Shown here: one piece after another, positions 1 to 64,000 of the stretch
How positions within the stretch are numbered: position 1 is the stretch's first letter
Layout: each line of letters begins with the position of its first letter
NCBI RefSeq assembly: GCF_024714495.1
Contig: NZ_JAMZMJ010000019.1
Coordinates: 1-64,000, forward strand
Source of the DNA: Marinoscillum pacificum
GTDB lineage: Bacteria > Bacteroidota > Bacteroidia > Cytophagales > Cyclobacteriaceae
DNA: 64,000 bases
Reading direction: 5' to 3'
Program-made: the position numbers and the translations under genes
The notes under the pieces: model-generated
Databases searched by the model: none
What the model saw: the letters and a program-made list of their open reading frames with translations, nothing else
Told to the model about the DNA's origin: nothing

Positions 1-933
1 AAATGAATACTTATCCCAGTCAGCGAAGAAGGTGTAACCAGATACCTGATACCATGGTCCATTCAGCTGATCCGCCACAGACAATCCATAAGATACTCCA
101 GGATATTGCTCATAATATAAATACCAAACTTCTCCATTTGGTGAAGGAATTAACATGGGTGCCTCACGAAAATTAGGACTGATAGGGTCAGATAAGTTTT
201 CATAAGGTCCGAATAAGTTATCTGAGCTGGCGATACGAATGGTTTTTCCGGTCACCCAATCCAATGTCGGGTAGCGCTCATCTTTAATAACCGTCCAGTA
301 CTTACCTTCCGCATTTCTAATGAACACATCGATGGTTCCCATGTCCCAATCCAACAATCGCTGTGGGGTTTTGGAGAATGTCTTCAGATCCTTGGATGTG
401 ACATATAAAGTTCTTTGACTTGCCCAATAGCGCTCTGGATCTTCTCGAGTACCTTCTTGATGCGGCGTGTGCCAGGTCATGACATACTGTTTACTTGGCT
501 CATCGTAGAAAAGCTTTGGAGCTCCAATTCTTTGCAATGCTTCACTATAACCAGGAGTCTTTTTCAGATCAGGCGTATACACGCTATGTTTTTTCCAACT
601 CACTAAGTCTTCCGAAACCCAAATATTGATATCAGGAGAAGCATCACTTTGGTTCCCTGCTATGTAGTACCGTCCATCATGTCCTTTTACGATATCTGGA
701 TGACCATGATAATCTTCAAATACTCTTTTACCAGCATTCAATCGATACCAGTGCAAGCCATCTAAGCTGACGCTATAATACAACTCACCATAATCCTGAT
801 GAGTCATGTGAGCAAAAAGATAAGCCTCATTAACAGGTTTCTGACCAGTTTTCACCTGCCCTGGAGGGTTTGGCTGTTGAGCCATAGCTGCACCGATTAT
901 CAGTGCAAAAAATGTTGTTAGTAGATATTTCAT
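1..933 (-). CDS. GH43-like five-bladed propeller glycosidase, C-terminus cut by window edge
   Basis: The reading frame is open from an ATG at 933 down to base 1 (311 codons) and continues outside the window. It starts with a cleavable signal peptide (MKYLLTTFFALIIGAAMAQ), so the product is periplasmic or surface-exposed. The body has the repeating blade pattern of GH43/GH32-clan propellers: HPDIVKGHDGRYYIAG, WVSEDLVSWKK, TSKDLKTFSK, DNLFGPYE and REAPMLIPS. No exact subfamily is claimed. It is the last visible gene of PUL 1, downstream of a GH43 lipoprotein and a GH78 rhamnosidase on the same strand, so it probably removes arabinose or a related sugar from pectic side chains (inference). Confidence 0.8.
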   Translation of the reverse strand, partial: MKYLLTTFFALIIGAAMAQQPNPPGQVKTGQKPVNEAYLFAHMTHQDYGELYYSVSLDGLHWYRLNAGKRVFEDYHGHPDIVKGHDGRYYIAGNQSDASPDINIWVSEDLVSWKKHSVYTPDLKKTPGYSEALQRIGAPKLFYDEPSKQYVMTWHTPHQEGTREDPERYWASQRTLYVTSKDLKTFSKTPQRLLDWDMGTIDVFIRNAEGKYWTVIKDERYPTLDWVTGKTIRIASSDNLFGPYENLSDPISPNFREAPMLIPSPNGEVWYLYYEQYPGVSYGLSVADQLNGPWYQVSGYTFFADWDKYSF

Positions 934-1059
934 TGTTTTAAATCGTTTTAAACATTGGATGGCTTACCATTTCCAAACCGAAGTTCTTTCACAGTAAAGC
1001 CATCCGCAGGTGTGATCGTATATACTTTTTAATTCATCAAAATCACTTAGTCTAACAGG

Positions 1060-2097
1060 TTAGAATAATTCAGTCTCAAGCACTCTGTAACTATCTTCTT
1101 CTGCTGACAATTCTTCTCCATCAAATATCAAATTGATAATTCCCGTCTTTCGTGGATGTACAGCATTGGTTGAAAAGTGAGTATGTAAAACGTATTTCAT
1201 TTCTCCACCATCGATGATCAAATCACCATGCCCTGCTCCTCTCTCACCGAAATCATTTCCATGGATGATAGGGTTATTTACTGATTTGGTCCATGGTCCT
1301 AACGGGTGATCACTAGTGGCATATCCAACCGCATAATCTGGATTTCGAAAATCATTTGCTGAATAGATCAAATAATATTGACCATTTGCCTTAAAGACTG
1401 TTGGTCCTTCCGCTACTGACCAGGAAGCATTTTCTGTATTTTCCCAAGGGTCTTCAGCGGCAATGATTTCTTGTAAGGTTTCTGATTTGATGGATGCTAA
1501 ATCATCGTTCATCTCTGCCACATAGATTCGATTACCATCTTGTAAGCGGACATGATAGAGATATTTCGTTCCATCGTCATCTATGAAAACAAACGGATCT
1601 ATTTGTTTTTGTGAGTTATCAATCGAAGTACCATTGTTCGTAAACAGCCCTAATGGATTACTACTCCTGGCAACACCAATCTGTTCATTGGCTGTATAGG
1701 CCATGTAGAATTCTTCTTCATAGTGCAGGACTTGGGGTGCCCAAAACCCCGTGTTACCAAAAGCAGCTTGCTCACTTAAAGCAAAACCCGAAGCAATTCC
1801 ATTTGGTCCTTCCCAATTGGTCAAATCAGATGATGTGAAAACAAGAAATCCCTTCCCTTTTGATTCCAGTGAACCCTGCGAGGTTCCATATAAATAGTAG
1901 GTATCTTCTGATTTGAAAATACTCGGATCTGCTAAATATACGGTACTAAAGACCGGCTCTTGTGGTTCCTCCGGTTCCGGCTCATCATCAGGTTTTTCAG
2001 CATTTTCAGCACACGAAAAATTCAAGAGTAGAATCACAAGAAGATATACCCATTTATAACTTACTCCAATGGTTTCGCGAAACTTCATATTACTCAT
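1060..2097 (-). CDS. GH43 family glycoside hydrolase lipoprotein (arabinanase / arabinofuranosidase-like)
   Basis: This is a 345-residue lipoprotein: hydrophobic stretch, then Cys29 in LLLNFSC, then an acidic E/P-rich linker. The propeller follows with the three acidic residues expected of GH43: Asp57 in YLADPSIF (base), Asp167 in QIDPFVF (pKa modulator) and Glu230 in VAEGPTVF (acid). The family cleaves alpha-L-arabinosides or beta-xylosides; the neighbouring rhamnosidase and GH93-like enzyme favour arabinan. The start at 2097 overlaps the end of the rhamnosidase gene by 8 bases; a second ATG at 2088 lies one base after that stop. Translational coupling is likely either way. The fold call is firm, the substrate is inferred. 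Confidence 0.9.
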   Translation of the reverse strand: MSNMKFRETIGVSYKWVYLLVILLLNFSCAENAEKPDDEPEPEEPQEPVFSTVYLADPSIFKSEDTYYLYGTSQGSLESKGKGFLVFTSSDLTNWEGPNGIASGFALSEQAAFGNTGFWAPQVLHYEEEFYMAYTANEQIGVARSSNPLGLFTNNGTSIDNSQKQIDPFVFIDDDGTKYLYHVRLQDGNRIYVAEMNDDLASIKSETLQEIIAAEDPWENTENASWSVAEGPTVFKANGQYYLIYSANDFRNPDYAVGYATSDHPLGPWTKSVNNPIIHGNDFGERGAGHGDLIIDGGEMKYVLHTHFSTNAVHPRKTGIINLIFDGEELSAEEDSYRVLETELF

Positions 2098-4792
2098 TAT
2101 TCAAAATTTTAAATTCATACTTTCCAGAGCCAAGCTGAAGTACCAGGTCTGATCCTGAAGTTTTAGTAGCGATAGTAAGCGCTCGATTATTCATCAATAC
2201 CTCCTTATCAACTGCATCTGGCAGCACTACTTTGCCTGTAGTATTTGGTGGAATCGTCACACTAATTGCCAACGCCGTACTATCCATCCTCCAAGAAGAT
2301 TCAATCAAACCATAACTACTTTCAAACGATGCCTTAGCATAACCCAATCTCGAGTCTGGATGTGGGTTAAGAAGTAACTCTTTATAACCTGGGGCAGCAT
2401 TATCTATTCCAGCTACTACTCGATACATCCAGTCGCCAATAGCACCGTAAGCATAGTGATTGAAAGAATTCATATCTGTGTTTTGGAAGCTTCCATCTGG
2501 TTTTTGCCCATCCCATCGTTCCCAAATAGTAGTTGCTCCCATAGTGATTGGGTAAATCCAGGATGGGAAAGTCTCCTGAAGTAATAAATCATATGCCACA
2601 TCGGCACGTCCATTGTCAGACAATACCCGACACAAGTAGGGAGTTCCTAAAAAGCCCGTAGATAGATGATTTCCACGATTTCTGATGTTGTGTACCAGTC
2701 GATCTATTGCTCCATCACGTTGTGCATCGTCAAGTAAATCAAACATCAAGGCCAACACATAAGAGGTCTGACTATCAGACAGGATTAAACCTGATGGAGT
2801 CACATAAGCTTGATTGAATGCTTTTTTGATTTCAAGAAACAGTTCTCTGTACTCGTCCGCCTCCCTGTTTTTACCAAGAACTTCTGCGGTGTTAGCAAGG
2901 ATGGAAACGGAATATGCATAAAACGCTGTAGCGATTAGATCGGGATCGGTATGACCGTCTGGTTCGGTCCAGAATTTCAACTCTGGCTTATAAAACAGCC
3001 AATCTCCGAAAACACTTCCTCCTTGCCAGAGGTAATCATCTCCTGCGCTTTGCTGAACATAATTCACATACTTTTTCATGGCTGGATAGAGCTGCGACAA
3101 TATTTGACGATCTCCATAGACTTCATACATGGTCCATGGAGCGATAGTTACCACATCAGCCCATCCCGCTGACGCACGAAAATCCTCCATCACATAAGGA
3201 ACTACAAAAGGAACAATCCCAGCAGAATCTTGAGCAATCGGAATATCCTGCAACCATTTAGTGAAAAATGGAGCTACATTCATGTTAAAAGAAGCTGTTC
3301 TAATAAATGCCTGCGCATCTCCTGTCCAGCCAAGTCGTTCATCTCGCTGTGGGCAATCGGTTGGAACATCCAGGAAATTGCCTTTTTGTCCCCATTGAAT
3401 ATTGTGCTGAAGTTGGTTGAGTTGTGGATTGGAGCATTCGAATGAACCGGTCGGCTCCATATCTGAATGAATGACTACTCCGGTAAGATTCTCTTCTGTG
3501 AGTTCTCCCGGAAAACCTTCAATCGCTAAATAGCGGAATCCCATGAATGTAAATCGAGGTTCATAAACCTCATCTCCATCACCTTTTAAAGTATACATCA
3601 AGGTAGCTTGGGCAGCTCTTAAATTGTCTGTGTAGAATTCCCCGTCACTATCAAGAACTTCTGCGTGTCGGATGGTGACCTGAGTTCCTGCAGGTCCATT
3701 TACCTTAAGCTTAACCCATCCTACCATATTTTGTCCCATATCCGCAACCAGAGTTCCCATTGGAGTCTTCCAGATTTTCACTGGTTTGATCTCTTCAATC
3801 CGCCTTACTGGTACAGTTTGAGTACTGATTAGTTTCTCGGCACCTTCGGCACTAACAGTAACTTGCTGCCAATCACTATCATCAAACTTTGTACTATTCC
3901 AACCAGATTTTTCCTTTCTAGCATCATAGTGCTCGCCGTTGTACAAACTATTCATAGTAATCGGGCCGTCCATTGTACCCTTCCATTTCTCATCACTGAC
4001 GATGGTTTCTTTTGATCCATCCTGGTAGGTGATTTCTACCTGACATATCAGCCCAATCTTGTGACCATAATGAGCCCAATTATTAGGTCCCCAAGCCAAC
4101 TGACCTCTATACCAACCATCACCAATATAGGCTCCTATGACATTCTCACCCTGTTGGATATTTGATGTAACATCATATACTTGATATTGGATTCGTTCTT
4201 CATAGGACGTCCACCCTGGAGCAAACACCTGATCGCCAACAACTTCTCCATTGAGATGCAATTCATATAATCCATGGGCTGAAACATACGCTCTTGCTGA
4301 GGTCACCTTTTTGCTTGTAGAAAATGTTTTTCGGACCATTGCCGCTGGACCAGAATGCTTTTCTTCCTGAATAGGCTCAATCCACATAGCTTTCCAGTTG
4401 GAAGGGTTGATCATACCTGTTACCCAATATTGTGGTGTGCTCCAATCAGATCTCTTTTTATAGTTATCCCAAACTCGGACACGCCAATAATATCGTTGGT
4501 TTGGCACAAGATTCTCGCCATCATATGAGACTAAAATGGATTGATCAGATTCAACTTTACCTGTGCCCCACTCCAAATTCTTAAACTGCTTTTCCATTGC
4601 AACCTGAAGTTCAAAAGCAGCTTGCTTCGTGTTATTTCGTTCCGCATTCAGTTTCCAGCTAAATCTTGGATGCTCCTCGTCTATTCCGATTGGATTCGAT
4701 TTAAACTCAACGGTTAAATCAGCTACAGAAAGCTTCTGAGAAAACCCCAAACCACCTGTGAGAAGTAAAAGAAGGAAGACTAAATGACGCAT
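2090..4792 (-). CDS. GH78 alpha-L-rhamnosidase
   Basis: The 900-residue secreted enzyme releases terminal alpha-L-rhamnose. It has a signal peptide ending near GLGFSQ, an N-terminal Ig-like domain (about 20-140), a jelly-roll rhamnosidase N domain (about 150-330), a concanavalin-like domain and an (alpha/alpha)6 catalytic barrel. The GH78 signature DVPTDCPQRDERLGWTGD lies near residues 470-490 and contains the catalytic acidic pair; the distal glutamate in TTIWERWDG is near residue 759. A C-terminal beta-sandwich follows. Length and domain order are normal for the family. It is the first gene after a strong terminator at 4808-4840, so it may need its own promoter or read-through. Together with GH43 and GH93-like genes it indicates rhamnogalacturonan or arabinogalactan-type substrates. 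Confidence 0.96.
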   Translation of the reverse strand: MRHLVFLLLLLTGGLGFSQKLSVADLTVEFKSNPIGIDEEHPRFSWKLNAERNNTKQAAFELQVAMEKQFKNLEWGTGKVESDQSILVSYDGENLVPNQRYYWRVRVWDNYKKRSDWSTPQYWVTGMINPSNWKAMWIEPIQEEKHSGPAAMVRKTFSTSKKVTSARAYVSAHGLYELHLNGEVVGDQVFAPGWTSYEERIQYQVYDVTSNIQQGENVIGAYIGDGWYRGQLAWGPNNWAHYGHKIGLICQVEITYQDGSKETIVSDEKWKGTMDGPITMNSLYNGEHYDARKEKSGWNSTKFDDSDWQQVTVSAEGAEKLISTQTVPVRRIEEIKPVKIWKTPMGTLVADMGQNMVGWVKLKVNGPAGTQVTIRHAEVLDSDGEFYTDNLRAAQATLMYTLKGDGDEVYEPRFTFMGFRYLAIEGFPGELTEENLTGVVIHSDMEPTGSFECSNPQLNQLQHNIQWGQKGNFLDVPTDCPQRDERLGWTGDAQAFIRTASFNMNVAPFFTKWLQDIPIAQDSAGIVPFVVPYVMEDFRASAGWADVVTIAPWTMYEVYGDRQILSQLYPAMKKYVNYVQQSAGDDYLWQGGSVFGDWLFYKPELKFWTEPDGHTDPDLIATAFYAYSVSILANTAEVLGKNREADEYRELFLEIKKAFNQAYVTPSGLILSDSQTSYVLALMFDLLDDAQRDGAIDRLVHNIRNRGNHLSTGFLGTPYLCRVLSDNGRADVAYDLLLQETFPSWIYPITMGATTIWERWDGQKPDGSFQNTDMNSFNHYAYGAIGDWMYRVVAGIDNAAPGYKELLLNPHPDSRLGYAKASFESSYGLIESSWRMDSTALAISVTIPPNTTGKVVLPDAVDKEVLMNNRALTIATKTSGSDLVLQLGSGKYEFKILNNE

Positions 4793-4807
4793 ACTTGATG
4801 GATTTTA

Positions 4808-4840
4808 AAAAAACCGCAGGTGAAAGCACCTGCGGTTTTT
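4808..4840 (-). terminator. Strong intrinsic terminator inside PUL 1
   Basis: A 13-bp perfect inverted repeat AAAAACCGCAGGT / ACCTGCGGTTTTT encloses a six-base loop. On the minus strand the stem is followed by seven T. It begins four bases after the stop of the GH93-like gene and ends 16 bases before the rhamnosidase start. It should end or attenuate transcription coming from susCD. Confidence 0.9.
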
Positions 4841-4843
4841 GAT

Positions 4844-7102
4844 TTAGTTTTTAATAAGTTTTTGAGTGAATTGTAATTCATCTGAGGAAATGGAAATAAA
4901 GTAGATGCCTCCACTTATACCTCCTAGATTCAGTGTATGGTAATTACTCCCTGCTGTACTTTGAAATTCTTCATGATAAACTTCTTGTCCCGCGGTATTG
5001 GTAATTCTTAATTCAACTTTCTGTGAACGCTCATTACCAAATCGTATTTGAACTTCATCAGCAACAGGATTTGGGTAAATAGTCAACTTTGATTCTGAAT
5101 CTAACTCCTCCACACCAGTCACAATTCGCTGACTCTGAGAAACTGATTGCAATGACCATCGCTGACAGTCGCCACCAAGCCACGTCCACTGCTGCACATT
5201 GGCACCGTCCGCAGTGGAACACTCAGAAACATCCAGTACCTTCAATCCATTTTTAGAAATGATTTTGAAATATCCAGACTCCACTTCTTCAAATCCCCAA
5301 CGCTGACAATTGGCACCTGAACTTGTCCAGGTTTGCACATTCCTACCACTAGTAGACAAGCAGCCATCCACATCTAGCGCCAAACCACTCACATTACTCA
5401 GGATTTCATAGTAGCCATCAGGTGTTGCATTGATGGTCCATCGTTGACAGTTAGCTCCATTCCATGGCCACTGTTGCACGTTAGCACCTACAGCTGTAGA
5501 GCATCCAGAAACATCCAATACCTTGTTGCTATTTTTAGACGTGATGCTGTAAGATCCAGCAGGAATTTCATTCGGACTTACAGGTTCCAGCTTCCATTGC
5601 TGGCAATCTCCACCTAACCATTCCCACTGCTGAACATTCTGTCCATCAGCATCTGAACATGCGTCTACATCCAATACTCTTCCACTATTTTTAGAAACCA
5701 GTCTGAAATATCCTGCACCTGTCGGCTCGATATACCATCGTTGGCAATCAGCGCCATTCCATGGCCATTGCTGTACATTACCGCCATTAGAAGTAGAACA
5801 GCTGTTTACTTCTAGTGCTTTTCCACTCAGCTGTGAAGTGATCTTATATTCACGATTACCAAGATATTCGATCTTCCATCGCTGGCAATCACCACCAGCC
5901 CAAGGCCATTGTTGTACGTTGGCTCCATCGGCATCACTGCATCCACTGACATCAAGTGCTTTGCCACTGTGTTTAGCCGTTAATCTATAAACTCCATCCG
6001 CAAATGGCGCATTGAATGGACCAATACCTGAGAATACACGACACTCTTTATTCGAAAGCTGAATGATCTCTGAACTACCTGAGCGAGATACGTATTGTGA
6101 ACTGTAGTTACCGCATGGATTGGTACCATCGCTCGGTGTAAACAAGGGTGAAGATCGCTCTGCCCAAAGTCCTGTACCATTTGTAGAATTGACCATATAC
6201 TTCTGGCCATTCTCAGCAACATTCACATTGGCTCCATTTCGAAGAACTTGCCCTGCTACAAGCAATTCACCATTGGCAGTACCATTATCTATCCAGGTCA
6301 CAGTAGGTGCGTGCGAAAAGTGATTTCCGGAAACAGATTCTATTCTGGTCCCTACAGCGGAGACAGCCCCCCAGTTGACTCCATCTGCAGAAGACCGAAT
6401 AAACGCATCACAACTGTAAGTTGGACCGCATATTTCATAGACCATGACATAATCACCATTTGGCAACTTGCTAATCGTTGGCATACCCGGACGCTGATCA
6501 TTGTCTGGGATACCAATATCTATGGTCTCACTACTCCATGTAGCGCCACCATCTGTAGATATTTTATGAGCAATCAGCTGATTGTATCCAGACCCCTTAT
6601 GCTCTTCAGATGCATAATACATGACCAGTCGACCAAAATCATCAATTATGAACTCAGCTTCCCACAATCCAGTATTTCCTGTTACCGGAGTGGAAAAATA
6701 CGACCAGGTATTTCCTTGATCCGTACTCTTATAAATCTTAATCGCTCTGCTAGCTGGCGGGGCTCCATTATGGGCAGAAACTGCCCAAAACAGTGTTCCT
6801 GCAGTCGTAGCTCCCATATTCACAGGCATTTCATACAGTTCACTACAACATGTGTTAGCAAAGCCATTTTCTGTGATGGTTGCAATCTGCGACCAGCTGA
6901 TCCCATCATCTGTACTTTGGTAAATATGACCAGCACCGATAACATCGAAACTGGCAATTAATCGACCATTGGCAGCTCCATTTGCTGCCAGTCGAATTAA
7001 TCGAGGATAAAATGAGTCTGTATCCTCTAACAGAACTTCTTGAGCATGCGCATAGATGCTCATTACTACTAATAGAATGAGTGATGTGAGTTTTCTCATC
7101 AT
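4844..7102 (-). CDS. GH93-like / BNR-propeller glycosidase with two ricin-type trefoils and T9SS sorting domain
   Basis: The protein is 752 residues with a signal peptide ending YAHAQ. Residues about 25-360 form a six-bladed sialidase-fold propeller with Asp-box-like blades (STDDGISW, STDQGNTW, STDGGATW). GLWEAEFI near 146 and VMVYEICG later resemble the catalytic glutamate regions of GH93 exo-arabinanases. Residues about 367-654 hold six ricin-B repeats, each with LDVxxC and a QRW or QQW end, making two beta-trefoils (CBM13-like). The last 75 residues (LTIYPNPVAD to FTQKLIKN) are a T9SS type A sorting domain, so the enzyme is exported to the cell surface. GH93 fits an arabinan PUL, but another sialidase-fold activity is possible. 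Confidence 0.8.
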   Translation of the reverse strand: MMRKLTSLILLVVMSIYAHAQEVLLEDTDSFYPRLIRLAANGAANGRLIASFDVIGAGHIYQSTDDGISWSQIATITENGFANTCCSELYEMPVNMGATTAGTLFWAVSAHNGAPPASRAIKIYKSTDQGNTWSYFSTPVTGNTGLWEAEFIIDDFGRLVMYYASEEHKGSGYNQLIAHKISTDGGATWSSETIDIGIPDNDQRPGMPTISKLPNGDYVMVYEICGPTYSCDAFIRSSADGVNWGAVSAVGTRIESVSGNHFSHAPTVTWIDNGTANGELLVAGQVLRNGANVNVAENGQKYMVNSTNGTGLWAERSSPLFTPSDGTNPCGNYSSQYVSRSGSSEIIQLSNKECRVFSGIGPFNAPFADGVYRLTAKHSGKALDVSGCSDADGANVQQWPWAGGDCQRWKIEYLGNREYKITSQLSGKALEVNSCSTSNGGNVQQWPWNGADCQRWYIEPTGAGYFRLVSKNSGRVLDVDACSDADGQNVQQWEWLGGDCQQWKLEPVSPNEIPAGSYSITSKNSNKVLDVSGCSTAVGANVQQWPWNGANCQRWTINATPDGYYEILSNVSGLALDVDGCLSTSGRNVQTWTSSGANCQRWGFEEVESGYFKIISKNGLKVLDVSECSTADGANVQQWTWLGGDCQRWSLQSVSQSQRIVTGVEELDSESKLTIYPNPVADEVQIRFGNERSQKVELRITNTAGQEVYHEEFQSTAGSNYHTLNLGGISGGIYFISISSDELQFTQKLIKN
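5140..6000 (-). repeat. Six tandem ricin-B coding repeats
   Basis: Six consecutive units of about 135-150 bases each encode a 42-46 residue trefoil subunit containing LDV-x(2)-C, NVQQW and a DCQRW or NCQRW end. They are similar at DNA level, especially around the NVQQWPW segment. The pattern is intragenic and coding, not a CRISPR or a mobile repeat. Confidence 0.8.
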
Positions 7103-7150
7103 TTTGTGGTTTTAATGAAACATTGATTAAGTCACACCTGCAATTCTCAA

Positions 7151-8236
7151 TCAGTCAGCGGAGGTTAATTCTTTTATTAGATCGATCTCTTCTTGACTAT
7201 AAACAGATCCATCTTGACGGAAAATATCATGGAACCAAACTTCTGGCTCTTCACCAGATTCGATTGGGGTATCCCATGCATAAATGGTATTGCTTTTACC
7301 TGCAACCAAACCCCAGTTAATGGCAGCAATCTTATTTTCTTTAAGCATCGGCATGATTGCCTCAAATGTGCTATTTCTAGTTCTAGCCATGTACTCAGTA
7401 CACAACAGTGGCTTTCCGTATTGCTGTAGAGAGTCAATCATCTGTGCATGAGTCGCACTATCCTGATAGTTGTGATAGGTGATGACATCCGAATTCTCTA
7501 ACTGGAATTTATTCAGGTTGGTCAATTTAAAATTCCAAACTCCTGCAGATAATGGTTGTGATGGATTGACCTCTCTCCCCCATTGGAAGACATTTTTCAA
7601 AAGTGGCATCGAACGATCACCATATCCTGAATTACCCGGCTCGTTATACAAATCCCAAAGTAGGATTCTCTTATCATCTGCAAAGTGCTTCAACACATCC
7701 TTTACATAGGCTTCAAGATCTGTCATCTTCTCAGGTGAGTCATAAATCAATTGACCCGGATCTTGTACCCATCCTGAGTTATGTGTTCCCACCTTAGGTT
7801 CTGGCTGTACTCCTGCAGCATACGTATTGTTCCAGCAATCATCGAAGAATACGAACATGGTAGAAACACCGTGCTGGTCAGCAATGGATAAATATTGATC
7901 CATTCGTTTTTTGAATCCTTCAGGATCCTGCTCCCATGCCAGGTGATGCAAATACACGCGCATTAGATTCATACCGATTCCTTCTGCCCAGCCTAACTCA
8001 CGATCAATTACTTCTGGATTGAAAGAGTCTGCTTGCCAGGTTTCTAGTTGATTGATAGCAGTACTAGGGTTAAAATTAGCACCTGCAAACCAGGGTTTAT
8101 CTTGATACCATTCGTTTGCTTGCTCTTTACTCCAAACAGATCTGGTAAATGGTTTTTCTGGAGTTTCGGAAGTTTCCTTTTTAGGACTGCACGCTGCCAA
8201 AAGTGCTAGTAGTAAGACTGGGATAAAGTGTTTCAT
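7151..8236 (-). CDS. GH5-like (beta/alpha)8 glycoside hydrolase lipoprotein
   Basis: A 361-residue lipoprotein with lipobox LLALLAAC (Cys16). The body is a TIM-barrel hydrolase of clan A type: WFAGANFNPSTAINQ near the N-terminus, the acid/base glutamate in LLWDLYNEPGN (about residue 195) and the nucleophile glutamate in PLLCTEYMAR (about 280). Homologues of this type are often labelled 1,4-beta-xylanase or cellulase without proof. Here it follows susCD, so it is probably a surface or periplasmic endo- or exo-hydrolase for the PUL 1 glycan. The family-level assignment is inferred from motifs; a GH5 versus GH30-like placement was not resolved. Confidence 0.8.
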   Translation of the reverse strand: MKHFIPVLLLALLAACSPKKETSETPEKPFTRSVWSKEQANEWYQDKPWFAGANFNPSTAINQLETWQADSFNPEVIDRELGWAEGIGMNLMRVYLHHLAWEQDPEGFKKRMDQYLSIADQHGVSTMFVFFDDCWNNTYAAGVQPEPKVGTHNSGWVQDPGQLIYDSPEKMTDLEAYVKDVLKHFADDKRILLWDLYNEPGNSGYGDRSMPLLKNVFQWGREVNPSQPLSAGVWNFKLTNLNKFQLENSDVITYHNYQDSATHAQMIDSLQQYGKPLLCTEYMARTRNSTFEAIMPMLKENKIAAINWGLVAGKSNTIYAWDTPIESGEEPEVWFHDIFRQDGSVYSQEEIDLIKELTSAD

Positions 8237-8294
8237 GAGCCGTAGAAGTATTTTTTATATAACGTTTTGCTTGTCTTTTGGCAAAACATCTGCC

Positions 8295-8314
8295 AGGGCA
8301 GCAAATGCTGCCCT
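8295..8314 (-). other. Perfect hairpin between susD and the GH5-like gene
   Basis: A 9-bp perfect stem AGGGCAGCA / TGCTGCCCT has a two-base centre and lies 31 bases after the susD stop. There is no T tract, so it looks like an mRNA processing or stability hairpin rather than a terminator. Such an element could keep susCD transcript above the enzyme transcript (inference). Confidence 0.55.
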
Positions 8315-8345
8315 AACAAATGACCAAAATGTATGAAGAAGAATT

Positions 8346-9875
8346 TTAGTATTCTAGATGTTGATCCAGATTAGGATTGTTTTCTACCTCAACTTGTGGA
8401 ATCGGTAGACGGTGTGATTTTCCAACAACGAAGTTGAAGAAGTCAGGATCTCTTTGAGCGATTTCATCTACACTAGATTGTGAATCCAAATCACCCCATC
8501 TTTTTAAATCCATCCATCTGGTACTTTCACCACATAGTTCTAGTACGCGCTCCATTTTCAAACGATCAAGGAATGCATCCTGATCACTTCCGATAGATGG
8601 ATATGCTGTTGCTAACGGAGCCATATTTGCTCTAGAACGCACTCTATCCACATATTGATACGCTTCAGCTGTATTTCCTAGTTCATTCAATACTTCAGCG
8701 TATAACAATAGAATATCCGCATATCTGATCAATCGAAGATTTACCTGAGAAAAATAATCCTCATTGTCTCTGTAGTAATCTCTTTGGTATTTTCTGAAAT
8801 ACGCATCCTGATCACCCCATTGCCAGTCTCTGTTATAAGTCTTGTCTCCGAAATCAGCTTCCAGACCAGAATACAATGCAGAATGTCTTAAACGTTCATC
8901 CAGGTTACCATCCAGATCAAGTTCTTTTTTGAACTCTTCGATCACCCAGTATCTCAATTGACCATCAGACCAGCCAATACCTCCTGGTGCGAAAAATTGT
9001 GCTCTGTTATTACCCATACTAGCATTTGGCACTTCACCATCACCACCACCATAGTTTCCATCAGAGAACTGGATTTCGAATACAGACTCCACATTGTTTT
9101 CATTCATGTGGGTGAAGTTGTCTTTGAAGTTTGGAACCAGATCATATAGATCCTTGCCATCACCAGTTATGAAATAATCCAACGCCGCTTTAGCATCTGG
9201 CCACATACGCTGTTGCATGTACGTTTTAGCTAAGAATGCATACGCAGCACCTTTTGTTGGACGACCGACATTCGCTTCATCCCATGTAGTAGGAAGAACA
9301 TCTACAGCTTCATTTAAATCTTGCTCAACCTGAGCAAAAATCTCATCCATCGTTCTTTTTGCTGGCAAATCATCCGGATTAGATGGTTCTAAAACGATAG
9401 GTGCATCTTCCCAAAGAACAGCGATATTGAAATAGTAGAACGCTCTGAAGAATTTGGCTTGCGCTAATATCAACTCTTTTTCAGCAGCATCCATATCAAT
9501 ATCCGGCACATTAGCCAATACTTGATTACATCTGTAGATCGCCTTATAATGATCTCTCCAGGTGATTACCTGACCTTCCCAGAAGTTATAGTTCACATAC
9601 TGGAATCTAGTCCAATCCCCTAGTTCGATCCATGGACTTTTACTGTAACCAATATCTGAAGTCAAGTCATATCTAAAGTAAATCCATCTACTCCAAAGCC
9701 CTGGCTTATACTGCATCGCATAGATCGCATTGACACCTAGTCTAGCGTCATCTGCTGTTGACCAAAACTGTGTTTCAGTTAAGGTATTAGGGTTTTCAAC
9801 ATTTAAACGGTCTTCATCACAGCTGTAAAGCGTCATGCCAACCATTAGTAGAAATATGTATTTAAGATTTTTCAT
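8346..9875 (-). CDS. SusD/RagB-family glycan-binding lipoprotein of PUL 1
   Basis: A surface lipoprotein that forms the lid on its SusC channel and binds oligosaccharide. The preferred start at 9875 gives MKNLKYIFLLMVGMTLYSC with lipobox Cys19; an in-frame ATG ten codons upstream (9905) would overlap susC and spoil the signal peptide. SusD hallmarks are present: an N-terminal helix-rich segment (NPNTLTETQFWSTADDARLGVNAIY), TPR-like helices with AKFFRAFYYFNIAVLWEDAP, AYAFLAKTYMQQ, and a C-terminal RLIRYADILLLYAEVLNELG plus ERVLELCGESTRWMDLKRWG. It begins 19 bases after susC, so the pair is co-transcribed. Confidence 0.95.
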   Translation of the reverse strand: MKNLKYIFLLMVGMTLYSCDEDRLNVENPNTLTETQFWSTADDARLGVNAIYAMQYKPGLWSRWIYFRYDLTSDIGYSKSPWIELGDWTRFQYVNYNFWEGQVITWRDHYKAIYRCNQVLANVPDIDMDAAEKELILAQAKFFRAFYYFNIAVLWEDAPIVLEPSNPDDLPAKRTMDEIFAQVEQDLNEAVDVLPTTWDEANVGRPTKGAAYAFLAKTYMQQRMWPDAKAALDYFITGDGKDLYDLVPNFKDNFTHMNENNVESVFEIQFSDGNYGGGDGEVPNASMGNNRAQFFAPGGIGWSDGQLRYWVIEEFKKELDLDGNLDERLRHSALYSGLEADFGDKTYNRDWQWGDQDAYFRKYQRDYYRDNEDYFSQVNLRLIRYADILLLYAEVLNELGNTAEAYQYVDRVRSRANMAPLATAYPSIGSDQDAFLDRLKMERVLELCGESTRWMDLKRWGDLDSQSSVDEIAQRDPDFFNFVVGKSHRLPIPQVEVENNPNLDQHLEY

Positions 9876-9894
9876 TTCGCTTTGATTTTTAAGA

Positions 9895-12800
9895 TTAGAA
9901 TCCAAAGTTTAATCCTACAGACATGGTTTTCACGTTCGGGAATGCTCCCAGATCAAACCCTCTCTCATAGATTGTCGGTCCTCTGAATTCAGGATCTAAG
10001 CCTGAATATTTCGTAAGCGTAATTAAGTTCTGACCAGAAATAGATACTTGTGCAGTTTGGAAACCTACTTTTTCAAGGAATCCTATTGGCAAGTTGTAAG
10101 CCAAGCTGATGAATTTCATTCGAGCAAAATTGCCGCTCTCCAGCCATCTGTCGGTATCTCCTCTAGAGTTCAACGTAGTACCATAATATGCTCTTGGTGT
10201 TTCTGTATTAGGATTTTCTTCAGTCCATGGTTTAGTACCAGCTTGATAGTTTGAGTTATCATCAAATCTTCCCATCACAGAGTTGGTAGCACTGTAAACA
10301 GTAGCACCAAGTGAGCTGAACCAGGTCATAGAAAACTCGAAGTTCTTATACGAAGCATTGAAGTTCCAACCAAGCTCTACGTCAGCCCAAGGACTGCCCA
10401 TCACCACTTTATCATCATTTGTGATCTGTCCGTCTCCGTTGTGATCTACAAAACGAATATCACCAGGTTGAGCTGTCGGCTGGATTACCTGACCCTCATC
10501 ATTTTGATAGTTCAATACATCATCAGGACCCTGGAAAAGACCATCCGTTTCCAAAACATACCACATTCCGATTGGGTTACCTACTTCTGTTACGGTGTTC
10601 CCAACGTAGATGTCATTTCTATCATAACCTAATGACAATACTTCATTTTTGATCGTCGTGATATTCAAAGAAGTGTTGTATTTAAACTCCTTAGCTGCTT
10701 CAGCATACGAAATGGTGAACTCAAAACCTGTGTTTCTCAAAGAAGCAGCATTGACAAATGGATTACCTCCGTCATTACCTGTAGTAATAGCGATTGGTGC
10801 TTGCGTCAAAACATCATCTGTTGTAGAAATGTAGTATTCTGCTGTTGCTGTCAATTTATCATCGAAGAAACCAAGATCAACACCAAAGTTGCTCTGAGTC
10901 AAAGTTTCCCATCTCAAGTTGTTGTTTGCTAACTGCACGTTAGTTGCGGCACCTTCTATATGCTGATCTGCACCAATTGCAATAGTTGGGAACGTGTTGA
11001 TTCTCTGCTGATAATCCCAGTATCCAATATTGGCACTACCTAGTGTTCCATGATTGGCTCTTAATTTCAAGTTTGAAATCAAACTGCTATTAAAGAAAGC
11101 TTCATCACTTACTCTCCAACCTGCAGCTACAGATGGGAAAGTAGACCATCTATTGTCAGGACTCAATCGCGAAGTACCGTCTCTTCTGAAGATTGCAGAG
11201 AAAATGTACTTATCATCATAGGTATAGCTCAAACGACCTAGGTAAGAGATCAATACTGCTTGTTGACGAAAACCTGTCACAACTGCTTGATCACCTTGAT
11301 CTAAAACAGTATAGTATTCACCAGTACTTGGATTTTGAGGAAGATTTCTCTTAGTTCCTTCTATACGTTCATACTTATCATCCTGATAGGTTTGACCTAG
11401 AAGGACATTTAAGCTATGCTTTCCGAAATCCTTATCAAAGTTTAAGGTATTCTCCACCAATAAGGTGCTTGAAGTTCCTCTGTTTTCAATCGCTATTGCT
11501 GGCTCATACGGCTGATTCAACGTCCAGTTACCCTCTTTTCTCAAGAACTGGTAATGATCAAAACTTGTGTTATAACCAACATTCAATCGGTATGTCAAAA
11601 AATCAACTGGCTTGATTTCTGACCAGAAGTTTCCACGAATTCTGAAGTTCTCATTCATTCGATCGCTGTAATCTGCAAGCGCAACAGGGTTAGTACCAAA
11701 AGTTCTAGCGCGTGCTTCATTTCCATAGCCATAACCACCTGGGTTGTTTTCATCATATACCGGTATAGTCGGCATCAAACGAACCACATCGATAATTGGA
11801 TTACCTGACATTTCATCTGCCTGAGCATTGGTAATGGCCAGGTTCTCACCAACACTGAAAATTCCTTTCTTAGCTGAAGTATTGACTCTGAAGCTCAATC
11901 GCTCAAAGCCTGTACTAATTACCGTACCTTTATTTTCGAAATAGTTACCGGAAATCAAGTAAGTACCATTAGGACCACCACCCGAGAAAGACAAGTTATA
12001 ATCCTGAATTCTTCCCGTTTGGAAAGTCTCATCTTGCCAATCTGTGTCATTTGTCATGTCATGATCCTGACGAGGAACACCCGCATTATCATAGGCCATG
12101 TTATTAATTTCAATGTATTCATCTCTATCTGCTAAATCATAACGCGGCATTTGCTGAACACCAGTCTTACCTGAGAATTTCACCTGTAGTGGACCTTCTT
12201 TTCCTTTTTTGGTGGTAATGATGATTACACCATTTGCAGCACGAGAACCGTATATGGCAGCTGCCGAGGCATCTTTCAATATTTGGATAGACTCAATGTC
12301 ATTCGGGTTGAAATCTCTGTTGGCCGTGGTAATCATCCCATCAATAACATACAAAGGAGGCTGACCTGAGAAATTACTCAAACCTCTGATTTGAATTTGT
12401 GCTTCACTACCCGGCTGACCACCACCACGAATGTTCACACCAGTAGCTAAACCTTGCATCGCCTCAGCCACTGTAGTAGCCTGACGCTTTTGAACTTCTT
12501 CCGTTTTGACTACAGAAACAGCACCTGTCAAGTCAGCTTTTTTCTGCTCTCCATAACCCACAACTACTACTTCTTGCAAACTAGTATAGTCGAGCTTAAG
12601 TTGAATATTGAATGAAGTCTGTCCTGTAAATGCAATCTCTTGTGTTTGATAGCCCACAAAAGAAAATACTAATGTTTGTGCATCTTCTGGCACTTTAACC
12701 GTAAAGCTTCCATCAATATCAGTGATAGTTCCGATACTGCTATTCTTCACAGCTACAGTCGCACCAGGCAATCCTTCACCATTTTCATCAGTCACTTGAC

Positions 12801-13215
12801 CTGTAATAGTCATATCTGCCGGAGTACCGAATGATTCAAGGACACCATTCTTACTTCGTTGATTTTTATCAACATGAATGTGCTCGTTGATCCGCTTAAA
12901 TTGAACATTGGCTTTCTTAGAGATTTCCTCCAGAACGCTTCCCAAATTAGCAGATGAAGAAATGGTAATTTTCTTATTCCTAACAAACTTGTTGTTATAT
13001 GTAAAAACAAAGTCTGTCTCATGCTCTATCTCTTTGAAGATGGCCATGATATCGGCATCTTCAACTTTTAGGTTGATATCAATTTCATACAAGCTCTTGT
13101 GCTGTGCCACACCAGCTCCTGCGTGCAGCATACCAGCGAAAAGTACCTGTAGAAATATGACGTTAAATAGGGGTTTGGACATAATCAATATTTCCCTCAG
13201 TAGATTATTTTTCAT
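9895..13215 (-). CDS. SusC/RagA TonB-dependent transporter with STN signalling domain (PUL 1)
   Basis: A 1106-residue outer-membrane transporter. After the signal peptide (about residues 12-38, ending HAGAGVAQ) comes an STN domain (about 45-110, LYEIDINLKVEDADIMAIF), then a carboxypeptidase-D-like plug extension (ITGQVTDENGEGLPGATV), a TonB-box-like region VVVGYGEQKKADLTG, the plug (NPNDIESIQILKDASAAAIYGSRAANGVIIITTKKG) and a 22-strand barrel. The STN domain is the part that touches a FecR anti-sigma factor, and FecR and an ECF sigma factor lie directly upstream. Ligand capture should therefore switch on transcription of this PUL. A second ATG at 13182 is also possible. Confidence 0.96.
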   Translation of the reverse strand: MKNNLLREILIMSKPLFNVIFLQVLFAGMLHAGAGVAQHKSLYEIDINLKVEDADIMAIFKEIEHETDFVFTYNNKFVRNKKITISSSANLGSVLEEISKKANVQFKRINEHIHVDKNQRSKNGVLESFGTPADMTITGQVTDENGEGLPGATVAVKNSSIGTITDIDGSFTVKVPEDAQTLVFSFVGYQTQEIAFTGQTSFNIQLKLDYTSLQEVVVVGYGEQKKADLTGAVSVVKTEEVQKRQATTVAEAMQGLATGVNIRGGGQPGSEAQIQIRGLSNFSGQPPLYVIDGMITTANRDFNPNDIESIQILKDASAAAIYGSRAANGVIIITTKKGKEGPLQVKFSGKTGVQQMPRYDLADRDEYIEINNMAYDNAGVPRQDHDMTNDTDWQDETFQTGRIQDYNLSFSGGGPNGTYLISGNYFENKGTVISTGFERLSFRVNTSAKKGIFSVGENLAITNAQADEMSGNPIIDVVRLMPTIPVYDENNPGGYGYGNEARARTFGTNPVALADYSDRMNENFRIRGNFWSEIKPVDFLTYRLNVGYNTSFDHYQFLRKEGNWTLNQPYEPAIAIENRGTSSTLLVENTLNFDKDFGKHSLNVLLGQTYQDDKYERIEGTKRNLPQNPSTGEYYTVLDQGDQAVVTGFRQQAVLISYLGRLSYTYDDKYIFSAIFRRDGTSRLSPDNRWSTFPSVAAGWRVSDEAFFNSSLISNLKLRANHGTLGSANIGYWDYQQRINTFPTIAIGADQHIEGAATNVQLANNNLRWETLTQSNFGVDLGFFDDKLTATAEYYISTTDDVLTQAPIAITTGNDGGNPFVNAASLRNTGFEFTISYAEAAKEFKYNTSLNITTIKNEVLSLGYDRNDIYVGNTVTEVGNPIGMWYVLETDGLFQGPDDVLNYQNDEGQVIQPTAQPGDIRFVDHNGDGQITNDDKVVMGSPWADVELGWNFNASYKNFEFSMTWFSSLGATVYSATNSVMGRFDDNSNYQAGTKPWTEENPNTETPRAYYGTTLNSRGDTDRWLESGNFARMKFISLAYNLPIGFLEKVGFQTAQVSISGQNLITLTKYSGLDPEFRGPTIYERGFDLGAFPNVKTMSVGLNFGF

Positions 13216-13255
13216 ACTTTTAAGGTGTTTTAGTGAATAATTAGATTGCTAGAAC

Positions 13256-13301
13256 TAACCCTTGCAACCGGAGTTCCCCAACTGTTTGGATGCGAGGGTT
13301 A
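13256..13301 (-). other. Hairpin in the fecR-susC intergenic leader
   Basis: An inverted repeat TAACCCTTGCA / TGCGAGGGTTA (10 of 11 paired) with a 24-base loop lies between the FecR stop (13353) and the susC start (13215). There is no clear T tract. It may separate regulatory and transport transcripts or lie in the susC 5' leader. Confidence 0.4.
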
Positions 13302-13352
13302 TTTGTTTTAGGTTAATTGAGTAGACTCGCTAGAGCCTAGGTCTTTAAGAGG

Positions 13353-14372
13353 TCATTTTTCATCATAGATTAGTATAGTTTTTTGGTTTATTGAATACTT
13401 AAAATGAGAGGTGTAACTAATCCCTTCCAGTATTACTTCCAGGGATTTATTGAGGTACTGGCCACTGTAGCGCCCTTCCAGCTTCATACCTTTTTGGACT
13501 TCTATTTTTACACCGTACCAGTTTTCTAATTCTTTGAATATTTCAGGCAATGTTTGATTGTCAAATACCAGGACTCCTTTGGTCCATCCAATCCATGACG
13601 TCTCATCAAAGTGAGATTTTTCGATCGCTCCGGAGGCCACATCAAAGGTTCCCATGTCTTCTGGCAATAAGATCTCTGAACTTCCAGATTCTCCTTTTAC
13701 TTCTACCCGTCCAGTTATCACAGCCACAGAAACGGTAGCTTCTTCGGGATAACTTCGCACATTGAAAGACGTACCTAATACTGTGGTCGTTAGTTTATTA
13801 GATTCGATTTCGAATGGCCTGGAAGGATCCTTTTCCACATCGAAAAAGGCCTCACCGAAGAGAGTCACCAACCTACTGCTATCTGTAAAGTGCTCAGGAT
13901 AGACTAAAGAACTTCCAGCATTGAGCATGACAGTCGTTCCATCTGACAATTTGATCGTACGCTTCTGACCAGGCTCCGTTTTAGCAACCAACATTTTTAC
14001 TGACTGAATCTCTCCTGAAGAATCAGGATTTAATACCAGAACAATCGCCGCTACCAGAAGCAAAGCAATTGTCGCGGCTAAACGCACGGTATACTTAGGT
14101 TGCCAAATAAACGTACGATTATTTCGATCTCGATTCGCTTTTAATACTGATTCAAAAACTTGAGTGTATTCTGCTTCGGATAAGCGTTGTTCTTCTTGAT
14201 ACTTGATAGACTTGACCAGCTCCTTGGCTTGTTCTACCACCGTGTGTTTTTCAGGATATGTTGATATCCACTGATTCCAGAAATGATCGTTCTCTTTATT
14301 GGGGTGCAAGACCCAACTCACAAAGAACTCATCCTGTAAAAAATCTTCTATATCGTAATTGCGGTAGTCCAT
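13353..14372 (-). CDS. FecR-family anti-sigma factor
   Basis: A 339-residue inner-membrane regulator. The N-terminal cytoplasmic part (about 1-88) should hold the ECF sigma factor; a single membrane helix follows (about 91-112, LAATIALLLVAAIVLVL), then a periplasmic FecR domain (TIKLSDGTTVMLNAGSSLVYP ... FDVEKDPSRPFEI) and a C-terminal DUF4974-type domain (VFDNQTLPEIFKELENWYGV). It lies between the sigma gene and the STN-bearing susC, the standard order for trans-envelope signalling in Bacteroidota. In the family the periplasmic part contacts the STN domain and releases the sigma factor on substrate uptake. Confidence 0.94.
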   Translation of the reverse strand: MDYRNYDIEDFLQDEFFVSWVLHPNKENDHFWNQWISTYPEKHTVVEQAKELVKSIKYQEEQRLSEAEYTQVFESVLKANRDRNNRTFIWQPKYTVRLAATIALLLVAAIVLVLNPDSSGEIQSVKMLVAKTEPGQKRTIKLSDGTTVMLNAGSSLVYPEHFTDSSRLVTLFGEAFFDVEKDPSRPFEIESNKLTTTVLGTSFNVRSYPEEATVSVAVITGRVEVKGESGSSEILLPEDMGTFDVASGAIEKSHFDETSWIGWTKGVLVFDNQTLPEIFKELENWYGVKIEVQKGMKLEGRYSGQYLNKSLEVILEGISYTSHFKYSINQKTILIYDEK

Positions 14373-14501
14373 CTGGTTTTCTTCCTTCTACCATTAAAAG
14401 GAACCAAACCCTTAAATGACCATAGCTTATTGAAATATTTATAATATATTCAACAATTTCAGCTATATCACATCACACAACACAATAAATCAACTAATAA
14501 A

Positions 14502-15176
14502 TTACTGATTTGCCAACAAAGAAAGAGATAGCATCGTGAGGATTTCCTCTTTATGAGGACCTAAAATTTTACCTAAAGATTCGGTAGATCTGTAAATCAA
14601 CGCTCTGGAAGATTTTACTTTGATTCCAAGCATTTCTGCGATTTGTTCATACTTCAACCCTTCGAAGAAGTACAAGACAAGCGCTTCTCGTTGAAGTGCA
14701 GGCAATTGATTGAGACTTTCCTGAATCAATTTTTCCTTTCGCTGATCCAACTGACCATTGATCCAGCGAGCCTCAGCTGATATGGTCACCAGGAAAGAAT
14801 CTTTACTGGAATCATCTTCCACCTCTCTTCTGCGTTGTGATTTTTTGATCGCCTTTACGAGTTTATTTCTAAAACTCTTCATCAAATAAAACTTGATGGA
14901 AGAAGTGGCTCCTAAACGCTCGCGAGAGTTAATTAAATCAATGAATAAGTCTTGTAGCGTATCACGAACCAAATCACGATCATCAACAAATTGACAACCA
15001 TAGTTAAATAATGTATTGGAATAGGTCCGATAAATATAAGTCAGTGCAGTTTCGTTTCCCGTTTTGAATCGCTCCCAAATTAGGTCTTCGCTCTCCTGAT
15101 AAGTATCAGAATCTGCGTTAACCACCAAGGTTCTTTCCTTGGCGTTGGGTTGATGGTCGTGGGAAAGGCTGGACAT
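14502..15176 (-). CDS. ECF-type RNA polymerase sigma factor (sigma-70 family)
   Basis: A 224-residue protein with region 2 (about 35-105: ALTYIYRTYSNTLFNYGCQFV, DLVRDTLQDLFIDLI) and region 4 (about 145-205: LNQLPALQREALVLYFFEGLKYEQIAEMLGIK). It lacks regions 1 and 3 as expected for ECF factors. It should direct transcription of the susC operon when freed by the FecR protein encoded 129 bases downstream. The first 25 residues are polar and poorly conserved, so an internal start cannot be excluded, but the next Met in frame lies too far inside region 2. Confidence 0.93.
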   Translation of the reverse strand: MSSLSHDHQPNAKERTLVVNADSDTYQESEDLIWERFKTGNETALTYIYRTYSNTLFNYGCQFVDDRDLVRDTLQDLFIDLINSRERLGATSSIKFYLMKSFRNKLVKAIKKSQRRREVEDDSSKDSFLVTISAEARWINGQLDQRKEKLIQESLNQLPALQREALVLYFFEGLKYEQIAEMLGIKVKSSRALIYRSTESLGKILGPHKEEILTMLSLSLLANQ

Positions 15177-15276
15177 ATACGTAAATAATACGGTTATAAA
15201 TTTAATAAATTTTCAACCAAAAAATGAAGAGATTTTATGATTTATTCAAAAACCATCAACCATACCGCTAAAAACG

Positions 15277-15310
15277 AAAAAAGCCGAACAAGAAACTCGT
15301 CCGGCTTTTT
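15277..15310 (-). terminator. Intrinsic terminator after galE
   Basis: Arms AAAAAAGCCG and CGGCTTTTT flank a 15-base loop. On the minus strand the stem ends in a run of six T. It starts 58 bases after the galE stop and protects the sigma-factor gene from gal read-through. Confidence 0.85.
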
Positions 15311-15367
15311 AACCCAATAAAAATGATGATCTTTAACTCAATAGATACACCAGTGTATCATCGAGTA

Positions 15368-16360
15368 TTAATATTTCCCTTTGCGATCTCCTGATTTCCA
15401 GGCCCACGCCGTTTTTATGATTTCTTTTACGTCTTTGTATTTTGGATCCCAACCTAGTTTATCCAAAGCAAGTTTTGCATCAGCGATCAGCTTAGTCGCA
15501 TCACCCTGACGTCTTCCTTCGTATTCCGTTGGCACTTCCTTGCCTGTAACCTCGGCCGCCGCATCGATCACTTCTTTCACCGAGTAACCAACACCCGTTC
15601 CCAGATTAACCGCGATGCTATCATTTCCTTTGCCTAAATACTCCAATGCTTTGATGTGAGCATCACCTAGATCGTTCACATGGATGTAATCTCTTACAGC
15701 AGTACCATCCGGCGTATCGTAATCAGTTCCAAATACTTTGATGGCTGGACGATCACCGTTGATCGCATCCAAAATCAAAGGAATCAAGTGAGTCTCCGGA
15801 TCGTGATCCTCTCCAATCACACCATCTTCAGATGCTCCTGATGCATTGAAATATCTTAAGAATACATATTTCAAGTTGTAGGCAACTTCGTAATCTTTGA
15901 TGATCTGCTCCAATACATACTTGCTTTTACCATAAGGACTTACTGGTACTTGTGGATGCTTTTCATCCAATGGCATGTATTCAGGATTGCCATAGGTCGC
16001 ACATGTACTAGAGAAGATAAACTTCAAACATCCGTGATCTACCATGGTCTTCAACAAAGTCAAAGGCTTCACCACATTGTTCACGTAGTATTTGTGCGGA
16101 TGAGAAACAGACTCTCCAACGTAAGCATAAGCCGCAAAGTGCAGCACCGCCTCAAATTGATGTTTTTCAAAAAGTGTATTCAACAACTCCTGATCTCCAA
16201 TATCGCCTTTTACCAGCTCCACAGAATCATCAACGATTGCTTCCGGGTGACCGTATACCAGATTGTCTAATACTATTACTTCGTAGCCTTTTTGAACAAG
16301 CATACGCACGGTGTGTGAACCGATGTATCCTGCTCCTCCTGTTACTAATACTTTATTCAT
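15368..16360 (-). CDS. galE: UDP-glucose 4-epimerase
   Basis: A 330-residue extended SDR enzyme that interconverts UDP-galactose and UDP-glucose in the cytoplasm. The NAD-binding [12 protein letters not shown] is at residues 5-16, the catalytic Tyr and Lys are in [12 protein letters not shown] (about 143-150), and SSTCATYG carries the catalytic serine or threonine. YFNASGA and the C-terminal [12 protein letters not shown] are typical of GalE. It overlaps galT by 4 bases and is the last gene of the galK-galT-galE operon. Confidence 0.97.
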
Positions 16361-17394
16361 TGTTGTTTATAGTGTATTTCAGAAAGTGATCTCAACGTAT
16401 TGGCAGCCATCTCAGCGGTAATGTCTCGCTGTGGATTGGCGAACATTTCATAGCCCACCATGAACTTCTTCACAGTCGCGGACCGCAGCAAAGGTGGGTA
16501 AAATGAGTAATGAAAGTGCCATCCTGTGTAATCTTTTCGATCAGTCGGGCGCTGCTGCATCCCAGCCGAATACGGAAAAGAAGTCTTAAACAAGTTATCA
16601 TATTTGATAGTAATAATGGAAAGCATAGCGGCAAATGCTTCTTCCTCCGCTTCCGTCATATCTGTTACTGCTTGAAAATGACGCTTTGGAACGATCATGG
16701 TTTCATAAGGCCAAACTGCCCAAAAAGGCACCAGACAAACGAAGTGATCATTTTCAGCAATGATTCGCTCACCGGCAGCTAACTCCTGCTTCAAGTAATC
16801 TCCCAACATGGAGGTTCCTTTTTCTGCAAAGTATTTTTCTTGTGTAGCCGTACGCTTGGCTATTTCATTCGGCACACTACTTTGTGCCCAGATCTGCCCA
16901 TGTGGATGTGGATTGCTACAGCCCATAATTGGACCTTTGTTTTCAAAGATCTGCACATTACCGATGTAGTCAACAGCTCCAAGCTCTTCGAACTGCTCCT
17001 TCCAAACTTTAACAACCTTAGTTAAATCCTCCACACTCATTTCAGGCATGGTTAGCGAGTGATTAGGCGAAAAACAAATCACTCTGGACGTACCTTTTTC
17101 CTCCAGAGAGCGAAGTAATCCATCATTATGCTCCTCCACTCCCTGATCCTCCATCAGCGCAGCAAAGTCATTCTGAAAAACATATGTCGATTCATAGGCA
17201 GGATTGTGCTCCCCTCCCATTCGCTCATTTCCAGGACAGAGATAACACCCAGGATCATAAGTTGGACGCTTGGCTTCTTCTACATCCTCGGTCTTTCCTT
17301 GCCACGGACGTTTGGTACGATGTGGAGATACCAGCACCCATTCATCCGTCAGGATATTGTACCGCTTGTGCGGCTTTTCAATATTTAAACTCAT
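16357..17394 (-). CDS. galT: Galactose-1-phosphate uridylyltransferase
   Basis: The enzyme transfers UMP from UDP-glucose to galactose-1-phosphate (Leloir pathway). Active-site [12 protein letters not shown] with the nucleophilic His lies near residue 160; the N-terminal [23 protein letters not shown] and CYLCPGN (zinc-ligand region) are family hallmarks. The ATG at 17394 is preferred because it lies eight bases after the galK stop and gives an N-terminus matching the usual length; an upstream ATG at 17421 would overlap galK by 20 bases and add nine unlike residues. It is followed by galE with a 4-base overlap. Confidence 0.96.
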
Positions 17395-17401
17395 TGCTGA
17401 A

Positions 17402-18562
17402 TTAAATTCTTTTGACACCATCGGAAATCACCACCTTAATCGGAGTGATCTCTTTATTGAATTGTTCTTTGTACGCTGCACTCAATTCTGAGATGAATTG
17501 ATCTTCTGAACCTTTATTGACCAGGTTAATGGTACAGCCTCCAAAGCCTCCTCCCATCATACGCGCACCAACAACATCCTCGCGATTGTTCGCAAAGTCT
17601 GCCATGAAATCAATTTCAGGACATGATATCTCGTATTCTGAACGCATTCCTTCCTGTGCAATGGTCAAGATTTCACCAAGTGAATCAATCTCACCAGCCT
17701 CCATCGCTTTGGTCATACTCATCACGCGCTCATTTTCCTCTATCACGTACTTACATCTTTTGTACACGACATCAGAAAGTTCAGATTGATGGGCATTAAG
17801 TTGTTCTAACGAAACATCCCTGAGAGACTTTACCCCTGGAAAATACTTTTGCAACAAGCTAACTCCCTCCTCACATTGCTTTCTACGAATATTATATTCA
17901 GAATCAGCGAGATTGTGCGACACATTGGAATTGCACAAAACAATGATATGGTCCGTTAATTCAATTGGGAAATGTCTGTATTCCAGAGACTCACAATCCA
18001 ACAGCAATGCATGATCAGCTGACCCCATCATGCTGGCAAACTGATCCATGATTCCACACATCACTCCAGAATAATTATGTTCTGCTTTTTGAGACATCTT
18101 CACCATTTCCACTTTTGGAATGGATAACTCAAAAAGCTCATTCAAGGCGAAGCAAGTTCCACACTCTAGGGCTGCAGATGAGGACATTCCAGAACCTTGA
18201 GGCACATCACCAGAAAACACGATATTGAACCCAGACACTTCACGTCCTGATTTCTGAATCTCAGCCACAACCCCCATCAGGTAGTTGGCCCAGGGCTTCT
18301 CTTTGGTTGGTTGAAAATCGTTGATTGAAAACTCATACGTCTGGTCCATATCAAGTGAAACCAGCGTAGATTCCGAAGAACCTGATTTAGCTACAGCCAA
18401 GTAAATGGCCTGATCTACGGCAGCCGGAAGTACAAATCCATTATTATAATCGGTGTGTTCGCCAATTAAATTGATCCTACCTGGTGCTTTAATAACGATG
18501 GGCTCTACACCAAATCGTTGTTCAAATGAGGATTTAACCTCATTTAATATCTTTTCATTCAT
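17402..18562 (-). CDS. galK: Galactokinase
   Basis: A 386-residue GHMP-superfamily kinase that phosphorylates galactose at C1. It shows the galactokinase signature [20 protein letters not shown] (about 25-44), the GHMP ATP-binding loop [13 protein letters not shown] (about 125-137) and the C-terminal [17 protein letters not shown]. It is first in the galK-galT-galE operon and is divergent from a Nudix-type regulator, 79 bases away, with a palindromic operator between them. The product would process galactose freed by PUL enzymes. Confidence 0.97.
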
Positions 18563-18587
18563 CAGTTTGGGATATGATTATTAATTA

Positions 18588-18608
18588 TAAACGTAAATTT
18601 AACGTTTA
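18588..18608. promoter_or_regulatory. Palindromic operator between galK and its Nudix regulator
   Basis: A 21-bp inverted repeat with arms TAAACGT and ACGTTTA (nine bases each when the flanking A/T is counted) and an AT-rich centre lies midway in the 79-bp divergent intergenic region. Its position and symmetry suit a dimeric regulator, most simply the adjacent Nudix-family protein controlling both itself and galKTE. Assignment to that protein is inference. Confidence 0.75.
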
Positions 18609-18628
18609 ATAAAGTAAATACAAAATAC

Positions 18629-18636
18629 TATTTTTG
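18629..18636 (+). promoter_or_regulatory. Candidate -7 box for the gal Nudix regulator
   Basis: TATTTTTG matches the Bacteroidota -7 consensus TAnnTTTG and ends five bases before the regulator ATG, implying a leaderless or nearly leaderless transcript. No convincing -33 TTTG was found at the usual distance, so this is tentative. Confidence 0.35.
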
Positions 18637-18641
18637 AATTA

Positions 18642-19334
18642 ATGACGTATAATCACCCCAAGATATTGGTCGCAATCGACTGTTTGGTATTCGGTTACGA
18701 CACGACGGAAAACAATCTGAAGGTTCTTTTATTCCAACGAGAAGTGGAGCCTTTTGCTGGCGAATGGTCGCTTATTGGAGGTTTTGTCAATGAAGATGAA
18801 GATCTCTCTGATGGAGCTGAACGTGTATTGGAAAAATTCACAGGACTAAAGGATGTCTTTTTGGAACAGCTTTCAACGTTCGGTAAAGCTAATCGCGATC
18901 CAGGAGGCAGAGTAGTATCCATTCTCTATTGGAGCTTGATCAAACTGGATGACCTACATAGAGACATTGCTAATGAGCATGGGGCCAAGTGGTTTGACCT
19001 GGATCAGTTGCCGGAATTGGTTGTTGATCATTCTGAGATGCTCAAGCTGGGAACAGAACAACTGGTCCATAATGCCAAAAGTAGACCCATTGGATTTGAG
19101 CTATTGCCAGAGGATTTTACATTGCCACAACTAAAGCAACTGTACGATGCCATCTATGGTAAAAGCATCGATGACCGCAACTTCCGTAAAAAGATCTTGT
19201 CTACAGATTTACTGATCAAAACAGACAAGAAAGATAAAACGACATCCAAGAAGGGAGCCTTCGTTTATCGATTTGATACGGAGAAATACAACGAGCTAAG
19301 AAAGCAAGGTTATCACCTGGATTTGAATGTTTAA
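18642..19334 (+). CDS. Nudix-fold transcriptional regulator of galactose genes (NrtR/AraR-like)
   Basis: A 230-residue protein with an N-terminal Nudix-like domain (about 8-140) and a C-terminal winged-helix part (about 150-230: FTLPQLKQLYDAIYGKSIDDRNFRKKIL). The Nudix box is degenerate: GGFVNEDEDLSDGAERVLEK has lost the RE and EE catalytic residues, so it should bind a sugar or nucleotide ligand without hydrolysis. This is the build of the Bacteroides AraR family (NrtR relatives). Divergence from galKTE and the shared operator make it the probable galactose regulator. It is a paralogue of the protein at 25851-26528. Confidence 0.88.
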   Translation: MTYNHPKILVAIDCLVFGYDTTENNLKVLLFQREVEPFAGEWSLIGGFVNEDEDLSDGAERVLEKFTGLKDVFLEQLSTFGKANRDPGGRVVSILYWSLIKLDDLHRDIANEHGAKWFDLDQLPELVVDHSEMLKLGTEQLVHNAKSRPIGFELLPEDFTLPQLKQLYDAIYGKSIDDRNFRKKILSTDLLIKTDKKDKTTSKKGAFVYRFDTEKYNELRKQGYHLDLNV

Positions 19335-19348
19335 TAAGTTAGCTAAGA

Positions 19349-20383
19349 TTATTGAACCGACTTAATAAACTCAATTAGTCCCTTGAAGTACGTCTCCTGA
19401 TCGTCATACATGGAAAAGTGGCTTCCCGTAGGACAATGCAGGTACTCACCATTTTGAACAGATTCGGCGATCATCTTCATATGCTCAGGATCCATGGTAT
19501 CATAAGCTCCACCAATACTTAAGGTTGGAACTTTTATTTTGGAAAGGTCGGCAGTTCTATCCCAGTTTTTCAGCTTGGCATCACCCACTATCCCAAACTC
19601 ACTTGGACCTTGCATGGTCACGTACATGTCCATATTGATATTCGCAAAACCACGATTAACAGGATCTGGCCATTGATCCATTGGCATCCTCAACACATGC
19701 TCTGGATAGTAATGTTCATAAATGAGTTCGGTATATCTCGGATTGGAATAGTCCTCATTGGCTTCTAGCTCTCTGATCTCAGCCAATACTGCTGAATCTA
19801 ATTGCGGTCCCAACACATTATTGGCATAGTCAACATAATCCGGAATGGAAGCCATCATGTTGGAAATGATCAATCCCTTCATGTTGTCTTGATATTTAAG
19901 TGCATATTCCATTCCCAGAATACCACCCCAACTATGTCCAAGCAGAAAGAAATTATCCTTATCCAAACCTAAAGCAAGTCGCACTTGCTCTACTTCCTCC
20001 ACAAATCGATCAATGTTCCACAAGCTGGTATCAGAAGGCTGGTCACTGTAAGCCGACTCCAGCTGATCGTAGTAATAATACTCGATTCCGGCCTCAGGTA
20101 GAAACGAATCAAAGCATTCAAAATACTCATGAGATGCTCCTGGCCCACCATGAAGCAAGAGCAATTTCATTTTAGGATTATTTCCGACTCTCTTTGTCCA
20201 AACATTGAAGGTTCCACTTGGCGTTTCAATTGGAATCATTCTCGCACCGCCACTCAGCTTATCTGATTTACCAGAATAATCCAGATAGTCATTAGATTTT
20301 ACTTCAGTCTGATTGGACTCAGGAGCAGAACAGGAAGCGATGAATAAAAATGCAACAAGCGAAAAGAAATAGATTGCCTTCAT
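19349..20383 (-). CDS. Proline iminopeptidase-like alpha/beta hydrolase lipoprotein
   Basis: A 344-residue lipoprotein (lipobox LFIASC, Cys18). It has the S33 peptidase oxyanion motif LLLLHGGPGASHEYF, the nucleophile elbow LLGHSWGG, the acid in GGAYDTMDPEHM and the base in PTGSHFSMYDD. The family removes N-terminal proline or other residues from small peptides; the fold also covers esterases. The lipid anchor puts it in the periplasm or at the surface, unlike the cytoplasmic classical enzyme. It converges on the gal regulator with a 14-base gap and shows no functional link to it. Confidence 0.88.
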   Translation of the reverse strand: MKAIYFFSLVAFLFIASCSAPESNQTEVKSNDYLDYSGKSDKLSGGARMIPIETPSGTFNVWTKRVGNNPKMKLLLLHGGPGASHEYFECFDSFLPEAGIEYYYYDQLESAYSDQPSDTSLWNIDRFVEEVEQVRLALGLDKDNFFLLGHSWGGILGMEYALKYQDNMKGLIISNMMASIPDYVDYANNVLGPQLDSAVLAEIRELEANEDYSNPRYTELIYEHYYPEHVLRMPMDQWPDPVNRGFANINMDMYVTMQGPSEFGIVGDAKLKNWDRTADLSKIKVPTLSIGGAYDTMDPEHMKMIAESVQNGEYLHCPTGSHFSMYDDQETYFKGLIEFIKSVQ

Positions 20384-20440
20384 GGACTAAGTTATTTTGA
20401 GTTGATGAAACTACGGGTTTAAGTGAGGGAATGCAAATTC

Positions 20441-20587
20441 TTAGTATTCCCTTACAGCAATGGTCCCAGCAATATAATCAGGTAGTGACCTTGATTTATC
20501 ATCAAACAGCATGGTGACAATTTCTATCAAACCCCAAAGCCAAAATATGAATTGTAAAACTATCTCTCTCCTCGAAAACTGATCGAT
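20441..20587 (-). pseudogene. C-terminal remnant of an RDD-family membrane protein
   Basis: Read on the minus strand, an open stretch of 48 codons between two stops has no plausible start. It encodes a membrane-like segment (QFIFWLWGLIEIVTMLF) followed by DDKSRSLPDYIAGTIAV. The last motif is the characteristic end of RDD domains (D-K-x-R-x-L-x-D-x-I-A-G-T). The rest of the gene is absent, so this is a truncated, decayed copy left in the 236-base gap before the next gene. Confidence 0.6.
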
Positions 20588-20619
20588 TAAACTATATTTG
20601 ATCAACTAAATGATTAACT

Positions 20620-21537
20620 ATGAAGGCTTTCCTGACTGTATTAATAGTAATATTCCATTTCTCCGGTTATTGTCAAACAATCGTAAAGGCTGAAAAAACA
20701 GCTTATCAATGTATTAATCACACTATAGGAGTAAAGAAAAAAGAACTAAAAAATCTCAAAAAATTATATAATTTCTTTAAAGCAAAGAATGAAAAAAATG
20801 ATCAAGACTTTTCTTCCATCGACGAAAAAGAAATAGTAGAAATATTGCTAAATAGTCCACTTTTCATAGACAACAACCTTCAAGAACAACTTCTGATTAA
20901 CTGTTTGAGTAATTCCTACAACCAAAAGGACATAAATATAGACACCACATCAACCTATCATCAGACTCTATTTTTATTACAAGACCTAAAAAAGAATTCT
21001 CAAAAAACCAGAAACCAATCCAGCAATTCTAGAATAAAAAAGATTGAAGATGTCCTAAGTCAAGAAGAACTTAAAAGTGAATTATTTCAAGCTATATATG
21101 TTCTATTGATGTTAGATATTGTAAAGGATTCCGAACTTTTAGGTGAATCTGAAAGGAATCAGCCAGAATACATGGAGCTTCCCTCAGGTGAGGTTGAAGA
21201 TGAAATTGAGATTAACATAACAGTTCCAACTGATGTTCCTCCTTGTGGAGATCCAGACCTTATCTATACGATAGTCGAAAAAGCTCCAAAATTCACAGGA
21301 ACATCGATTAAAGATTATTTCCAGATTAGATCAGAAGACGTTAAAGGAAAGGTATTTATCAAGTTCATAATTGACTGCACAGGTGTACCTTATGATTTTC
21401 AGGTAGTCCAGTCATTGTCACCAAAATCAGATGAAATGGCAATGAACTTAGCAAAGCAAATGCCTGCATGGACACCAGGAATCCAAAGAGGTAAAAGGGT
21501 CAAAGTCACCACGGTAGTGCCTATTATCTTTGATTAA
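20620..21537 (+). CDS. Secreted protein with TonB C-terminal-like domain
   Basis: A 305-residue protein with a signal peptide (MKAFLTVLIVIFHFSGYCQ). The middle is Lys/Asn/Glu-rich and helical with no recognised domain. Residues about 225-305 match the energy-transducer TonB C-terminal fold: IVEKAPKFTGTSIKDYFQ, then GKVFIKFIIDCTGVPYDFQVVQSL, then MPAWTPGIQRGKRVKVTTVVPIIF. It has a cleavable signal instead of the membrane anchor and proline-rich stalk of true TonB, so it is unlikely to energise transporters. Bacteroidota carry many such orphan domains of unknown role. It is AT-rich compared with the flanking operons. Confidence 0.75.
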   Translation: MKAFLTVLIVIFHFSGYCQTIVKAEKTAYQCINHTIGVKKKELKNLKKLYNFFKAKNEKNDQDFSSIDEKEIVEILLNSPLFIDNNLQEQLLINCLSNSYNQKDINIDTTSTYHQTLFLLQDLKKNSQKTRNQSSNSRIKKIEDVLSQEELKSELFQAIYVLLMLDIVKDSELLGESERNQPEYMELPSGEVEDEIEINITVPTDVPPCGDPDLIYTIVEKAPKFTGTSIKDYFQIRSEDVKGKVFIKFIIDCTGVPYDFQVVQSLSPKSDEMAMNLAKQMPAWTPGIQRGKRVKVTTVVPIIFD

Positions 21538-21614
21538 GATTCTTATATAAATAACGCAGTTTTACCGAAGAAAGTAACTAGCAGCTACAATACACCCATA
21601 GAAAAGCTTATCAT

Positions 21615-22220
21615 TTGACTGGGTCAATTAAAAAGATACTGAAAAGCAAGTCCGTCATAGTGGCATTGATACTTCTTGTTGCCGTGAATACAACTTTTGC
21701 ATGGGAACAATTACCCTCGGGATGGGATTTTTTACTTACGCTTTTTCTAGCTTGCATCTGGCTTCTTACATTATTGATATTTCTTTGGAAACTTGTAACA
21801 TTCGCTCAAAATGCAAAGAAGAAACGAGAGAACGGTATCAACCTAATCATCTTAGGTAGTGTACTTCTTTTTTGTTTTCTCTTCCCTTTGGGAGTAATAA
21901 AAAGCAGTGACTTTGATCCAGAGCCCTATTTGATAGCGAGTCGTGAAGGTGCTGCAAATTGTACTTCAACCATCACTCTTGGCATAGACAGCACTTTTGT
22001 TCAAAGAGTTGTGTGTTTTGGTGTTGAAAAGCAAACTGGCACTTATACCATTAAAAATGATACGGTCTTTTTAAGATTTCGCAATGATGAAAATCGAAGA
22101 TTTGGTGTTATTGAATGGAATGAAGACCAAAAAAAAGACGATTATGGATACCTCAATCATTATGGAAAGTTGCCTAATGACAAACCACTTCCAATGAGCA
22201 TATTATATCTGAAGAAATGA
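21615..22220 (+). CDS. Small membrane protein of unknown function
   Basis: This 201-residue product is not recognised. It has three predicted membrane segments: about 13-29 (VIVALILLVAVNTTFAW), 38-62 (FLLTLFLACIWLLTLLIFLWKLV) and 74-96 (INLIILGSVLLFCFLFPLG). A soluble domain of about 100 residues follows (LGIDSTFVQRVVC, TGTYTIKNDTVFLRF), resembling the small lipocalin-like domains that test cell components. No in-frame ATG exists near the start; TTG at 21615 is used because the upstream in-frame stop is at 21579. Confidence 0.65.
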   Translation: MTGSIKKILKSKSVIVALILLVAVNTTFAWEQLPSGWDFLLTLFLACIWLLTLLIFLWKLVTFAQNAKKKRENGINLIILGSVLLFCFLFPLGVIKSSDFDPEPYLIASREGAANCTSTITLGIDSTFVQRVVCFGVEKQTGTYTIKNDTVFLRFRNDENRRFGVIEWNEDQKKDDYGYLNHYGKLPNDKPLPMSILYLKK

Positions 22221-22277
22221 TTGCATCACATTATGGTTGGTGCTTACTAATTTAACATGCCAATTTAAATTAGACCA

Positions 22278-22868
22278 ATGCTACTCACCTTACTCCTATT
22301 AATTCTTAGTCCACCTATCCCAAAGGATTCAATTAATATTCTAATCATCTCCTCGTGTAGTGTTGAAGTGGATGAGCAATTAATAGTTGAGGCCGACAAC
22401 TTTCTAAACCATTGTGATTCCCTCTCACAACTTGCCAAAAGAATGGGAATTATCGATTCGCTTGAAGCTAGTGGAGATAAGCGAACAGCTGCATTCAAGA
22501 CCGTCAATCTAGAAAATATGCTATCGTTTGAGTTTAGTGCAATTCTGGAATTTAATTGCTCTAATTATTTCTCGGAAATCAACATAGAAATAATTGAGTG
22601 TAATTCAGAAGATGCTGATCTTAACTCATATGACTTTGTAATTGAAATAGATCAACTCAAATACCTCCAAGAAGGTGATCTCTACATGCTAGAAGCTCAT
22701 TTAAGAACCACAAACTTCTTTAATGAAGGCCAAGTGTCTTTTGATGACAAAATAACCATCAAATCAGATTTTCATGGTTTTGAACAAGAGTTTGAAAACA
22801 TGGGGATTAGTATTATTCATTCATTGAATATGGCTTTCACTAATAAGGTTGTATATACTATTCTCTAA
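22278..22868 (+). CDS. Hypothetical secreted protein
   Basis: This 196-residue product is not recognised. The N-terminus (MLLTLLLLILSPPIP) is a short signal or anchor; the rest is acidic and beta-rich with a few cysteines (SCSVEV, LEFNCSNYF, IIECNSED). It follows the membrane protein gene by 57 bases on the same strand and ends against a bidirectional terminator shared with xylA. The three genes from 20620 share AT-rich codon use and may be recent acquisitions. Confidence 0.6.
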   Translation: MLLTLLLLILSPPIPKDSINILIISSCSVEVDEQLIVEADNFLNHCDSLSQLAKRMGIIDSLEASGDKRTAAFKTVNLENMLSFEFSAILEFNCSNYFSEINIEIIECNSEDADLNSYDFVIEIDQLKYLQEGDLYMLEAHLRTTNFFNEGQVSFDDKITIKSDFHGFEQEFENMGISIIHSLNMAFTNKVVYTIL

Positions 22869-22875
22869 GAACTAA

Positions 22876-22906
22876 AAAACCTCACAGCCACCAGCCATGA
22901 GGTTTT
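22876..22906. terminator. Bidirectional terminator between a hypothetical gene and xylA
   Basis: A perfect 9-bp stem AAAACCTCA / TGAGGTTTT has a 13-base loop. T runs lie on both strands (six T on the minus strand). It lies 33 bases past the xylA stop and 8 bases past the plus-strand gene. Confidence 0.85.
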
Positions 22907-22938
22907 GTAATTAGTATAAAGAAGTGTTTTTAAATTTC

Positions 22939-24261
22939 TTAGATGTAATTATTAATAATGTTTTCAAACAACTCTTGTTTTCCGCTCTTCAACTCCGTGT
23001 TGTCGCCAAGTTTTGCTAACTGCTCCAAAGTCAGTTTTCCTGTCTCAAATTCCTTGCCATTTCCACTATCAAACGAAGCATAACGCTCAGCTTTCAGTTT
23101 TGCATAGCTTGAATCTGTCAAGATCTTATCTGCGGTAATCAATGCTCTAGCAAATGCGTCCATACCTCCAATGTGTGCATGGAAGATATCGTCCAGATCA
23201 GTAGAGTTTCTTCTGGTTTTCGCATCGAAGTTGATACCGCCACCTTGTAGACCTCCTACTTCTAAGAAGATCAACATCATCTCAGTCAACTCATTCAAGT
23301 TTGTTGGGAATTGATCAGTATCCCATCCATTCTGATAGTCTCCACGGTTAGCATCCATACTACCTAAAAGACCTGCATTTGCCGCAACCTGCATTTCGTG
23401 CTGCATCGTATGCTGTGCTAGAGTTGCGTGGTTTACTTCCAGGTTCAATTTGAAATCATTCATCAAATTATGCTCTCTTAAGAAGGCAATCACAGTTGCT
23501 GAATCGAAATCATACTGATGTTTGGTAGGCTCCATTGGCTTTGGCTCAATGAAGAATGTTCCTTTGAATCCTTGAGCTCTTGCATAATCTCTCGCCATCG
23601 TTAAGAACTGAGCCAGGTGATCCTGCTCACGTTTCATATCAGTGTTGAGCAGGCTCATATAACCTTCTCTACCACCCCAGAACACGTAGTTTTCACCATT
23701 CAATTTGATGGTAGCATCCAAAGCACCTTTCAGTTGGGCTCCAGCTCTAGCAACTACGTTGAAATCAGGGTTAGTTGATGCTCCGTTCATGTATTGTGGA
23801 TTGGAGAATAGATTGGCAGTACCCCAAAGCAATTTCACACCAGAAGCAGCCATTTTCTCTTTTGCATAGTCTGTGATGAAGTCCAGACGCTTTTGAGACT
23901 CGGCCATCGTATCTGCCTCATCAATCAAATCAAAATCATGGAAACAGAAATATGGCGCACCAATTTTAGTAATGAACTCAAAACCAGCATCCATTTTATC
24001 TTTAGCAGCCTGGTATGCATCTGCATTGACACTCCAGGGAAACTCCTTCGTTCCCGGGCCAAATGGATCGCCACCAGTTCCACATAGTGTATGCCAATAA
24101 GCAATAGCAAATCGGAAATGCTCCTTTAGGGTCTTACCTGCTACTACCTTGTTTTCGTCATACCATTTAAACGCTAATGGATTGTCAGACTCTCTTCCCT
24201 CGAACTGGATTTTTCCAATTCCTTTGAAATATTCTTTATCTCCTAATAAGATATCACTCAT
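22939..24261 (-). CDS. xylA: Xylose isomerase
   Basis: A 440-residue cytoplasmic TIM-barrel enzyme converting D-xylose to D-xylulose. Family motifs include [12 protein letters not shown] (catalytic His), [35 protein letters not shown] (metal-binding Glu), [39 protein letters not shown] and [13 protein letters not shown] (metal-binding Asp). Full length for the class II enzyme. It lies two bases downstream of xylB, so the pair is an operon, and its end is marked by the terminator at 22876-22906. Confidence 0.98.
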
Positions 24262-24263
24262 GG

Positions 24264-25745
24264 TTATTTGTTTAAGATTTTGATTAATTCGTTTTTCCAG
24301 CTTTGGTAAGCTTCCTGATAATTTCCAGAAGCCGGCTGATACACTTTCAAAATGGTGTCCCCAGCTACAGCTTCTGCTAATGTTTTATAATACCCCAACC
24401 CATACGCGGCACCTCTCGCTGCTCCTATAGCACCTGTGGTTTCTACCATTTCGATGGGTGCTCCTGAAAGTGAGGCAATCGTGGTACTGAAAATATTGGA
24501 TTGGAATAAGTTGTCATTTCCTACTCTTAGTTTGTTGATATCCAAACCAAGCTCTTGCATCACTTCCATACCGTACATGAAAGAGAATGCAATTCCTTCC
24601 AATGCAGCGCGATAAAAATGTGACTGTTGGTGTCTATTGAATTGAAGACCGAGCACAGTAGCTCCTGGATCCTGGTTTGACAACATTCGCTCTGCACCAT
24701 TGCCGAAAGGCAACATCCGCAAACCATCAGATCCTATAGATATAGCAGAAGCTTTTTCTTCCATTTCCGGATAAGACAATCCATTTTGAGCGATCATCTG
24801 ACGAACATATCGGTATTGACTTCCTGATCCATTGATACAAAGGAGCACTCCAATACGAGGATCTGCTGAAGTATGATTGACGTGAGCAAAACTGTTGACG
24901 CGTGATTTTGGATCATAAACAGGCTCACCCTGCACTCCATATACCACACCAGATGTACCACCAGTTGCGGCAATTTCCCCAGGATTGAAAACTCCCAAAG
25001 AAAGTGCATTATTTGGCTGATCACCAGCACGGTACGCAACATGGATACCCCCACTTAATCCTAATATATTGGCCGCTTCTGAAGTTAAGGTTCCTTGCTC
25101 TCCGAATGTTGGTACGATAGTAGAAATAACACTCTCATCAAATCCGCAAGCATTCATCAGAGGCTTGGATAACTCTTCGTTCTTAAAGTCCCAGAAAATA
25201 CCTTCAGATAATCCAGAAACAGTAGTAGTACAAAGTCCAGTGAGCTTCATCGCCACATAATCCCCTGGCAACATGATTTTGTGCACTTTGGCAAAAAGCT
25301 CGGGTTCATTATCCTTTACCCATTTGAGTTTAGCGGCTGTGAAATTACCTGGAGCATTGAGCATGTGCTCGTTGCTTCGTTCCTCGCCAATGATTTGCAA
25401 AAGCACGTCTCCTACCGGTACCGCTCGACTATCACACCAAATAATGGAAGGCCTAATAACATATAAGTCCTTATCCACCATTACTAATCCATGCATTTGA
25501 TAAGAAATACCAATTCCTTTTACTTTGGAAGCATCGATTTTGGCTTTATCCAAAACCAGACGAGTAGCCTTTTGGACACATTCCCACCACATTTCAGGGT
25601 CTTGCTCGGCAAATCCAGGCTGTGGACTGCTTATTTCTAGTTCGGTCTCCGGATAATGTGCCACGGCTAGTTGACGATTAGTTTCGCCATCCAAAAGGGC
25701 CGCCTTGACGCTGGAACTACCGATATCGTATCCGATAAAATACAT
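24264..25745 (-). CDS. xylB: Xylulokinase (FGGY family)
   Basis: The kinase phosphorylates D-xylulose to enter the pentose phosphate pathway. It starts [20 protein letters not shown] with the phosphate-1 loop and contains [18 protein letters not shown], the [15 protein letters not shown] hinge and [11 protein letters not shown] (phosphate 2). The ATG at 25745 is chosen; the open frame extends 39 codons further, but that part crosses the promoter, the operator and the divergent regulator start and does not look like a kinase. It precedes xylA and is probably repressed by the Nudix regulator transcribed away from it. Confidence 0.96.
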
Positions 25746-25765
25746 TTTTAGTAAGTTGTTGTACC

Positions 25766-25773
25766 CAAATATA
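25766..25773 (-). promoter_or_regulatory. Candidate -7 box for xylBA
   Basis: TATATTTG on the minus strand matches TAnnTTTG exactly and lies 21 bases upstream of the xylB ATG. The palindrome at 25780-25796 sits just upstream of it, where a bound repressor would block polymerase. Confidence 0.55.
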
Positions 25774-25779
25774 ACACTT

Positions 25780-25796
25780 ATAGTCTTTTTGACTAT
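25780..25796. promoter_or_regulatory. Palindromic operator between xylB and its Nudix regulator
   Basis: Perfect inverted repeat ATAGTC-N5-GACTAT with additional loosely paired flanks (AACA on the left, TGTT on the right). It lies between the xylB -7 box and the divergent regulator, matching the layout at galK. The spacing differs from the gal operator, which would let the two paralogous regulators discriminate. Assignment to the regulator is inferred. Confidence 0.7.
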
Positions 25797-25850
25797 TACT
25801 TGTTGAAATTTATTTATCTTAGTATTGCGTTGGATTAAAAAAACACGACT

Positions 25851-26528
25851 GTGGAGCAACAAATTATGGACGACCTGTCCATAGACTGTGTCATATTTGG
25901 TTTTACCGATGAACTTAAAGTTTTGCTAGTAAAACATGCAGAAGGAATTAGCAAAGGCAAATGGGCCTTGCCTGGTGGATGGATCACCTATGATGAATCA
26001 CTGGATCAGGCTGCTAATCGTATCCTCAATTTACTGACAGGTGTAGATAATTTGTTTTTAGAGCAGCTGAAAGCTTTCGGCTCAGTAGAACGTTTCCCTT
26101 CTAAACGTGTGGTTACAGTCGCTTACTACACTTTAATTCGAGATTCAGATTATGATGTTGTAGCTGGGTTTACTGCTTCTGATGCGCAATGGTTCTCGAT
26201 CAATGATATACCTGACCTACCTTATGATCATCAGGAGATCTTGCAATATGCCTGGGATCAGCTAAAGCACAAAGTGAAGCAGGAGCCAATTGGATTTAAC
26301 TTATTGCCAAAGAAATTCACCTTACTTCAATTACAAAACCTATACGAATCAATTCTTCAGATTAAGTTAGATAAGCCGAACTTTCGCAGAAAGATGCTCG
26401 GCATGAAGTTGCTGATCGATTGTGATGAAAAACAAGACAATGTCTCTCATCGTGCCGCCAAACTTTATCGATTCAACGAGGAAGTATACCAATCGCTGAA
26501 GGAACACAAGTTTGTATTGGATTGGTGA
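25851..26528 (+). CDS. Nudix-fold transcriptional regulator of xylose genes (NrtR/AraR-like)
   Basis: A 225-residue paralogue of the gal regulator at 18642, with the same two-part build: Nudix-like sensor (about 5-135) and winged-helix C-terminus (FTLLQLQNLYESILQIKLDKPNFRRKML). The Nudix box GGWITYDESLDQAANRILNLLTG lacks the catalytic glutamates, so it should sense rather than hydrolyse. Shared blocks with the paralogue include IDC-x-IFG, FLEQLKAFG, GFNLLPKKFTLLQLQ and NFRRK. The GTG at 25851 gives an N-terminus of the same length as the paralogue; ATG at 25866 is an alternative. Divergence from xylBA indicates a xylose regulator. Confidence 0.88.
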   Translation: MEQQIMDDLSIDCVIFGFTDELKVLLVKHAEGISKGKWALPGGWITYDESLDQAANRILNLLTGVDNLFLEQLKAFGSVERFPSKRVVTVAYYTLIRDSDYDVVAGFTASDAQWFSINDIPDLPYDHQEILQYAWDQLKHKVKQEPIGFNLLPKKFTLLQLQNLYESILQIKLDKPNFRRKMLGMKLLIDCDEKQDNVSHRAAKLYRFNEEVYQSLKEHKFVLDW

Positions 26529-26539
26529 TTATCACCAAA

Positions 26540-26693
26540 CGTCATTCCCCGAATTTGAGGATCAATAAAAAATCTTCCTCTTCATCAATTTAAATTCTAG
26601 GGGAATCTATTTTGCCACAAGAATTGGACTCCCTTAGAATCAGTCATTGTTCTTCCAAATCATGAAATAAGTCCTATGATTCAGGGAGTGACG
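26540..26693 (+). repeat. Palindromic MITE-like repeat, copy 1
   Basis: A 154-bp element bounded by CGTCATTCCCCGAAT and ATTCAGGGAGTGACG (imperfect terminal inverted repeats). An inner pair ATTCTAGGGGAATCTA / TTGGACTCCCTTAGAAT lies around the centre. About 85-90 percent identical to copies 2 and 3 by eye. Together with copy 2 it fills the 379-base gap before the GIY-YIG gene. No coding capacity. Confidence 0.9.
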
Positions 26694-26706
26694 ATAAATT
26701 AATACA

Positions 26707-26861
26707 CGTCATTCCCCGAAATTGAGGATCAGTAAAAAATCTTCCTCTTCATCAATTTAAATTCTAGGGGAATCTATTATGCCTGCATAAATTAGACTCC
26801 CTTAGAATCAATGATAGTTCTTCCAAGTCATGAAATATACCGCATAATTCAGGGAGTGACG
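26707..26861 (+). repeat. Palindromic MITE-like repeat, copy 2
   Basis: A 155-bp element in the same orientation as copy 1, 13 bases after it, with the same terminal and internal inverted repeats. It ends 46 bases before the GIY-YIG start. Four short cores (ATTCCCC, GGGGAAT, ACTCCCT, AGGGAGT) alternate in direction, so the element can fold either as two adjacent hairpins or as one long nested stem. Confidence 0.9.
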
Positions 26862-26907
26862 ACAAAAGGTGTTTTGAATAAAACCACAATCCTCCTATCT
26901 TTTAAAA

Positions 26908-27210
26908 ATGAGTGCAAAAGGCGGCTACACATACATTGTTTCCAATAAATCGAGGACAGTCCTATATACTGGTGTCACAAGTAATCTTTATAATCGGATA
27001 TGGGAACATAAAAATGGGTTTGGCTCCGCATTTACTGTAAAATATAAATGCCACGATTTAGTCTATTTTGAATTTCATCCAACGATTCAGGATGCAATTC
27101 ACAGAGAAAAGAGGATTAAAAAGTACACAACAGAAATGAAAGACAAACTCATCTATTCTTTTAATCCTAAGTTATCAGACCTTTTTGATCAAGTACAAGA
27201 ATTGCAGTAA
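26908..27210 (+). CDS. GIY-YIG single-domain nuclease (UPF0213/YhbQ-like) embedded in palindromic repeats
   Basis: A 100-residue protein that is only the GIY-YIG fold. Visible motifs are Tyr7-Thr-Tyr9 (GIY position), Leu-Tyr20-Thr-Gly22 (YIG position), Arg30 and His34 in LYNRIWEHK, metal-binding Glu67 in AIHREKRIKK and Asn86 in SFNPK, so the active site looks complete. No DNA-binding domain is attached. It sits 46 bases after repeat copy 2 and 9 bases before copy 3. Relatives in Bacteria have been linked to DNA repair or structure-specific cleavage; here the flanking palindromes suggest a role on hairpin DNA (inference). Confidence 0.92.
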   Translation: MSAKGGYTYIVSNKSRTVLYTGVTSNLYNRIWEHKNGFGSAFTVKYKCHDLVYFEFHPTIQDAIHREKRIKKYTTEMKDKLIYSFNPKLSDLFDQVQELQ

Positions 27211-27219
27211 GGTCAAATT

Positions 27220-27374
27220 CGTCATTCCCTGAATATAATGATCGATAAAAAATCTTCCTCTTCATCAATTTAAATTCTAGGGGAATCTATTATGCCTCCA
27301 TATTTTAGACTCCCTTAGAATCAATGATAGTTCTTCCAAGTCATGAAATAAACCGTATGATTCAGGGAGTGACG
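27220..27374 (+). repeat. Palindromic MITE-like repeat, copy 3
   Basis: A 155-bp copy in the same orientation as copies 1 and 2. Its termini CGTCATTCCCTGAAT and ATTCAGGGAGTGACG pair at 14 of 15 positions, the best of the three. It begins 9 bases after the GIY-YIG stop and ends 12 bases before the ROK kinase stop, so it may also act as the 3' end of the PUL 2 transcript. Confidence 0.9.
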
Positions 27375-27386
27375 AATTTCAGAGTT

Positions 27387-28244
27387 TCATCTGTGTAAAG
27401 AGGCTGCTCCAATAATGGCAGCTTCTTCTCCTAGTTCAGCGCACTTAACAGGAATGGAAATATCATTATCCCCTAGTATCTCGAATACACGAGGCATAAA
27501 CAATTGGGAAGACTTCATGATATTGCCTCCAACTACAATCACCTCAGGTTTCCGTTGCTGCGCAAAACCTACAATGAACTCGCCAAAATTTTGAGCAAAC
27601 TCTAAAAATAATGCCCGCGCAACTTCATCTTGATCATGGGTAAGTGCCATGTCTTTCACAGACTTCTTATTCCCAGTCCGAAGTACATACTGTTGTTCAA
27701 ACCACAACGTAGAAATGTAATCTTCGGCCACACCATCCTTAAAAGGAGAACACCACATGGAAGCATCGTCAGCAAGGGAATTTTCCATGAAGGCAGTACC
27801 AATACCTGTACCCAAAGTCATTCCAATACCTCTGGAATATTTACGAGCAGCACCACTTACAGCCTCTCCTTGCAAGAAACAGCCAGCATCATTTTTCATC
27901 AAAACATCTGTGGTTGACAAATTCAACGATTCGGCGAGCAGCTCTTTTACATTGAGACCATATAGCGCTTCATACTTGTTGTTATCCTTAATCAATGCAA
28001 TTCCTTTTTCATAATCGAACGGACCAGGCATGGCAATCCCCAATTTGGTTGCACCACAAAAATTGATACAAGATGTAATAACCGTCCCCCAATTTTGAAT
28101 AACCTCCTCTACTGAGCCTTTAGAATTCACCTCTCCTCGGAAAGTTCCTTCAGTAATAATTTTGCCAGATGTTAAATCAACGGGTGCTACGGTAATGTGT
28201 GAGCCACCTATATCTATTCCAACTACAATCTGTTGTTTGTTCAT
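27387..28244 (-). CDS. ROK-family sugar kinase
   Basis: A 285-residue kinase of the ROK/hexokinase superfamily. The phosphate loop VVGIDIGGSHITVAPVD is at the N-terminus, the catalytic Asp is in VLMKNDAGCFLQGEA, and RGIGMTLGTGIGTAFM is the phosphate-2 loop. The usual ROK zinc cluster CGxxGCxE is replaced by a short divergent stretch (ASMWCSPFKDGVAEDYIS). It overlaps the upstream enzyme gene by 4 bases and closes the PUL 2 operon. Characterised Bacteroides relatives phosphorylate glucose or mannose; with GH130 in the operon, mannose is a reasonable guess. Confidence 0.88.
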   Translation of the reverse strand: MNKQQIVVGIDIGGSHITVAPVDLTSGKIITEGTFRGEVNSKGSVEEVIQNWGTVITSCINFCGATKLGIAMPGPFDYEKGIALIKDNNKYEALYGLNVKELLAESLNLSTTDVLMKNDAGCFLQGEAVSGAARKYSRGIGMTLGTGIGTAFMENSLADDASMWCSPFKDGVAEDYISTLWFEQQYVLRTGNKKSVKDMALTHDQDEVARALFLEFAQNFGEFIVGFAQQRKPEVIVVGGNIMKSSQLFMPRVFEILGDNDISIPVKCAELGEEAAIIGAASLHR

Positions 28245-31200
28245 CTTTTGATAATCAATGAATGTCCTAATGAACTAGATGATGTTCTAATCAAATACAC
28301 TCCTTCTGGAATATCTCGTACATCAACAGTCACAAAGGACGCATTTTGGTTTCTGGTTAGTACTGCTTTGACCATTCGTCCAGAGAAATCATAGAGCTCT
28401 ACCTGATCACCAGCACTCACTTTTATTTGTACAGATGAGGTTGCAGGATTAGGATAAATAGTCATATTATCAGCTGTCAAGCCTGTTACAATTTTTGGTG
28501 ACCACTCACTAAGAAGATTCACCATGCTTTCTGGATCAAATGCTTCATCATATATACGAACTTCATCTAAGGAACCCCTAATATCGTATAGTTCATCTCC
28601 AGGAAGTCTCTTACCAACAGTGATCGCAACGCTCGATTGGTTCAACTGCCCGGAATGCGCAATAAAAGCATTCAACATCCCATCTATATACATCTGCATA
28701 CTAGAGCCATTGTAAGCTACCGCTACATGATACCATCGATCGACCTCCATTTCCTCGCTGCTGTCCAAATCCTTGATACCAGTGGTAGTATTGACTGTCC
28801 ATCGAAGTTTTTTATCAGCTGTAGTAGATAGTTTCCATCTCTGCTCCCAGCTACCATGTGAAATCAAAAAACGCTCTTCCGAGAAATTTGTAAACTTCAC
28901 CCATAGTGATATTCCTATATGATCACGGAAATTAAGTTCATCAGAATTGGTTACCAATAACTCATGTGAAGGACTTGACAGTCGTAAAGCTTCTAAAGCC
29001 GCCTCCTCAGGACCTTCCACATAATTTCCTCCACTCAACGAGGTGCTGAAATTGTTTACACTTTGATCAGATACGGTTTGATTCATTGACAACTGAAGCA
29101 AAGGTTCAGAAAGTTCATGCTCATCCACAATTAACAGATCTTTTGTAGCACTACTGGATTCGGTCCCATTGGAAGCTGTAAGCATCAGAGAAACAACCCC
29201 CTCCTCCACTGAAGTCACTTCAATAGATGCACCATTTTCAGAGACTATCGTTCCTCCTGTAACCGACCAATCGTATGTCAATTCCAAACCCTTAGGATCA
29301 GTCACTGAAGCATCTACGGTAAATGTAGTTCCGAGACGAAACCAGTTACTTTCTGAAGTAATAGCGTTAATTACTGGTGGTTCCGGAATCAACTCCACCA
29401 CCTCAATAAATAAGCTATCTGAAACGGATTGACCTCCGGAAGTAGCGATTACCTTGATTTTCACATTTCCTAATTCAGCAGGCATGTAGCTTAGTTCTGA
29501 CGCTGAAGCTTCTTGCAATTCATCATTAACAAACCATTGATAGCTCACAGATTCAGCACCAGAAGTGGTGCAATAAATAGCAGAAGTGGTACCTAGCTCA
29601 AGCTGATCCGTAGGTGACGCCAAGCTTTTAATTCGGACTTCTGAGGTGAAGTCATACCCATAATGGTAATCGACGATATCTTCTCCAGTATATAACTTTC
29701 CGTTAACCTCCTCCAATGCAGAACCTGGTGGTAACAAACTCACAAGAATTACACCTTTAGCGGGAATACTGATCGTTTGTGATCCATTGACATTGGTCTG
29801 AATTACTGTTTCAGAAATGGCATCGTATAGATCATGAGATTCCGTTCCAACCTCCAGAGTTATTGCTTTCTCCTGATCATATGGATTGAAATACAAATAA
29901 GTTGAAAACTCATTGGCGCTATAAAAATCAGTTGCATTCACATTTATCTGCAAGATGCCCTCAACATTCGTTTCATCGATCAACGCGCCCAAATATCCAA
30001 CATGAGAAGAACCATATAAGCCTAAATTGGTCTCTGCCCAGCCTGCTCCTTTGGAATCTCCTTGTGCATACAGATCGGTTCCTTCCCAGGTTTCTTTGAT
30101 CGCCTCATAAGCAATGACCGAATGTGGATCATTGGCCTGACTCCAGGCATAATCGGATTGTTGATTTTCAGGCAAGTATTTGGAATAAAAAAGTCTACTA
30201 GCATTAGCTACATTGAGAATCCATTTGGCAATGGACTTTGCATATCGCTTGTCGTATTTAACCAAAGGAGCTAATGAAGCTGCTTGCTGGAAGCCATTCA
30301 TCAAAAAGACATAATCATTGCCCTGATCATTGGCTTCACCTATCAGTCCTGAAACATCTTCCCCTCCCCAGGTGCCTACAACACTGCCCCAGCCACGCAG
30401 ATCTCCACGATCAAAACACCAGTTGAGTAGCTTATTTATATCATAATTTGCACCAAACTCAGCGTTTAGCTTAGCGGCTGTTAGCACACCGTAAGACAAC
30501 TGCAATTCGTAAGAAGGATTCTCAGTTTCTGAGTTAAGAAAATCCAGAGCCCATTGTGCTCCAACTAAATATTTTTCATCTGAAGTATGCTGATAAGCTT
30601 GATATAATATCCAGGCAATCGCTCCAGATGCTTCAGGTTCTTTGACACCTTCATCCAAAGGCTGCATGTCTGTTAAACTCCAGGCACGATAATTCATTTC
30701 CGGTTGAGTCCATGGAGCATCATTCGCTCCCATTGCCTCCACAGCCGCCAACCAGCGATCCGCCACACTGATGAATTGATTTTCAAAGCCATCAGTAGAA
30801 GGGTACAAATCATACAATTGATAAAAGAAGACGTTAGGCATGGTTTCATACCACCAATCATGACCAGAGTTATCGGACGGCCCATTGAGGTATACCAATT
30901 CTTCATTTTTGAGATTATAGAAATCTCGAACTTTTGTTACCCAATCAATATTGAACTGGGAAGTTTTATCAGCACCAACGAGTGTAGCACCTACAATGGA
31001 AGGAATAATGTTGATAGCTTCTCGCTGCTGTCCATGAGAACTAGACCCAACATAGCTATCCATAAAAATAGGCTGAATCTCAGGGTAATTGATTCCCTCT
31101 GAGCCTAAAGTAACAATAGGAAGATGCTCACCTTCCTGAGAAATATTAAAGACCAGACTATCATACTTTCTAGCCACATCCTTCCAATCCCGCATAGTAT

Positions 31201-31315
31201 ATGTGGAAGGTAGATCTGGCATCTGAGCTACTCGATCAAGTTCAATTTGCTGAGCATTCAGTAATTGACCAGTCAATGTGAACAAAGCCAACAGGCATAA
31301 GTAGATTTTTCTCAT
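28241..31315 (-). CDS. Unclassified PUL enzyme with Ig/PKD-like, LamG and T9SS domains
   Basis: A 1024-residue surface protein (signal peptide MRKIYLCLLALFTLTGQLLNAQ; an upstream frame start at 31354 is rejected because it precedes the signal). Residues about 20-560 are homologous to the 576-residue lipoprotein at 37218-38948: DWWYETMPNVFFYQLYDLYP, LNWCFDRGDLRGWGSVVGTWG, YAKSIAKWILNVANASRLFYSKYLP and NATDFYSANEFSTYLYFNPYD. That part looks like an alpha-helical toroid plus beta-sandwich, as in many polysaccharide-active enzymes, but I cannot place it in a CAZy family. Two Ig/PKD-like domains (about 575-760), a LamG domain (about 790-935) and a T9SS sorting domain (MTIYPNPATSS to SLIIKR) follow. 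Confidence 0.85.
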   Translation of the reverse strand: MRKIYLCLLALFTLTGQLLNAQQIELDRVAQMPDLPSTYTMRDWKDVARKYDSLVFNISQEGEHLPIVTLGSEGINYPEIQPIFMDSYVGSSSHGQQREAINIIPSIVGATLVGADKTSQFNIDWVTKVRDFYNLKNEELVYLNGPSDNSGHDWWYETMPNVFFYQLYDLYPSTDGFENQFISVADRWLAAVEAMGANDAPWTQPEMNYRAWSLTDMQPLDEGVKEPEASGAIAWILYQAYQHTSDEKYLVGAQWALDFLNSETENPSYELQLSYGVLTAAKLNAEFGANYDINKLLNWCFDRGDLRGWGSVVGTWGGEDVSGLIGEANDQGNDYVFLMNGFQQAASLAPLVKYDKRYAKSIAKWILNVANASRLFYSKYLPENQQSDYAWSQANDPHSVIAYEAIKETWEGTDLYAQGDSKGAGWAETNLGLYGSSHVGYLGALIDETNVEGILQINVNATDFYSANEFSTYLYFNPYDQEKAITLEVGTESHDLYDAISETVIQTNVNGSQTISIPAKGVILVSLLPPGSALEEVNGKLYTGEDIVDYHYGYDFTSEVRIKSLASPTDQLELGTTSAIYCTTSGAESVSYQWFVNDELQEASASELSYMPAELGNVKIKVIATSGGQSVSDSLFIEVVELIPEPPVINAITSESNWFRLGTTFTVDASVTDPKGLELTYDWSVTGGTIVSENGASIEVTSVEEGVVSLMLTASNGTESSSATKDLLIVDEHELSEPLLQLSMNQTVSDQSVNNFSTSLSGGNYVEGPEEAALEALRLSSPSHELLVTNSDELNFRDHIGISLWVKFTNFSEERFLISHGSWEQRWKLSTTADKKLRWTVNTTTGIKDLDSSEEMEVDRWYHVAVAYNGSSMQMYIDGMLNAFIAHSGQLNQSSVAITVGKRLPGDELYDIRGSLDEVRIYDEAFDPESMVNLLSEWSPKIVTGLTADNMTIYPNPATSSVQIKVSAGDQVELYDFSGRMVKAVLTRNQNASFVTVDVRDIPEGVYLIRTSSSSLGHSLIIKR

Positions 31316-31333
31316 AGGTCTGGATGGAAAATA

Positions 31334-31473
31334 GACTGTCTCACAAGGTGTCATTTCGTCTTTGGAGAAATCTTTCTAGAATTTTAAAGTCTTAATATTC
31401 TGAAGAGATAGATTTCTCTAGTCGAGCACCTCGTTACCTCGAAATGACATTATTTAGAACCTTTGAGACAGTC
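31334..31473. repeat. 140-bp nested inverted-repeat element inside the PUL 2 operon
   Basis: Three nested perfect pairs: outer GACTGTCTCA / TGAGACAGTC, middle TGTCATTTCG / CGAAATGACA, inner GAGAAATCT / AGATTTCTC. The middle and inner cores have the GTCATTyC ... GAATCT-like layout seen in the 155-bp repeats at 26.5-27.4 kb and the element at 47.6 kb. It lies between the LamG lipoprotein stop and the downstream enzyme start, so it will be transcribed as a strong hairpin. Confidence 0.85.
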
Positions 31474-31500
31474 TTAATTAAGTATTAAATGGAATATATA

Positions 31501-32580
31501 TTACTCGGCTACTTTCTCTACATCATAGATAGATGCAATCTGTGTAGCAGTAAGTACTTTGTTGTAAATACGAACTTCATCCAAAGAACCTTTGAAGTAT
31601 CCACCCCAATCCACGTAGTAAGGACTTGACTCATCAGTTGAGTAAGTAGAAGTTGGTAAGTCCTGACCGATTGTCAAGTTAACTGGCGCATCAGCAATAG
31701 AAATAGCAGTACCTGGGGTATTGTCCCACTTTTTGATTTCCTGACCATTTACATAGAAAGTCATTTCACCACCACCGAATGATACAGCAACGTGCAACCA
31801 TGAACCTCTTGGAAGCTCAGGTGATTCGTTATCTCTATCATAATATGCAGGATCCGCAGCACCATCCACATCAGCTTTCACAGTCATAAAAGCTTTATTT
31901 GCTTCTTGCAATTGCAACTTGTAACCGTTCCAACGGTTCATTGATACCATGTAGTTATTCGCCCAAATATCACCTTCATCGTCGGCATTTACCCACAGAG
32001 AAATCGTCATATTTTCAGGATTCAATGCAGTAGAATAAGGGATTTCTACGTTAGCTCCGTCACCAAAGTGAAGTGCCTTAGCAGCATTACCATATCTATC
32101 TGTAGTCCACTCAGGAGAACCTGCACCCCAGTTGCTGTGACCAGTTGTCAGTGTACCTGTTCTTTCGTTTCCAGAAAAATCTATTGTAGAAGTACCTTCA
32201 CCTTCATCGAATGTCCAGTGACCTACCAATGCATCCGGCTCAATAGCAATAACTTCTTTTGCCTGGAAATCGATGATCGCCTGATTCAACGCTGTAGTTG
32301 CATTATCAACTGCCGTTTGAGTAACATCCTCAGATGCATTTACTTGTTCTGCAAGATCAACAGCAGCTTCCAATCCTGCTTTTGATCCAATCTGAAACTG
32401 GCCTTCAGCAGTACCTTCAACGCTCGCGTCCAATACGGTATTCGCTTCTGTAATTTTCGCTGCAAGCTGAGTTTTATCAACTTGCACCTCTGGATCATCA
32501 TCCGAACAAGAAGCAAGAATAGATACCGCTACTAGCGAAAAGACCCATAAAAAGTGTTTGAAATTTGTTCTCATATTCAT
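31501..32580 (-). CDS. FIVAR-LamG surface glycan-binding lipoprotein (SusE/F position)
   Basis: A 359-residue lipoprotein (lipobox VSILASC, Cys25, followed by SDDD, an acidic surface-export signal). Residues about 35-115 form a FIVAR-like helical repeat (LAAKITEANTVLDASVEG ... VDNATTALNQAIIDFQ). Residues about 120-350 form a LamG concanavalin-like domain (LVGHWTFDEGEGTSTIDFSGN ... GSLDEVRIYNKVLTATQIASIY). It lies directly after susD, where Bacteroidota place auxiliary surface glycan-binding proteins. No catalytic residues are expected. The LamG part resembles that of the enzyme encoded next in the operon. Confidence 0.88.
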   Translation of the reverse strand: MNMRTNFKHFLWVFSLVAVSILASCSDDDPEVQVDKTQLAAKITEANTVLDASVEGTAEGQFQIGSKAGLEAAVDLAEQVNASEDVTQTAVDNATTALNQAIIDFQAKEVIAIEPDALVGHWTFDEGEGTSTIDFSGNERTGTLTTGHSNWGAGSPEWTTDRYGNAAKALHFGDGANVEIPYSTALNPENMTISLWVNADDEGDIWANNYMVSMNRWNGYKLQLQEANKAFMTVKADVDGAADPAYYDRDNESPELPRGSWLHVAVSFGGGEMTFYVNGQEIKKWDNTPGTAISIADAPVNLTIGQDLPTSTYSTDESSPYYVDWGGYFKGSLDEVRIYNKVLTATQIASIYDVEKVAE

Positions 32581-32621
32581 CTGTTTTTTAGATTATGTGT
32601 TTTGATGGTTATTAAGATTTA

Positions 32622-34100
32622 TTAATTGATTGCTTGATTGATATCCGTCTCAGCCAGAGGCAACAAGAAGTACCTATTGGCCTCATAGCTGAAATCGGTG
32701 GTTGCAGAAAGAGCCGCTTCAGCAGCGGTTTTCCCGTATCTCATGAGGTCATAGTATCTGTGAAACTCTAACCCCAGCTCAACTCTTCGCTCATGACGTA
32801 TCGCCTCACGAAGTTGATTGGTATCTGTAGTGGTCACTGCTGGAAGCAAGCCTGCTGGCAATGCTCCAAATCCAGTAAGATCTTCATCATGTAAATAGCT
32901 TTCTCTCGCTCGCTGGCGCACTGCATTGAGTGGAGCTAAAGCTTCAGAACCTCTACCCAATTCATTCAGAGCCTCTGCTTTCATGAGCAAAACTTCCGCA
33001 TAGCGCATGTAGACATAGTTCAGTCCACCATCTCCTTTGGTTCCCTTTGGCACTTCTGCTAGCGGCTGCAAATGTTTTTTGCTAATAAATCCTGTTGGTG
33101 ACCAGGTCGGAACAAAGTCCTCACCGTTCAACCATTTGGTTCCTTCTCGACCTACTGAGTAGTCCAATCTCGGGTCAACGACTGCCTCTCCGGTTTCTTC
33201 AAATTCATCGACAAAATCCTGTGTAGGAGAGTTAAAGAAATAGCCATTCTCTGGCTGTGGAGCAAAGTATTGATTTAAGTAAGATCCTAACTTTGGAGAC
33301 ATCCCTGTGAGGTGTCGAATAGCAAATACGGTTTCTGAATTATCTTGATTTCCCAGAGTGAAATTGTCTGTATACAATGAAGTCAATGCATAAGAACCAG
33401 CAGACTCCAATTCGGTGATTGCATCTAATGATCCCTGATAATTTCCTTGAAAGAGTCTGCATTTAGCCAATAAACCCCAAGCTGCACCTGAAGTTACGCG
33501 GCCACTTGCTGATACTGGTAAAATGCTTGCTGCTGTTTCCAGATCTTCATCAATCTGCGCATAGATAGTTTCCACACTACTCAGTGGAACATGTATTTGA
33601 TTTGAAGTCAGTGGAGGCAACAATTTCAATGGTACTTCTCCGAAGATGTTTACCAAATGGAAGTAGAAATACGATCTTAGAAACAGCGCCTCTCCCTGGA
33701 TTTCTCCTTTTCTCTCCGCATCCATGTCAATATCAGGAAGACTGGCCAGCAAATAGTTAGCCCTCGTAATACCTTCATAGTAATGCTTCCAGATATTGTT
33801 CAAGTAAGCATTACTTGGCTGATAGGTGAAATCATCAATGAACTGAATGTCATTTTGATCTCCAGACTGACCACCTTTCACAGCATCATCGGAAGCCACA
33901 TCACCAAATACCCAAAGGTGGTTGCGAACATCACTGAAGGAAACGGCATTGTAAATTCCGGTCAATGCCAACTCTGCATGATCCTCCGTTTGATAAAACG
34001 TAGCGTTGGAATAATTGCCTTGTAGATCTTCTTGCAAAAAGTCTTCACATCCAAATAAGAATGATCCGAGCAATGCGATAGATAGAATATTTTTTCTCAT
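32622..34100 (-). CDS. SusD/RagB-family glycan-binding lipoprotein of PUL 2
   Basis: A 492-residue lipoprotein (MRKNILSIALLGSFLFGC, Cys18). SusD hallmarks: NATFYQTEDHAELALTGIYNAV near the N-terminus, GEALFLRSYFYFHLVNIFGEVPL, AAWGLLAKCRLFQGNY, and the C-terminal YMRYAEVLLMKAEALNELGRGSEAL with RHERRVELGLEFHRYYDLMRYGK. It starts 13 bases after susC and is followed by the LamG lipoprotein, forming the usual transporter-lid-binding protein order. Confidence 0.95.
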   Translation of the reverse strand: MRKNILSIALLGSFLFGCEDFLQEDLQGNYSNATFYQTEDHAELALTGIYNAVSFSDVRNHLWVFGDVASDDAVKGGQSGDQNDIQFIDDFTYQPSNAYLNNIWKHYYEGITRANYLLASLPDIDMDAERKGEIQGEALFLRSYFYFHLVNIFGEVPLKLLPPLTSNQIHVPLSSVETIYAQIDEDLETAASILPVSASGRVTSGAAWGLLAKCRLFQGNYQGSLDAITELESAGSYALTSLYTDNFTLGNQDNSETVFAIRHLTGMSPKLGSYLNQYFAPQPENGYFFNSPTQDFVDEFEETGEAVVDPRLDYSVGREGTKWLNGEDFVPTWSPTGFISKKHLQPLAEVPKGTKGDGGLNYVYMRYAEVLLMKAEALNELGRGSEALAPLNAVRQRARESYLHDEDLTGFGALPAGLLPAVTTTDTNQLREAIRHERRVELGLEFHRYYDLMRYGKTAAEAALSATTDFSYEANRYFLLPLAETDINQAIN

Positions 34101-34113
34101 GATTCTTATGTGT

Positions 34114-37100
34114 TTAGAAGCTTAGGTTTACACCGATATTGTAAGAGCGAGCGGATGGATAAGTACCCCAGTCGATGCTTCTTGCCATGTCTCCATCACT
34201 GGTGGCATTGTCACTGGTAGTCATCTCAGGATCCAGCCCATAGTATTTCGTGAAGGTCAATAGGTTCTGTGCCGACACATAAACTCTCAGTCGGGTCAAG
34301 TGCAGTTTATCCAATGTTGCTTGAGGGAAATTGTATCCCACCTGAACGTTCTTCAATCGAGTGTAAGATCCATCTCTCAGGAATCGAGTAGAGATTCTGG
34401 TGTTGTTATTCGAACCACTCCAGGACGCTCTTGGATATTCATTAGATGTACCCTCACCTGTCCAGCGATTGTCGTAATACTCTTTGGTTAAGTTGAATGG
34501 CCTGTAGAATCCTTCAATATCATGGAATGCCACATTGTAGATATCAAAGCCGTAGGCGCCCTGGAAGAATAAAGTCGCATCGAAATTCTTGTAATTAGCC
34601 ATAAGATTAAGTCCAGCTGTGAACTTTGGAATTGGACTACCTACATGCGTACGATCCTTTTCATCTATGTAGTTATCGCCATTCTGATCTTTGTATTTCA
34701 CATCTCCCGGACGAATGTTGCTCCCCTGATAGGCACTCGTTGAAATATCCAGTTGATTCTGGAATATCCCTTCCATTTCATACATGTAGAATGATCCAAT
34801 AGAGTGGCCTTCTTCTGTTCTCGTGGTGTAGTTGCTTCCGATCGCTCCACCAGAAATGAAGCCATCCATGCTAAGTACCTCGTTATGAAGATATGCTCCG
34901 TTTCCAGAGATATTGAAGCTGAAATCATTGTAAGTCTTTCTGAAACCTAAAAGCAACTCAATACCTTCATTCAAAATCTCACCATTGTTCACCCAGGCAG
35001 CCGAAGCATACCCCGCACTTGCAGGGTTTGGCGCTTTTACCAGCATGTCTGTTGTCAACTTGTAGTAGTAGTCCACTGAACCATACAATACACCTTGTTT
35101 GATTTCGAAATCCACACCTGTATTGAACTGGTTGCTGGATTCCCATTTCACCTGGTTGTTACCCAATTGAGTTACTGCATAGCCATCATTATATGATGTA
35201 CCAGTGAACGGGTAATTGTAGTTTGGACTAATCAGATCAGAATAGGCATAGTTTCCAATCTCCTGGTTACCAATTTCTCCATATCCCACTCTTAATTTCA
35301 ATTGAGAAATCAGGTCTACATTTTCTAGAAATGCTTCTTTGTGCAAGTTCCAACCTCCTGAAACCGCATAGAACGTTCCCCATTTGTTCTCAGACGCAAA
35401 GCGTGAAGAACCATCTCTTCTTACAGAGGCACTGAACTGGTATTTATCATTGAAATCATAGTCAACCTTACCGAAGAAAGACAACAGGGTGAATGCATAT
35501 CGACCTTCACTTACAGCAGGCTCGCCCATTCCATTGCCTAGATACACCAAATTCGGATCCTGATCTGGGAAGTCTCTTCCTGTTTGGCTTGAAAAATAGC
35601 CTTCTGTCTTTATCGCTTCCGATCCAACCAATACACTGAATCGATGACTATCTAACTTTTTATCAAATTGAAGAACGTTGTTATTAGTCCAGGAAACTGC
35701 GCTGTTATTTTGCACATTCAATCGATTCGGGTTGTTGATTCGATCGTTGGAACCCCAGTTTCTGTCAAACCTTCTTTGCAATCCATCTTCTGAATCAAAA
35801 CCAAAGTTAGAGGTCAGTCTAAGATTCTCAGCGAATCGAACGATTCCGAATACTTTTCCAAAGTATCTGTCTGTAGTTCTGTTGTTATCTGAATAATTGG
35901 CCAATCCAACAGGGTTGTAACCATCTCCGAACATCCCTGGATACTGCGGAAGATCTACATAATCACCATTTTCGTCATAAATTGGAATGGCAGGAGTTCT
36001 GAAGAAAGCATATCGAACAATACTTCCACCGTTTCCACCAGCTCCATCTCCAGAACTTCCAATAATGCTTCTGTGCGATCTTGATACATTCAAATTCAAT
36101 CCCGTAGTGAACCAATCATTCATTTTCGTATTTAGATTGATTCTACCTGACAATCGATCGTAATCACTTCCAATAATGATCCCCTCCTGATCGAAGTAAG
36201 TCATTGATAGCAAGTACTGAGTCTTATCGTTTCCGCCACTTGCTGTGATGCCGTAGTTCTGCATAACTGCAGTTCTGAAGATTGCTTCCAGGTGATTTTC
36301 ATCTGGTAATCCGGCTGCAATTTCATCAGTGATTAAAGCTCTTTTGAATAAGTCGTCTGAAACGAAAGCATTGTCATTGTTAGCCGCTTCATTATACATT
36401 TCGATATACTGATCACGGTTGGTCATCTCTGTCAGCTTACCGTGTGTTTGCACACCAACCTGAGAGTTGATGGTGATCATGGAGCGATCTTTTGATCCCT
36501 TTTTGGTAGTAATTAAAACGACACCATTGTTGGCACGAGATCCATAAAGAGCCGCTGCAGATGCATCTTTCAGAATAGTAATCTCTTCGATATCCTGTGG
36601 AGAAAGGATGTTCAACACTTCACGTGTGGGCACACCATCTACGACATACAATGGATCGTTGCTACTGTTCAATGAACCGATACCTCGAATCCGAACCGAT
36701 ACTCCTTCACCAGGAGCACCAGTGACTTGTGAGATGTTCACACCAGGAGCACGACCCTGCAATGCCTGATCAATACCCGCAACTGGAAGAGCGTTCAAAT
36801 CCTTTCCTTTCACCGATGCCAAAGCACCAGTTACATCTGATTTCGTTTGAGTGCTATATCCAACAACGATTACTTCCTCTAGCTGTTTGTTGTCCAACTC
36901 CAGACTAACATCTATGCGAGTTTTACCTCCCATTGGAATGATCTGAGTTGCATAACCGATGAAAGAGATCACTAAATTGGCATCCTGTAAGGAATCCGGA
37001 GCCGAGAACGCATAGTTTCCCTCATAGTCAGTGATGGTTCCGATCGTAGTATTTTGGATGAATACGCTGGCACCAATTACTTCCATACCGGTTTCATCGA

Positions 37101-37191
37101 TCACCTTTCCTGTGACTCGCTGCTGTGCAGACACTGACCAACTCGCCAGCATCAGACACATCATGAATAGTAACTTGTATATTTTCATCAT
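34114..37191 (-). CDS. SusC/RagA TonB-dependent transporter (PUL 2)
   Basis: The start at 37191 gives MMKIYKLLFMMCLMLASWSVSA, a proper signal peptide; a GTG ten codons upstream would overlap the preceding gene. After the signal come the carboxypeptidase-D-like extension (RVTGKVIDETGMEVIGASVFI), VIVVGYSTQTKSDVTGAL (TonB-box region), the plug (SPQDIEEITILKDASAAALYGSRANNGVVLITTKKG) and the barrel to LSF-terminal NIGVNLSF. There is no STN domain, which agrees with control by a hybrid two-component system instead of FecR/sigma. Confidence 0.96.
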   Translation of the reverse strand: MMKIYKLLFMMCLMLASWSVSAQQRVTGKVIDETGMEVIGASVFIQNTTIGTITDYEGNYAFSAPDSLQDANLVISFIGYATQIIPMGGKTRIDVSLELDNKQLEEVIVVGYSTQTKSDVTGALASVKGKDLNALPVAGIDQALQGRAPGVNISQVTGAPGEGVSVRIRGIGSLNSSNDPLYVVDGVPTREVLNILSPQDIEEITILKDASAAALYGSRANNGVVLITTKKGSKDRSMITINSQVGVQTHGKLTEMTNRDQYIEMYNEAANNDNAFVSDDLFKRALITDEIAAGLPDENHLEAIFRTAVMQNYGITASGGNDKTQYLLSMTYFDQEGIIIGSDYDRLSGRINLNTKMNDWFTTGLNLNVSRSHRSIIGSSGDGAGGNGGSIVRYAFFRTPAIPIYDENGDYVDLPQYPGMFGDGYNPVGLANYSDNNRTTDRYFGKVFGIVRFAENLRLTSNFGFDSEDGLQRRFDRNWGSNDRINNPNRLNVQNNSAVSWTNNNVLQFDKKLDSHRFSVLVGSEAIKTEGYFSSQTGRDFPDQDPNLVYLGNGMGEPAVSEGRYAFTLLSFFGKVDYDFNDKYQFSASVRRDGSSRFASENKWGTFYAVSGGWNLHKEAFLENVDLISQLKLRVGYGEIGNQEIGNYAYSDLISPNYNYPFTGTSYNDGYAVTQLGNNQVKWESSNQFNTGVDFEIKQGVLYGSVDYYYKLTTDMLVKAPNPASAGYASAAWVNNGEILNEGIELLLGFRKTYNDFSFNISGNGAYLHNEVLSMDGFISGGAIGSNYTTRTEEGHSIGSFYMYEMEGIFQNQLDISTSAYQGSNIRPGDVKYKDQNGDNYIDEKDRTHVGSPIPKFTAGLNLMANYKNFDATLFFQGAYGFDIYNVAFHDIEGFYRPFNLTKEYYDNRWTGEGTSNEYPRASWSGSNNNTRISTRFLRDGSYTRLKNVQVGYNFPQATLDKLHLTRLRVYVSAQNLLTFTKYYGLDPEMTTSDNATSDGDMARSIDWGTYPSARSYNIGVNLSF

Positions 37192-37217
37192 CTTTTGATT
37201 AATCCTTTTATTTTCAA

Positions 37218-38948
37218 TCACTTATAAGCGACCACTTGATCATTCGCATAGTATTTACCATTGCTATATTCCACCTTTAATCCGTGTGGAATCTCTACCA
37301 ATAGCACTGCTTCATCCGCTGGGATTTCGAATGAACCAACTCCTGAAATCCTTTCTGCTACCAGCGTATGAGAGATCGCGTCATAGAGGTCAATCGAACC
37401 GGCATTCTTGTTTTCATACTCCACTGTTTTGCTTTCCGCAAATGGGTTGAAGTAGAGATAAGTTGGGTAGTTGTTCGCACTATAGAAATCCGTAGCGTTA
37501 CAATTCAACTGAAGAATTTTCTCCACGTTGGTTTGCTTGATAATAGCTCCATAGATCCCTGAATAGGCTGAACTGTAAAGACTAAACATGGATTCTTCTG
37601 GCTGTCCAGGCACCCAGTTGGGACCATCGCCTAATGCAACTGGCTCCACACCTTTCAATCGCTCTTTGCCATAAGCATCCGTCTTTCTTAGACCTTCATA
37701 AGCAACCACATTCTTTGTAATGCCTTTCTTTTCTGGTAGCCACTGATGCGCATCATCTATTTCGTATGGGTAGAATAATCTGGTAGAGTTGGAAGCGTTT
37801 AGCATCCACTTACCGATCGTTCTCGCATAAGATGGATCATACTTCACCATCGGAACCAGAGGCCAAGCCATGCTGTGAGTGTTCATCAAGAAGGCATAAC
37901 CTCCGCCATCGATGATACTTCCTTGCAAGCCGTGAACATCATAAGGTCCCCATTTTTCAGAGATCACACCCCAACCGGTTCTTCCTCTTTCAGCTTTACA
38001 GCCATCGAAAGACCAATTCAAAATTTTCAGAATGTCATAGTTGGTGCCGTGCTCTGCATTTAATCGAGCAGCTACATATGCTCCAAAAGGAAGCAACACT
38101 TCATAAAAGCGGCTTTCTTTAAGATTTTCAAGCGCTTCGATTGCTGATTTGGCCCCAGCCAAATATTTCTCATCACCGAATTTGTTATAAGCACTTAGCA
38201 ACACATAAGCATGACCGGCTGCTGCATCTTCCTGAGGTGGAATGTGATTGTTCATTCCCGTCATGGTGGAATAATCAAAGTACGAGTATTCGTAATTGCC
38301 ATTCAATACAGAATCAGCTTTGTAGAACTGCTCAGCAACCGTGCGCTGGATATTCTCCGCATTCTCGACATTTGGAAAGAGGTCACTTACTCCATAAAAC
38401 AACACGTTCGGATACACATCATACCACCAGTCACGACCATATCCACCACCCAGCATTGCAATATCTGGATTGGTGTTGTTCATGACGATGTTCCAGCCAT
38501 TATCACTATTGAAATAGTTCTGAGCCATCTTCACGAAATTGTATCCGTTCTGATTAGTCTTATCAATTCCTGAAAGACCTGCACTCATCAATGCTCCAAG
38601 TGAAGTCAATGACTCATGAAAATCAGGATGTGCTTTGAAGCCCTGACGCACGTCACCAATAACTGTGTACATGCCATAAGTCACCTGATCAATGTTTCTT
38701 TTGGAGGAATCCAACCAAATCAATGGCATGTATTCACCTTCCTGATTGAAGTCAAAAGCATACTGATCGAAGTTGATCGCCTTTTCCTTCCACTTCAATT
38801 GCTTGTAGGGCTCAGGCTGATTTGGCATTCCTTCCACTCGGCTAATAGCTGTTTGGGTAATTTTCTGAGGTGCTTCACCACACCCACTGATGAGCAGTGA
38901 GGTGGTGATGGCAACCATTACATAATGTCTATTAAATAGTTGTTTCAT
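37218..38948 (-). CDS. Unclassified PUL enzyme, lipoprotein (paralogue of the 28241-31315 protein)
   Basis: A 576-residue lipoprotein (LLISGC, Cys23). It aligns over its full length with the N-terminal half of the larger operon protein: EGEYMPLIWL, GRDWWYDVYPNVLFYGVSDLFPN, ILNWSFDGCKAERGRTGWGVISEKWG, YARTIGKWMLNASNSTRLFYPYEI, NATDFYSANNYPTYLYFNPF and IDLYDAISHTLV. Conserved Trp, Asp, Glu and Arg residues in these blocks suggest a carbohydrate-active enzyme of the helical toroid type, but I know no family to name. Its place between the MFS transporter and susC argues for a periplasmic step on imported oligosaccharides. The 3' end overlaps or abuts the susC leader. Confidence 0.85.
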   Translation of the reverse strand: MKQLFNRHYVMVAITTSLLISGCGEAPQKITQTAISRVEGMPNQPEPYKQLKWKEKAINFDQYAFDFNQEGEYMPLIWLDSSKRNIDQVTYGMYTVIGDVRQGFKAHPDFHESLTSLGALMSAGLSGIDKTNQNGYNFVKMAQNYFNSDNGWNIVMNNTNPDIAMLGGGYGRDWWYDVYPNVLFYGVSDLFPNVENAENIQRTVAEQFYKADSVLNGNYEYSYFDYSTMTGMNNHIPPQEDAAAGHAYVLLSAYNKFGDEKYLAGAKSAIEALENLKESRFYEVLLPFGAYVAARLNAEHGTNYDILKILNWSFDGCKAERGRTGWGVISEKWGPYDVHGLQGSIIDGGGYAFLMNTHSMAWPLVPMVKYDPSYARTIGKWMLNASNSTRLFYPYEIDDAHQWLPEKKGITKNVVAYEGLRKTDAYGKERLKGVEPVALGDGPNWVPGQPEESMFSLYSSAYSGIYGAIIKQTNVEKILQLNCNATDFYSANNYPTYLYFNPFAESKTVEYENKNAGSIDLYDAISHTLVAERISGVGSFEIPADEAVLLVEIPHGLKVEYSNGKYYANDQVVAYK

Positions 38949-40248
38949 TTGCTGCTGCTACTGCAATTAGAGGTTCTTCTTCTGTTTCACTTGATTTTCC
39001 TTCGTAGGCATCTGTCTGCTTCGTGATGTGTTTTGCCAATGGAATGGACAACAATTGCAACACTGCCACGACAATGAGAGAGTATTTCAGTGCGAATGTT
39101 TCTGACACATAAGTAGCCAGGGCAATGAACAATCCAAGTCCAAAGAATCTGCCCAGATACAAGCCAAACTCATGATTGAAGATGTAGGCAAACTCATTGC
39201 GCTTTTCCTTAGCAGAAACCACATCGATTACTCGCATTTGAATTGGGAAATACGCAATGTCATGAAGTGGCTGGAAGAGTACTTTACACAATACAAACAC
39301 CATCACACCGATTGATGAAAATAGGATTCCGTTAACAAGTGTCCCTACAGTGAAAATGACTAAGCCAACCGATAGAATGGTAATACGATGCTTAGGTTTG
39401 GTCATTCGGCCGATGAGGTAGAGCATCACCGCAGTGAATGCCCCACTCACCCCCTGTATCAATCCTAATGAGCCCTCATCACCAACAAGTCTCATAATCA
39501 ATATGGCTGGTGCGGTTACCAGGTAACCTTGCACCATTCCCTTGAGGCCAGCCAGGGCCATCAACTTGTTCCATAATTGATCAAACTTGAAGAAGAGGAA
39601 TTTCTTTTGTGCGGGATTTTTGAAACGATCCCTATGAATAACAATACTGGAAAGGATTGTCAGAACCACCACGGCTACTGTCACCATGCGGTAACTCTGC
39701 ACCATCTGCCCTCCAAACCAGCCATTTCTATTGGCAGCACCTAAAAACCAACCCACAGCCAACGGCACCAATATTGCCGTGATGGTGTAGAAGAAGGTCT
39801 CCAGTCCGTAGTAGTAATTTCTATTTTGATCGTTGGTTGTTCCAAGTGCAAGGTAATCTCTGTTTGCCCAGAAGAAACCAAATGAAGCTCCCATTAAAAA
39901 TCCGGCAACTGCTACACCTTCAAAAGAAAGTGTCTCCAATCCCATCATCACGAACATGGATGCTCCACTCAACAGCATTCCGAAACTGTATAGATTGCTG
40001 ATACGGAACCATCTCAATAAATATCCATTAATCATGAACGTGAAAGGAATTCCTGTATAAACTGTCAATTGATACAGCGCTACGATTTTTGGATCGTTGC
40101 TGCTTCGCATGATGTAAGCACCAACAAAGATTTCAATGACAGGCAACACAAAAGCGTAGATCATATTGGTCATCAGCAACACCTGCATGTCACGTGGCTG
40201 CTCTTTGAAGAAGGAAGTTTCCCTAGTTAGTTTGCCAAACAATTTCAT
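38932..40248 (-). CDS. MFS transporter, inner membrane
   Basis: A 438-residue protein with about twelve hydrophobic segments and the MFS-type loop motifs in weakened form (MINGYLLRWFRISNLYSFGMLLSG; IGRMTKPKHRITILSVGL). It overlaps GH130 by 4 bases and the downstream lipoprotein by 17 bases, so the three are translationally coupled. In this context it should move the mono- or disaccharide made in the periplasm into the cytoplasm, where GH130 and the ROK kinase act (inference). The C-terminal tail is Glu-rich and cytoplasmic. Confidence 0.88.
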   Translation of the reverse strand: MKLFGKLTRETSFFKEQPRDMQVLLMTNMIYAFVLPVIEIFVGAYIMRSSNDPKIVALYQLTVYTGIPFTFMINGYLLRWFRISNLYSFGMLLSGASMFVMMGLETLSFEGVAVAGFLMGASFGFFWANRDYLALGTTNDQNRNYYYGLETFFYTITAILVPLAVGWFLGAANRNGWFGGQMVQSYRMVTVAVVVLTILSSIVIHRDRFKNPAQKKFLFFKFDQLWNKLMALAGLKGMVQGYLVTAPAILIMRLVGDEGSLGLIQGVSGAFTAVMLYLIGRMTKPKHRITILSVGLVIFTVGTLVNGILFSSIGVMVFVLCKVLFQPLHDIAYFPIQMRVIDVVSAKEKRNEFAYIFNHEFGLYLGRFFGLGLFIALATYVSETFALKYSLIVVAVLQLLSIPLAKHITKQTDAYEGKSSETEEEPLIAVAAANETTI

Positions 40249-41291
40249 ACACCAAGAGATTTTAATATTTCACTTATGGACAGCTCGGCACCGCAGATCA
40301 CTTCATCGCTTGCGCCGTAGTAAACGGTTACTTTATCACCATCTACCAGATGACCATTGGTAAAAACCACATTGCCGAAGAACCCTGTTTGCTCATATTC
40401 CACATTCGGCTCCATGATTGGCTCTTCGCTTCGTGCCAATACTTTGGACGGATCATTCAAGTCTAGCAACAAGGCCCCCAGACAGTAGCGATGGTTCTCA
40501 TCTGCTCCATGATAGATTTCTAACCAGCCTTTTTCGGTCTTGATTGGTGCTGCTCCGGCTCCTACTCGAGCGCTATCCCAGTAACCTTTGCGAGAAGTAG
40601 CAATGCACTGGTGATTGCCCCAGTGCTCCAGGTCTGGAGACTCGGCAATCCAGATGTAGTTTCCACCTATTGAAGGACTACTCGGTCTGTGCAGCGCAAA
40701 ATATTTTCCATTGATTGGCTCTTCGAACAACGCACAGTCTTTGTTATGCGCGGGGAAGATCATTCCCTTACGATCATAGTTCTTCCAATCTTTGGTGGTA
40801 ATCAATCCCACACCAACTCCAGTTGGAGAAACCTTGGTATAGGTGAGATAATAGGTGTCTTCGATTTGAGAAACTCTACAATCTTCAATACCAAAAGTCT
40901 CCTGAGCACCTAGTGGAAAAACTGGCCCGTATGCAGGATCTTCTGAAAAATGAATGCCGTCTTCACTGGAAAGCAATCTTAAATGAGAGAGTGTGGACAA
41001 GTAGTGCTCACCATCGTATTCAAAGACACGCTTGTCACTATCGTCAAACTTCGGGTCGTCGTTGTTAAAAGTAAGTAGCTCCAACTGGCCCTCCTCGTTA
41101 TATATAGGAAGCGTCGTTTTACCTTCTTCCTGCTCTGGTCGCTCTGCTACTCGCACCAAAAGCCAGGTTTTATTGTTAAACCTGAAAACTCCTGGGTTTA
41201 GTAAGCACTCGATCTTCACAGCAGGTGTACTCGGGGCTACATTATTCGGTACAAGAATTGGATTCTGCTGAAACCTTCTTGATATATCCAT
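40245..41291 (-). CDS. GH130 family beta-mannoside phosphorylase or hydrolase
   Basis: A 348-residue five-bladed propeller without a signal peptide, hence cytoplasmic. GH130 features: NPILVPNNVAPSTPAVKIECLLNPGVFRFNNKTWLLVRVAERP at the N-terminus, FGIEDCRVSQIEDTYYLTYTKVS containing the catalytic-region Asp, and later HRPSSPSIGGNYIWIAESPDLEHWG and GWLEIYHGADENHRYCLGALLLDL. The family includes beta-1,4- and beta-1,2-mannoside phosphorylases and beta-1,2-mannosidases; the phosphate-binding residues were not resolved, so phosphorylase versus hydrolase is open. It is the first gene of the PUL 2 operon, divergent from the sensor regulator. Confidence 0.9.
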   Translation of the reverse strand: MDISRRFQQNPILVPNNVAPSTPAVKIECLLNPGVFRFNNKTWLLVRVAERPEQEEGKTTLPIYNEEGQLELLTFNNDDPKFDDSDKRVFEYDGEHYLSTLSHLRLLSSEDGIHFSEDPAYGPVFPLGAQETFGIEDCRVSQIEDTYYLTYTKVSPTGVGVGLITTKDWKNYDRKGMIFPAHNKDCALFEEPINGKYFALHRPSSPSIGGNYIWIAESPDLEHWGNHQCIATSRKGYWDSARVGAGAAPIKTEKGWLEIYHGADENHRYCLGALLLDLNDPSKVLARSEEPIMEPNVEYEQTGFFGNVVFTNGHLVDGDKVTVYYGASDEVICGAELSISEILKSLGV

Positions 41292-41482
41292 ATTATTTAA
41301 ATGAATTATTAGAAATCAATCAATACTGACACTTCATTCAAGTATCGTATTGCCAATTTCATAATTCGATTGCCACGATGTGTCCTCTATGGTTCAAATT
41401 GTGTTTACTATAGTCCAGAGCCTGAAAATTCCTCTATTTTCTTACTATTTTGGACACTTTAAATACCAGAGAGGACAAGCAG

Positions 41483-44400
41483 ATGAGCAGAAAGCAATGG
41501 ACGTGGGTGTATTTTATCATTTTCGTAATACTGGGAGTAGATCTACACGCCCAGGCGGACTGGCCATTGCAGCATGTGGACAAGCGATCAGGACTATCTA
41601 ATAGTGCGATCAACTCGATTTACATGGATCACCGGGATTATGTATGGTTTGGAACCTGGGATGGGCTCAATAGATACGACGGTGCACAAATTGAGAGTTA
41701 CAAACCGATCACTGAGGATACATTGTCTATCAGCAATAATATTGTCAGACAAATACTTGAAGATCGATTTCAAAATTTATGGATAGTAACGCACGATGGC
41801 ATCAATCGCTATGATCGCAAACTCAATCAGTTTCATCGCTACTTCCACGACCTCAAGGACATTCCATTTCTGGAGAACAATTTAAAAGCGACTCTTTCTA
41901 TAGATTCTACCTTATATATATCCCTGGTTGGATGGGGTGTCGGTCAATATGATGAAAAGAGAGATGAGTTTACTCTAGTCAAACTACCTGGAGCATCCAA
42001 AAACATTCATAACATCGGTGTACTTCAGGGAGTCGTTTATGCGATTGACGACAAGGGGCAATTATTTGCTACGGAAGGACCTAAAAAACCAACACAACTT
42101 AGCTGGTCGCCAAATGTCTTCTTCCAGCGATTTGTAGCCATTGACAACCGATTTTACTACTTCTATCAGTATCAATCTGGTCAATTACTTGTAAAAGAGC
42201 TAAAAGGAGGGGCCATTATTCAGGAATATACCATTGACACAGATCAAGCAATGATCACAGGACTTGGTAAAACGAAAGATGGCGAAGCGGTTTACCTGGG
42301 AACCAATGATGGTCAGTTACTCAAACTGTCCTTTGCAGGAACCGAAGTTCAAAGTAAAATCCTTAACAACAACATTTCAGCTATCTCAGACCGAAAGCTA
42401 AAAATCTTCTCCATTTATGAATCCCAGCAAGGAATTCTCTGGATAGGAACAGATGGTGATGGTGTCTATAAATATTTAACCAAGGACAGAGCCTTTATGC
42501 CAATATCAGAAGGTACCACAGGAGGAAAACTCTCTCACAGTATTGTACGCTCGATCTATTTGGATAAAAACAAAGTATATGCAGGAACACGAAGTGGTGG
42601 ATTGAACATATTGATTCAATATGCTACCCAAACACTAAATAAAAGCAAAGGACTTAGCGACAATACAGTGCTTTCAATGGCACCAGATAAGCATGGAAAT
42701 GTATGGCTGGGCGTAGACAATGAAGGTATTGACATGCTAGAAAATGGGACTGGTAAAGTACTGCACTTCCCAGAAGATTTCATCAATGCTCCTTCAGACC
42801 TATATTTTGGCTCGGTGTATAAGGTGTTCTTTGATGCCTATGGACATCTCTGGTTAGGAACAAGCGGATACGGAATCATCTACCTGGATATCGTCAAAAA
42901 AGGTACCGGACAATACGCGTTGAAAGAATATTACTCCATTACACCAGACCAGCCTTTTGGCAACATTGCTCTGAAAAGTAATATCGTGTATGCAATCACT
43001 TCCGAAGAAGCTAACATCCTTTGGTTTGGAACCAGAAATGGAGGATTGTATCGCTATAACTCTTTGACCAGAAAGTTTACTCACTCCATGGAAGAGGGTG
43101 AGAACAAACGCTATGCATTGAGCAATAACGACATTCTAAGTCTCTATTTGGACGACCACTTTAAGCTTTGGGTTGGTACAAGTGGTGGATTGAACAAAGT
43201 TAACCTGAGTGACTACTCTGTAGAGCAGTACAGCCAGTCTGAAGGATTGGCCAATAATACGATTCATGCGATACTGGAAGACAATATGAACCGCTTGTGG
43301 CTGTCCAGCAACAATGGCTTATTTGCCTTCACTCCTGCTACGAACACCTTCAAAAACTTCAACTGGACCGATGGGCTTCTGAACTATGAATACACCGACG
43401 GAGCCTATTATCATGATGTAAAGAACAATCTTCTTTACTTTGGCGGCACTAAAGGAATTGACATAGTTGATCCAACCAAAATAGACACGAGCAGCACCTT
43501 CCCTCGACTGGTAATTACTGACTTTGCTCTCAACAATGTTTCGGTAACACCAAGCGATAGTTCGACTATTCTTCAAACAAACATCGATTTTCAGAGATCC
43601 ATTGATCTGACTTATGATCAGAACTTTTTGACCTTCCGGTTTACCACCCTGGATTATTGGCATAAACAACGATGTTCTTATCGCTATCGATTGGCTGGCT
43701 TTGATGATCGTTGGATAGAAATAGGCAGACAATCGAACATCAACCTCACCAACATTCCTCCGGGCGACTATACTCTTTTACTCAACAACAGCAACGAAAA
43801 TGGTGATTGGAATCCTGAAATCAGGGAATTAGCGATCACAATCAACCCTCCATTCTGGGCAACTAACACCGCCTATGTGATTTATGGAATTCTGGCAATA
43901 CTCGCGCAATTGGGATTGATTCAAATCTCCCGAAACAGAGCCAAACGCAAGAAAGCACGGGAAATCGAGAACCTTAAAAAGGAACAAGCCGACACGATAC
44001 AGAAATACAAACTAGAGTTCTTTACGGATATCGCTCATGAATTCAGAACGCCACTGACTTTAATTCTTGGACCAGCAGTGAAGCTTTTGGAGAAGACCAA
44101 AGCCAATGCAGAACTCAACAATGCTGCACATTCGATCTATCGAAACTCGCTTCGGTTACAAAAGCTCATTCAGGAGCTCATTCAGTTTAGAAAAGTGGAG
44201 ATGGGTAAAGAACAACTGCGCATTCGTCCAATCAATGTGATAGCCTTCACCGAAGAATTACTGCACAGCTTCCGTCAATATGCACTGGAGAAAGAAATTG
44301 CTCTTACCTATGAAGCTCCAGATGAACTTCAAGCGCAGATGGACTCTGACATCCTGGAGAAAATCCTTATCAACTTGATCAGCAATGCACTAAAATACAC

Positions 44401-45574
44401 CGAGCAAGGAGGTAAAGTAGATGTGAAAATCTGGAATGAAGGTGATAACGTACATTTCTCCGTCAAGGATAATGGCATGGGAATCCCTGAAAATGAAGTC
44501 AATCGAATTTTTGAGCGATTTACCAGCATACATCATGAGAAGGAAGAACCGTCAGCTAACAGTGCAGGAATTGGATTATCGCTAACCAAGAAGCTCATTA
44601 ACCTGCATCACGGAGAGATCAACGTAACCAGTAACACAGACGAAGGAACACAGTTCACCTTCTGGCTTCCAGGCAATCTCCCAACTCAGGAACAGCAACA
44701 TCAAGATACGATAGACAATGCCATGCTCACCAGGCTCAATGACCATGTGCAGGCTGAGTTTTATCATAAAGACAATCTGGACAAGGAACTCATTAACATT
44801 AGTTTGGAACGCTTTGAGCATAACTTATTGATTGTGGATGACAATGAACAGATTCTAAGTTTACTGAAAGACATGCTGTCTCCTATGTATCATGTGACGT
44901 CTTGCACGAGAGCACAAGAGGCATTGAACATCCTGGAAAGTAAGAAAATTGATTTAGTCATCAGTGATGTGATCATGCCGGAAATGAGTGGCTATGATCT
45001 GTGTGATGTGGTTAAAACTAAAATAGAAACAAGTCATATACCTGTAATACTTTTAACTGCCAAAGGTGAACTGGAAGAACGCATTGAAGGATTGAAATCT
45101 GGAGCCGATGCCTACATTCCAAAACCTTTCCATCCCGATCACTTGAAGATCCGAGTAGAGAAACTAATTGGAACACGTGAGCTCTTAAAGAAGAAATTTG
45201 AATCGATTAATTCCCAAACAGAAGAGTTTTCTTCTTTTGGAATAGGTGAGAAAGATGATGAGTTTTTCAAACAAATAGATGAGTTCATCAAAGAGGAAAT
45301 GAGTAATCCGCAGCTAGATGCACAGCATTTGGCCAACCATCTGGGAATGAGTAAAACCTCCCTGTACAAAAAAGTAAGAGCTTTGACTGGTCAAACACCA
45401 CATGCTTTATTTAATCAATACCGATTAAAACGTGCAGCTTATTTGCTAACCAATTCGGATCTGAACGTTTCTGAGATCATTTACAAAACAGGATTCAACA
45501 GTCGATCCTATTTCTACAAATCGTTCCAGGAGATGTTCCAATGTTCGCCATCTTCCTATACTGGCTCTAAATAA
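41483..45574 (+). CDS. Hybrid two-component system sensor/regulator (HTCS) of PUL 2
   Basis: A 1363-residue one-protein signalling system. Order: signal peptide or anchor (WVYFIIFVILGVDLHAQ), two periplasmic Reg_prop propellers (repeats such as YVWFGTWDGLNRYD, LWIGTDGDGVYKY, LWFGTRNGGLYRYN), a Y_Y_Y domain, a membrane helix (TAYVIYGILAILAQLGLIQI, about 795-815), HisKA with FTDIAHEFRTPLTLILG (His near 852), HATPase_c (NLISNALKYTEQGG; DNGMGIPE; SAGIGLSLTK), a receiver with Asp near 1161 (LVISDVIMPEMSGYD) and a C-terminal AraC HTH (about 1270-1363). The ATG at 41483 is chosen over an upstream TTG. It lies divergent from the GH130-led operon it should activate. Confidence 0.96.
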   Translation: MSRKQWTWVYFIIFVILGVDLHAQADWPLQHVDKRSGLSNSAINSIYMDHRDYVWFGTWDGLNRYDGAQIESYKPITEDTLSISNNIVRQILEDRFQNLWIVTHDGINRYDRKLNQFHRYFHDLKDIPFLENNLKATLSIDSTLYISLVGWGVGQYDEKRDEFTLVKLPGASKNIHNIGVLQGVVYAIDDKGQLFATEGPKKPTQLSWSPNVFFQRFVAIDNRFYYFYQYQSGQLLVKELKGGAIIQEYTIDTDQAMITGLGKTKDGEAVYLGTNDGQLLKLSFAGTEVQSKILNNNISAISDRKLKIFSIYESQQGILWIGTDGDGVYKYLTKDRAFMPISEGTTGGKLSHSIVRSIYLDKNKVYAGTRSGGLNILIQYATQTLNKSKGLSDNTVLSMAPDKHGNVWLGVDNEGIDMLENGTGKVLHFPEDFINAPSDLYFGSVYKVFFDAYGHLWLGTSGYGIIYLDIVKKGTGQYALKEYYSITPDQPFGNIALKSNIVYAITSEEANILWFGTRNGGLYRYNSLTRKFTHSMEEGENKRYALSNNDILSLYLDDHFKLWVGTSGGLNKVNLSDYSVEQYSQSEGLANNTIHAILEDNMNRLWLSSNNGLFAFTPATNTFKNFNWTDGLLNYEYTDGAYYHDVKNNLLYFGGTKGIDIVDPTKIDTSSTFPRLVITDFALNNVSVTPSDSSTILQTNIDFQRSIDLTYDQNFLTFRFTTLDYWHKQRCSYRYRLAGFDDRWIEIGRQSNINLTNIPPGDYTLLLNNSNENGDWNPEIRELAITINPPFWATNTAYVIYGILAILAQLGLIQISRNRAKRKKAREIENLKKEQADTIQKYKLEFFTDIAHEFRTPLTLILGPAVKLLEKTKANAELNNAAHSIYRNSLRLQKLIQELIQFRKVEMGKEQLRIRPINVIAFTEELLHSFRQYALEKEIALTYEAPDELQAQMDSDILEKILINLISNALKYTEQGGKVDVKIWNEGDNVHFSVKDNGMGIPENEVNRIFERFTSIHHEKEEPSANSAGIGLSLTKKLINLHHGEINVTSNTDEGTQFTFWLPGNLPTQEQQHQDTIDNAMLTRLNDHVQAEFYHKDNLDKELINISLERFEHNLLIVDDNEQILSLLKDMLSPMYHVTSCTRAQEALNILESKKIDLVISDVIMPEMSGYDLCDVVKTKIETSHIPVILLTAKGELEERIEGLKSGADAYIPKPFHPDHLKIRVEKLIGTRELLKKKFESINSQTEEFSSFGIGEKDDEFFKQIDEFIKEEMSNPQLDAQHLANHLGMSKTSLYKKVRALTGQTPHALFNQYRLKRAAYLLTNSDLNVSEIIYKTGFNSRSYFYKSFQEMFQCSPSSYTGSK

Positions 45575-45582
45575 AAAAAGAA

Positions 45583-45609
45583 ACGCTACACACCGTCTGT
45601 GTGTAGCGT
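45583..45609 (-). terminator. Intrinsic terminator between HTCS and aldo/keto reductase
   Basis: A perfect 11-bp stem ACGCTACACAC / GTGTGTAGCGT with a five-base loop. The T-rich tail (TTTCTTTTTTT) is on the minus strand, so it mainly serves the aldo/keto reductase gene 51 bases upstream, and the hairpin also follows the HTCS stop by 8 bases. Confidence 0.9.
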
Positions 45610-45659
45610 CCTAATCTAACCAAACTAAACTATATGATTTTTAAAAAATCCTTTATCCA

Positions 45660-46622
45660 TTAAGCAGGCACCTCTACGGCACTTGCTTCATTCAGCAACT
45701 CGATATCTTCTACTGTCAACTCCAGTTTAGGAGCAGCGAAGATCGTTTCCAAGTGGCTTTTCTTAGTAGCTGAAGCAATTGGCGCTCCTACATTTGGTCT
45801 TGACAATAACCAGGCCAATGCTACAGTTGCCTGGGTGGATTGATGCGCCTCAGCAACCTTATCGAGCGCCTTCAAAACTCCCAAGCCCTTGTCATTCAAA
45901 TATTGTTTTACGCTTCCGCCTCGAACACTCTTATTCAAATCATCTTCTGAGCGATATTTCCCTGTCAGGAATCCAGCCGCTAGTGACCAATAGGGAAATA
46001 CAGTCATTCCATAGCGATCTGCCAACTCTGCATAATTTCCTTCGTAGTTTTTACGCTCCAGCAAATTGTAATGTGGCTGCAATGCCTGATATTTTGGATA
46101 TCCCTTAGTATCAGAAACATCAAATGATTCTACCAATCGCTCAGGAGAAATATTGGAAGCTGCAATGTATCTTACCTTACCAGCTTTCACAATTTCATCA
46201 TAAGCCTCCAGCGTTTCTTCAACCGGAGTTTTCTCATCGTCAAAATGCGTGTAATACAGGTCTATGTAATCTGTTTTCAATCTTGCCAAAGACTTATCTA
46301 CAGACTCGAGAATATGCTTTTTACTGATATCCACAGGGTGTGTACCTGTTTCACCCCCTACTTTTGTTGCTAAGACAATCTCCTGACGATTGCCACGAGA
46401 CTTCATCCAATCACCGATGATCGTTTCAGACTGGCCACCTTCTCCGCCATCTACCCAGTACGAGTACATGTCAGCAGTGTCCAGAAAATTGAAACCTCCA
46501 TCAACAAAAGCATCTAATATTTCGAAAGACTCCTTTTGATCCAGTGTCCACCCAAACACATTACCTCCAAGGTTAATGGGTGCTATCTCTAAGTCCGATT
46601 CTCCTATTTTTATCTTTTCCAT
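45660..46622 (-). CDS. Aldo/keto reductase
   Basis: A 320-residue NADPH-dependent oxidoreductase with the TIM-barrel AKR pattern: FLDTADMYSYW (catalytic Asp and Tyr), VLATKVGGE (Lys), YIDLYYTHFDD (His), YIAASNISPERL, and VALAWLLSRPNVGAPIASATKKSHLE near the C-terminus (cofactor-binding). The family reduces aldehydes and ketones; the substrate is not predictable here. It is divergent from an AraC-type regulator, and the 100-base gap contains tandem operator-like repeats, which suggests inducible expression. Confidence 0.93.
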   Translation of the reverse strand: MEKIKIGESDLEIAPINLGGNVFGWTLDQKESFEILDAFVDGGFNFLDTADMYSYWVDGGEGGQSETIIGDWMKSRGNRQEIVLATKVGGETGTHPVDISKKHILESVDKSLARLKTDYIDLYYTHFDDEKTPVEETLEAYDEIVKAGKVRYIAASNISPERLVESFDVSDTKGYPKYQALQPHYNLLERKNYEGNYAELADRYGMTVFPYWSLAAGFLTGKYRSEDDLNKSVRGGSVKQYLNDKGLGVLKALDKVAEAHQSTQATVALAWLLSRPNVGAPIASATKKSHLETIFAAPKLELTVEDIELLNEASAVEVPA

Positions 46623-46640
46623 AATACACTGATGTAATGG

Positions 46641-46683
46641 TTAGTGTAAGAACGACACTTTAGAACAAATGTTAATGTAAGAA
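46641..46683 (+). promoter_or_regulatory. Tandem direct repeats, probable AraC-type operator
   Basis: TTAGTGTAAGAA (46641-46652) and TTAATGTAAGAA (46672-46683) are direct repeats 31 bases apart, about three helical turns, the usual geometry of AraC-family half-sites. They lie between the divergent aldo/keto reductase and AraC genes, just upstream of a -7 box. Binding by the adjacent regulator is inference. Confidence 0.6.
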
Positions 46684-46690
46684 TTGATCT

Positions 46691-46698
46691 TAAATTTG
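46691..46698 (+). promoter_or_regulatory. Candidate -7 box of the AraC-family regulator gene
   Basis: TAAATTTG matches TAnnTTTG and lies 24 bases upstream of the ATG at 46723, right after the second direct repeat. Confidence 0.45.
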
Positions 46699-46722
46699 TA
46701 CTTTTCCATCTTCTTATAAATT

Positions 46723-47559
46723 ATGCATAGATACTTTAGTCGATACGCGCTCAACATCTTCAGAATTGACATGGATGAATGGGACTACCCCACGCATTCA
46801 CACAATTTCTTCGAGATTGTTATCATCAGAGAAGGTTCTGGTAAGCATCGCTTAAATGATGTATCATTCGACTATGCCGAAGGTGATGTTTTTTTACTAA
46901 CGCCAGAAGACCATCACGATTTTGTGATCGGAACACCCACTAGCTTTATCTTCATCAAGTTTACAGAACAGCTATTTGAAGAAAAAGAAGAATGGCAAGA
47001 CAAGCTTTGGAAAAAACGCATCCAACAGGTGATCACTATGCCCAACACCATCCCTGAAAGTATCATCAAAGATGAAAGTGATCAAAAGTCCATTCGCGAT
47101 CTGGCAGAGATCATGCTCAAAGAATTTGATGTGACCTCCACCCTCTCAAGACCACTTTTACTCAACCTGTTTAGCTCCATGTTCATCATTATGCTCAGGA
47201 ACCTGGTGGGTAAGATTGCGACTATCAGCAAAGTAAAATTGGATGAACGTCAAAAAGTAAGTGAATTACTCACCTACATCCGTCAAAATATCGGAGCGCG
47301 AGACAAACTCACTCAAAAACAATTAGCCGAGGAGTTTAGCATTTCGCAGAACTATGTGAGCATTTACCTTAGAAAACACACCGGTATGCGTCTGCAAAAT
47401 CTGATCACTGAAACTCGACTCAAAACTGCTGAAAGACTCATCAAACAAAGCAGTCTTCCCATGAGCCAAATTGCTGAAAAGGTTGGTTTCACAGACGGTA
47501 GTCATATGAATAAAATGTTTCAAAAATATCGAAAGGTGAATCCTAGTGAGTTGAGATAA
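46723..47559 (+). CDS. AraC-family transcriptional regulator with cupin sensor domain
   Basis: A 278-residue regulator. The N-terminal part (about 1-130) is an AraC-type cupin (HSHNFFEIVIIREGSGKHRLNDVSFDYAEGDVFLLTPEDHHDF). The C-terminal hundred residues hold two helix-turn-helix units: LTQKQLAEEFSISQNYVSIYLRKHTG and LPMSQIAEKVGFTDGSHMNKMFQKY. The organisation is that of sugar-responsive regulators such as RhaS or XylS relatives. It is divergent from the aldo/keto reductase and likely controls it and itself. Confidence 0.93.
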   Translation: MHRYFSRYALNIFRIDMDEWDYPTHSHNFFEIVIIREGSGKHRLNDVSFDYAEGDVFLLTPEDHHDFVIGTPTSFIFIKFTEQLFEEKEEWQDKLWKKRIQQVITMPNTIPESIIKDESDQKSIRDLAEIMLKEFDVTSTLSRPLLLNLFSSMFIIMLRNLVGKIATISKVKLDERQKVSELLTYIRQNIGARDKLTQKQLAEEFSISQNYVSIYLRKHTGMRLQNLITETRLKTAERLIKQSSLPMSQIAEKVGFTDGSHMNKMFQKYRKVNPSELR

Positions 47560-47579
47560 ACTTTTGAATTAAAATAGAA

Positions 47580-47621
47580 CGTCATTCCACGACGAAACGA
47601 AGTGGAGATCCGGGAATCTCA
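47580..47621 (+). repeat. REP-like palindromic element
   Basis: It starts with CGTCATTCC like the 155-bp repeats at 26.5-27.4 kb, contains CCAC-N10-GTGG-type pairing and ends with GAGATCCGGGAATCTC. It appears to be a short, related member of the same GTCATTyC ... GGAATCT family. Only one arm pair is visible, so it may be a solo unit. Confidence 0.65.
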
Positions 47622-47851
47622 TCTTGCAAACATAAGTACCTAGACACTGGACTTAAGAACATACCTTTCATCACTCTGCCGTTATTACATGATTTAAAAG
47701 ATGAAGAGACAAAAATCAATTGAATTGGCCCCAACCCTAAAGGGAGTCCAATTGATTATTTGCTTGATGCTGACATATAGGTTTTTGGTTCTATGTTTTA
47801 AAGAAAACCAAGAACTTTAAACCCTAATCCTATCGACTCGCGTCAGCGCAT

Positions 47852-47886
47852 AAAAAAACCTGCGAAGCGAACTCCACAGGTCTTTT
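47852..47886 (-). terminator. Terminator after the YceI gene
   Basis: On the minus strand a stem ACCTG / CAGGT with partial inner pairing (GGA / TTC) is followed by seven T. It begins about 36 bases after the YceI stop. Confidence 0.6.
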
Positions 47887-47921
47887 ACATTCCTAATAAT
47901 TATCTCGATTTATCGTACTAT

Positions 47922-48551
47922 TTACTTAGCAACGATATCCAATTTGATTTCAATGTCATCAGACAATACATAGTCCTCTACGTAGTGCTCCCACTTAACG
48001 TCATACTTCTGACGGTCAAACACCAATACTCCAGAACCAGAGAATCCACCATCAAAAGAAACACTGCTCAAGTCAACAGTTTCTTCGCTTGTGATACCTC
48101 TTACTGTCAAGTCACCTACTAATTTGTTTCCTTCGTGAGACTTGATCGTAAAGCTAGCAGTTGGGAATTCTTCTACCAAGAAGAAATCACCTGTACTTAA
48201 ATGAGCAACTAAATCAGATGCAGGATGTTCCTCAGAGTAAGACGCTGAATCCAAAGGCTGGATAGTTGTCATGTCGATAACGATCGTACCTCCAGTGATT
48301 TTACCATCTGCGCCTGAGATCGTTCCTTCTTTGATGTCAATCACTCCATTGTGACCATAAACACCTGCTACTTCACCTTTCCAGGCTACTGTAGAAGCTG
48401 CGGGATCTACAGCATAATCTGCTGCAGCAACCTCTGTAGATTCAGTTGGTTCTTCAGTTGTACTTTGTTCTTTAGCTCCGCCACCACATGCTGTCATGAA
48501 AATGGTCACGATTACAGCTAGTCCTAGATTGTTCAATAGGTTAGTTTTCAT
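47922..48551 (-). CDS. YceI-family lipoprotein
   Basis: A 209-residue lipoprotein (IFMTAC, Cys22, then GGGAKEQSTTEEPTES, a flexible acidic linker). The rest is the YceI lipocalin-like barrel: YAVDPAASTVAWKGEVAGVYGHNGVIDIKEG, GGTIVIDMTTIQPLDS, HLSTGDFFLVEEFPTASFTIKS, KLVGDLTVRGITSEETVDLS. The family binds long isoprenoid or lipid molecules in the periplasm and is often stress-linked. Transcribed alone, with its own -7 box about 40 bases upstream and a terminator. Confidence 0.94.
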   Translation of the reverse strand: MKTNLLNNLGLAVIVTIFMTACGGGAKEQSTTEEPTESTEVAAADYAVDPAASTVAWKGEVAGVYGHNGVIDIKEGTISGADGKITGGTIVIDMTTIQPLDSASYSEEHPASDLVAHLSTGDFFLVEEFPTASFTIKSHEGNKLVGDLTVRGITSEETVDLSSVSFDGGFSGSGVLVFDRQKYDVKWEHYVEDYVLSDDIEIKLDIVAK

Positions 48552-48591
48552 AATATTTTTCTAAATGATTATAGATAGATGTATATACATA

Positions 48592-48599
48592 CAAAAGTA
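48592..48599 (-). promoter_or_regulatory. Candidate -7 box of the YceI gene
   Basis: TACTTTTG on the minus strand matches TAnnTTTG, 40 bases upstream of the YceI ATG at 48551. A TTG lies 16 bases further upstream but at a shorter spacing than the usual -33 element. Confidence 0.45.
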
Positions 48600-48822
48600 A
48601 CTAATTAAATATCAATTAGTTTGAAGTAGTTGACATTTTTTAATTGGAAGAAGGGTTTAATTGAATAAGGAGTGGTAATTGGAAATATTTTTTAAATGAA
48701 ATTAAACGTAGCAATCAATATATAATCTCACTATTAACATTCTAAACGTGAAATTGACTTGAAACTTATCCTTGAAAATGGTTAGATTCCAACTTCAACC
48801 ATAACTGAAACTAATACCTCTA

Positions 48823-51033
48823 ATGAAGAACAAGATTTCAATAGTTATCCTCTTAACTTTTTATCTGATATCAAGCAAAACCTCCGCTCAATTCAGTAAA
48901 GTAGAAGATGTTACCATTTCACAAGACAGTTTGGAATCACTAGGCATCTCCTGGGTTGATTTTGATAATGATGGTGACGAAGATTTATTCATTACCACTT
49001 CCTATTATTCGAATAAATCAAGAAAGGATGTACTCTATGAAAACAATGGTGATGGCACCTTTTCGAAATTTACGACAGGCGATTTAGTAAATACCGAAGG
49101 TACTGGAAGAAATACTACATGGGCAGACTACAATAATGATGGTTGGATAGATGTGTTTGTTGTTAACCAGCAAGAGAATTATTTATATCAGAATTTTGGC
49201 AATGGTATTTTCACAAAAAAAGAAGTTATTCCAACAAATACAGAGTCCACTGGAAGTGATCATCAAGGAGGAGCATGGGGAGATTTCAATGGTGATGGAT
49301 ATGTAGATTTATTTTTAGCTTCCTATAAGCTAACTGACGAAGCTGAAAATGTGCTATACATCAACCATCAAGATGAAACATTTACACCGATTCCGAATAG
49401 TGTGGTTACGACAAATGGATCTAGCCAAGACCCTACATGGATTGATTTTGACAACAATGGCACATTAGACTTGTTTGTACCTAACTATTGTGACGAAAAC
49501 TATCTATATATAAATCACGATAATGAAAGTTTCGTCGAAAGCACAAACAATCAATTACTGATTTCCAACTGCTCAACTGGTTCATCCTGGGCGGATTATG
49601 ACAATGATGGTGATTTCGATGTTCTTATCCAGAATAATGTCAACCAAGGCAATCAATTTTTTGAAAACAATGGTGACGGCACATTCACCCAGGTGAACAA
49701 TGAACTAACCTCTCACAGCTCTAACTCCGCATCGTGGGGAGATTATAACAATGATGGTTTTATCGATTTAATCCTGGTAGGAAATGATGAGGATAGAAAA
49801 ACTTACTTATTTCAAAATAATGGAGATAAATCTTTCACTGATGTTAGCGAAAATCAAGGCATTAACAATTCTAATTATTCATGGGGTGTTGCTTCTGGAG
49901 ATTTTAATCAAGATGGTTTCCTTGACCTTTATATCGCTAATTCTCATGAAGACGGATACTCACCCTCAGATATATTATATCGTAACACCCCTAATGAAAA
50001 TAATTGGATTAGCATCACCTTAATAGGCACAAATAGCAATAGCTCTGCTATTGGATCTGTTGTCAGAACTAAATCAAATAATAGTTGGCAATCCAGGGTT
50101 GTTCAATCCAAAACTGGTCATAATTCTCAGAGTTCACTCAAGGTACATTTTGGATTTGGACAGGTCGATAAGATTGACACAATAGTTGTGGAATGGCCCA
50201 TGAAAGGGTTTCTACAAAAGCTTAATACAGATCCAAACCAATTCCTAACCCTTTCAGAAATCGACTTCCCCTCCGCTCCATACGAGAATAGTGCTGAAGC
50301 TTCAGAACCTTTTCAGGTGACCTTAAGCTGGTCTGACACTGCTTCTTTAGGGAGTAATTTCAGACTGGAACGTTCTATTGATTCTATACATTTTCAGCTA
50401 ATTGCGTCAAATATTGAGGGCAATAATTACATGGATGAAAATCTTGAAGGAGGTTTCACTTACTATTATCGTGTGGCGAAAAACATTGAAGGAGGATACT
50501 CCTGGTATTCGAATATTAGTCAACAATACATTAAAACGGAGCAAACAATTAATTTTGAAGCCATTTCAGACAAATTACTGGGGACTCAGTCTTTTGAACT
50601 TATTGCTCAGTCAAGCAGCAACCTAGACGTAGCATTTTTTATTGACGAAGGAGAAGATTATGTAACGTTGAATGGAAATCAAGTAACCATACAAGATATT
50701 GGTCATGTTCGTGTTGGAGCCTTTGCAGAAGGAAATGATGAATATCTCGACTCTGACACGATCTACCAGGAATTTGAGATTTTAATACCACTTTCCTTAA
50801 ACACCAGTTTAATCCAAATATATCCGAACCCTACAAAAAACTACATGTGCATAGTACTTCCAGAAAAAGAATTGAGAAAGTCGATTTTGACACAAATTTA
50901 TTCTTTGGATGGATCACTTATAAAATCAGAATATATTGGACAACATCACAACATAATTAATTTGTCTGAACTAAAAGAAGGTGTCTATTTTGTACATATA
51001 AACAAACAGGTTTTCACCATTCTTAAAGAATAG
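48823..51033 (+). CDS. FG-GAP/VCBS repeat protein with ASPIC/UnbV and T9SS sorting domains
   Basis: A 736-residue secreted protein (signal peptide ending KTSAQ). Residues about 25-380 make a seven-bladed FG-GAP propeller; each blade has a calcium-binding loop of D-x-[DN]-x-[DN]-G type (DFDNDGDED, DYNNDGWID, DFNGDGYVD, DFDNNGTLD, DYDNDGDFD, DYNNDGFID, DFNQDGFLD). An ASPIC/UnbV domain follows (about 395-480: IGSVVRTKSNNSW, KVHFGFGQVDKIDTIVVEWP), then a fibronectin-like stretch and a T9SS sorting domain (LIQIYPNPTKN to FTILKE). It is probably a surface adhesin-like or matrix protein; no enzymatic motif is visible. Codon use is AT-rich. Confidence 0.9.
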   Translation: MKNKISIVILLTFYLISSKTSAQFSKVEDVTISQDSLESLGISWVDFDNDGDEDLFITTSYYSNKSRKDVLYENNGDGTFSKFTTGDLVNTEGTGRNTTWADYNNDGWIDVFVVNQQENYLYQNFGNGIFTKKEVIPTNTESTGSDHQGGAWGDFNGDGYVDLFLASYKLTDEAENVLYINHQDETFTPIPNSVVTTNGSSQDPTWIDFDNNGTLDLFVPNYCDENYLYINHDNESFVESTNNQLLISNCSTGSSWADYDNDGDFDVLIQNNVNQGNQFFENNGDGTFTQVNNELTSHSSNSASWGDYNNDGFIDLILVGNDEDRKTYLFQNNGDKSFTDVSENQGINNSNYSWGVASGDFNQDGFLDLYIANSHEDGYSPSDILYRNTPNENNWISITLIGTNSNSSAIGSVVRTKSNNSWQSRVVQSKTGHNSQSSLKVHFGFGQVDKIDTIVVEWPMKGFLQKLNTDPNQFLTLSEIDFPSAPYENSAEASEPFQVTLSWSDTASLGSNFRLERSIDSIHFQLIASNIEGNNYMDENLEGGFTYYYRVAKNIEGGYSWYSNISQQYIKTEQTINFEAISDKLLGTQSFELIAQSSSNLDVAFFIDEGEDYVTLNGNQVTIQDIGHVRVGAFAEGNDEYLDSDTIYQEFEILIPLSLNTSLIQIYPNPTKNYMCIVLPEKELRKSILTQIYSLDGSLIKSEYIGQHHNIINLSELKEGVYFVHINKQVFTILKE

Positions 51034-51158
51034 CAAGGATATCTTTTCCTATGCTATTTTCTTCTCACTTGCTGCTTCCACAAAACGGTTTATTTTATTC
51101 AAAACGGATTAAAATCATACCTTTAGTTCAGGTGTCCAATCAAAATCACCCCCCTACC

Positions 51159-51533
51159 ATGAAAAGCAAATACTCCCATGCTGCATCCATCTTCCCGGTA
51201 GATGATCCGTTAGCAACAGCTGTATATTATCGGGATGTATTGGGATTTGAGATCCGCTTCCAGTGGGGAGATCCGCCTGACTATGTGGTAGTGAACCGGG
51301 ATGATGAGGTAAGTATACACTTCTCCAAAAAGCAAGATGATTTCGCACCATCAACAGCACATATCTCACTGATGATATTTGTGAATGACATTGATGCCCT
51401 CTATGAGGAATATCAAAAGACTGGAGCAAACATTACCAATCCAATTGGAGACCGAGAATGGGGAATGCGAGACTTTGACATTACGGACCCCAATGGATTT
51501 ATTATTTCGTTTGGTACAGAGATTCCTAAATAA
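51159..51533 (+). CDS. Glyoxalase/bleomycin-resistance (VOC) family protein
   Basis: The ATG at 51159 gives a 124-residue VOC protein: SHAASIFPVDDPLATAVYYRDVLGFEIRFQWG, YVVVNRDDEVSIHFSK, SLMIFVNDIDALYEEYQKTGANI and GMRDFDITDPNGFIISFG. The open frame extends 36 codons upstream, but that part is unlike the family. The pattern with PNGFIISFG and paired beta-alpha-beta-beta-beta modules is typical of metal-dependent or binding-only VOC proteins. Function cannot be set from the sequence; it may act in detoxification with the nearby monooxygenase. Confidence 0.88.
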   Translation: MKSKYSHAASIFPVDDPLATAVYYRDVLGFEIRFQWGDPPDYVVVNRDDEVSIHFSKKQDDFAPSTAHISLMIFVNDIDALYEEYQKTGANITNPIGDREWGMRDFDITDPNGFIISFGTEIPK

Positions 51534-51662
51534 ACCAGACCAATGAGTACGTTCTTGTTCACTTTCAGACTCAACATTAAGTAAATACAACTCCTAACTT
51601 CTTAGTAAAGCAGATTTCAATGATCATAAAAAACCAAATCAATGACATAAAGTAACTGTCAT

Positions 51663-52274
51663 CTAAGTCGCAATCTCCAAATATTGCTCCTTCCCTTTTG
51701 GCGTGAGGTATGGGTAGATAATCTCAAAGAGCAAAGCGTGGTAATGTGCTACTTTAGAGAGACTTTCACCCTGAAAAAAATCCGCCGCACTTATCCAGTT
51801 ATCTCCTAAAATATTCATGCGCTCATGCAACCTCTCGTATTCGCCTACCAGCTCTTCCTCTCTCATAAGGCCACCCGAGATCATATGCTGAAAAAGTGAT
51901 AAAAACTGCTCATTACGCATTTTCTGTAGTTGATGATAATGCTGTTTCAATTCCTGATCGGATTCCAAAACCTGATACAGGTCTCTCGTAATAAAACGAT
52001 AGGCATACAATACCTCCATGGAAATAAGTGAACTCTTACTCAAATAAGAAAGTATTGGCTGTTCTCGAGTTAATTGTTGCATTGCATCGTTCATTTGATC
52101 TACGAGATCATAATACAATTGTCTTATAATTTCTCCTTTGGTCTTAAAATGGTAATTCAGATTACCCTGACTGATACCAAGTGCCCCGGCAACCTTTCTG
52201 AGCGTGACCTCCTTTACTCCCTCATTATTGAATAACTCCAACGCCTTCACCAGTATTCGCTCCTTTGTTTTCAT
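51663..52274 (-). CDS. TetR-family transcriptional repressor
   Basis: A 203-residue regulator with an N-terminal TetR HTH (KTKERILVKALELFNNEGVKEVTLRKVAGALGISQGNLNYHFKTKGEIIRQLY, residues 2-54) and an all-helical ligand domain. It is divergent from an FAD monooxygenase gene with only 53 bases between the two starts, filled by tandem repeats, so it most likely represses both. The ligand is unknown. Confidence 0.94.
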   Translation of the reverse strand: MKTKERILVKALELFNNEGVKEVTLRKVAGALGISQGNLNYHFKTKGEIIRQLYYDLVDQMNDAMQQLTREQPILSYLSKSSLISMEVLYAYRFITRDLYQVLESDQELKQHYHQLQKMRNEQFLSLFQHMISGGLMREEELVGEYERLHERMNILGDNWISAADFFQGESLSKVAHYHALLFEIIYPYLTPKGKEQYLEIAT

Positions 52275-52278
52275 AAAA

Positions 52279-52314
52279 TTAGTACACTTGACCTATTTTA
52301 GTATATTTAACCTA
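52279..52314. promoter_or_regulatory. Tandem 17-bp operator repeats of the TetR/monooxygenase pair
   Basis: TTAGTACACTTGACCTA (52279-52295) and TTAGTATATTTAACCTA (52298-52314) are direct repeats with three mismatches and a 19-base period. They fill the divergent promoter region, a common site for TetR binding. Assignment to this regulator is inference. Confidence 0.65.
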
Positions 52315-52327
52315 AATTAATAAACAA

Positions 52328-53452
52328 ATGGAAATTTCAATCATAGGAGGCGGCATAACAGGACTTACTACTGCTCTGGCATTGCATAAGAGAGGTATCT
52401 ATTCTACGGTATATGAGCAAGCTGATCATCTCAATGAAATAGGTGCAGGAATCTGGTTGCAGCCAAATGCCGTACAGGTATTGCGCTGGCTGGGTATATA
52501 TGATGAAGTTTTAAGCAATGGATGTATTCTTAACAAAATGGAGATCACTTATCCTAACCTCTGTCCAATCAAAAAAATCCAAAACCATGTGGTTTCTGAC
52601 CATCATGGCAATCAAACAGTGGCTATACATCGGGGTAAACTTCAACAAATCCTCTATGATCAATGTGCCAAATTAGGCATCATCGAATTAGGTATGCCCT
52701 ACCTGCATTACGAGACTACAGACCAACACACAACGCTACATTTTAAAGATAAATCCGTTCAAACGGATATCGTATTGGGTGCAGATGGGATCAGGTCCAA
52801 GGTTAGAGAATCAATGAAAATAGCCTCAGTTTATCGACCTACTGGGCAAATTTGCACCCGAAGTGTCGTCACCTATAATCTACCGGATCATTTAAAAAAT
52901 GAAGGCAAGGAAGTTTGGGGAAATAAACGCCGCTTTGGGTTCTCTCAACTATCAGATGATTCTGTTTACTTCTTTACCGTACTGAACAAGGAAATCAGTC
53001 CAAAATCAATCACCAAAGAATCATTATCCAAGCAATTTGATGACTTTGACCCGATAGTGGCCTCCCTCATCAATGCTTCTGGAAATATGCACACTACGGA
53101 ACTCATGGATCTGAAACGATTGAACACCTGGCATACCAGCCATGCATGCCTACTCGGTGATGCAGCGCATGCCACTACCCCCAATATGGGACAAGGTGCA
53201 TGTCAGGGAATAGAAGATGCCTATTACATCAGCGATTCACTAAAAAAATTCAAAAATCCTCAAGAGGCTTTCTCAGTATTTGAGCACCAAAGAAGGAAAA
53301 AAGTAGACTATGTCGTCAATAACTCCTGGCGCTTTGGAAAGCTTGTTCATCAAAGAGCAGGGCAACTAGCACTTAGAGGAATGATGAAAATGACTCCTGA
53401 AAAAGTAATGAGCAAACAAATGAATGCATTATATAGAGTGGAAGGCTTGTAG
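52328..53452 (+). CDS. FAD-dependent class A flavin monooxygenase
   Basis: A 374-residue enzyme with the Rossmann FAD motif ISIIGGGITGLTTALALHKRG at the N-terminus, IGAGIWLQPNAVQVLRWLG, the conserved HRGKLQQILYDQC, the DG motif VLGADGIRSKVRE and the GD motif CLLGDAAHATTPNMGQGACQGIEDA. These place it with salicylate- and urate-hydroxylase-like monooxygenases, which hydroxylate small aromatic or heterocyclic compounds; relatives include TetX-type enzymes but no specific motif supports that. Controlled most likely by the adjacent TetR regulator. Confidence 0.93.
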   Translation: MEISIIGGGITGLTTALALHKRGIYSTVYEQADHLNEIGAGIWLQPNAVQVLRWLGIYDEVLSNGCILNKMEITYPNLCPIKKIQNHVVSDHHGNQTVAIHRGKLQQILYDQCAKLGIIELGMPYLHYETTDQHTTLHFKDKSVQTDIVLGADGIRSKVRESMKIASVYRPTGQICTRSVVTYNLPDHLKNEGKEVWGNKRRFGFSQLSDDSVYFFTVLNKEISPKSITKESLSKQFDDFDPIVASLINASGNMHTTELMDLKRLNTWHTSHACLLGDAAHATTPNMGQGACQGIEDAYYISDSLKKFKNPQEAFSVFEHQRRKKVDYVVNNSWRFGKLVHQRAGQLALRGMMKMTPEKVMSKQMNALYRVEGL

Positions 53453-53504
53453 CAATACAGAGGACTGCACCGGCACCACAAATTGGAAACTCCTTCAATG
53501 CTAC

Positions 53505-53549
53505 AGGATTACAAATCCTTCATCCCACCACTTTGGGATTACAATTCCC
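53505..53549. repeat. Pair of short GGGATTACAAATCCC-type palindromes
   Basis: AGGATTACAAATCCT (53505-53519) and GGGATTACAATTCCC (53535-53549) are near-identical palindromes in one gap. A third copy, GGGATTACAAATCCC, is at 59256-59270. They look like a small repeated hairpin family. Confidence 0.7.
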
Positions 53550-53630
53550 GAAATGCAAAATGATTCAATTAACTTTTCAGTTATAAAAACGCTATAACGT
53601 CGTTATACCTATAGAATCATTTTACTAGCC

Positions 53631-54170
53631 ATGAAATTAACTATCTCCACCCTATTGCTTTTTTGTTCCATCTACTCCTTCAGTCAAAAAGCTTTCCCTG
53701 ATGTCTACCAAACCAAACAAGGATTTGAAATGGGTTCTCAAATCAGGGAGTTATCGCTCTACTCTTTGGATAGCCTTACTTTTGATGCCACTGACTTACA
53801 AGGCAAAGTGGCGTGGATCAACTATTGGTTTGTAGGCTGTGGAGGATGTAAACAAGAAGAGCAAGTCCTGAAAGAACTAAGCGAATACTTTAGCACGAAC
53901 AATAAAGTACAGTTGATATCTATTACCCCTTCCAGCCCTGAAAAAGTTCATGCCTACTTTGACAAATTCGGAGATTTCGGATTCCCAGTATATACGGTCG
54001 ATGGATTCAAAGAAGTGAAAAAGACCTTTAATGTGAGGAGTTATCCGCACAATCAATTAGTAGTCGATGGAAAAGTCGTCGAAAACCTCCTCGGCCCACT
54101 TGTATATGACAACATGAAAGAGTGGATGATCAAAAGGATTAATGAGGAAGTAGAGAAGTTGAAGAAGTGA
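53631..54170 (+). CDS. TlpA-like thioredoxin-fold protein
   Basis: A 179-residue secreted protein (signal peptide MKLTISTLLLFCSIYSFSQ). The thioredoxin fold has WINYWFVGCGGCKQEEQVLKEL with Cys70-Gly-Gly-Cys73, then VQLISITPSSPEKVHAYFDKFGDFGFPVY and the cis-proline region NVRSYPHNQLVVDGKVV. TlpA/ResA relatives reduce disulfides in the periplasm. The CGGC centre is a little unusual for the group, which more often has CPPC or CxPC. Confidence 0.9.
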   Translation: MKLTISTLLLFCSIYSFSQKAFPDVYQTKQGFEMGSQIRELSLYSLDSLTFDATDLQGKVAWINYWFVGCGGCKQEEQVLKELSEYFSTNNKVQLISITPSSPEKVHAYFDKFGDFGFPVYTVDGFKEVKKTFNVRSYPHNQLVVDGKVVENLLGPLVYDNMKEWMIKRINEEVEKLKK

Positions 54171-54534
54171 TTTCAATAAGCTCTATTAACACTTTAGTTA
54201 TTAGACAACAAACATTAGTGCCATATTTGGAGCCAAATAATGAGCACACCAGACTTAGGTATTAGAACCCCAAAAGAACTTATTCCCGCCACTGGCTCTG
54301 TACCTCAGGAGTAAAACTTACCTTCGAATTTTATACGAGAGTAATTCTCAGCCTTTTTTACACTCGTTACAGAAAAAGGCATCCATATTCAGGCAAGGTC
54401 AAATCACAACTCTAAAACTTAAAACACAGAACATACAAACCTGCCGGAGTGAAGCATAGGCAGAAATCCAATTAAGAAATAACTCCTAAATCACACTTAC
54501 ATCTTTTATAGCAATCTGCATTACTTTAGTCTCT
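54171..54534. other. 364-base intergenic region
   Basis: No supported gene. A 24-codon ATG frame lies at 54240-54314, a stem GCCTTTTT / AAAAAGGC at 54351-54380, and at 54441-54463 the motif CTGCCGGAGTGAAGCATAGG followed by CAG. The last motif recurs at 56231-56253. Confidence 0.5.
54441..54463 (+). repeat. 23-bp CTGCC...GGCAG repeat, copy 1
   Basis: Begins CTGCCGGAGTGAAGCATA and ends GGCAG, so its ends can pair. Copy 2 at 56231-56253 differs at about three positions. Both lie in spacers of the accessory block and follow an A-rich stretch such as CTTAAAAC. Confidence 0.6.
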
Positions 54535-55272
54535 ATGTTTTGGAATACCTCAAAGTCACCGATTACAGCTGAAGACGAAGAATGGATCAAAGCCTGTTTT
54601 CACTGGTTTGAAGAGACTTTTCATGTCAACCTTCGTGAAGTAGAACCTTACGCTCCTACCAAAAGCTTCATTGGTTTCGACTATCATGGAAAAGAGGACG
54701 AAGTACTGAAGCTAGTTGATTTGGTAGCTGACAAAATGAACGTTCAGCAAAACAGCTCCATTCAGGTATACTTCTATGAAGAATTCCAACCAATGGAATT
54801 TACTGATGAAGGTGTGCTTTCTCACTATGAGGAAAACTCACAACTCACCAATGGGCGCTATTCCAAACTGGTAGATGGAGTATATGAAGTTGGTATCGAG
54901 CGCACGTTGATTAAGAATCCAATTGCCTTGATTGCAACCATCGCTCACGAAGTAGCACACATTAAACTTCTCGGAGAAGGCATTATTGAAGAAAATGACG
55001 AGCCCTTGACAGATTTGGTAGCTTCACTGTTTGGCTTTGCTGTTTTCCTTGCCAATTCATCCCTTATTAAAATGACCACCTGGTCTGGCAATACTCATAC
55101 TGGCTGGAAAATGGGCGGTGGCGCTGGGTATCTCCACCATAAATTATATACCTTTCTTCTTGGGTATTGGCTACATCATCAGGAAAAAACAAGCTCAGAC
55201 TGGTTTGACTGGCTTGAGAAAGAAATACAGACTGATATCAAGAAAACACTGAAATACCTTAACAAGAAATAG
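54535..55272 (+). CDS. Putative zinc-dependent peptidase-like protein (HExxH)
   Basis: A 245-residue cytoplasmic protein not assigned to a named family. It has a zincin motif, His138-Glu139-Val-Ala-His142 in TIAHEVAHIKLLGEG, followed by EPLTDLVASLFGFAVFLANS, where an acidic third ligand could lie. This is the layout of minimal gluzincins. The N-terminal 130 residues are acidic and without recognised domains. A structural rather than catalytic role is possible. It stands alone between long spacers. Confidence 0.72.
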   Translation: MFWNTSKSPITAEDEEWIKACFHWFEETFHVNLREVEPYAPTKSFIGFDYHGKEDEVLKLVDLVADKMNVQQNSSIQVYFYEEFQPMEFTDEGVLSHYEENSQLTNGRYSKLVDGVYEVGIERTLIKNPIALIATIAHEVAHIKLLGEGIIEENDEPLTDLVASLFGFAVFLANSSLIKMTTWSGNTHTGWKMGGGAGYLHHKLYTFLLGYWLHHQEKTSSDWFDWLEKEIQTDIKKTLKYLNKK

Positions 55273-55374
55273 TTTAAGCAACCTGATAGAGAAATCGCCA
55301 GATCAAAACCAAACTGAATTTGAGATCAATGCGAACGAAATCTGATAATGACACCTTTTAAGCCCTTTGACATA

Positions 55375-56178
55375 ATGATTAAAATTCTTTCATCTCTGAT
55401 ATTCCTTTTAATTGCATTCCAATCAGTCGCTCAATCTAACATAAGTTATGTCTTTTCACTTTCGCCGAATTATAACTACAGATCTTATAAAGAAGTAAAA
55501 AACGATAATTCCAATTCAGATAAGGCGAATTTTGACACTTTTAAGAACTATTATGATGACAGAGAAGACCCTCAAGTTGGCATAAGTTCTTTTGTAGGAT
55601 TCTCTTTAGATTTAAAAAGGAAAGTCAAGTTAACAACTGGTCTAACGTATAAGTCCCTCTTTGAACGAGTTTCGGTCCCAATTCCAGAGGCCATTTATCA
55701 ATACAATGGATCACTTGGGTCCTTCTACGGAAACAACCCTGAGGTGAAAAAATTTAATAACACCTATCAATATTTGGGAATACAAGTGATGGGCGCTCAT
55801 AACCTTGTGGAACGAAACAAGTACGTTATAGGTATCGAAATAGGTGCCGAAATAGACAAACTAATAAACTATAAAATTGGGAGTCATGAAATTCCATCCA
55901 TGAACCATTATACAAATTCGGATGTGAAGTATCAATATTCAGACCCTCAGCAAGTTACCTTGAATTTATGCGGAGGTCTCATGTTTGAATACAAGCCTAA
56001 TGAAAAAATCAGCCTCTATTCTTCTCCGCAATTCACGAGATACATTACTCCAAATGTGACGTATGACATACCCGTTGGGGAAGACAGCAATATGAAGATC
56101 AACCAGTTCAATTACTTCGCTGAAATTCAGTTTGGAATAATCTTCAAAAACCTAAGGACTAAATCCCAGAACTCATAA
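55375..56178 (+). CDS. Outer-membrane beta-barrel protein (PorT-like fold)
   Basis: The ATG at 55375 gives MIKILSSLIFLLIAFQSVAQ, a signal peptide; the upstream ATG at 55348 only adds nine residues before it. The 267-residue product has alternating amphipathic strands (SYVFSLSPNYNYRSY, VGISSFVGFSLDLKRKVKLTTGLTYKSLF, YQYLGIQVMGAHNLV, KYVIGIEIGAEIDKLINYKIG, VTLNLCGGLMFEYKP) and ends FAEIQFGIIFKNL, typical of small outer-membrane barrels in Bacteroidota. Function unknown. Confidence 0.75.
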   Translation: MIKILSSLIFLLIAFQSVAQSNISYVFSLSPNYNYRSYKEVKNDNSNSDKANFDTFKNYYDDREDPQVGISSFVGFSLDLKRKVKLTTGLTYKSLFERVSVPIPEAIYQYNGSLGSFYGNNPEVKKFNNTYQYLGIQVMGAHNLVERNKYVIGIEIGAEIDKLINYKIGSHEIPSMNHYTNSDVKYQYSDPQQVTLNLCGGLMFEYKPNEKISLYSSPQFTRYITPNVTYDIPVGEDSNMKINQFNYFAEIQFGIIFKNLRTKSQNS

Positions 56179-56230
56179 GACTTAAGCAAAATCAGGTTGA
56201 GCGGAGCTCGGTAGCCAAAAGCCAACCTAC

Positions 56231-56253
56231 CTGCCAGAGCGCAGCATAGGCAG
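56231..56253 (+). repeat. 23-bp CTGCC...GGCAG repeat, copy 2
   Basis: CTGCCAGAGCGCAGCATA then GGCAG, matching the motif at 54441-54463 with about three differences. The spacer before 57989 has only the terminal CCTGC and GGCAGG pieces of it. Confidence 0.6.
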
Positions 56254-56296
56254 CAAACCTTAAAACCTAGAACTTAAAATCCACCAACTTAAATTA

Positions 56297-56533
56297 GTCC
56301 TAAACTTTCCCAAAATCCTCTTCCCTACTTTCTGGTATTTTATTTGGCAACCAACACTTGGCCATATGAATATGGATTAAAAGAGTTATTTTCAAAAAAA
56401 CAGTGAATGTTAATCCGCTTGTAAACGATTATAGACGGATACAAATGGATATCTAATTATTAGTGAACTACTTACAAGATTTCAACCTGTTTCTCTTACA
56501 ATTAGATAAAACGGAAAGTGCACGTTACATTTA
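56297..56533 (+). repeat. Approx. 240-bp direct repeat, copy A
   Basis: It starts GTCCTAAACTTTCCCAAAAT and ends near TACATTTA. It shares about 80 percent identity by eye with 57989-58229, including a 54-base identical core (56421-56474) that begins GTAAACGATTATAGACGG. It directly precedes the orphan gene at 56558. Confidence 0.85.
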
Positions 56534-56557
56534 TAGATAGACAAAATCTGAATCTGC

Positions 56558-57313
56558 TTGGATTTCTTGACTGATAATATAAAGACGATACTACCATTAA
56601 TCGGAACACTTGTTGGTGTTCTGGTCGGTTGGCTTTTGAATGAACTTCGAGATCATTTCAAGGTTAAAAGAGAAAATAGAAAGATCATAAATTCAATTTT
56701 ATTTACTCTTTTAGAAATAAGGTTTGTCCTTACTAAAACCAAACTAGACGACTTTATACCATCACTCGTTGAATTTCTTCAAAAGAGTTTCCCTGGAGAA
56801 GATATAAAATCGATTCAACCAATAATAAATCAAATGTTCAACATATTCCTTCAAAAAGAGCTTTCTGAAAAGCTGGGAAATGATATTGGAAAGATCGAGG
56901 CTAAATATAATGATTCAATTAAAGAGCTAGCTTCAATAGAACCCATTTTGGCATACAGTATCAGTGGAAAAACACAATTATATAATTATTTGGAGTTTCT
57001 GGAAGATTATACAGGTAAGGTGGATGAATTATTTAAGATGGAACTCAACAATACCGAGGAAGCATTTAATTTTAACTCATTGAAAGAAGTTTTAACAAAT
57101 TCTGTTCAACCGATACTGTATAATGAGGCACTCCAAACAGTAACAGATGATATCCTTCAAGTATCAAGAAAAATAGGTTTACGATATTATTTCTCAACAA
57201 AAAAAGTGATTAAACGTCAAGACTCTTTGATTATAGCCGACGAGTTGGAAAATCTCCTAGGTGGTCATTTAAAAGTCATGTTGACGCCACTAACTCAATC
57301 AATGTCCAACTAG
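56558..57313 (+). CDS. Orphan protein with N-terminal membrane anchor
   Basis: This 251-residue product is not recognised. One membrane segment (TILPLIGTLVGVLVGWLLNEL, about 8-28) is followed by a basic stretch (RDHFKVKRENRK) and a long helical cytoplasmic domain (about 45-250) with probable coiled coil and no catalytic motif. The TTG at 56558 is the first start in frame after the repeat; TTG at 56567 is also possible. It is AT-rich compared with the chromosome core. The location behind a duplicated leader and beside a HEPN gene hints at an accessory or defence role, without direct proof. Confidence 0.6.
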   Translation: MDFLTDNIKTILPLIGTLVGVLVGWLLNELRDHFKVKRENRKIINSILFTLLEIRFVLTKTKLDDFIPSLVEFLQKSFPGEDIKSIQPIINQMFNIFLQKELSEKLGNDIGKIEAKYNDSIKELASIEPILAYSISGKTQLYNYLEFLEDYTGKVDELFKMELNNTEEAFNFNSLKEVLTNSVQPILYNEALQTVTDDILQVSRKIGLRYYFSTKKVIKRQDSLIIADELENLLGGHLKVMLTPLTQSMSN

Positions 57314-57385
57314 CACTGAAAGTGCATATGTCATTCTGCTCCTAGGCTTCTTCAGTCCAACTTGAACACAATAAGAAAATGATAA

Positions 57386-57880
57386 ATGCGAAGAGATCTT
57401 AAAAAGGAAATTGAGTATTTCAAAATGCGACATCCCTCAAGGATTTATGTTAGTAAGTCTTTTCCATACCTAAAGTTCAGGAGCGTATTTACCAACGAAA
57501 AACGGTTCATTAAAAAGGTATTTAAAAAGGAAACTGTCAACGAATTTGCTGAAGTAAATGTTGAAATCGTCCTACGTGAATCTAGTCTTTTTGCAAATAA
57601 GTATCAAATCAGCGCTATAATCTATTCAATTAAGGATACTAACCTATTGGAGTTTACACTGCAAAGATTCATTGAAGACGAAAATGAAAAAGCAACTCCA
57701 GTTAAAGAATCAGCAATCTCTTTCAGTCAAGAGGAATTTACAGCACTAATTAAATTCTTGAGCGACCTCAAATTTCTAGACTTCTCCAACAAAGAGAGAT
57801 TTGTTGTTGAAGAAGGCACTCTTCCAAAGAGAAAGATTTTATTGAATCTTTCGCCTCAGTTGGTGTTGCTCACCAACTGA
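57386..57880 (+). CDS. Orphan protein of unknown function
   Basis: This 164-residue product is not recognised. It is basic at the N-terminus (MRRDLKKEIEYFKMRHPSR) and has alternating strands and helices (VNVEIVLRESSLFANKYQISAIIYSI; FSQEEFTALIKFLSDLKFLDF). No signal peptide or membrane segment. It starts 72 bases after the anchored orphan gene and is probably co-transcribed with it. Confidence 0.6.
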   Translation: MRRDLKKEIEYFKMRHPSRIYVSKSFPYLKFRSVFTNEKRFIKKVFKKETVNEFAEVNVEIVLRESSLFANKYQISAIIYSIKDTNLLEFTLQRFIEDENEKATPVKESAISFSQEEFTALIKFLSDLKFLDFSNKERFVVEEGTLPKRKILLNLSPQLVLLTN

Positions 57881-58254
57881 CGAGATGAAGCTAGCCTGCA
57901 TGAGCCCACCGATTGTTGGTCACAAGACCCAACAAGAGCAAGGCAGGTACCTTAAAACATTAAACTCAAAACTTAGAAACTTTATTTTGTCCTAAACTTT
58001 CCCAAAATTCTCTTCCCTACTTTATGGTATTTTATCTGAAGATCAAGACCTTAGAATGAGCAAATGGAGTAAAAGCGGTATTTTGAAAAAAAGCATTGAA
58101 TGTTATATCCGTTAGTAAACGATTATAGACGGATACAAATGGATATCTAATTATTAGTGAACTACTTAATAGATTTCAACCTGTTTCTCTTACAATTAGA
58201 TAACATGCACAGTGTAAGTGACATTTTTAATACAAGCCAACTGTATATCATAAA
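57881..58254. other. 374-base intergenic region carrying direct-repeat copy B
   Basis: No gene. A pairing pair TTGTTGGT / ACCCAACAA-like stem lies near 57915-57942, then the repeat copy B from 57989 to 58229, immediately before the HEPN gene. Confidence 0.65.
57989..58229 (+). repeat. Approx. 240-bp direct repeat, copy B
   Basis: It starts GTCCTAAACTTTCCCAAAAT like copy A, with the same 54-base core at 58115-58168 and a further identical stretch ATTTCAACCTGTTTCTCTTA. It ends 25 bases before the HEPN gene start. The two copies are 1.69 kb apart in the same orientation and bracket the two orphan genes. Confidence 0.85.
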
Positions 58255-59244
58255 ATGAGACTTGATTTCGAAGTATATATCCCATTTAGTAAAGTTGACG
58301 ATGAAGCTGATTCTTTTACAACTGAATTGACAAATGAATTAATTGAACTATCTGGTAAGATAAAAATTCCATTGGATGACTTTGGATTTGCAATGGTTAA
58401 GGTTCATAAAATTGGTCAGGGAAAAATTGATAAATTAAAGAAAACATATCCGACATATTTTAAGCATGAGTTTTTGGACTTGCTACATTTTGAAATTAAG
58501 GTTGATTTTGATTCAATATTTAAGTTTAGTGATTCAGTAATGCCTTCTAGAATAAGTCAAGACGACTTAAATCGTGGATTGCTTACATCAATTACAGAAT
58601 CAAGATTCACGAATTTTATAATTTTTACCCAGCTTGCATTACCGGGTTCTTTAAACACTGAAAAAGGACTGATTTTAAAGGACAGTATGTACTACCATGA
58701 TTTCAAACAGTTAAGTACAAGCTTGGTCGGAATCGCATATGATAAAAATAGCACATGGCCTCATACTCAAAGATTATCTATTCTTAAAGTATGGGAATAT
58801 ATTACAGATAAAACAACAATTCTGACAGACAAATCAAATTCAAACATTGAAAACGGATTGAACGCTTTCACATATTTATTTGATTATTCAACAAATACAA
58901 TGCACAATCTTTTCTGGGCAATGTCAGGAATTGAAGCTTTATATGCTCATGGAGACCTTGGCATTGGATATCAGATTGATAAAAAAGCAAAGTTATTTTT
59001 GGGAGAGCCAAATGAATTTAAAAAGGTTCTAACTAAACTGTATAATTTTAGATCAAAGTTTATTCATGGAACTATGAGCATTCCAATTAATAATGGGTGG
59101 CTTTCGAATGATGACCAAGACCAATATGATAACGAGTTTTATGATATGGAATGCACTGCAAATAGACTTTTAACAGCAACTTTGCAAAAAATAATTGACA
59201 GTGATTTAAAAACTTTTGAGTTTGAATTTAAACTAAAACAATAA
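58255..59244 (+). CDS. Apea-like HEPN domain protein
   Basis: A 329-residue cytoplasmic protein. The C-terminal half (about 205-325) resembles Apea-like HEPN domains: NTMHNLFWAMSGIEALYAHGDLGIGYQIDKKAKLFLGEPNEF, then FRSKFIHG with Arg266 and His271, the R-x4-H motif of HEPN ribonucleases, then ECTANRLLTATLQKII. The N-terminal half (about 1-190) is strand-rich and unknown. HEPN proteins often act as RNA-cutting effectors in toxin-antitoxin, abortive-infection and other defence systems. No antitoxin-like partner is obvious next to it. Gene is AT-rich and lies behind a duplicated leader sequence. Confidence 0.75.
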   Translation: MRLDFEVYIPFSKVDDEADSFTTELTNELIELSGKIKIPLDDFGFAMVKVHKIGQGKIDKLKKTYPTYFKHEFLDLLHFEIKVDFDSIFKFSDSVMPSRISQDDLNRGLLTSITESRFTNFIIFTQLALPGSLNTEKGLILKDSMYYHDFKQLSTSLVGIAYDKNSTWPHTQRLSILKVWEYITDKTTILTDKSNSNIENGLNAFTYLFDYSTNTMHNLFWAMSGIEALYAHGDLGIGYQIDKKAKLFLGEPNEFKKVLTKLYNFRSKFIHGTMSIPINNGWLSNDDQDQYDNEFYDMECTANRLLTATLQKIIDSDLKTFEFEFKLKQ

Positions 59245-59255
59245 ACACTCCTTTC

Positions 59256-59270
59256 GGGATTACAAATCCC
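59256..59270. repeat. GGGATTACAAATCCC palindrome
   Basis: A 15-bp palindrome between the convergent HEPN and oxidoreductase genes; the same family occurs twice at 53505-53549, on the other side of the accessory block. Confidence 0.65.
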
Positions 59271-59294
59271 CAATAGCTTCATAAACACCTCAAC

Positions 59295-60251
59295 TCAAAA
59301 CTTACCACTAACCTTCGCCATTAACTCCTGCAGCTTCGCTGAGTTACTGTGCGGCATAATGTCGGACTGTTTCTTGCCATCAAGGATGTCCTGGCTTACA
59401 GCTTGTAGTTCGTGGTTAAAACCAATGCTCTTTCGGCCGTCGTTGAAGTAGTCGATCTGCTCATCTCCTTGGTAGAGGAAGCACTCGGAAGCCTTCCAGA
59501 AAAACGGAATGCGAATCGTAGCTTCCGTGCCTATCACAAACAGGTTGTTGTTCAGTTTGCTGCGGAAAGAAGTCGCCAGGTTAGCTGTTTCATCTCCATA
59601 GTCAAAGAGGATGTTCACGTCATCATCCACTCCGGTGCTTGCCTTGTGGCAGATCACGTGGAGTTCCTTCGGGTCTTTACGCATAAATAGCCATGCCATG
59701 GCTATTGGGTAAATGCCCATATCCAGTAGCGCACCACCAGCAAGTTTGGGACTATACATTCTACTCTCTGCATCAAAAGGCACTGCATACCCAAAGTCGG
59801 CTTTTACCTGAACGAGTTTTCCGATGCGGCCTTCATTCACCCACTGCTGGGCTTTCTGGATCGCCGGATGAAAATAAGACCACATCCCTTCCATGAGGTA
59901 GCAGTCCTTTTCTTGTGCGAAAGCTCTCAGTTCTTCAAAATCTTGTGGATTGACCGTGATCGGCTTCTCACAGAGTACTGCTTTTCCAGCAGTCAAAGCT
60001 GCTTTGCTGTTTTCAAAGTGGAAGTTGTGCGGCGTTGCCACGTAGATGGCGTCTATCTCCGGATCTGCGTAAAGCTTTTCATAGGAATCATACGCCTTGA
60101 CCAGTCCAAAACGGGTGGCAAACTCGTCTGCAGAACTTTGTGACCGGGAAGCTACCGCTACCAGCTCGGCATTGTCCACAAATTGAAAATCTGACGCAAA
60201 CTCACCGGCTATTCTTCCGGTGCCGATGATTCCCCATTTTACTTTTCGCAT
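59295..60251 (-). CDS. Gfo/Idh/MocA-family oxidoreductase
   Basis: The ATG at 60251 gives a 318-residue protein starting MRKVKWGIIGTGRIAGEFAS, the NAD(P)-binding fold; the frame extends 12 codons upstream into the divergent gene region. Catalytic-domain hallmark ALLCEKPITVNPQDFEEL (E-K-P) is at about 90 and YLMEGMWSYFHPAIQKAQ follows. GGALLDMGIYPIAMAWLF contains the GGG/DxGxHxxD-like region with Tyr in place of His. Members oxidise or reduce sugars, inositols or dihydrodiols; trans-dihydrodiol dehydrogenase-like enzymes match this length. Substrate unknown. Confidence 0.9.
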   Translation of the reverse strand: MRKVKWGIIGTGRIAGEFASDFQFVDNAELVAVASRSQSSADEFATRFGLVKAYDSYEKLYADPEIDAIYVATPHNFHFENSKAALTAGKAVLCEKPITVNPQDFEELRAFAQEKDCYLMEGMWSYFHPAIQKAQQWVNEGRIGKLVQVKADFGYAVPFDAESRMYSPKLAGGALLDMGIYPIAMAWLFMRKDPKELHVICHKASTGVDDDVNILFDYGDETANLATSFRSKLNNNLFVIGTEATIRIPFFWKASECFLYQGDEQIDYFNDGRKSIGFNHELQAVSQDILDGKKQSDIMPHSNSAKLQELMAKVSGKF

Positions 60252-60322
60252 GTCTAAATTTATCAATTCTTCCGAAACTGGATTCATTGACTTTGCTCTT
60301 AGGAAAGCGTAGTTTTATCCAA

Positions 60323-61885
60323 ATGACGTCAACCCTCATCAAAATCATCCTCTCACTGTTTTGCAGTGCATTGTTACTCGTGGGTCACGCCCAATCCTGG
60401 GAGCAAACCAACCGGCAAGCAATGAGCTATTACCAAAATGGCGATTTGGATCGAGCATTAGAAGCCATCGATCGGGCCATTGAATTGAGTGCTCCTCAGT
60501 CTAGTGAACGGTTGATTAGTTGGACCAACAAAGGATACTTCCTTTCAGACAAATCGGATTTAACCAACAGCATCTGGCACTTCCGGCAAGCGAGTGATCT
60601 GGCGAATCGTCTTTACACTTTACCGCATATCGCGCAAACCGATGCTTACACCAATTTGGTGAATGCTTTCCTTCAATCCGGGAGACTGGATAGCGCCGAG
60701 TTTTACCTGCAAAAAGCGTTGCCCAACCACAACTCCATCCAAACGAAGAACCCTGCTCATTATGACAGTTCATATGCAGAGATTACTCGGGCGTTGATCT
60801 TGATGAATGCAGCAGAGGCTTCTCTCTATTACCGAAAAGGTTTGTTGGGACAGGCAATTCAGTCACTGCAAAGTCAGATTGCCTTGATTCGTAAAGTCTA
60901 TCTCAACTACGAGTCGTCCACGGATTATCAAAAGTCTCTTAACAACCTGGTGACGTACGAACTCGCAGCTGGTCAACCTGCTGAAGCCAAAGTCTATGCA
61001 CTGGAATATTGGGAGTTGGTTCAGGAAAATGAAAATGCTCTCGATCAGGTTTATGCCTTGCTTAATCTGGGAAGCGTCTATCGGGAGTTAGACAATTACG
61101 ACTCTGCCTTATATTACTGGGATCTGGCACAGCGCATCTCCACCAACAATGGATTGGAGCAACGACCCGTTCACTCTTCCCTCCTCAACAATCTTGGTGA
61201 AATGCTTTTTGAGTTGGAGATCTACGATCAGGCCATTAGCTATTTTGTGCAATCTCTCGCTATTCAGTCGAGCAAACCCTTAAAAGATCCAATCACCTAC
61301 CAAACAACACTCTACAACCTGGCAGAGTGCTATCGTTGGAATGGCAACTACCCTGAAGCAGACGAAGCTTATCAAACTTTAATTGCAGACCTGATTGAGG
61401 ACATCCAACAAAACTTCACTTACCTGAGCGAAGCAGAGAAACTGATCTTTTATCAAAAGCAACAGGGATTCATTCAGAGCTATCTCTCTTTTGGGTTGGA
61501 GATTTCCGGAGTATTGCCTTTGCAAGACAGTGACGATCCTTACATCAATGACCAGATCGCGGGATCGCTGTACGATCTACAGCTGACAACCAAAGCCATC
61601 ATTCTCAACTCCAGCAGGCGCATGAAAGAACGAATTCTAAGCAGTGGCAATGCCGAGTTGATTGCGAATTACGAAAACTGGGACCGATTGAAGAATCTGT
61701 ATGCGAGCATGCAAACCAGCGAATCAACCGCAGAAAACATTCAAACCATCAAAGAGCGAATAGAGAACACAGAAAAGTGGTTGGTGGCTCATTCGCAGAA
61801 CTTCAAAACGGGCTTTGAAATGAAACAGATGGATTGGCAAACCATCCAAAATTCGTTGAAAGCTGATGAAGCAGCTATTGAGTGA
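60323..61885 (+). CDS. TPR-rich N-terminal part of a CHAT protein (split gene)
   Basis: The ATG at 60323 gives a signal peptide (MTSTLIKIILSLFCSALLLVGHAQ) and a 520-residue product of tetratricopeptide repeats (MSYYQNGDLDRALEAIDRAIEL, LLNLGSVYRELDNYDSALYYWDLA, LLNNLGEMLFELEIYDQAISYFVQSL, TLYNLAECYRWNGNYPEADEAY). It ends in [16 protein letters not shown], which in intact relatives leads straight into the CHAT domain. Here a TGA at 61883 stops it and the CHAT domain continues in the -1 frame. Either one base was lost, the ribosome shifts, or the product is made as two coupled chains. Confidence 0.88.
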   Translation: MTSTLIKIILSLFCSALLLVGHAQSWEQTNRQAMSYYQNGDLDRALEAIDRAIELSAPQSSERLISWTNKGYFLSDKSDLTNSIWHFRQASDLANRLYTLPHIAQTDAYTNLVNAFLQSGRLDSAEFYLQKALPNHNSIQTKNPAHYDSSYAEITRALILMNAAEASLYYRKGLLGQAIQSLQSQIALIRKVYLNYESSTDYQKSLNNLVTYELAAGQPAEAKVYALEYWELVQENENALDQVYALLNLGSVYRELDNYDSALYYWDLAQRISTNNGLEQRPVHSSLLNNLGEMLFELEIYDQAISYFVQSLAIQSSKPLKDPITYQTTLYNLAECYRWNGNYPEADEAYQTLIADLIEDIQQNFTYLSEAEKLIFYQKQQGFIQSYLSFGLEISGVLPLQDSDDPYINDQIAGSLYDLQLTTKAIILNSSRRMKERILSSGNAELIANYENWDRLKNLYASMQTSESTAENIQTIKERIENTEKWLVAHSQNFKTGFEMKQMDWQTIQNSLKADEAAIE

Positions 61886-62919
61886 TTCGGTTACTGGATG
61901 GATTGGCGTATTTGGCATTGATAGTTACTCCTGAAACCAGCGAGCAACCCAAAATGGCATTGGTGCTGAGCCGCAAGTCGAAACATTTGGAAAAGGAATT
62001 GTACCAGGGCTATCACAACTCCATGTTGTATCAATTGGAAGATAGCCTGAGCTACACCGTGTATTGGCAACCGATTGGCGATGCGCTCAAGTCTCTGCAT
62101 CCAAAGCAACAGTTTCCAAAACGCATTTACATTTCCAATGATGGCATTTACAACCAAATCAACTTGCAGTCTCTGCAAGATCCAAAGACTGGAAGGTATT
62201 TGCTTGAAGAAACCGAAGTAGTTCCATTGACCAACACCAAAGAGCTGCTAACTCAGAAAGTGCAGACTAAATCCAAAGAAGCCGTTTTAATTGGCAATCC
62301 GCAATTCAGCAATAGTTCGGCTCGTCAACCATTTAGTGATCTTCCCGGTACGGCGGAAGAAATCAAACAACTTACTAACGAACTGCAAAAAGCCAAATGG
62401 AACACGATTCCCTACATTGGCTCACAAGCGACTAAAGACCAGTTATTAAACAGTGACAATCCACGAATTCTGCACATTGCCACTCACGGGTTCTTCACGC
62501 CTACCAATTCCACTCAATGGTCCTCCCTAACAGAAGCCATGCTCGGATCGGGAATCGCATTGGCCGGAGCCAATGATACCAACCAGGGATTAATCTCTGC
62601 TTACGAAGTGACCAACATGTCTTTGGATCAAACAGAACTAGTCGTACTATCCGCATGCGAAACAGGACTTGGCACCAACAATGCCGGTGAAGGAGTGTAT
62701 GGATTGCAACGCGCTTTGCATGTCGCTGGGGCACAACATCTGATCATGAGCTTGTGGAAAGTAGACGATCAAGCCACGCAAGAATTGATGACGTTGTTTT
62801 ATTCCAACTACTTGAAATCAAACGCTATTCATCAGTCATTCCGAAAGGCTCAGCTGCAACTGAAAGAAAAATATGCTCATCCATATTACTGGGGAGCTTT
62901 TGTGTTGACCGGTAAATAA
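61882..62919 (+). CDS. CHAT-domain (caspase-like) C-terminal part of the split gene
   Basis: A 345-residue frame opening with GTG at 61882 that overlaps the TPR stop as GTGA. It carries a complete CHAT peptidase domain: LVIVTP-type N-terminal strand, [41 protein letters not shown], the catalytic His202 in [10 protein letters not shown] and Cys259 in [12 protein letters not shown], then [31 protein letters not shown]. The domain begins exactly where the upstream product ends. CHAT proteases cut partner proteins in secretion, signalling and defence contexts; no gasdermin-like neighbour is visible. Both halves are intact apart from the junction. Confidence 0.88.
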
Positions 62920-62963
62920 TTACCCAACAATCCCTTAATTTTAGCTATTCAACGCATCCAATT

Positions 62964-63317
62964 ATGAAGAACAACCATCGAATTTATGCCATGGCTTTTG
63001 CCGGAGTGTATCCGCACTACATCACCAAGGCAGAGAAAAAAGGTCGTACCAAAGAAGAAGTGGACACCATCATTTATTGGCTGACCGGTTACAATGAGCA
63101 AGACCTTCAGCGTATTCTGGATGACAAAACCAACTTCGAAACGTTCTTCGCTGAAGCACCTGAGCTAAACCCGAATGTATCCTTGATTAAAGGTGTGATT
63201 TGTGGCTATCGGGTGGAAGAGATAGAAGATCCGCTCATGCAAAAAATCCGCTACCTGGATAAGCTGGTTGATGAATTGGCCAAAGGCAAAGCCATGGAAA
63301 AGATTCTGAGAAAGTAA
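62964..63317 (+). CDS. DUF2200 family protein
   Basis: A 117-residue cytoplasmic protein matching DUF2200 over its whole length ([38 protein letters not shown], then [37 protein letters not shown]). The function is unknown. It starts 44 bases after the CHAT stop and ends one base before the Crp/Fnr gene, with which it is probably co-transcribed. Confidence 0.9.
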
Positions 63318-63318
63318 C

Positions 63319-63897
63319 ATGCAGGATTTCAACAGTCTGATTCAGGCACATTTTGGCAAGCTCTCCGATCAGGAACTGAAGACTATCCGTTCCTATTTCA
63401 AAGAAGAGCAGCTGAGTAAAAACGACTACTTCACCAAGGCAGGAGATGTTTGCAAACGACTAAGCCTCGTAAAATCTGGTCTTTTGAGAGTTTATGCCAT
63501 TTCAGAAGGTCGGGAAGTCACCCAATGGATTTCTACAGAAAACTACCTGGTTACTGAAATCATGGGTTTCTTCTTCGAGCAACCCAACCGATGGAGTATC
63601 CAGGCACTGACTGATGTGGAGCTTCTGACCATCAATAAATCCCATTACCTAAGACTCTGCAAGGAGTTTCCTAAATGGAACGAGATTGAAAAACAGTTCA
63701 TCATCAAGTGCTTCAAAACACTCGAAGATCGGGTGTTCACCCATTTGTCCATGACGACTGAACAGCGCTATGATTTGTACTTTAATCAAAACAAAGAATT
63801 GTTCAATCTGGTGCCCTTGCAATACATTGCTTCCGTATTGGGAATGACCCCAGAAACCTTTAGTCGCATTCGAAAAAGACGCTTGGAGAATTCTTGA
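63319..63897 (+). CDS. Crp/Fnr-family transcriptional regulator
   Basis: A 192-residue regulator. The N-terminal cyclic-nucleotide-binding fold (about 10-120: YFTKAGDVCKRLSLVKSGLLRVYAISEGREVTQWISTENYLVTEIMGFF) lacks the usual RxS phosphate-binding arginine pattern, so it may bind another ligand. The C-terminal HTH is VPLQYIASVLGMTPETFSRIRKRRL. This short form is common in Bacteroidota and often sits beside genes for small stress or membrane proteins. Confidence 0.9.
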   Translation: MQDFNSLIQAHFGKLSDQELKTIRSYFKEEQLSKNDYFTKAGDVCKRLSLVKSGLLRVYAISEGREVTQWISTENYLVTEIMGFFFEQPNRWSIQALTDVELLTINKSHYLRLCKEFPKWNEIEKQFIIKCFKTLEDRVFTHLSMTTEQRYDLYFNQNKELFNLVPLQYIASVLGMTPETFSRIRKRRLENS

Positions 63898-63964
63898 TTT
63901 ATGTCAAGAGCTGCTGTTTAGAATTGCCTGACCTTCGTGTCATAATCATTAAACAAACGCATTC

Positions 63965-64000
63965 ATGACAACTAGCATCAAACTCGAAGAACTTGGTCAA
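63965..64000 (+). CDS. Start of a gene cut by the window edge
   Basis: ATG at 63965 opens twelve codons (MTTSIKLEELGQ) to the window end. The opening resembles the N-terminus of DUF4260 membrane proteins, which are frequent next to Crp/Fnr regulators, but twelve residues are too few for a firm call. Confidence 0.35.
   Translation, partial: MTTSIKLEELGQ

Follow-up and report, generated by a model that had tools for sequence, protein, structure and literature searches.

Two inverted REPs whose tags face outward form a REPIN, and a RAYT gene bounded by inverted REPs forms a REPtron. The enzyme of REP/RAYT REPtrons is an HUH Y1 tyrosine enzyme and their tag is GTAG. HUH tyrosine enzymes and GIY-YIG nucleases are not known to be related. 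For the CGTC REPs, the accessible part of PMC3733652 states that they "apparently lack a dedicated transposase", that their units flank no transposase gene and that their partner is an open question; GIY-YIG does not occur in the text of that paper. Stand-alone, single-domain GIY-YIG proteins are known as the bacterial Slx1-cluster and UPF0213 proteins, which in the accessible part of PMC1564403 are predicted repair enzymes; the string 'palindrom' is absent from that paper. The combination of GIY-YIG with "repetitive extragenic palindromic" gave no match in the open-licence PMC literature. A link between GIY-YIG and REPs was also not found among the top-ranked matches from the wider open-licence literature, which does not establish its absence from print.

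We analysed a stretch of 64,000 nucleotides of Marinoscillum pacificum (contig NZ_JAMZMJ010000019.1; hereafter the window), in which a small GIY-YIG gene lies among palindromic repeats (Table 1). The initial annotation had described three 155-bp palindromic repeats in one orientation around this gene; their coordinates were borne out, with lengths of 154-155 bp. With a probability of roughly 0.6, we consider the locus to be a member of a widespread group of miniature mobile elements in which CGTC-tagged REPs are combined with a stand-alone ~95-aa GIY-YIG nuclease and which would be copied by repair after REP cleavage.

Table 1. Features at and beside the GIY-YIG locus of the window.
Feature	Position	Strand	Description
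Nudix-winged-helix regulator (NrtR/AraR type)	25866-26528		upstream of the element
REPIN-like repeat copy 1	26540-26693	+	two inverted CGTC-tagged REP units; folds as two hairpins
Copy 1 left REP unit	26540-26609		CGTCATTCCC..GGGGAATCTA
Copy 1 right REP unit	26627-26693		GACTCCC..GGGAGTGACG
REPIN-like repeat copy 2	26707-26861	+	88% identity to copy 1; one nested stem
Stand-alone GIY-YIG nuclease, 100 aa, single domain	26908-27210	+	PF01541 E 5.3e-14; AlphaFold2 mean pLDDT 93
REPIN-like repeat copy 3	27220-27374	+	92% identity to copy 2; one nested stem

Aligned with copy 1, copies 2 and 3 each had 88% identity (E 9.8e-51 and 3.1e-49), far more than expected by chance. An ungapped comparison put copy 1 at only 62%, because it is one base shorter. 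The window copies start with CGTCATTCCC and end with GGGAGTGACG, so that the CGTC tag directly precedes the stem. Each copy is an inverted dimer of REP-like units with the CGTC tags outward, which is the layout of a REPIN. The terminal inverted pair of copy 3 is 95% complementary over 20 nt. The left end of this copy also pairs with the right end of each of the other two, whose own inverted-repeat ends were read by eye. The two alternative foldings previously proposed for these repeats proved real, with two hairpins best for copy 1 and one long nested stem best for the other two.

We compared the repeats with the CGTC REPs as described in the accessible part of PMC3733652. The position of the CGTC or TGTC tag immediately ahead of the stem, the opening of the stem with A-T pairs, the inverted dimers, the CCA-like tails (in many loci) and the occurrence in several phyla are the same here. 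However, those REPs have stems of 8-9 bp, whereas the window units are ~70 bp long and few in copies. The window units have an inner structure instead of an 8-9-bp stem with a loop of 4-5. CGTC REPs are also high-copy and dispersed, whereas the window repeats had five matches in the 6.4-Mb genome (E<=0.001), three of which were the copies around the GIY-YIG gene. The other two lay on contigs C15 (roughly full length by eye) and C32 (partial), and neither contig had a GIY-YIG match in the PF01541 listing of this genome. Because the short stem and the high copy number are lacking, we did not file the window repeats in any of the described CGTC families, although they have the tag and the dimer of these REPs.

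The gene of the window stands between complete REPINs and not inside one, which is the less common arrangement. We did not find an empty site for this locus: in a search of 97 relatives, the neighbouring ROK kinase had no counterpart above 47% identity. The kinase had been used as query against 98 genomes, including the own genome, and 18 had a match at E<=1e-40; these loci served as control genes only. Neighbours of the Nudix-winged-helix regulator are presumably genes for xylulokinase and xylose isomerase.

The 100-aa reading frame starts with ATG, and the gaps to the adjacent repeats measure 46 bases (copy 2) and 9 bases (copy 3). It was confirmed as a GIY-YIG protein, for which the initial annotation had noted an apparently intact active site; residues Y9, Y20, G22, R30, H34, E67, K71, K78 and N86 are present. 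Among the relatives (best 80 of 570 confirmed loci), Y9 is kept in 79 of 80 and the other eight residues in all 80. Three positions that are near-invariant in the alignment of relatives differ in the window protein (W73Y, R75T and W77M). The GIY-YIG domain takes up residues 6-76 of 100 in a single compact predicted fold; no further Pfam family, and thus no NUMOD or other separate DNA-binding domain, was found by Pfam in the protein. The closest solved folds were UPF0213, the branched-DNA nuclease Slx1 and the UvrC N-domain (weak Foldseek matches, best E 1.5e-3), and the closest solved sequences were 1zg2 and 1ywl. We presume that COG2827 is a possible label for this clade. GIY-YIG homing endonucleases of the I-TevI type share with the locus the nuclease superfamily and the position of the gene within its likely target. 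They differ in that the protein here has no NUMOD or DNA-binding domain and no intron or intein, and in that the target is multicopy and palindromic. Because there is no accessory domain and no intron, we do not regard it as a classical homing endonuclease.

Five GIY-YIG proteins of the own genome were used to scan genome contigs, and the best 80 of 570 confirmed loci were kept (hereafter the best-80 set). According to the record titles, the best-80 set includes Bacteroidota, several proteobacterial classes, Nitrospinae, Spirochaetes and Elusimicrobia, as well as Omnitrophus, Anaerolineae, Campylobacteraceae and Patescibacteria-type names. In this set we made an unbiased count of hairpins (stem >=8, loop 3-25) and read the four bases outside both ends. 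Up to 600 bp from the gene there were 3.05 hairpins per kb, vs 0.90 per kb beyond 1.5 kb. Near the gene (284 hairpins, 568 ends), 123 ends had CGTC and 64 had TGTC. Comparatively, the distant hairpins (408, with 816 ends) had CGTC at 43 ends and TGTC at 11. By eye, the short form of the CGTC REP with its 8-9-bp stem fits many of the other loci in the best-80 set. The repeats are far denser at GIY-YIG genes than elsewhere, which answers the density check suggested in the initial annotation.

With a looser hairpin model, a CGTC- or TGTC-tagged hairpin was found within 400 bp of the gene at 66 of 76 loci of the best-80 set (four of the 80 had short flanks), and on both sides at 46. Seven scrambled tag pairs gave at most 18/76 on one or more sides and at most 2/76 on both. 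Pseudo-positions at least 2.2 kb away in the same loci gave 29/254 and 0/254. Control genes were similarly poor in tagged hairpins: 4/26 for ParE toxin genes, 1/21 for ROK kinases and 5/29 for ferredoxin genes, with none on both sides in any of the three groups (0/26, 0/21 and 0/29). Two GIY-YIG sets that partly overlap with the 80 loci agreed, one alphaproteobacterial (16/24, both sides 9/24) and one further set (20/26, both sides 12/26). The GIY-YIG genes of the own genome gave 4/11, with 3/11 on both sides. Two results speak against the main reading. No tagged hairpin was found within 400 bp at 10/76 loci of the best-80 set, and a mixed GIY-YIG set from the phylum of the window gave only 3/26 (both sides 2/26). 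It is possible that longer loops and mixed GIY-YIG subfamilies caused the low count in the phylum.

The tags are also oriented. Among the 46 both-sided loci of the best-80 set, the tags faced outward around the gene in 28, inward in nine and were mixed in nine; the outward fraction is well above the chance value of 1/4 (P = 3e-7). In 30 loci of the outward form, whose gene ends were refined, the hairpin ahead of the gene lay a median of 22 bp from the start and the one behind it a median of 9 bp from the stop; from tag to tag, the median length was 373 bp (range 353-568). The best-80 set contained 94 adjacent outward tag pairs, of which 58 had a gap below 100 bp and four a gap above 600 bp. 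The remaining 32 pairs had gaps of 200-600 bp; 31 enclosed a GIY-YIG frame and one held something else. Since the 80 loci were chosen by GIY-YIG homology, this length class is expected and counts that start from the REPs are biased.

We also surveyed similar sequences flanking the genes on both sides. At the first settings, they were found at 7/11 own-genome and 17/28 phylum GIY-YIG loci, at 0/21 ROK loci and in 20/910 random tiles of the own genome; in the best-80 set, the counts were 57/76 for GIY-YIG loci vs 64/2412 for tiles. Slightly different flanks gave 8/11 and 18/26 for the own-genome and phylum GIY-YIG loci, 10/24 for the alphaproteobacterial and 11/26 for the further GIY-YIG set, 1/21 for ROK, 0/29 for ferredoxin and 8/26 for ParE. 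Because the ParE controls scored this high, we demoted the test as unspecific. These eight ParE loci come from toxin genes of the window's phylum (L316-L345), none of which has CGTC-type hairpins on both sides. The repeated ParE flanks might suggest that small mobile genes and REPs both collect in permissive intergenic regions, without a functional link. Yet the complete lack of both-sided tagged hairpins at the 26 ParE loci argues strongly against this, and the orientation and spacing of the REPs around GIY-YIG genes are far from random. We regard shared space as the least probable explanation.

The own genome had 12 PF01541 matches at E<=0.01, one of them in a 607-aa frame of UvrC size. Similar sequences within 600 bp on both sides accompanied 7 of the 11 testable genes (8 of 11 with other settings). 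Five of them (L006, L008, L009, L011 and L012) had REP-like families that were different at each gene, and in a 400-kb sample of the genome each family was present only at its own GIY-YIG gene. Searched genome-wide, the L011 family had 12 matches, six at its gene and the rest short pieces elsewhere. Across 70 loci, the similarity of the REPs (16 bases after the tag) covaried with that of the GIY-YIG proteins (Mantel r 0.50, 0/2000 permutations as high). After a GC correction r was 0.47 (0/2000 permutations), in which shared ancestry partly remains.

Some GIY-YIG genes adjoined tRNA genes. A tRNA gene was present at 13 of 39 GIY-YIG loci scanned (L015 and L016 share one) vs 0 of 30 ParE loci. 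By eye, these genes belong to another subfamily; they comprise L010, L013, L015 and L016 in the own genome and L042, L049, L051, L056, L059, L062, L063, L064 and L065 in the phylum. At several of them, a piece of the tRNA or of its terminator has a second copy on the opposite side of the nuclease gene, so that they look like a tRNA-targeted homing element as far as the sequence goes. L015 and L016 (G000:C11:812893-813468) are tandem GIY-YIG genes, ~93% identical over 441 bp, one of which has a stop. They lie near a tRNA-Met gene, whose 3′ end and terminator recur behind the two GIY-YIG genes.

The initial annotation had suggested that, in this lineage, a GIY-YIG nuclease could play the role that a RAYT has elsewhere, cutting or mobilising hairpin DNA. 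The association was strongly supported and extends across phyla, beyond this lineage; cutting and mobilisation by the protein are what we infer from it. That gene and REPs move as a unit is supported by sequence evidence from three groups.

In one Erythrobacteraceae genome, a single pair of copies (L093 and L106) was 95.4% identical over 415 bp at unrelated sites, as is seen with insertion sequences and MITEs. On the left, the shared stretch starts precisely at the CGTC tag. On the right, it continues for 50 bp beyond the tag, which counts against the main reading, and closes in a second short palindrome, TGTCCGC..GCGGACA (L093:4850-4890 and the right ends of both copies). A similar sequence is also present upstream of the L093 element, at a distance of ~70 bp. 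We take the gene labels at the two sites to be uvrC, ferredoxin, nifS and helicase. An empty-site search for L093 gave a ferredoxin match in 63 of 79 genomes of the family, and 30 loci were compared; no clean empty junction was found, as all 29 other loci lacked a GIY-YIG match and likewise the downstream neighbours. The two genes differ by dN 0.014 vs dS 0.102, which indicates purifying selection in this pair.

This selection, together with a predicted fold closest to UPF0213 and Slx1, would suit a domesticated host enzyme of repair or recombination that resolves REP hairpins or cruciforms and is hence kept beside REPs. However, a housekeeping enzyme is difficult to reconcile with a patchy presence in 47 of 142 alphaproteobacterial genomes. 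Genomes of this class had up to 10 copies, mostly dissimilar where compared, and some copies were frameshifted or contained stops. The recent second copy in the L093/L106 pair is also against it. We find a housekeeping role quite improbable. The dissimilarity of copies was seen in 20 stretches from three multi-copy alphaproteobacterial genomes, and because of it no further element boundaries could be obtained.

The second group is Sphingobium, in which we compared a plasmid site with fnrL on one side and a response regulator on the other, using the 12 best-covered of 252 records that had any match. The GIY-YIG element was present in 7 of 12, a single CGTC..GACG-bounded palindrome without the gene stood at the same place in 2, and neither was present in 3 (the sequences were examined for four of the seven filled sites and all five others). 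One filled copy, TomTYG73, has lost one base in the gene. By eye, the gene-less site of TomTYG72 (L312, ~1115-1185) has no CGTC REP and a different palindrome-rich filler. The single-REP allele could be a deletion product instead of the state before insertion. No target-site duplication was seen at L093/L106 or in Sphingobium, the sites examined. In the third group, two REPINs near the GIY-YIG element of Rhizobium sp. CIAT894 match its arms ~15-30 bp past the hairpins, and a REPIN query found 7 places in the same plasmid. Judged by sequence, the match of the arms fits REPINs being gene-less derivatives of the GIY-YIG element.

We also surveyed 142 alphaproteobacterial genomes, in which the exact CGTC-1 REP pattern was present in 17, the GIY-YIG clade (E<=1e-10) in 47 and both in 11. 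The co-occurrence was only moderate: the clade was present in 11/17 genomes with REPs vs 36/125 without (P = 0.005). Genomes rich in the repeat but without any GIY-YIG gene of this clade had been named beforehand as a finding against the proposal, and genomes that have the repeat without such a gene do exist (6/17, from assemblies of unstated completeness). Therefore, REPs can exist without the gene. Five of the six have a single GIY-YIG match, in a frame of 642-720 aa (UvrC-sized), and one has none. The richest are G299 (6 REPs, 658-aa GIY-YIG frame) and G359 (9 REPs, UvrC-sized frame of 688 aa).

These genomes speak for the main alternative, in which a selfish homing-type nuclease gene entered pre-existing CGTC REPs as a passenger while the REPs spread via another enzyme. 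Two Sphingobium sites that lack the gene bear one palindromic REP each, which is consistent with such an entry, and other GIY-YIG genes adjoin tRNA genes, as a homing gene might. Of the outward bracketing by tags, the repeat families private to one gene and the alleles that lack the gene, a passenger would explain most as well. Yet the covariation of REP and protein, the private families at the GIY-YIG loci of the own genome and the equality of REPIN arms and element arms in Rhizobium argue against it. We consider this alternative unlikely, though less so than the housekeeping role.

We return to the mobile element. The GIY-YIG/REP element would work like a REPtron, with which it shares one small nuclease or transposase gene bounded by inverted tagged REPs and the gene-less inverted dimers. 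It falls outside the RAYT family: its enzyme is of the GIY-YIG type (PF01541) and its tag is CGTC or TGTC. In the proposed mechanism, the compact form would have the gene inside a REP dimer with the tags outward, ~370 bp from tag to tag, and ordinary CGTC REPINs would be its gene-less, MITE-like form. The Slx1-like nuclease would recognise the tag together with the hairpin or cruciform that its own REPs can form; for a protein that lacks a separate DNA-binding domain, reading DNA shape along with the tag seems the simplest option. It would then nick or break recipient REPs, and host recombinational repair would copy the REPs, or the whole REP-nuclease-REP unit, from a donor copy. The net effect would be homing into a palindromic, multicopy target. 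Such cleavage and recombinational copying would explain why outward tags bracket the gene, why repeat families are private to one gene and why some alleles lack the gene.

In our judgement, the GIY-YIG protein is the partner that the CGTC REPs have been lacking; it probably cuts their hairpins and spreads by recombinational repair. More tentatively, at slightly less than even odds, CGTC REPs may be the footprints of autonomous ~370-bp elements that encode a GIY-YIG protein only and cut REP hairpins without a transposase or integrase, with related GIY-YIG genes targeting tRNA genes in the same way. If so, few known autonomous mobile elements would be as small, and their footprints would make up the second great super-family of palindromic repeats in bacteria. 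If the nuclease is the partner, a single small protein in purified form and a single oligonucleotide would be enough to address the question. A class of repeats found in several phyla would gain an origin, and a nuclease of ~95 residues could suffice for a mobile element. It would also imply at least two origins of a RAYT-like partnership with palindromes, involving enzymes that are unrelated to each other.
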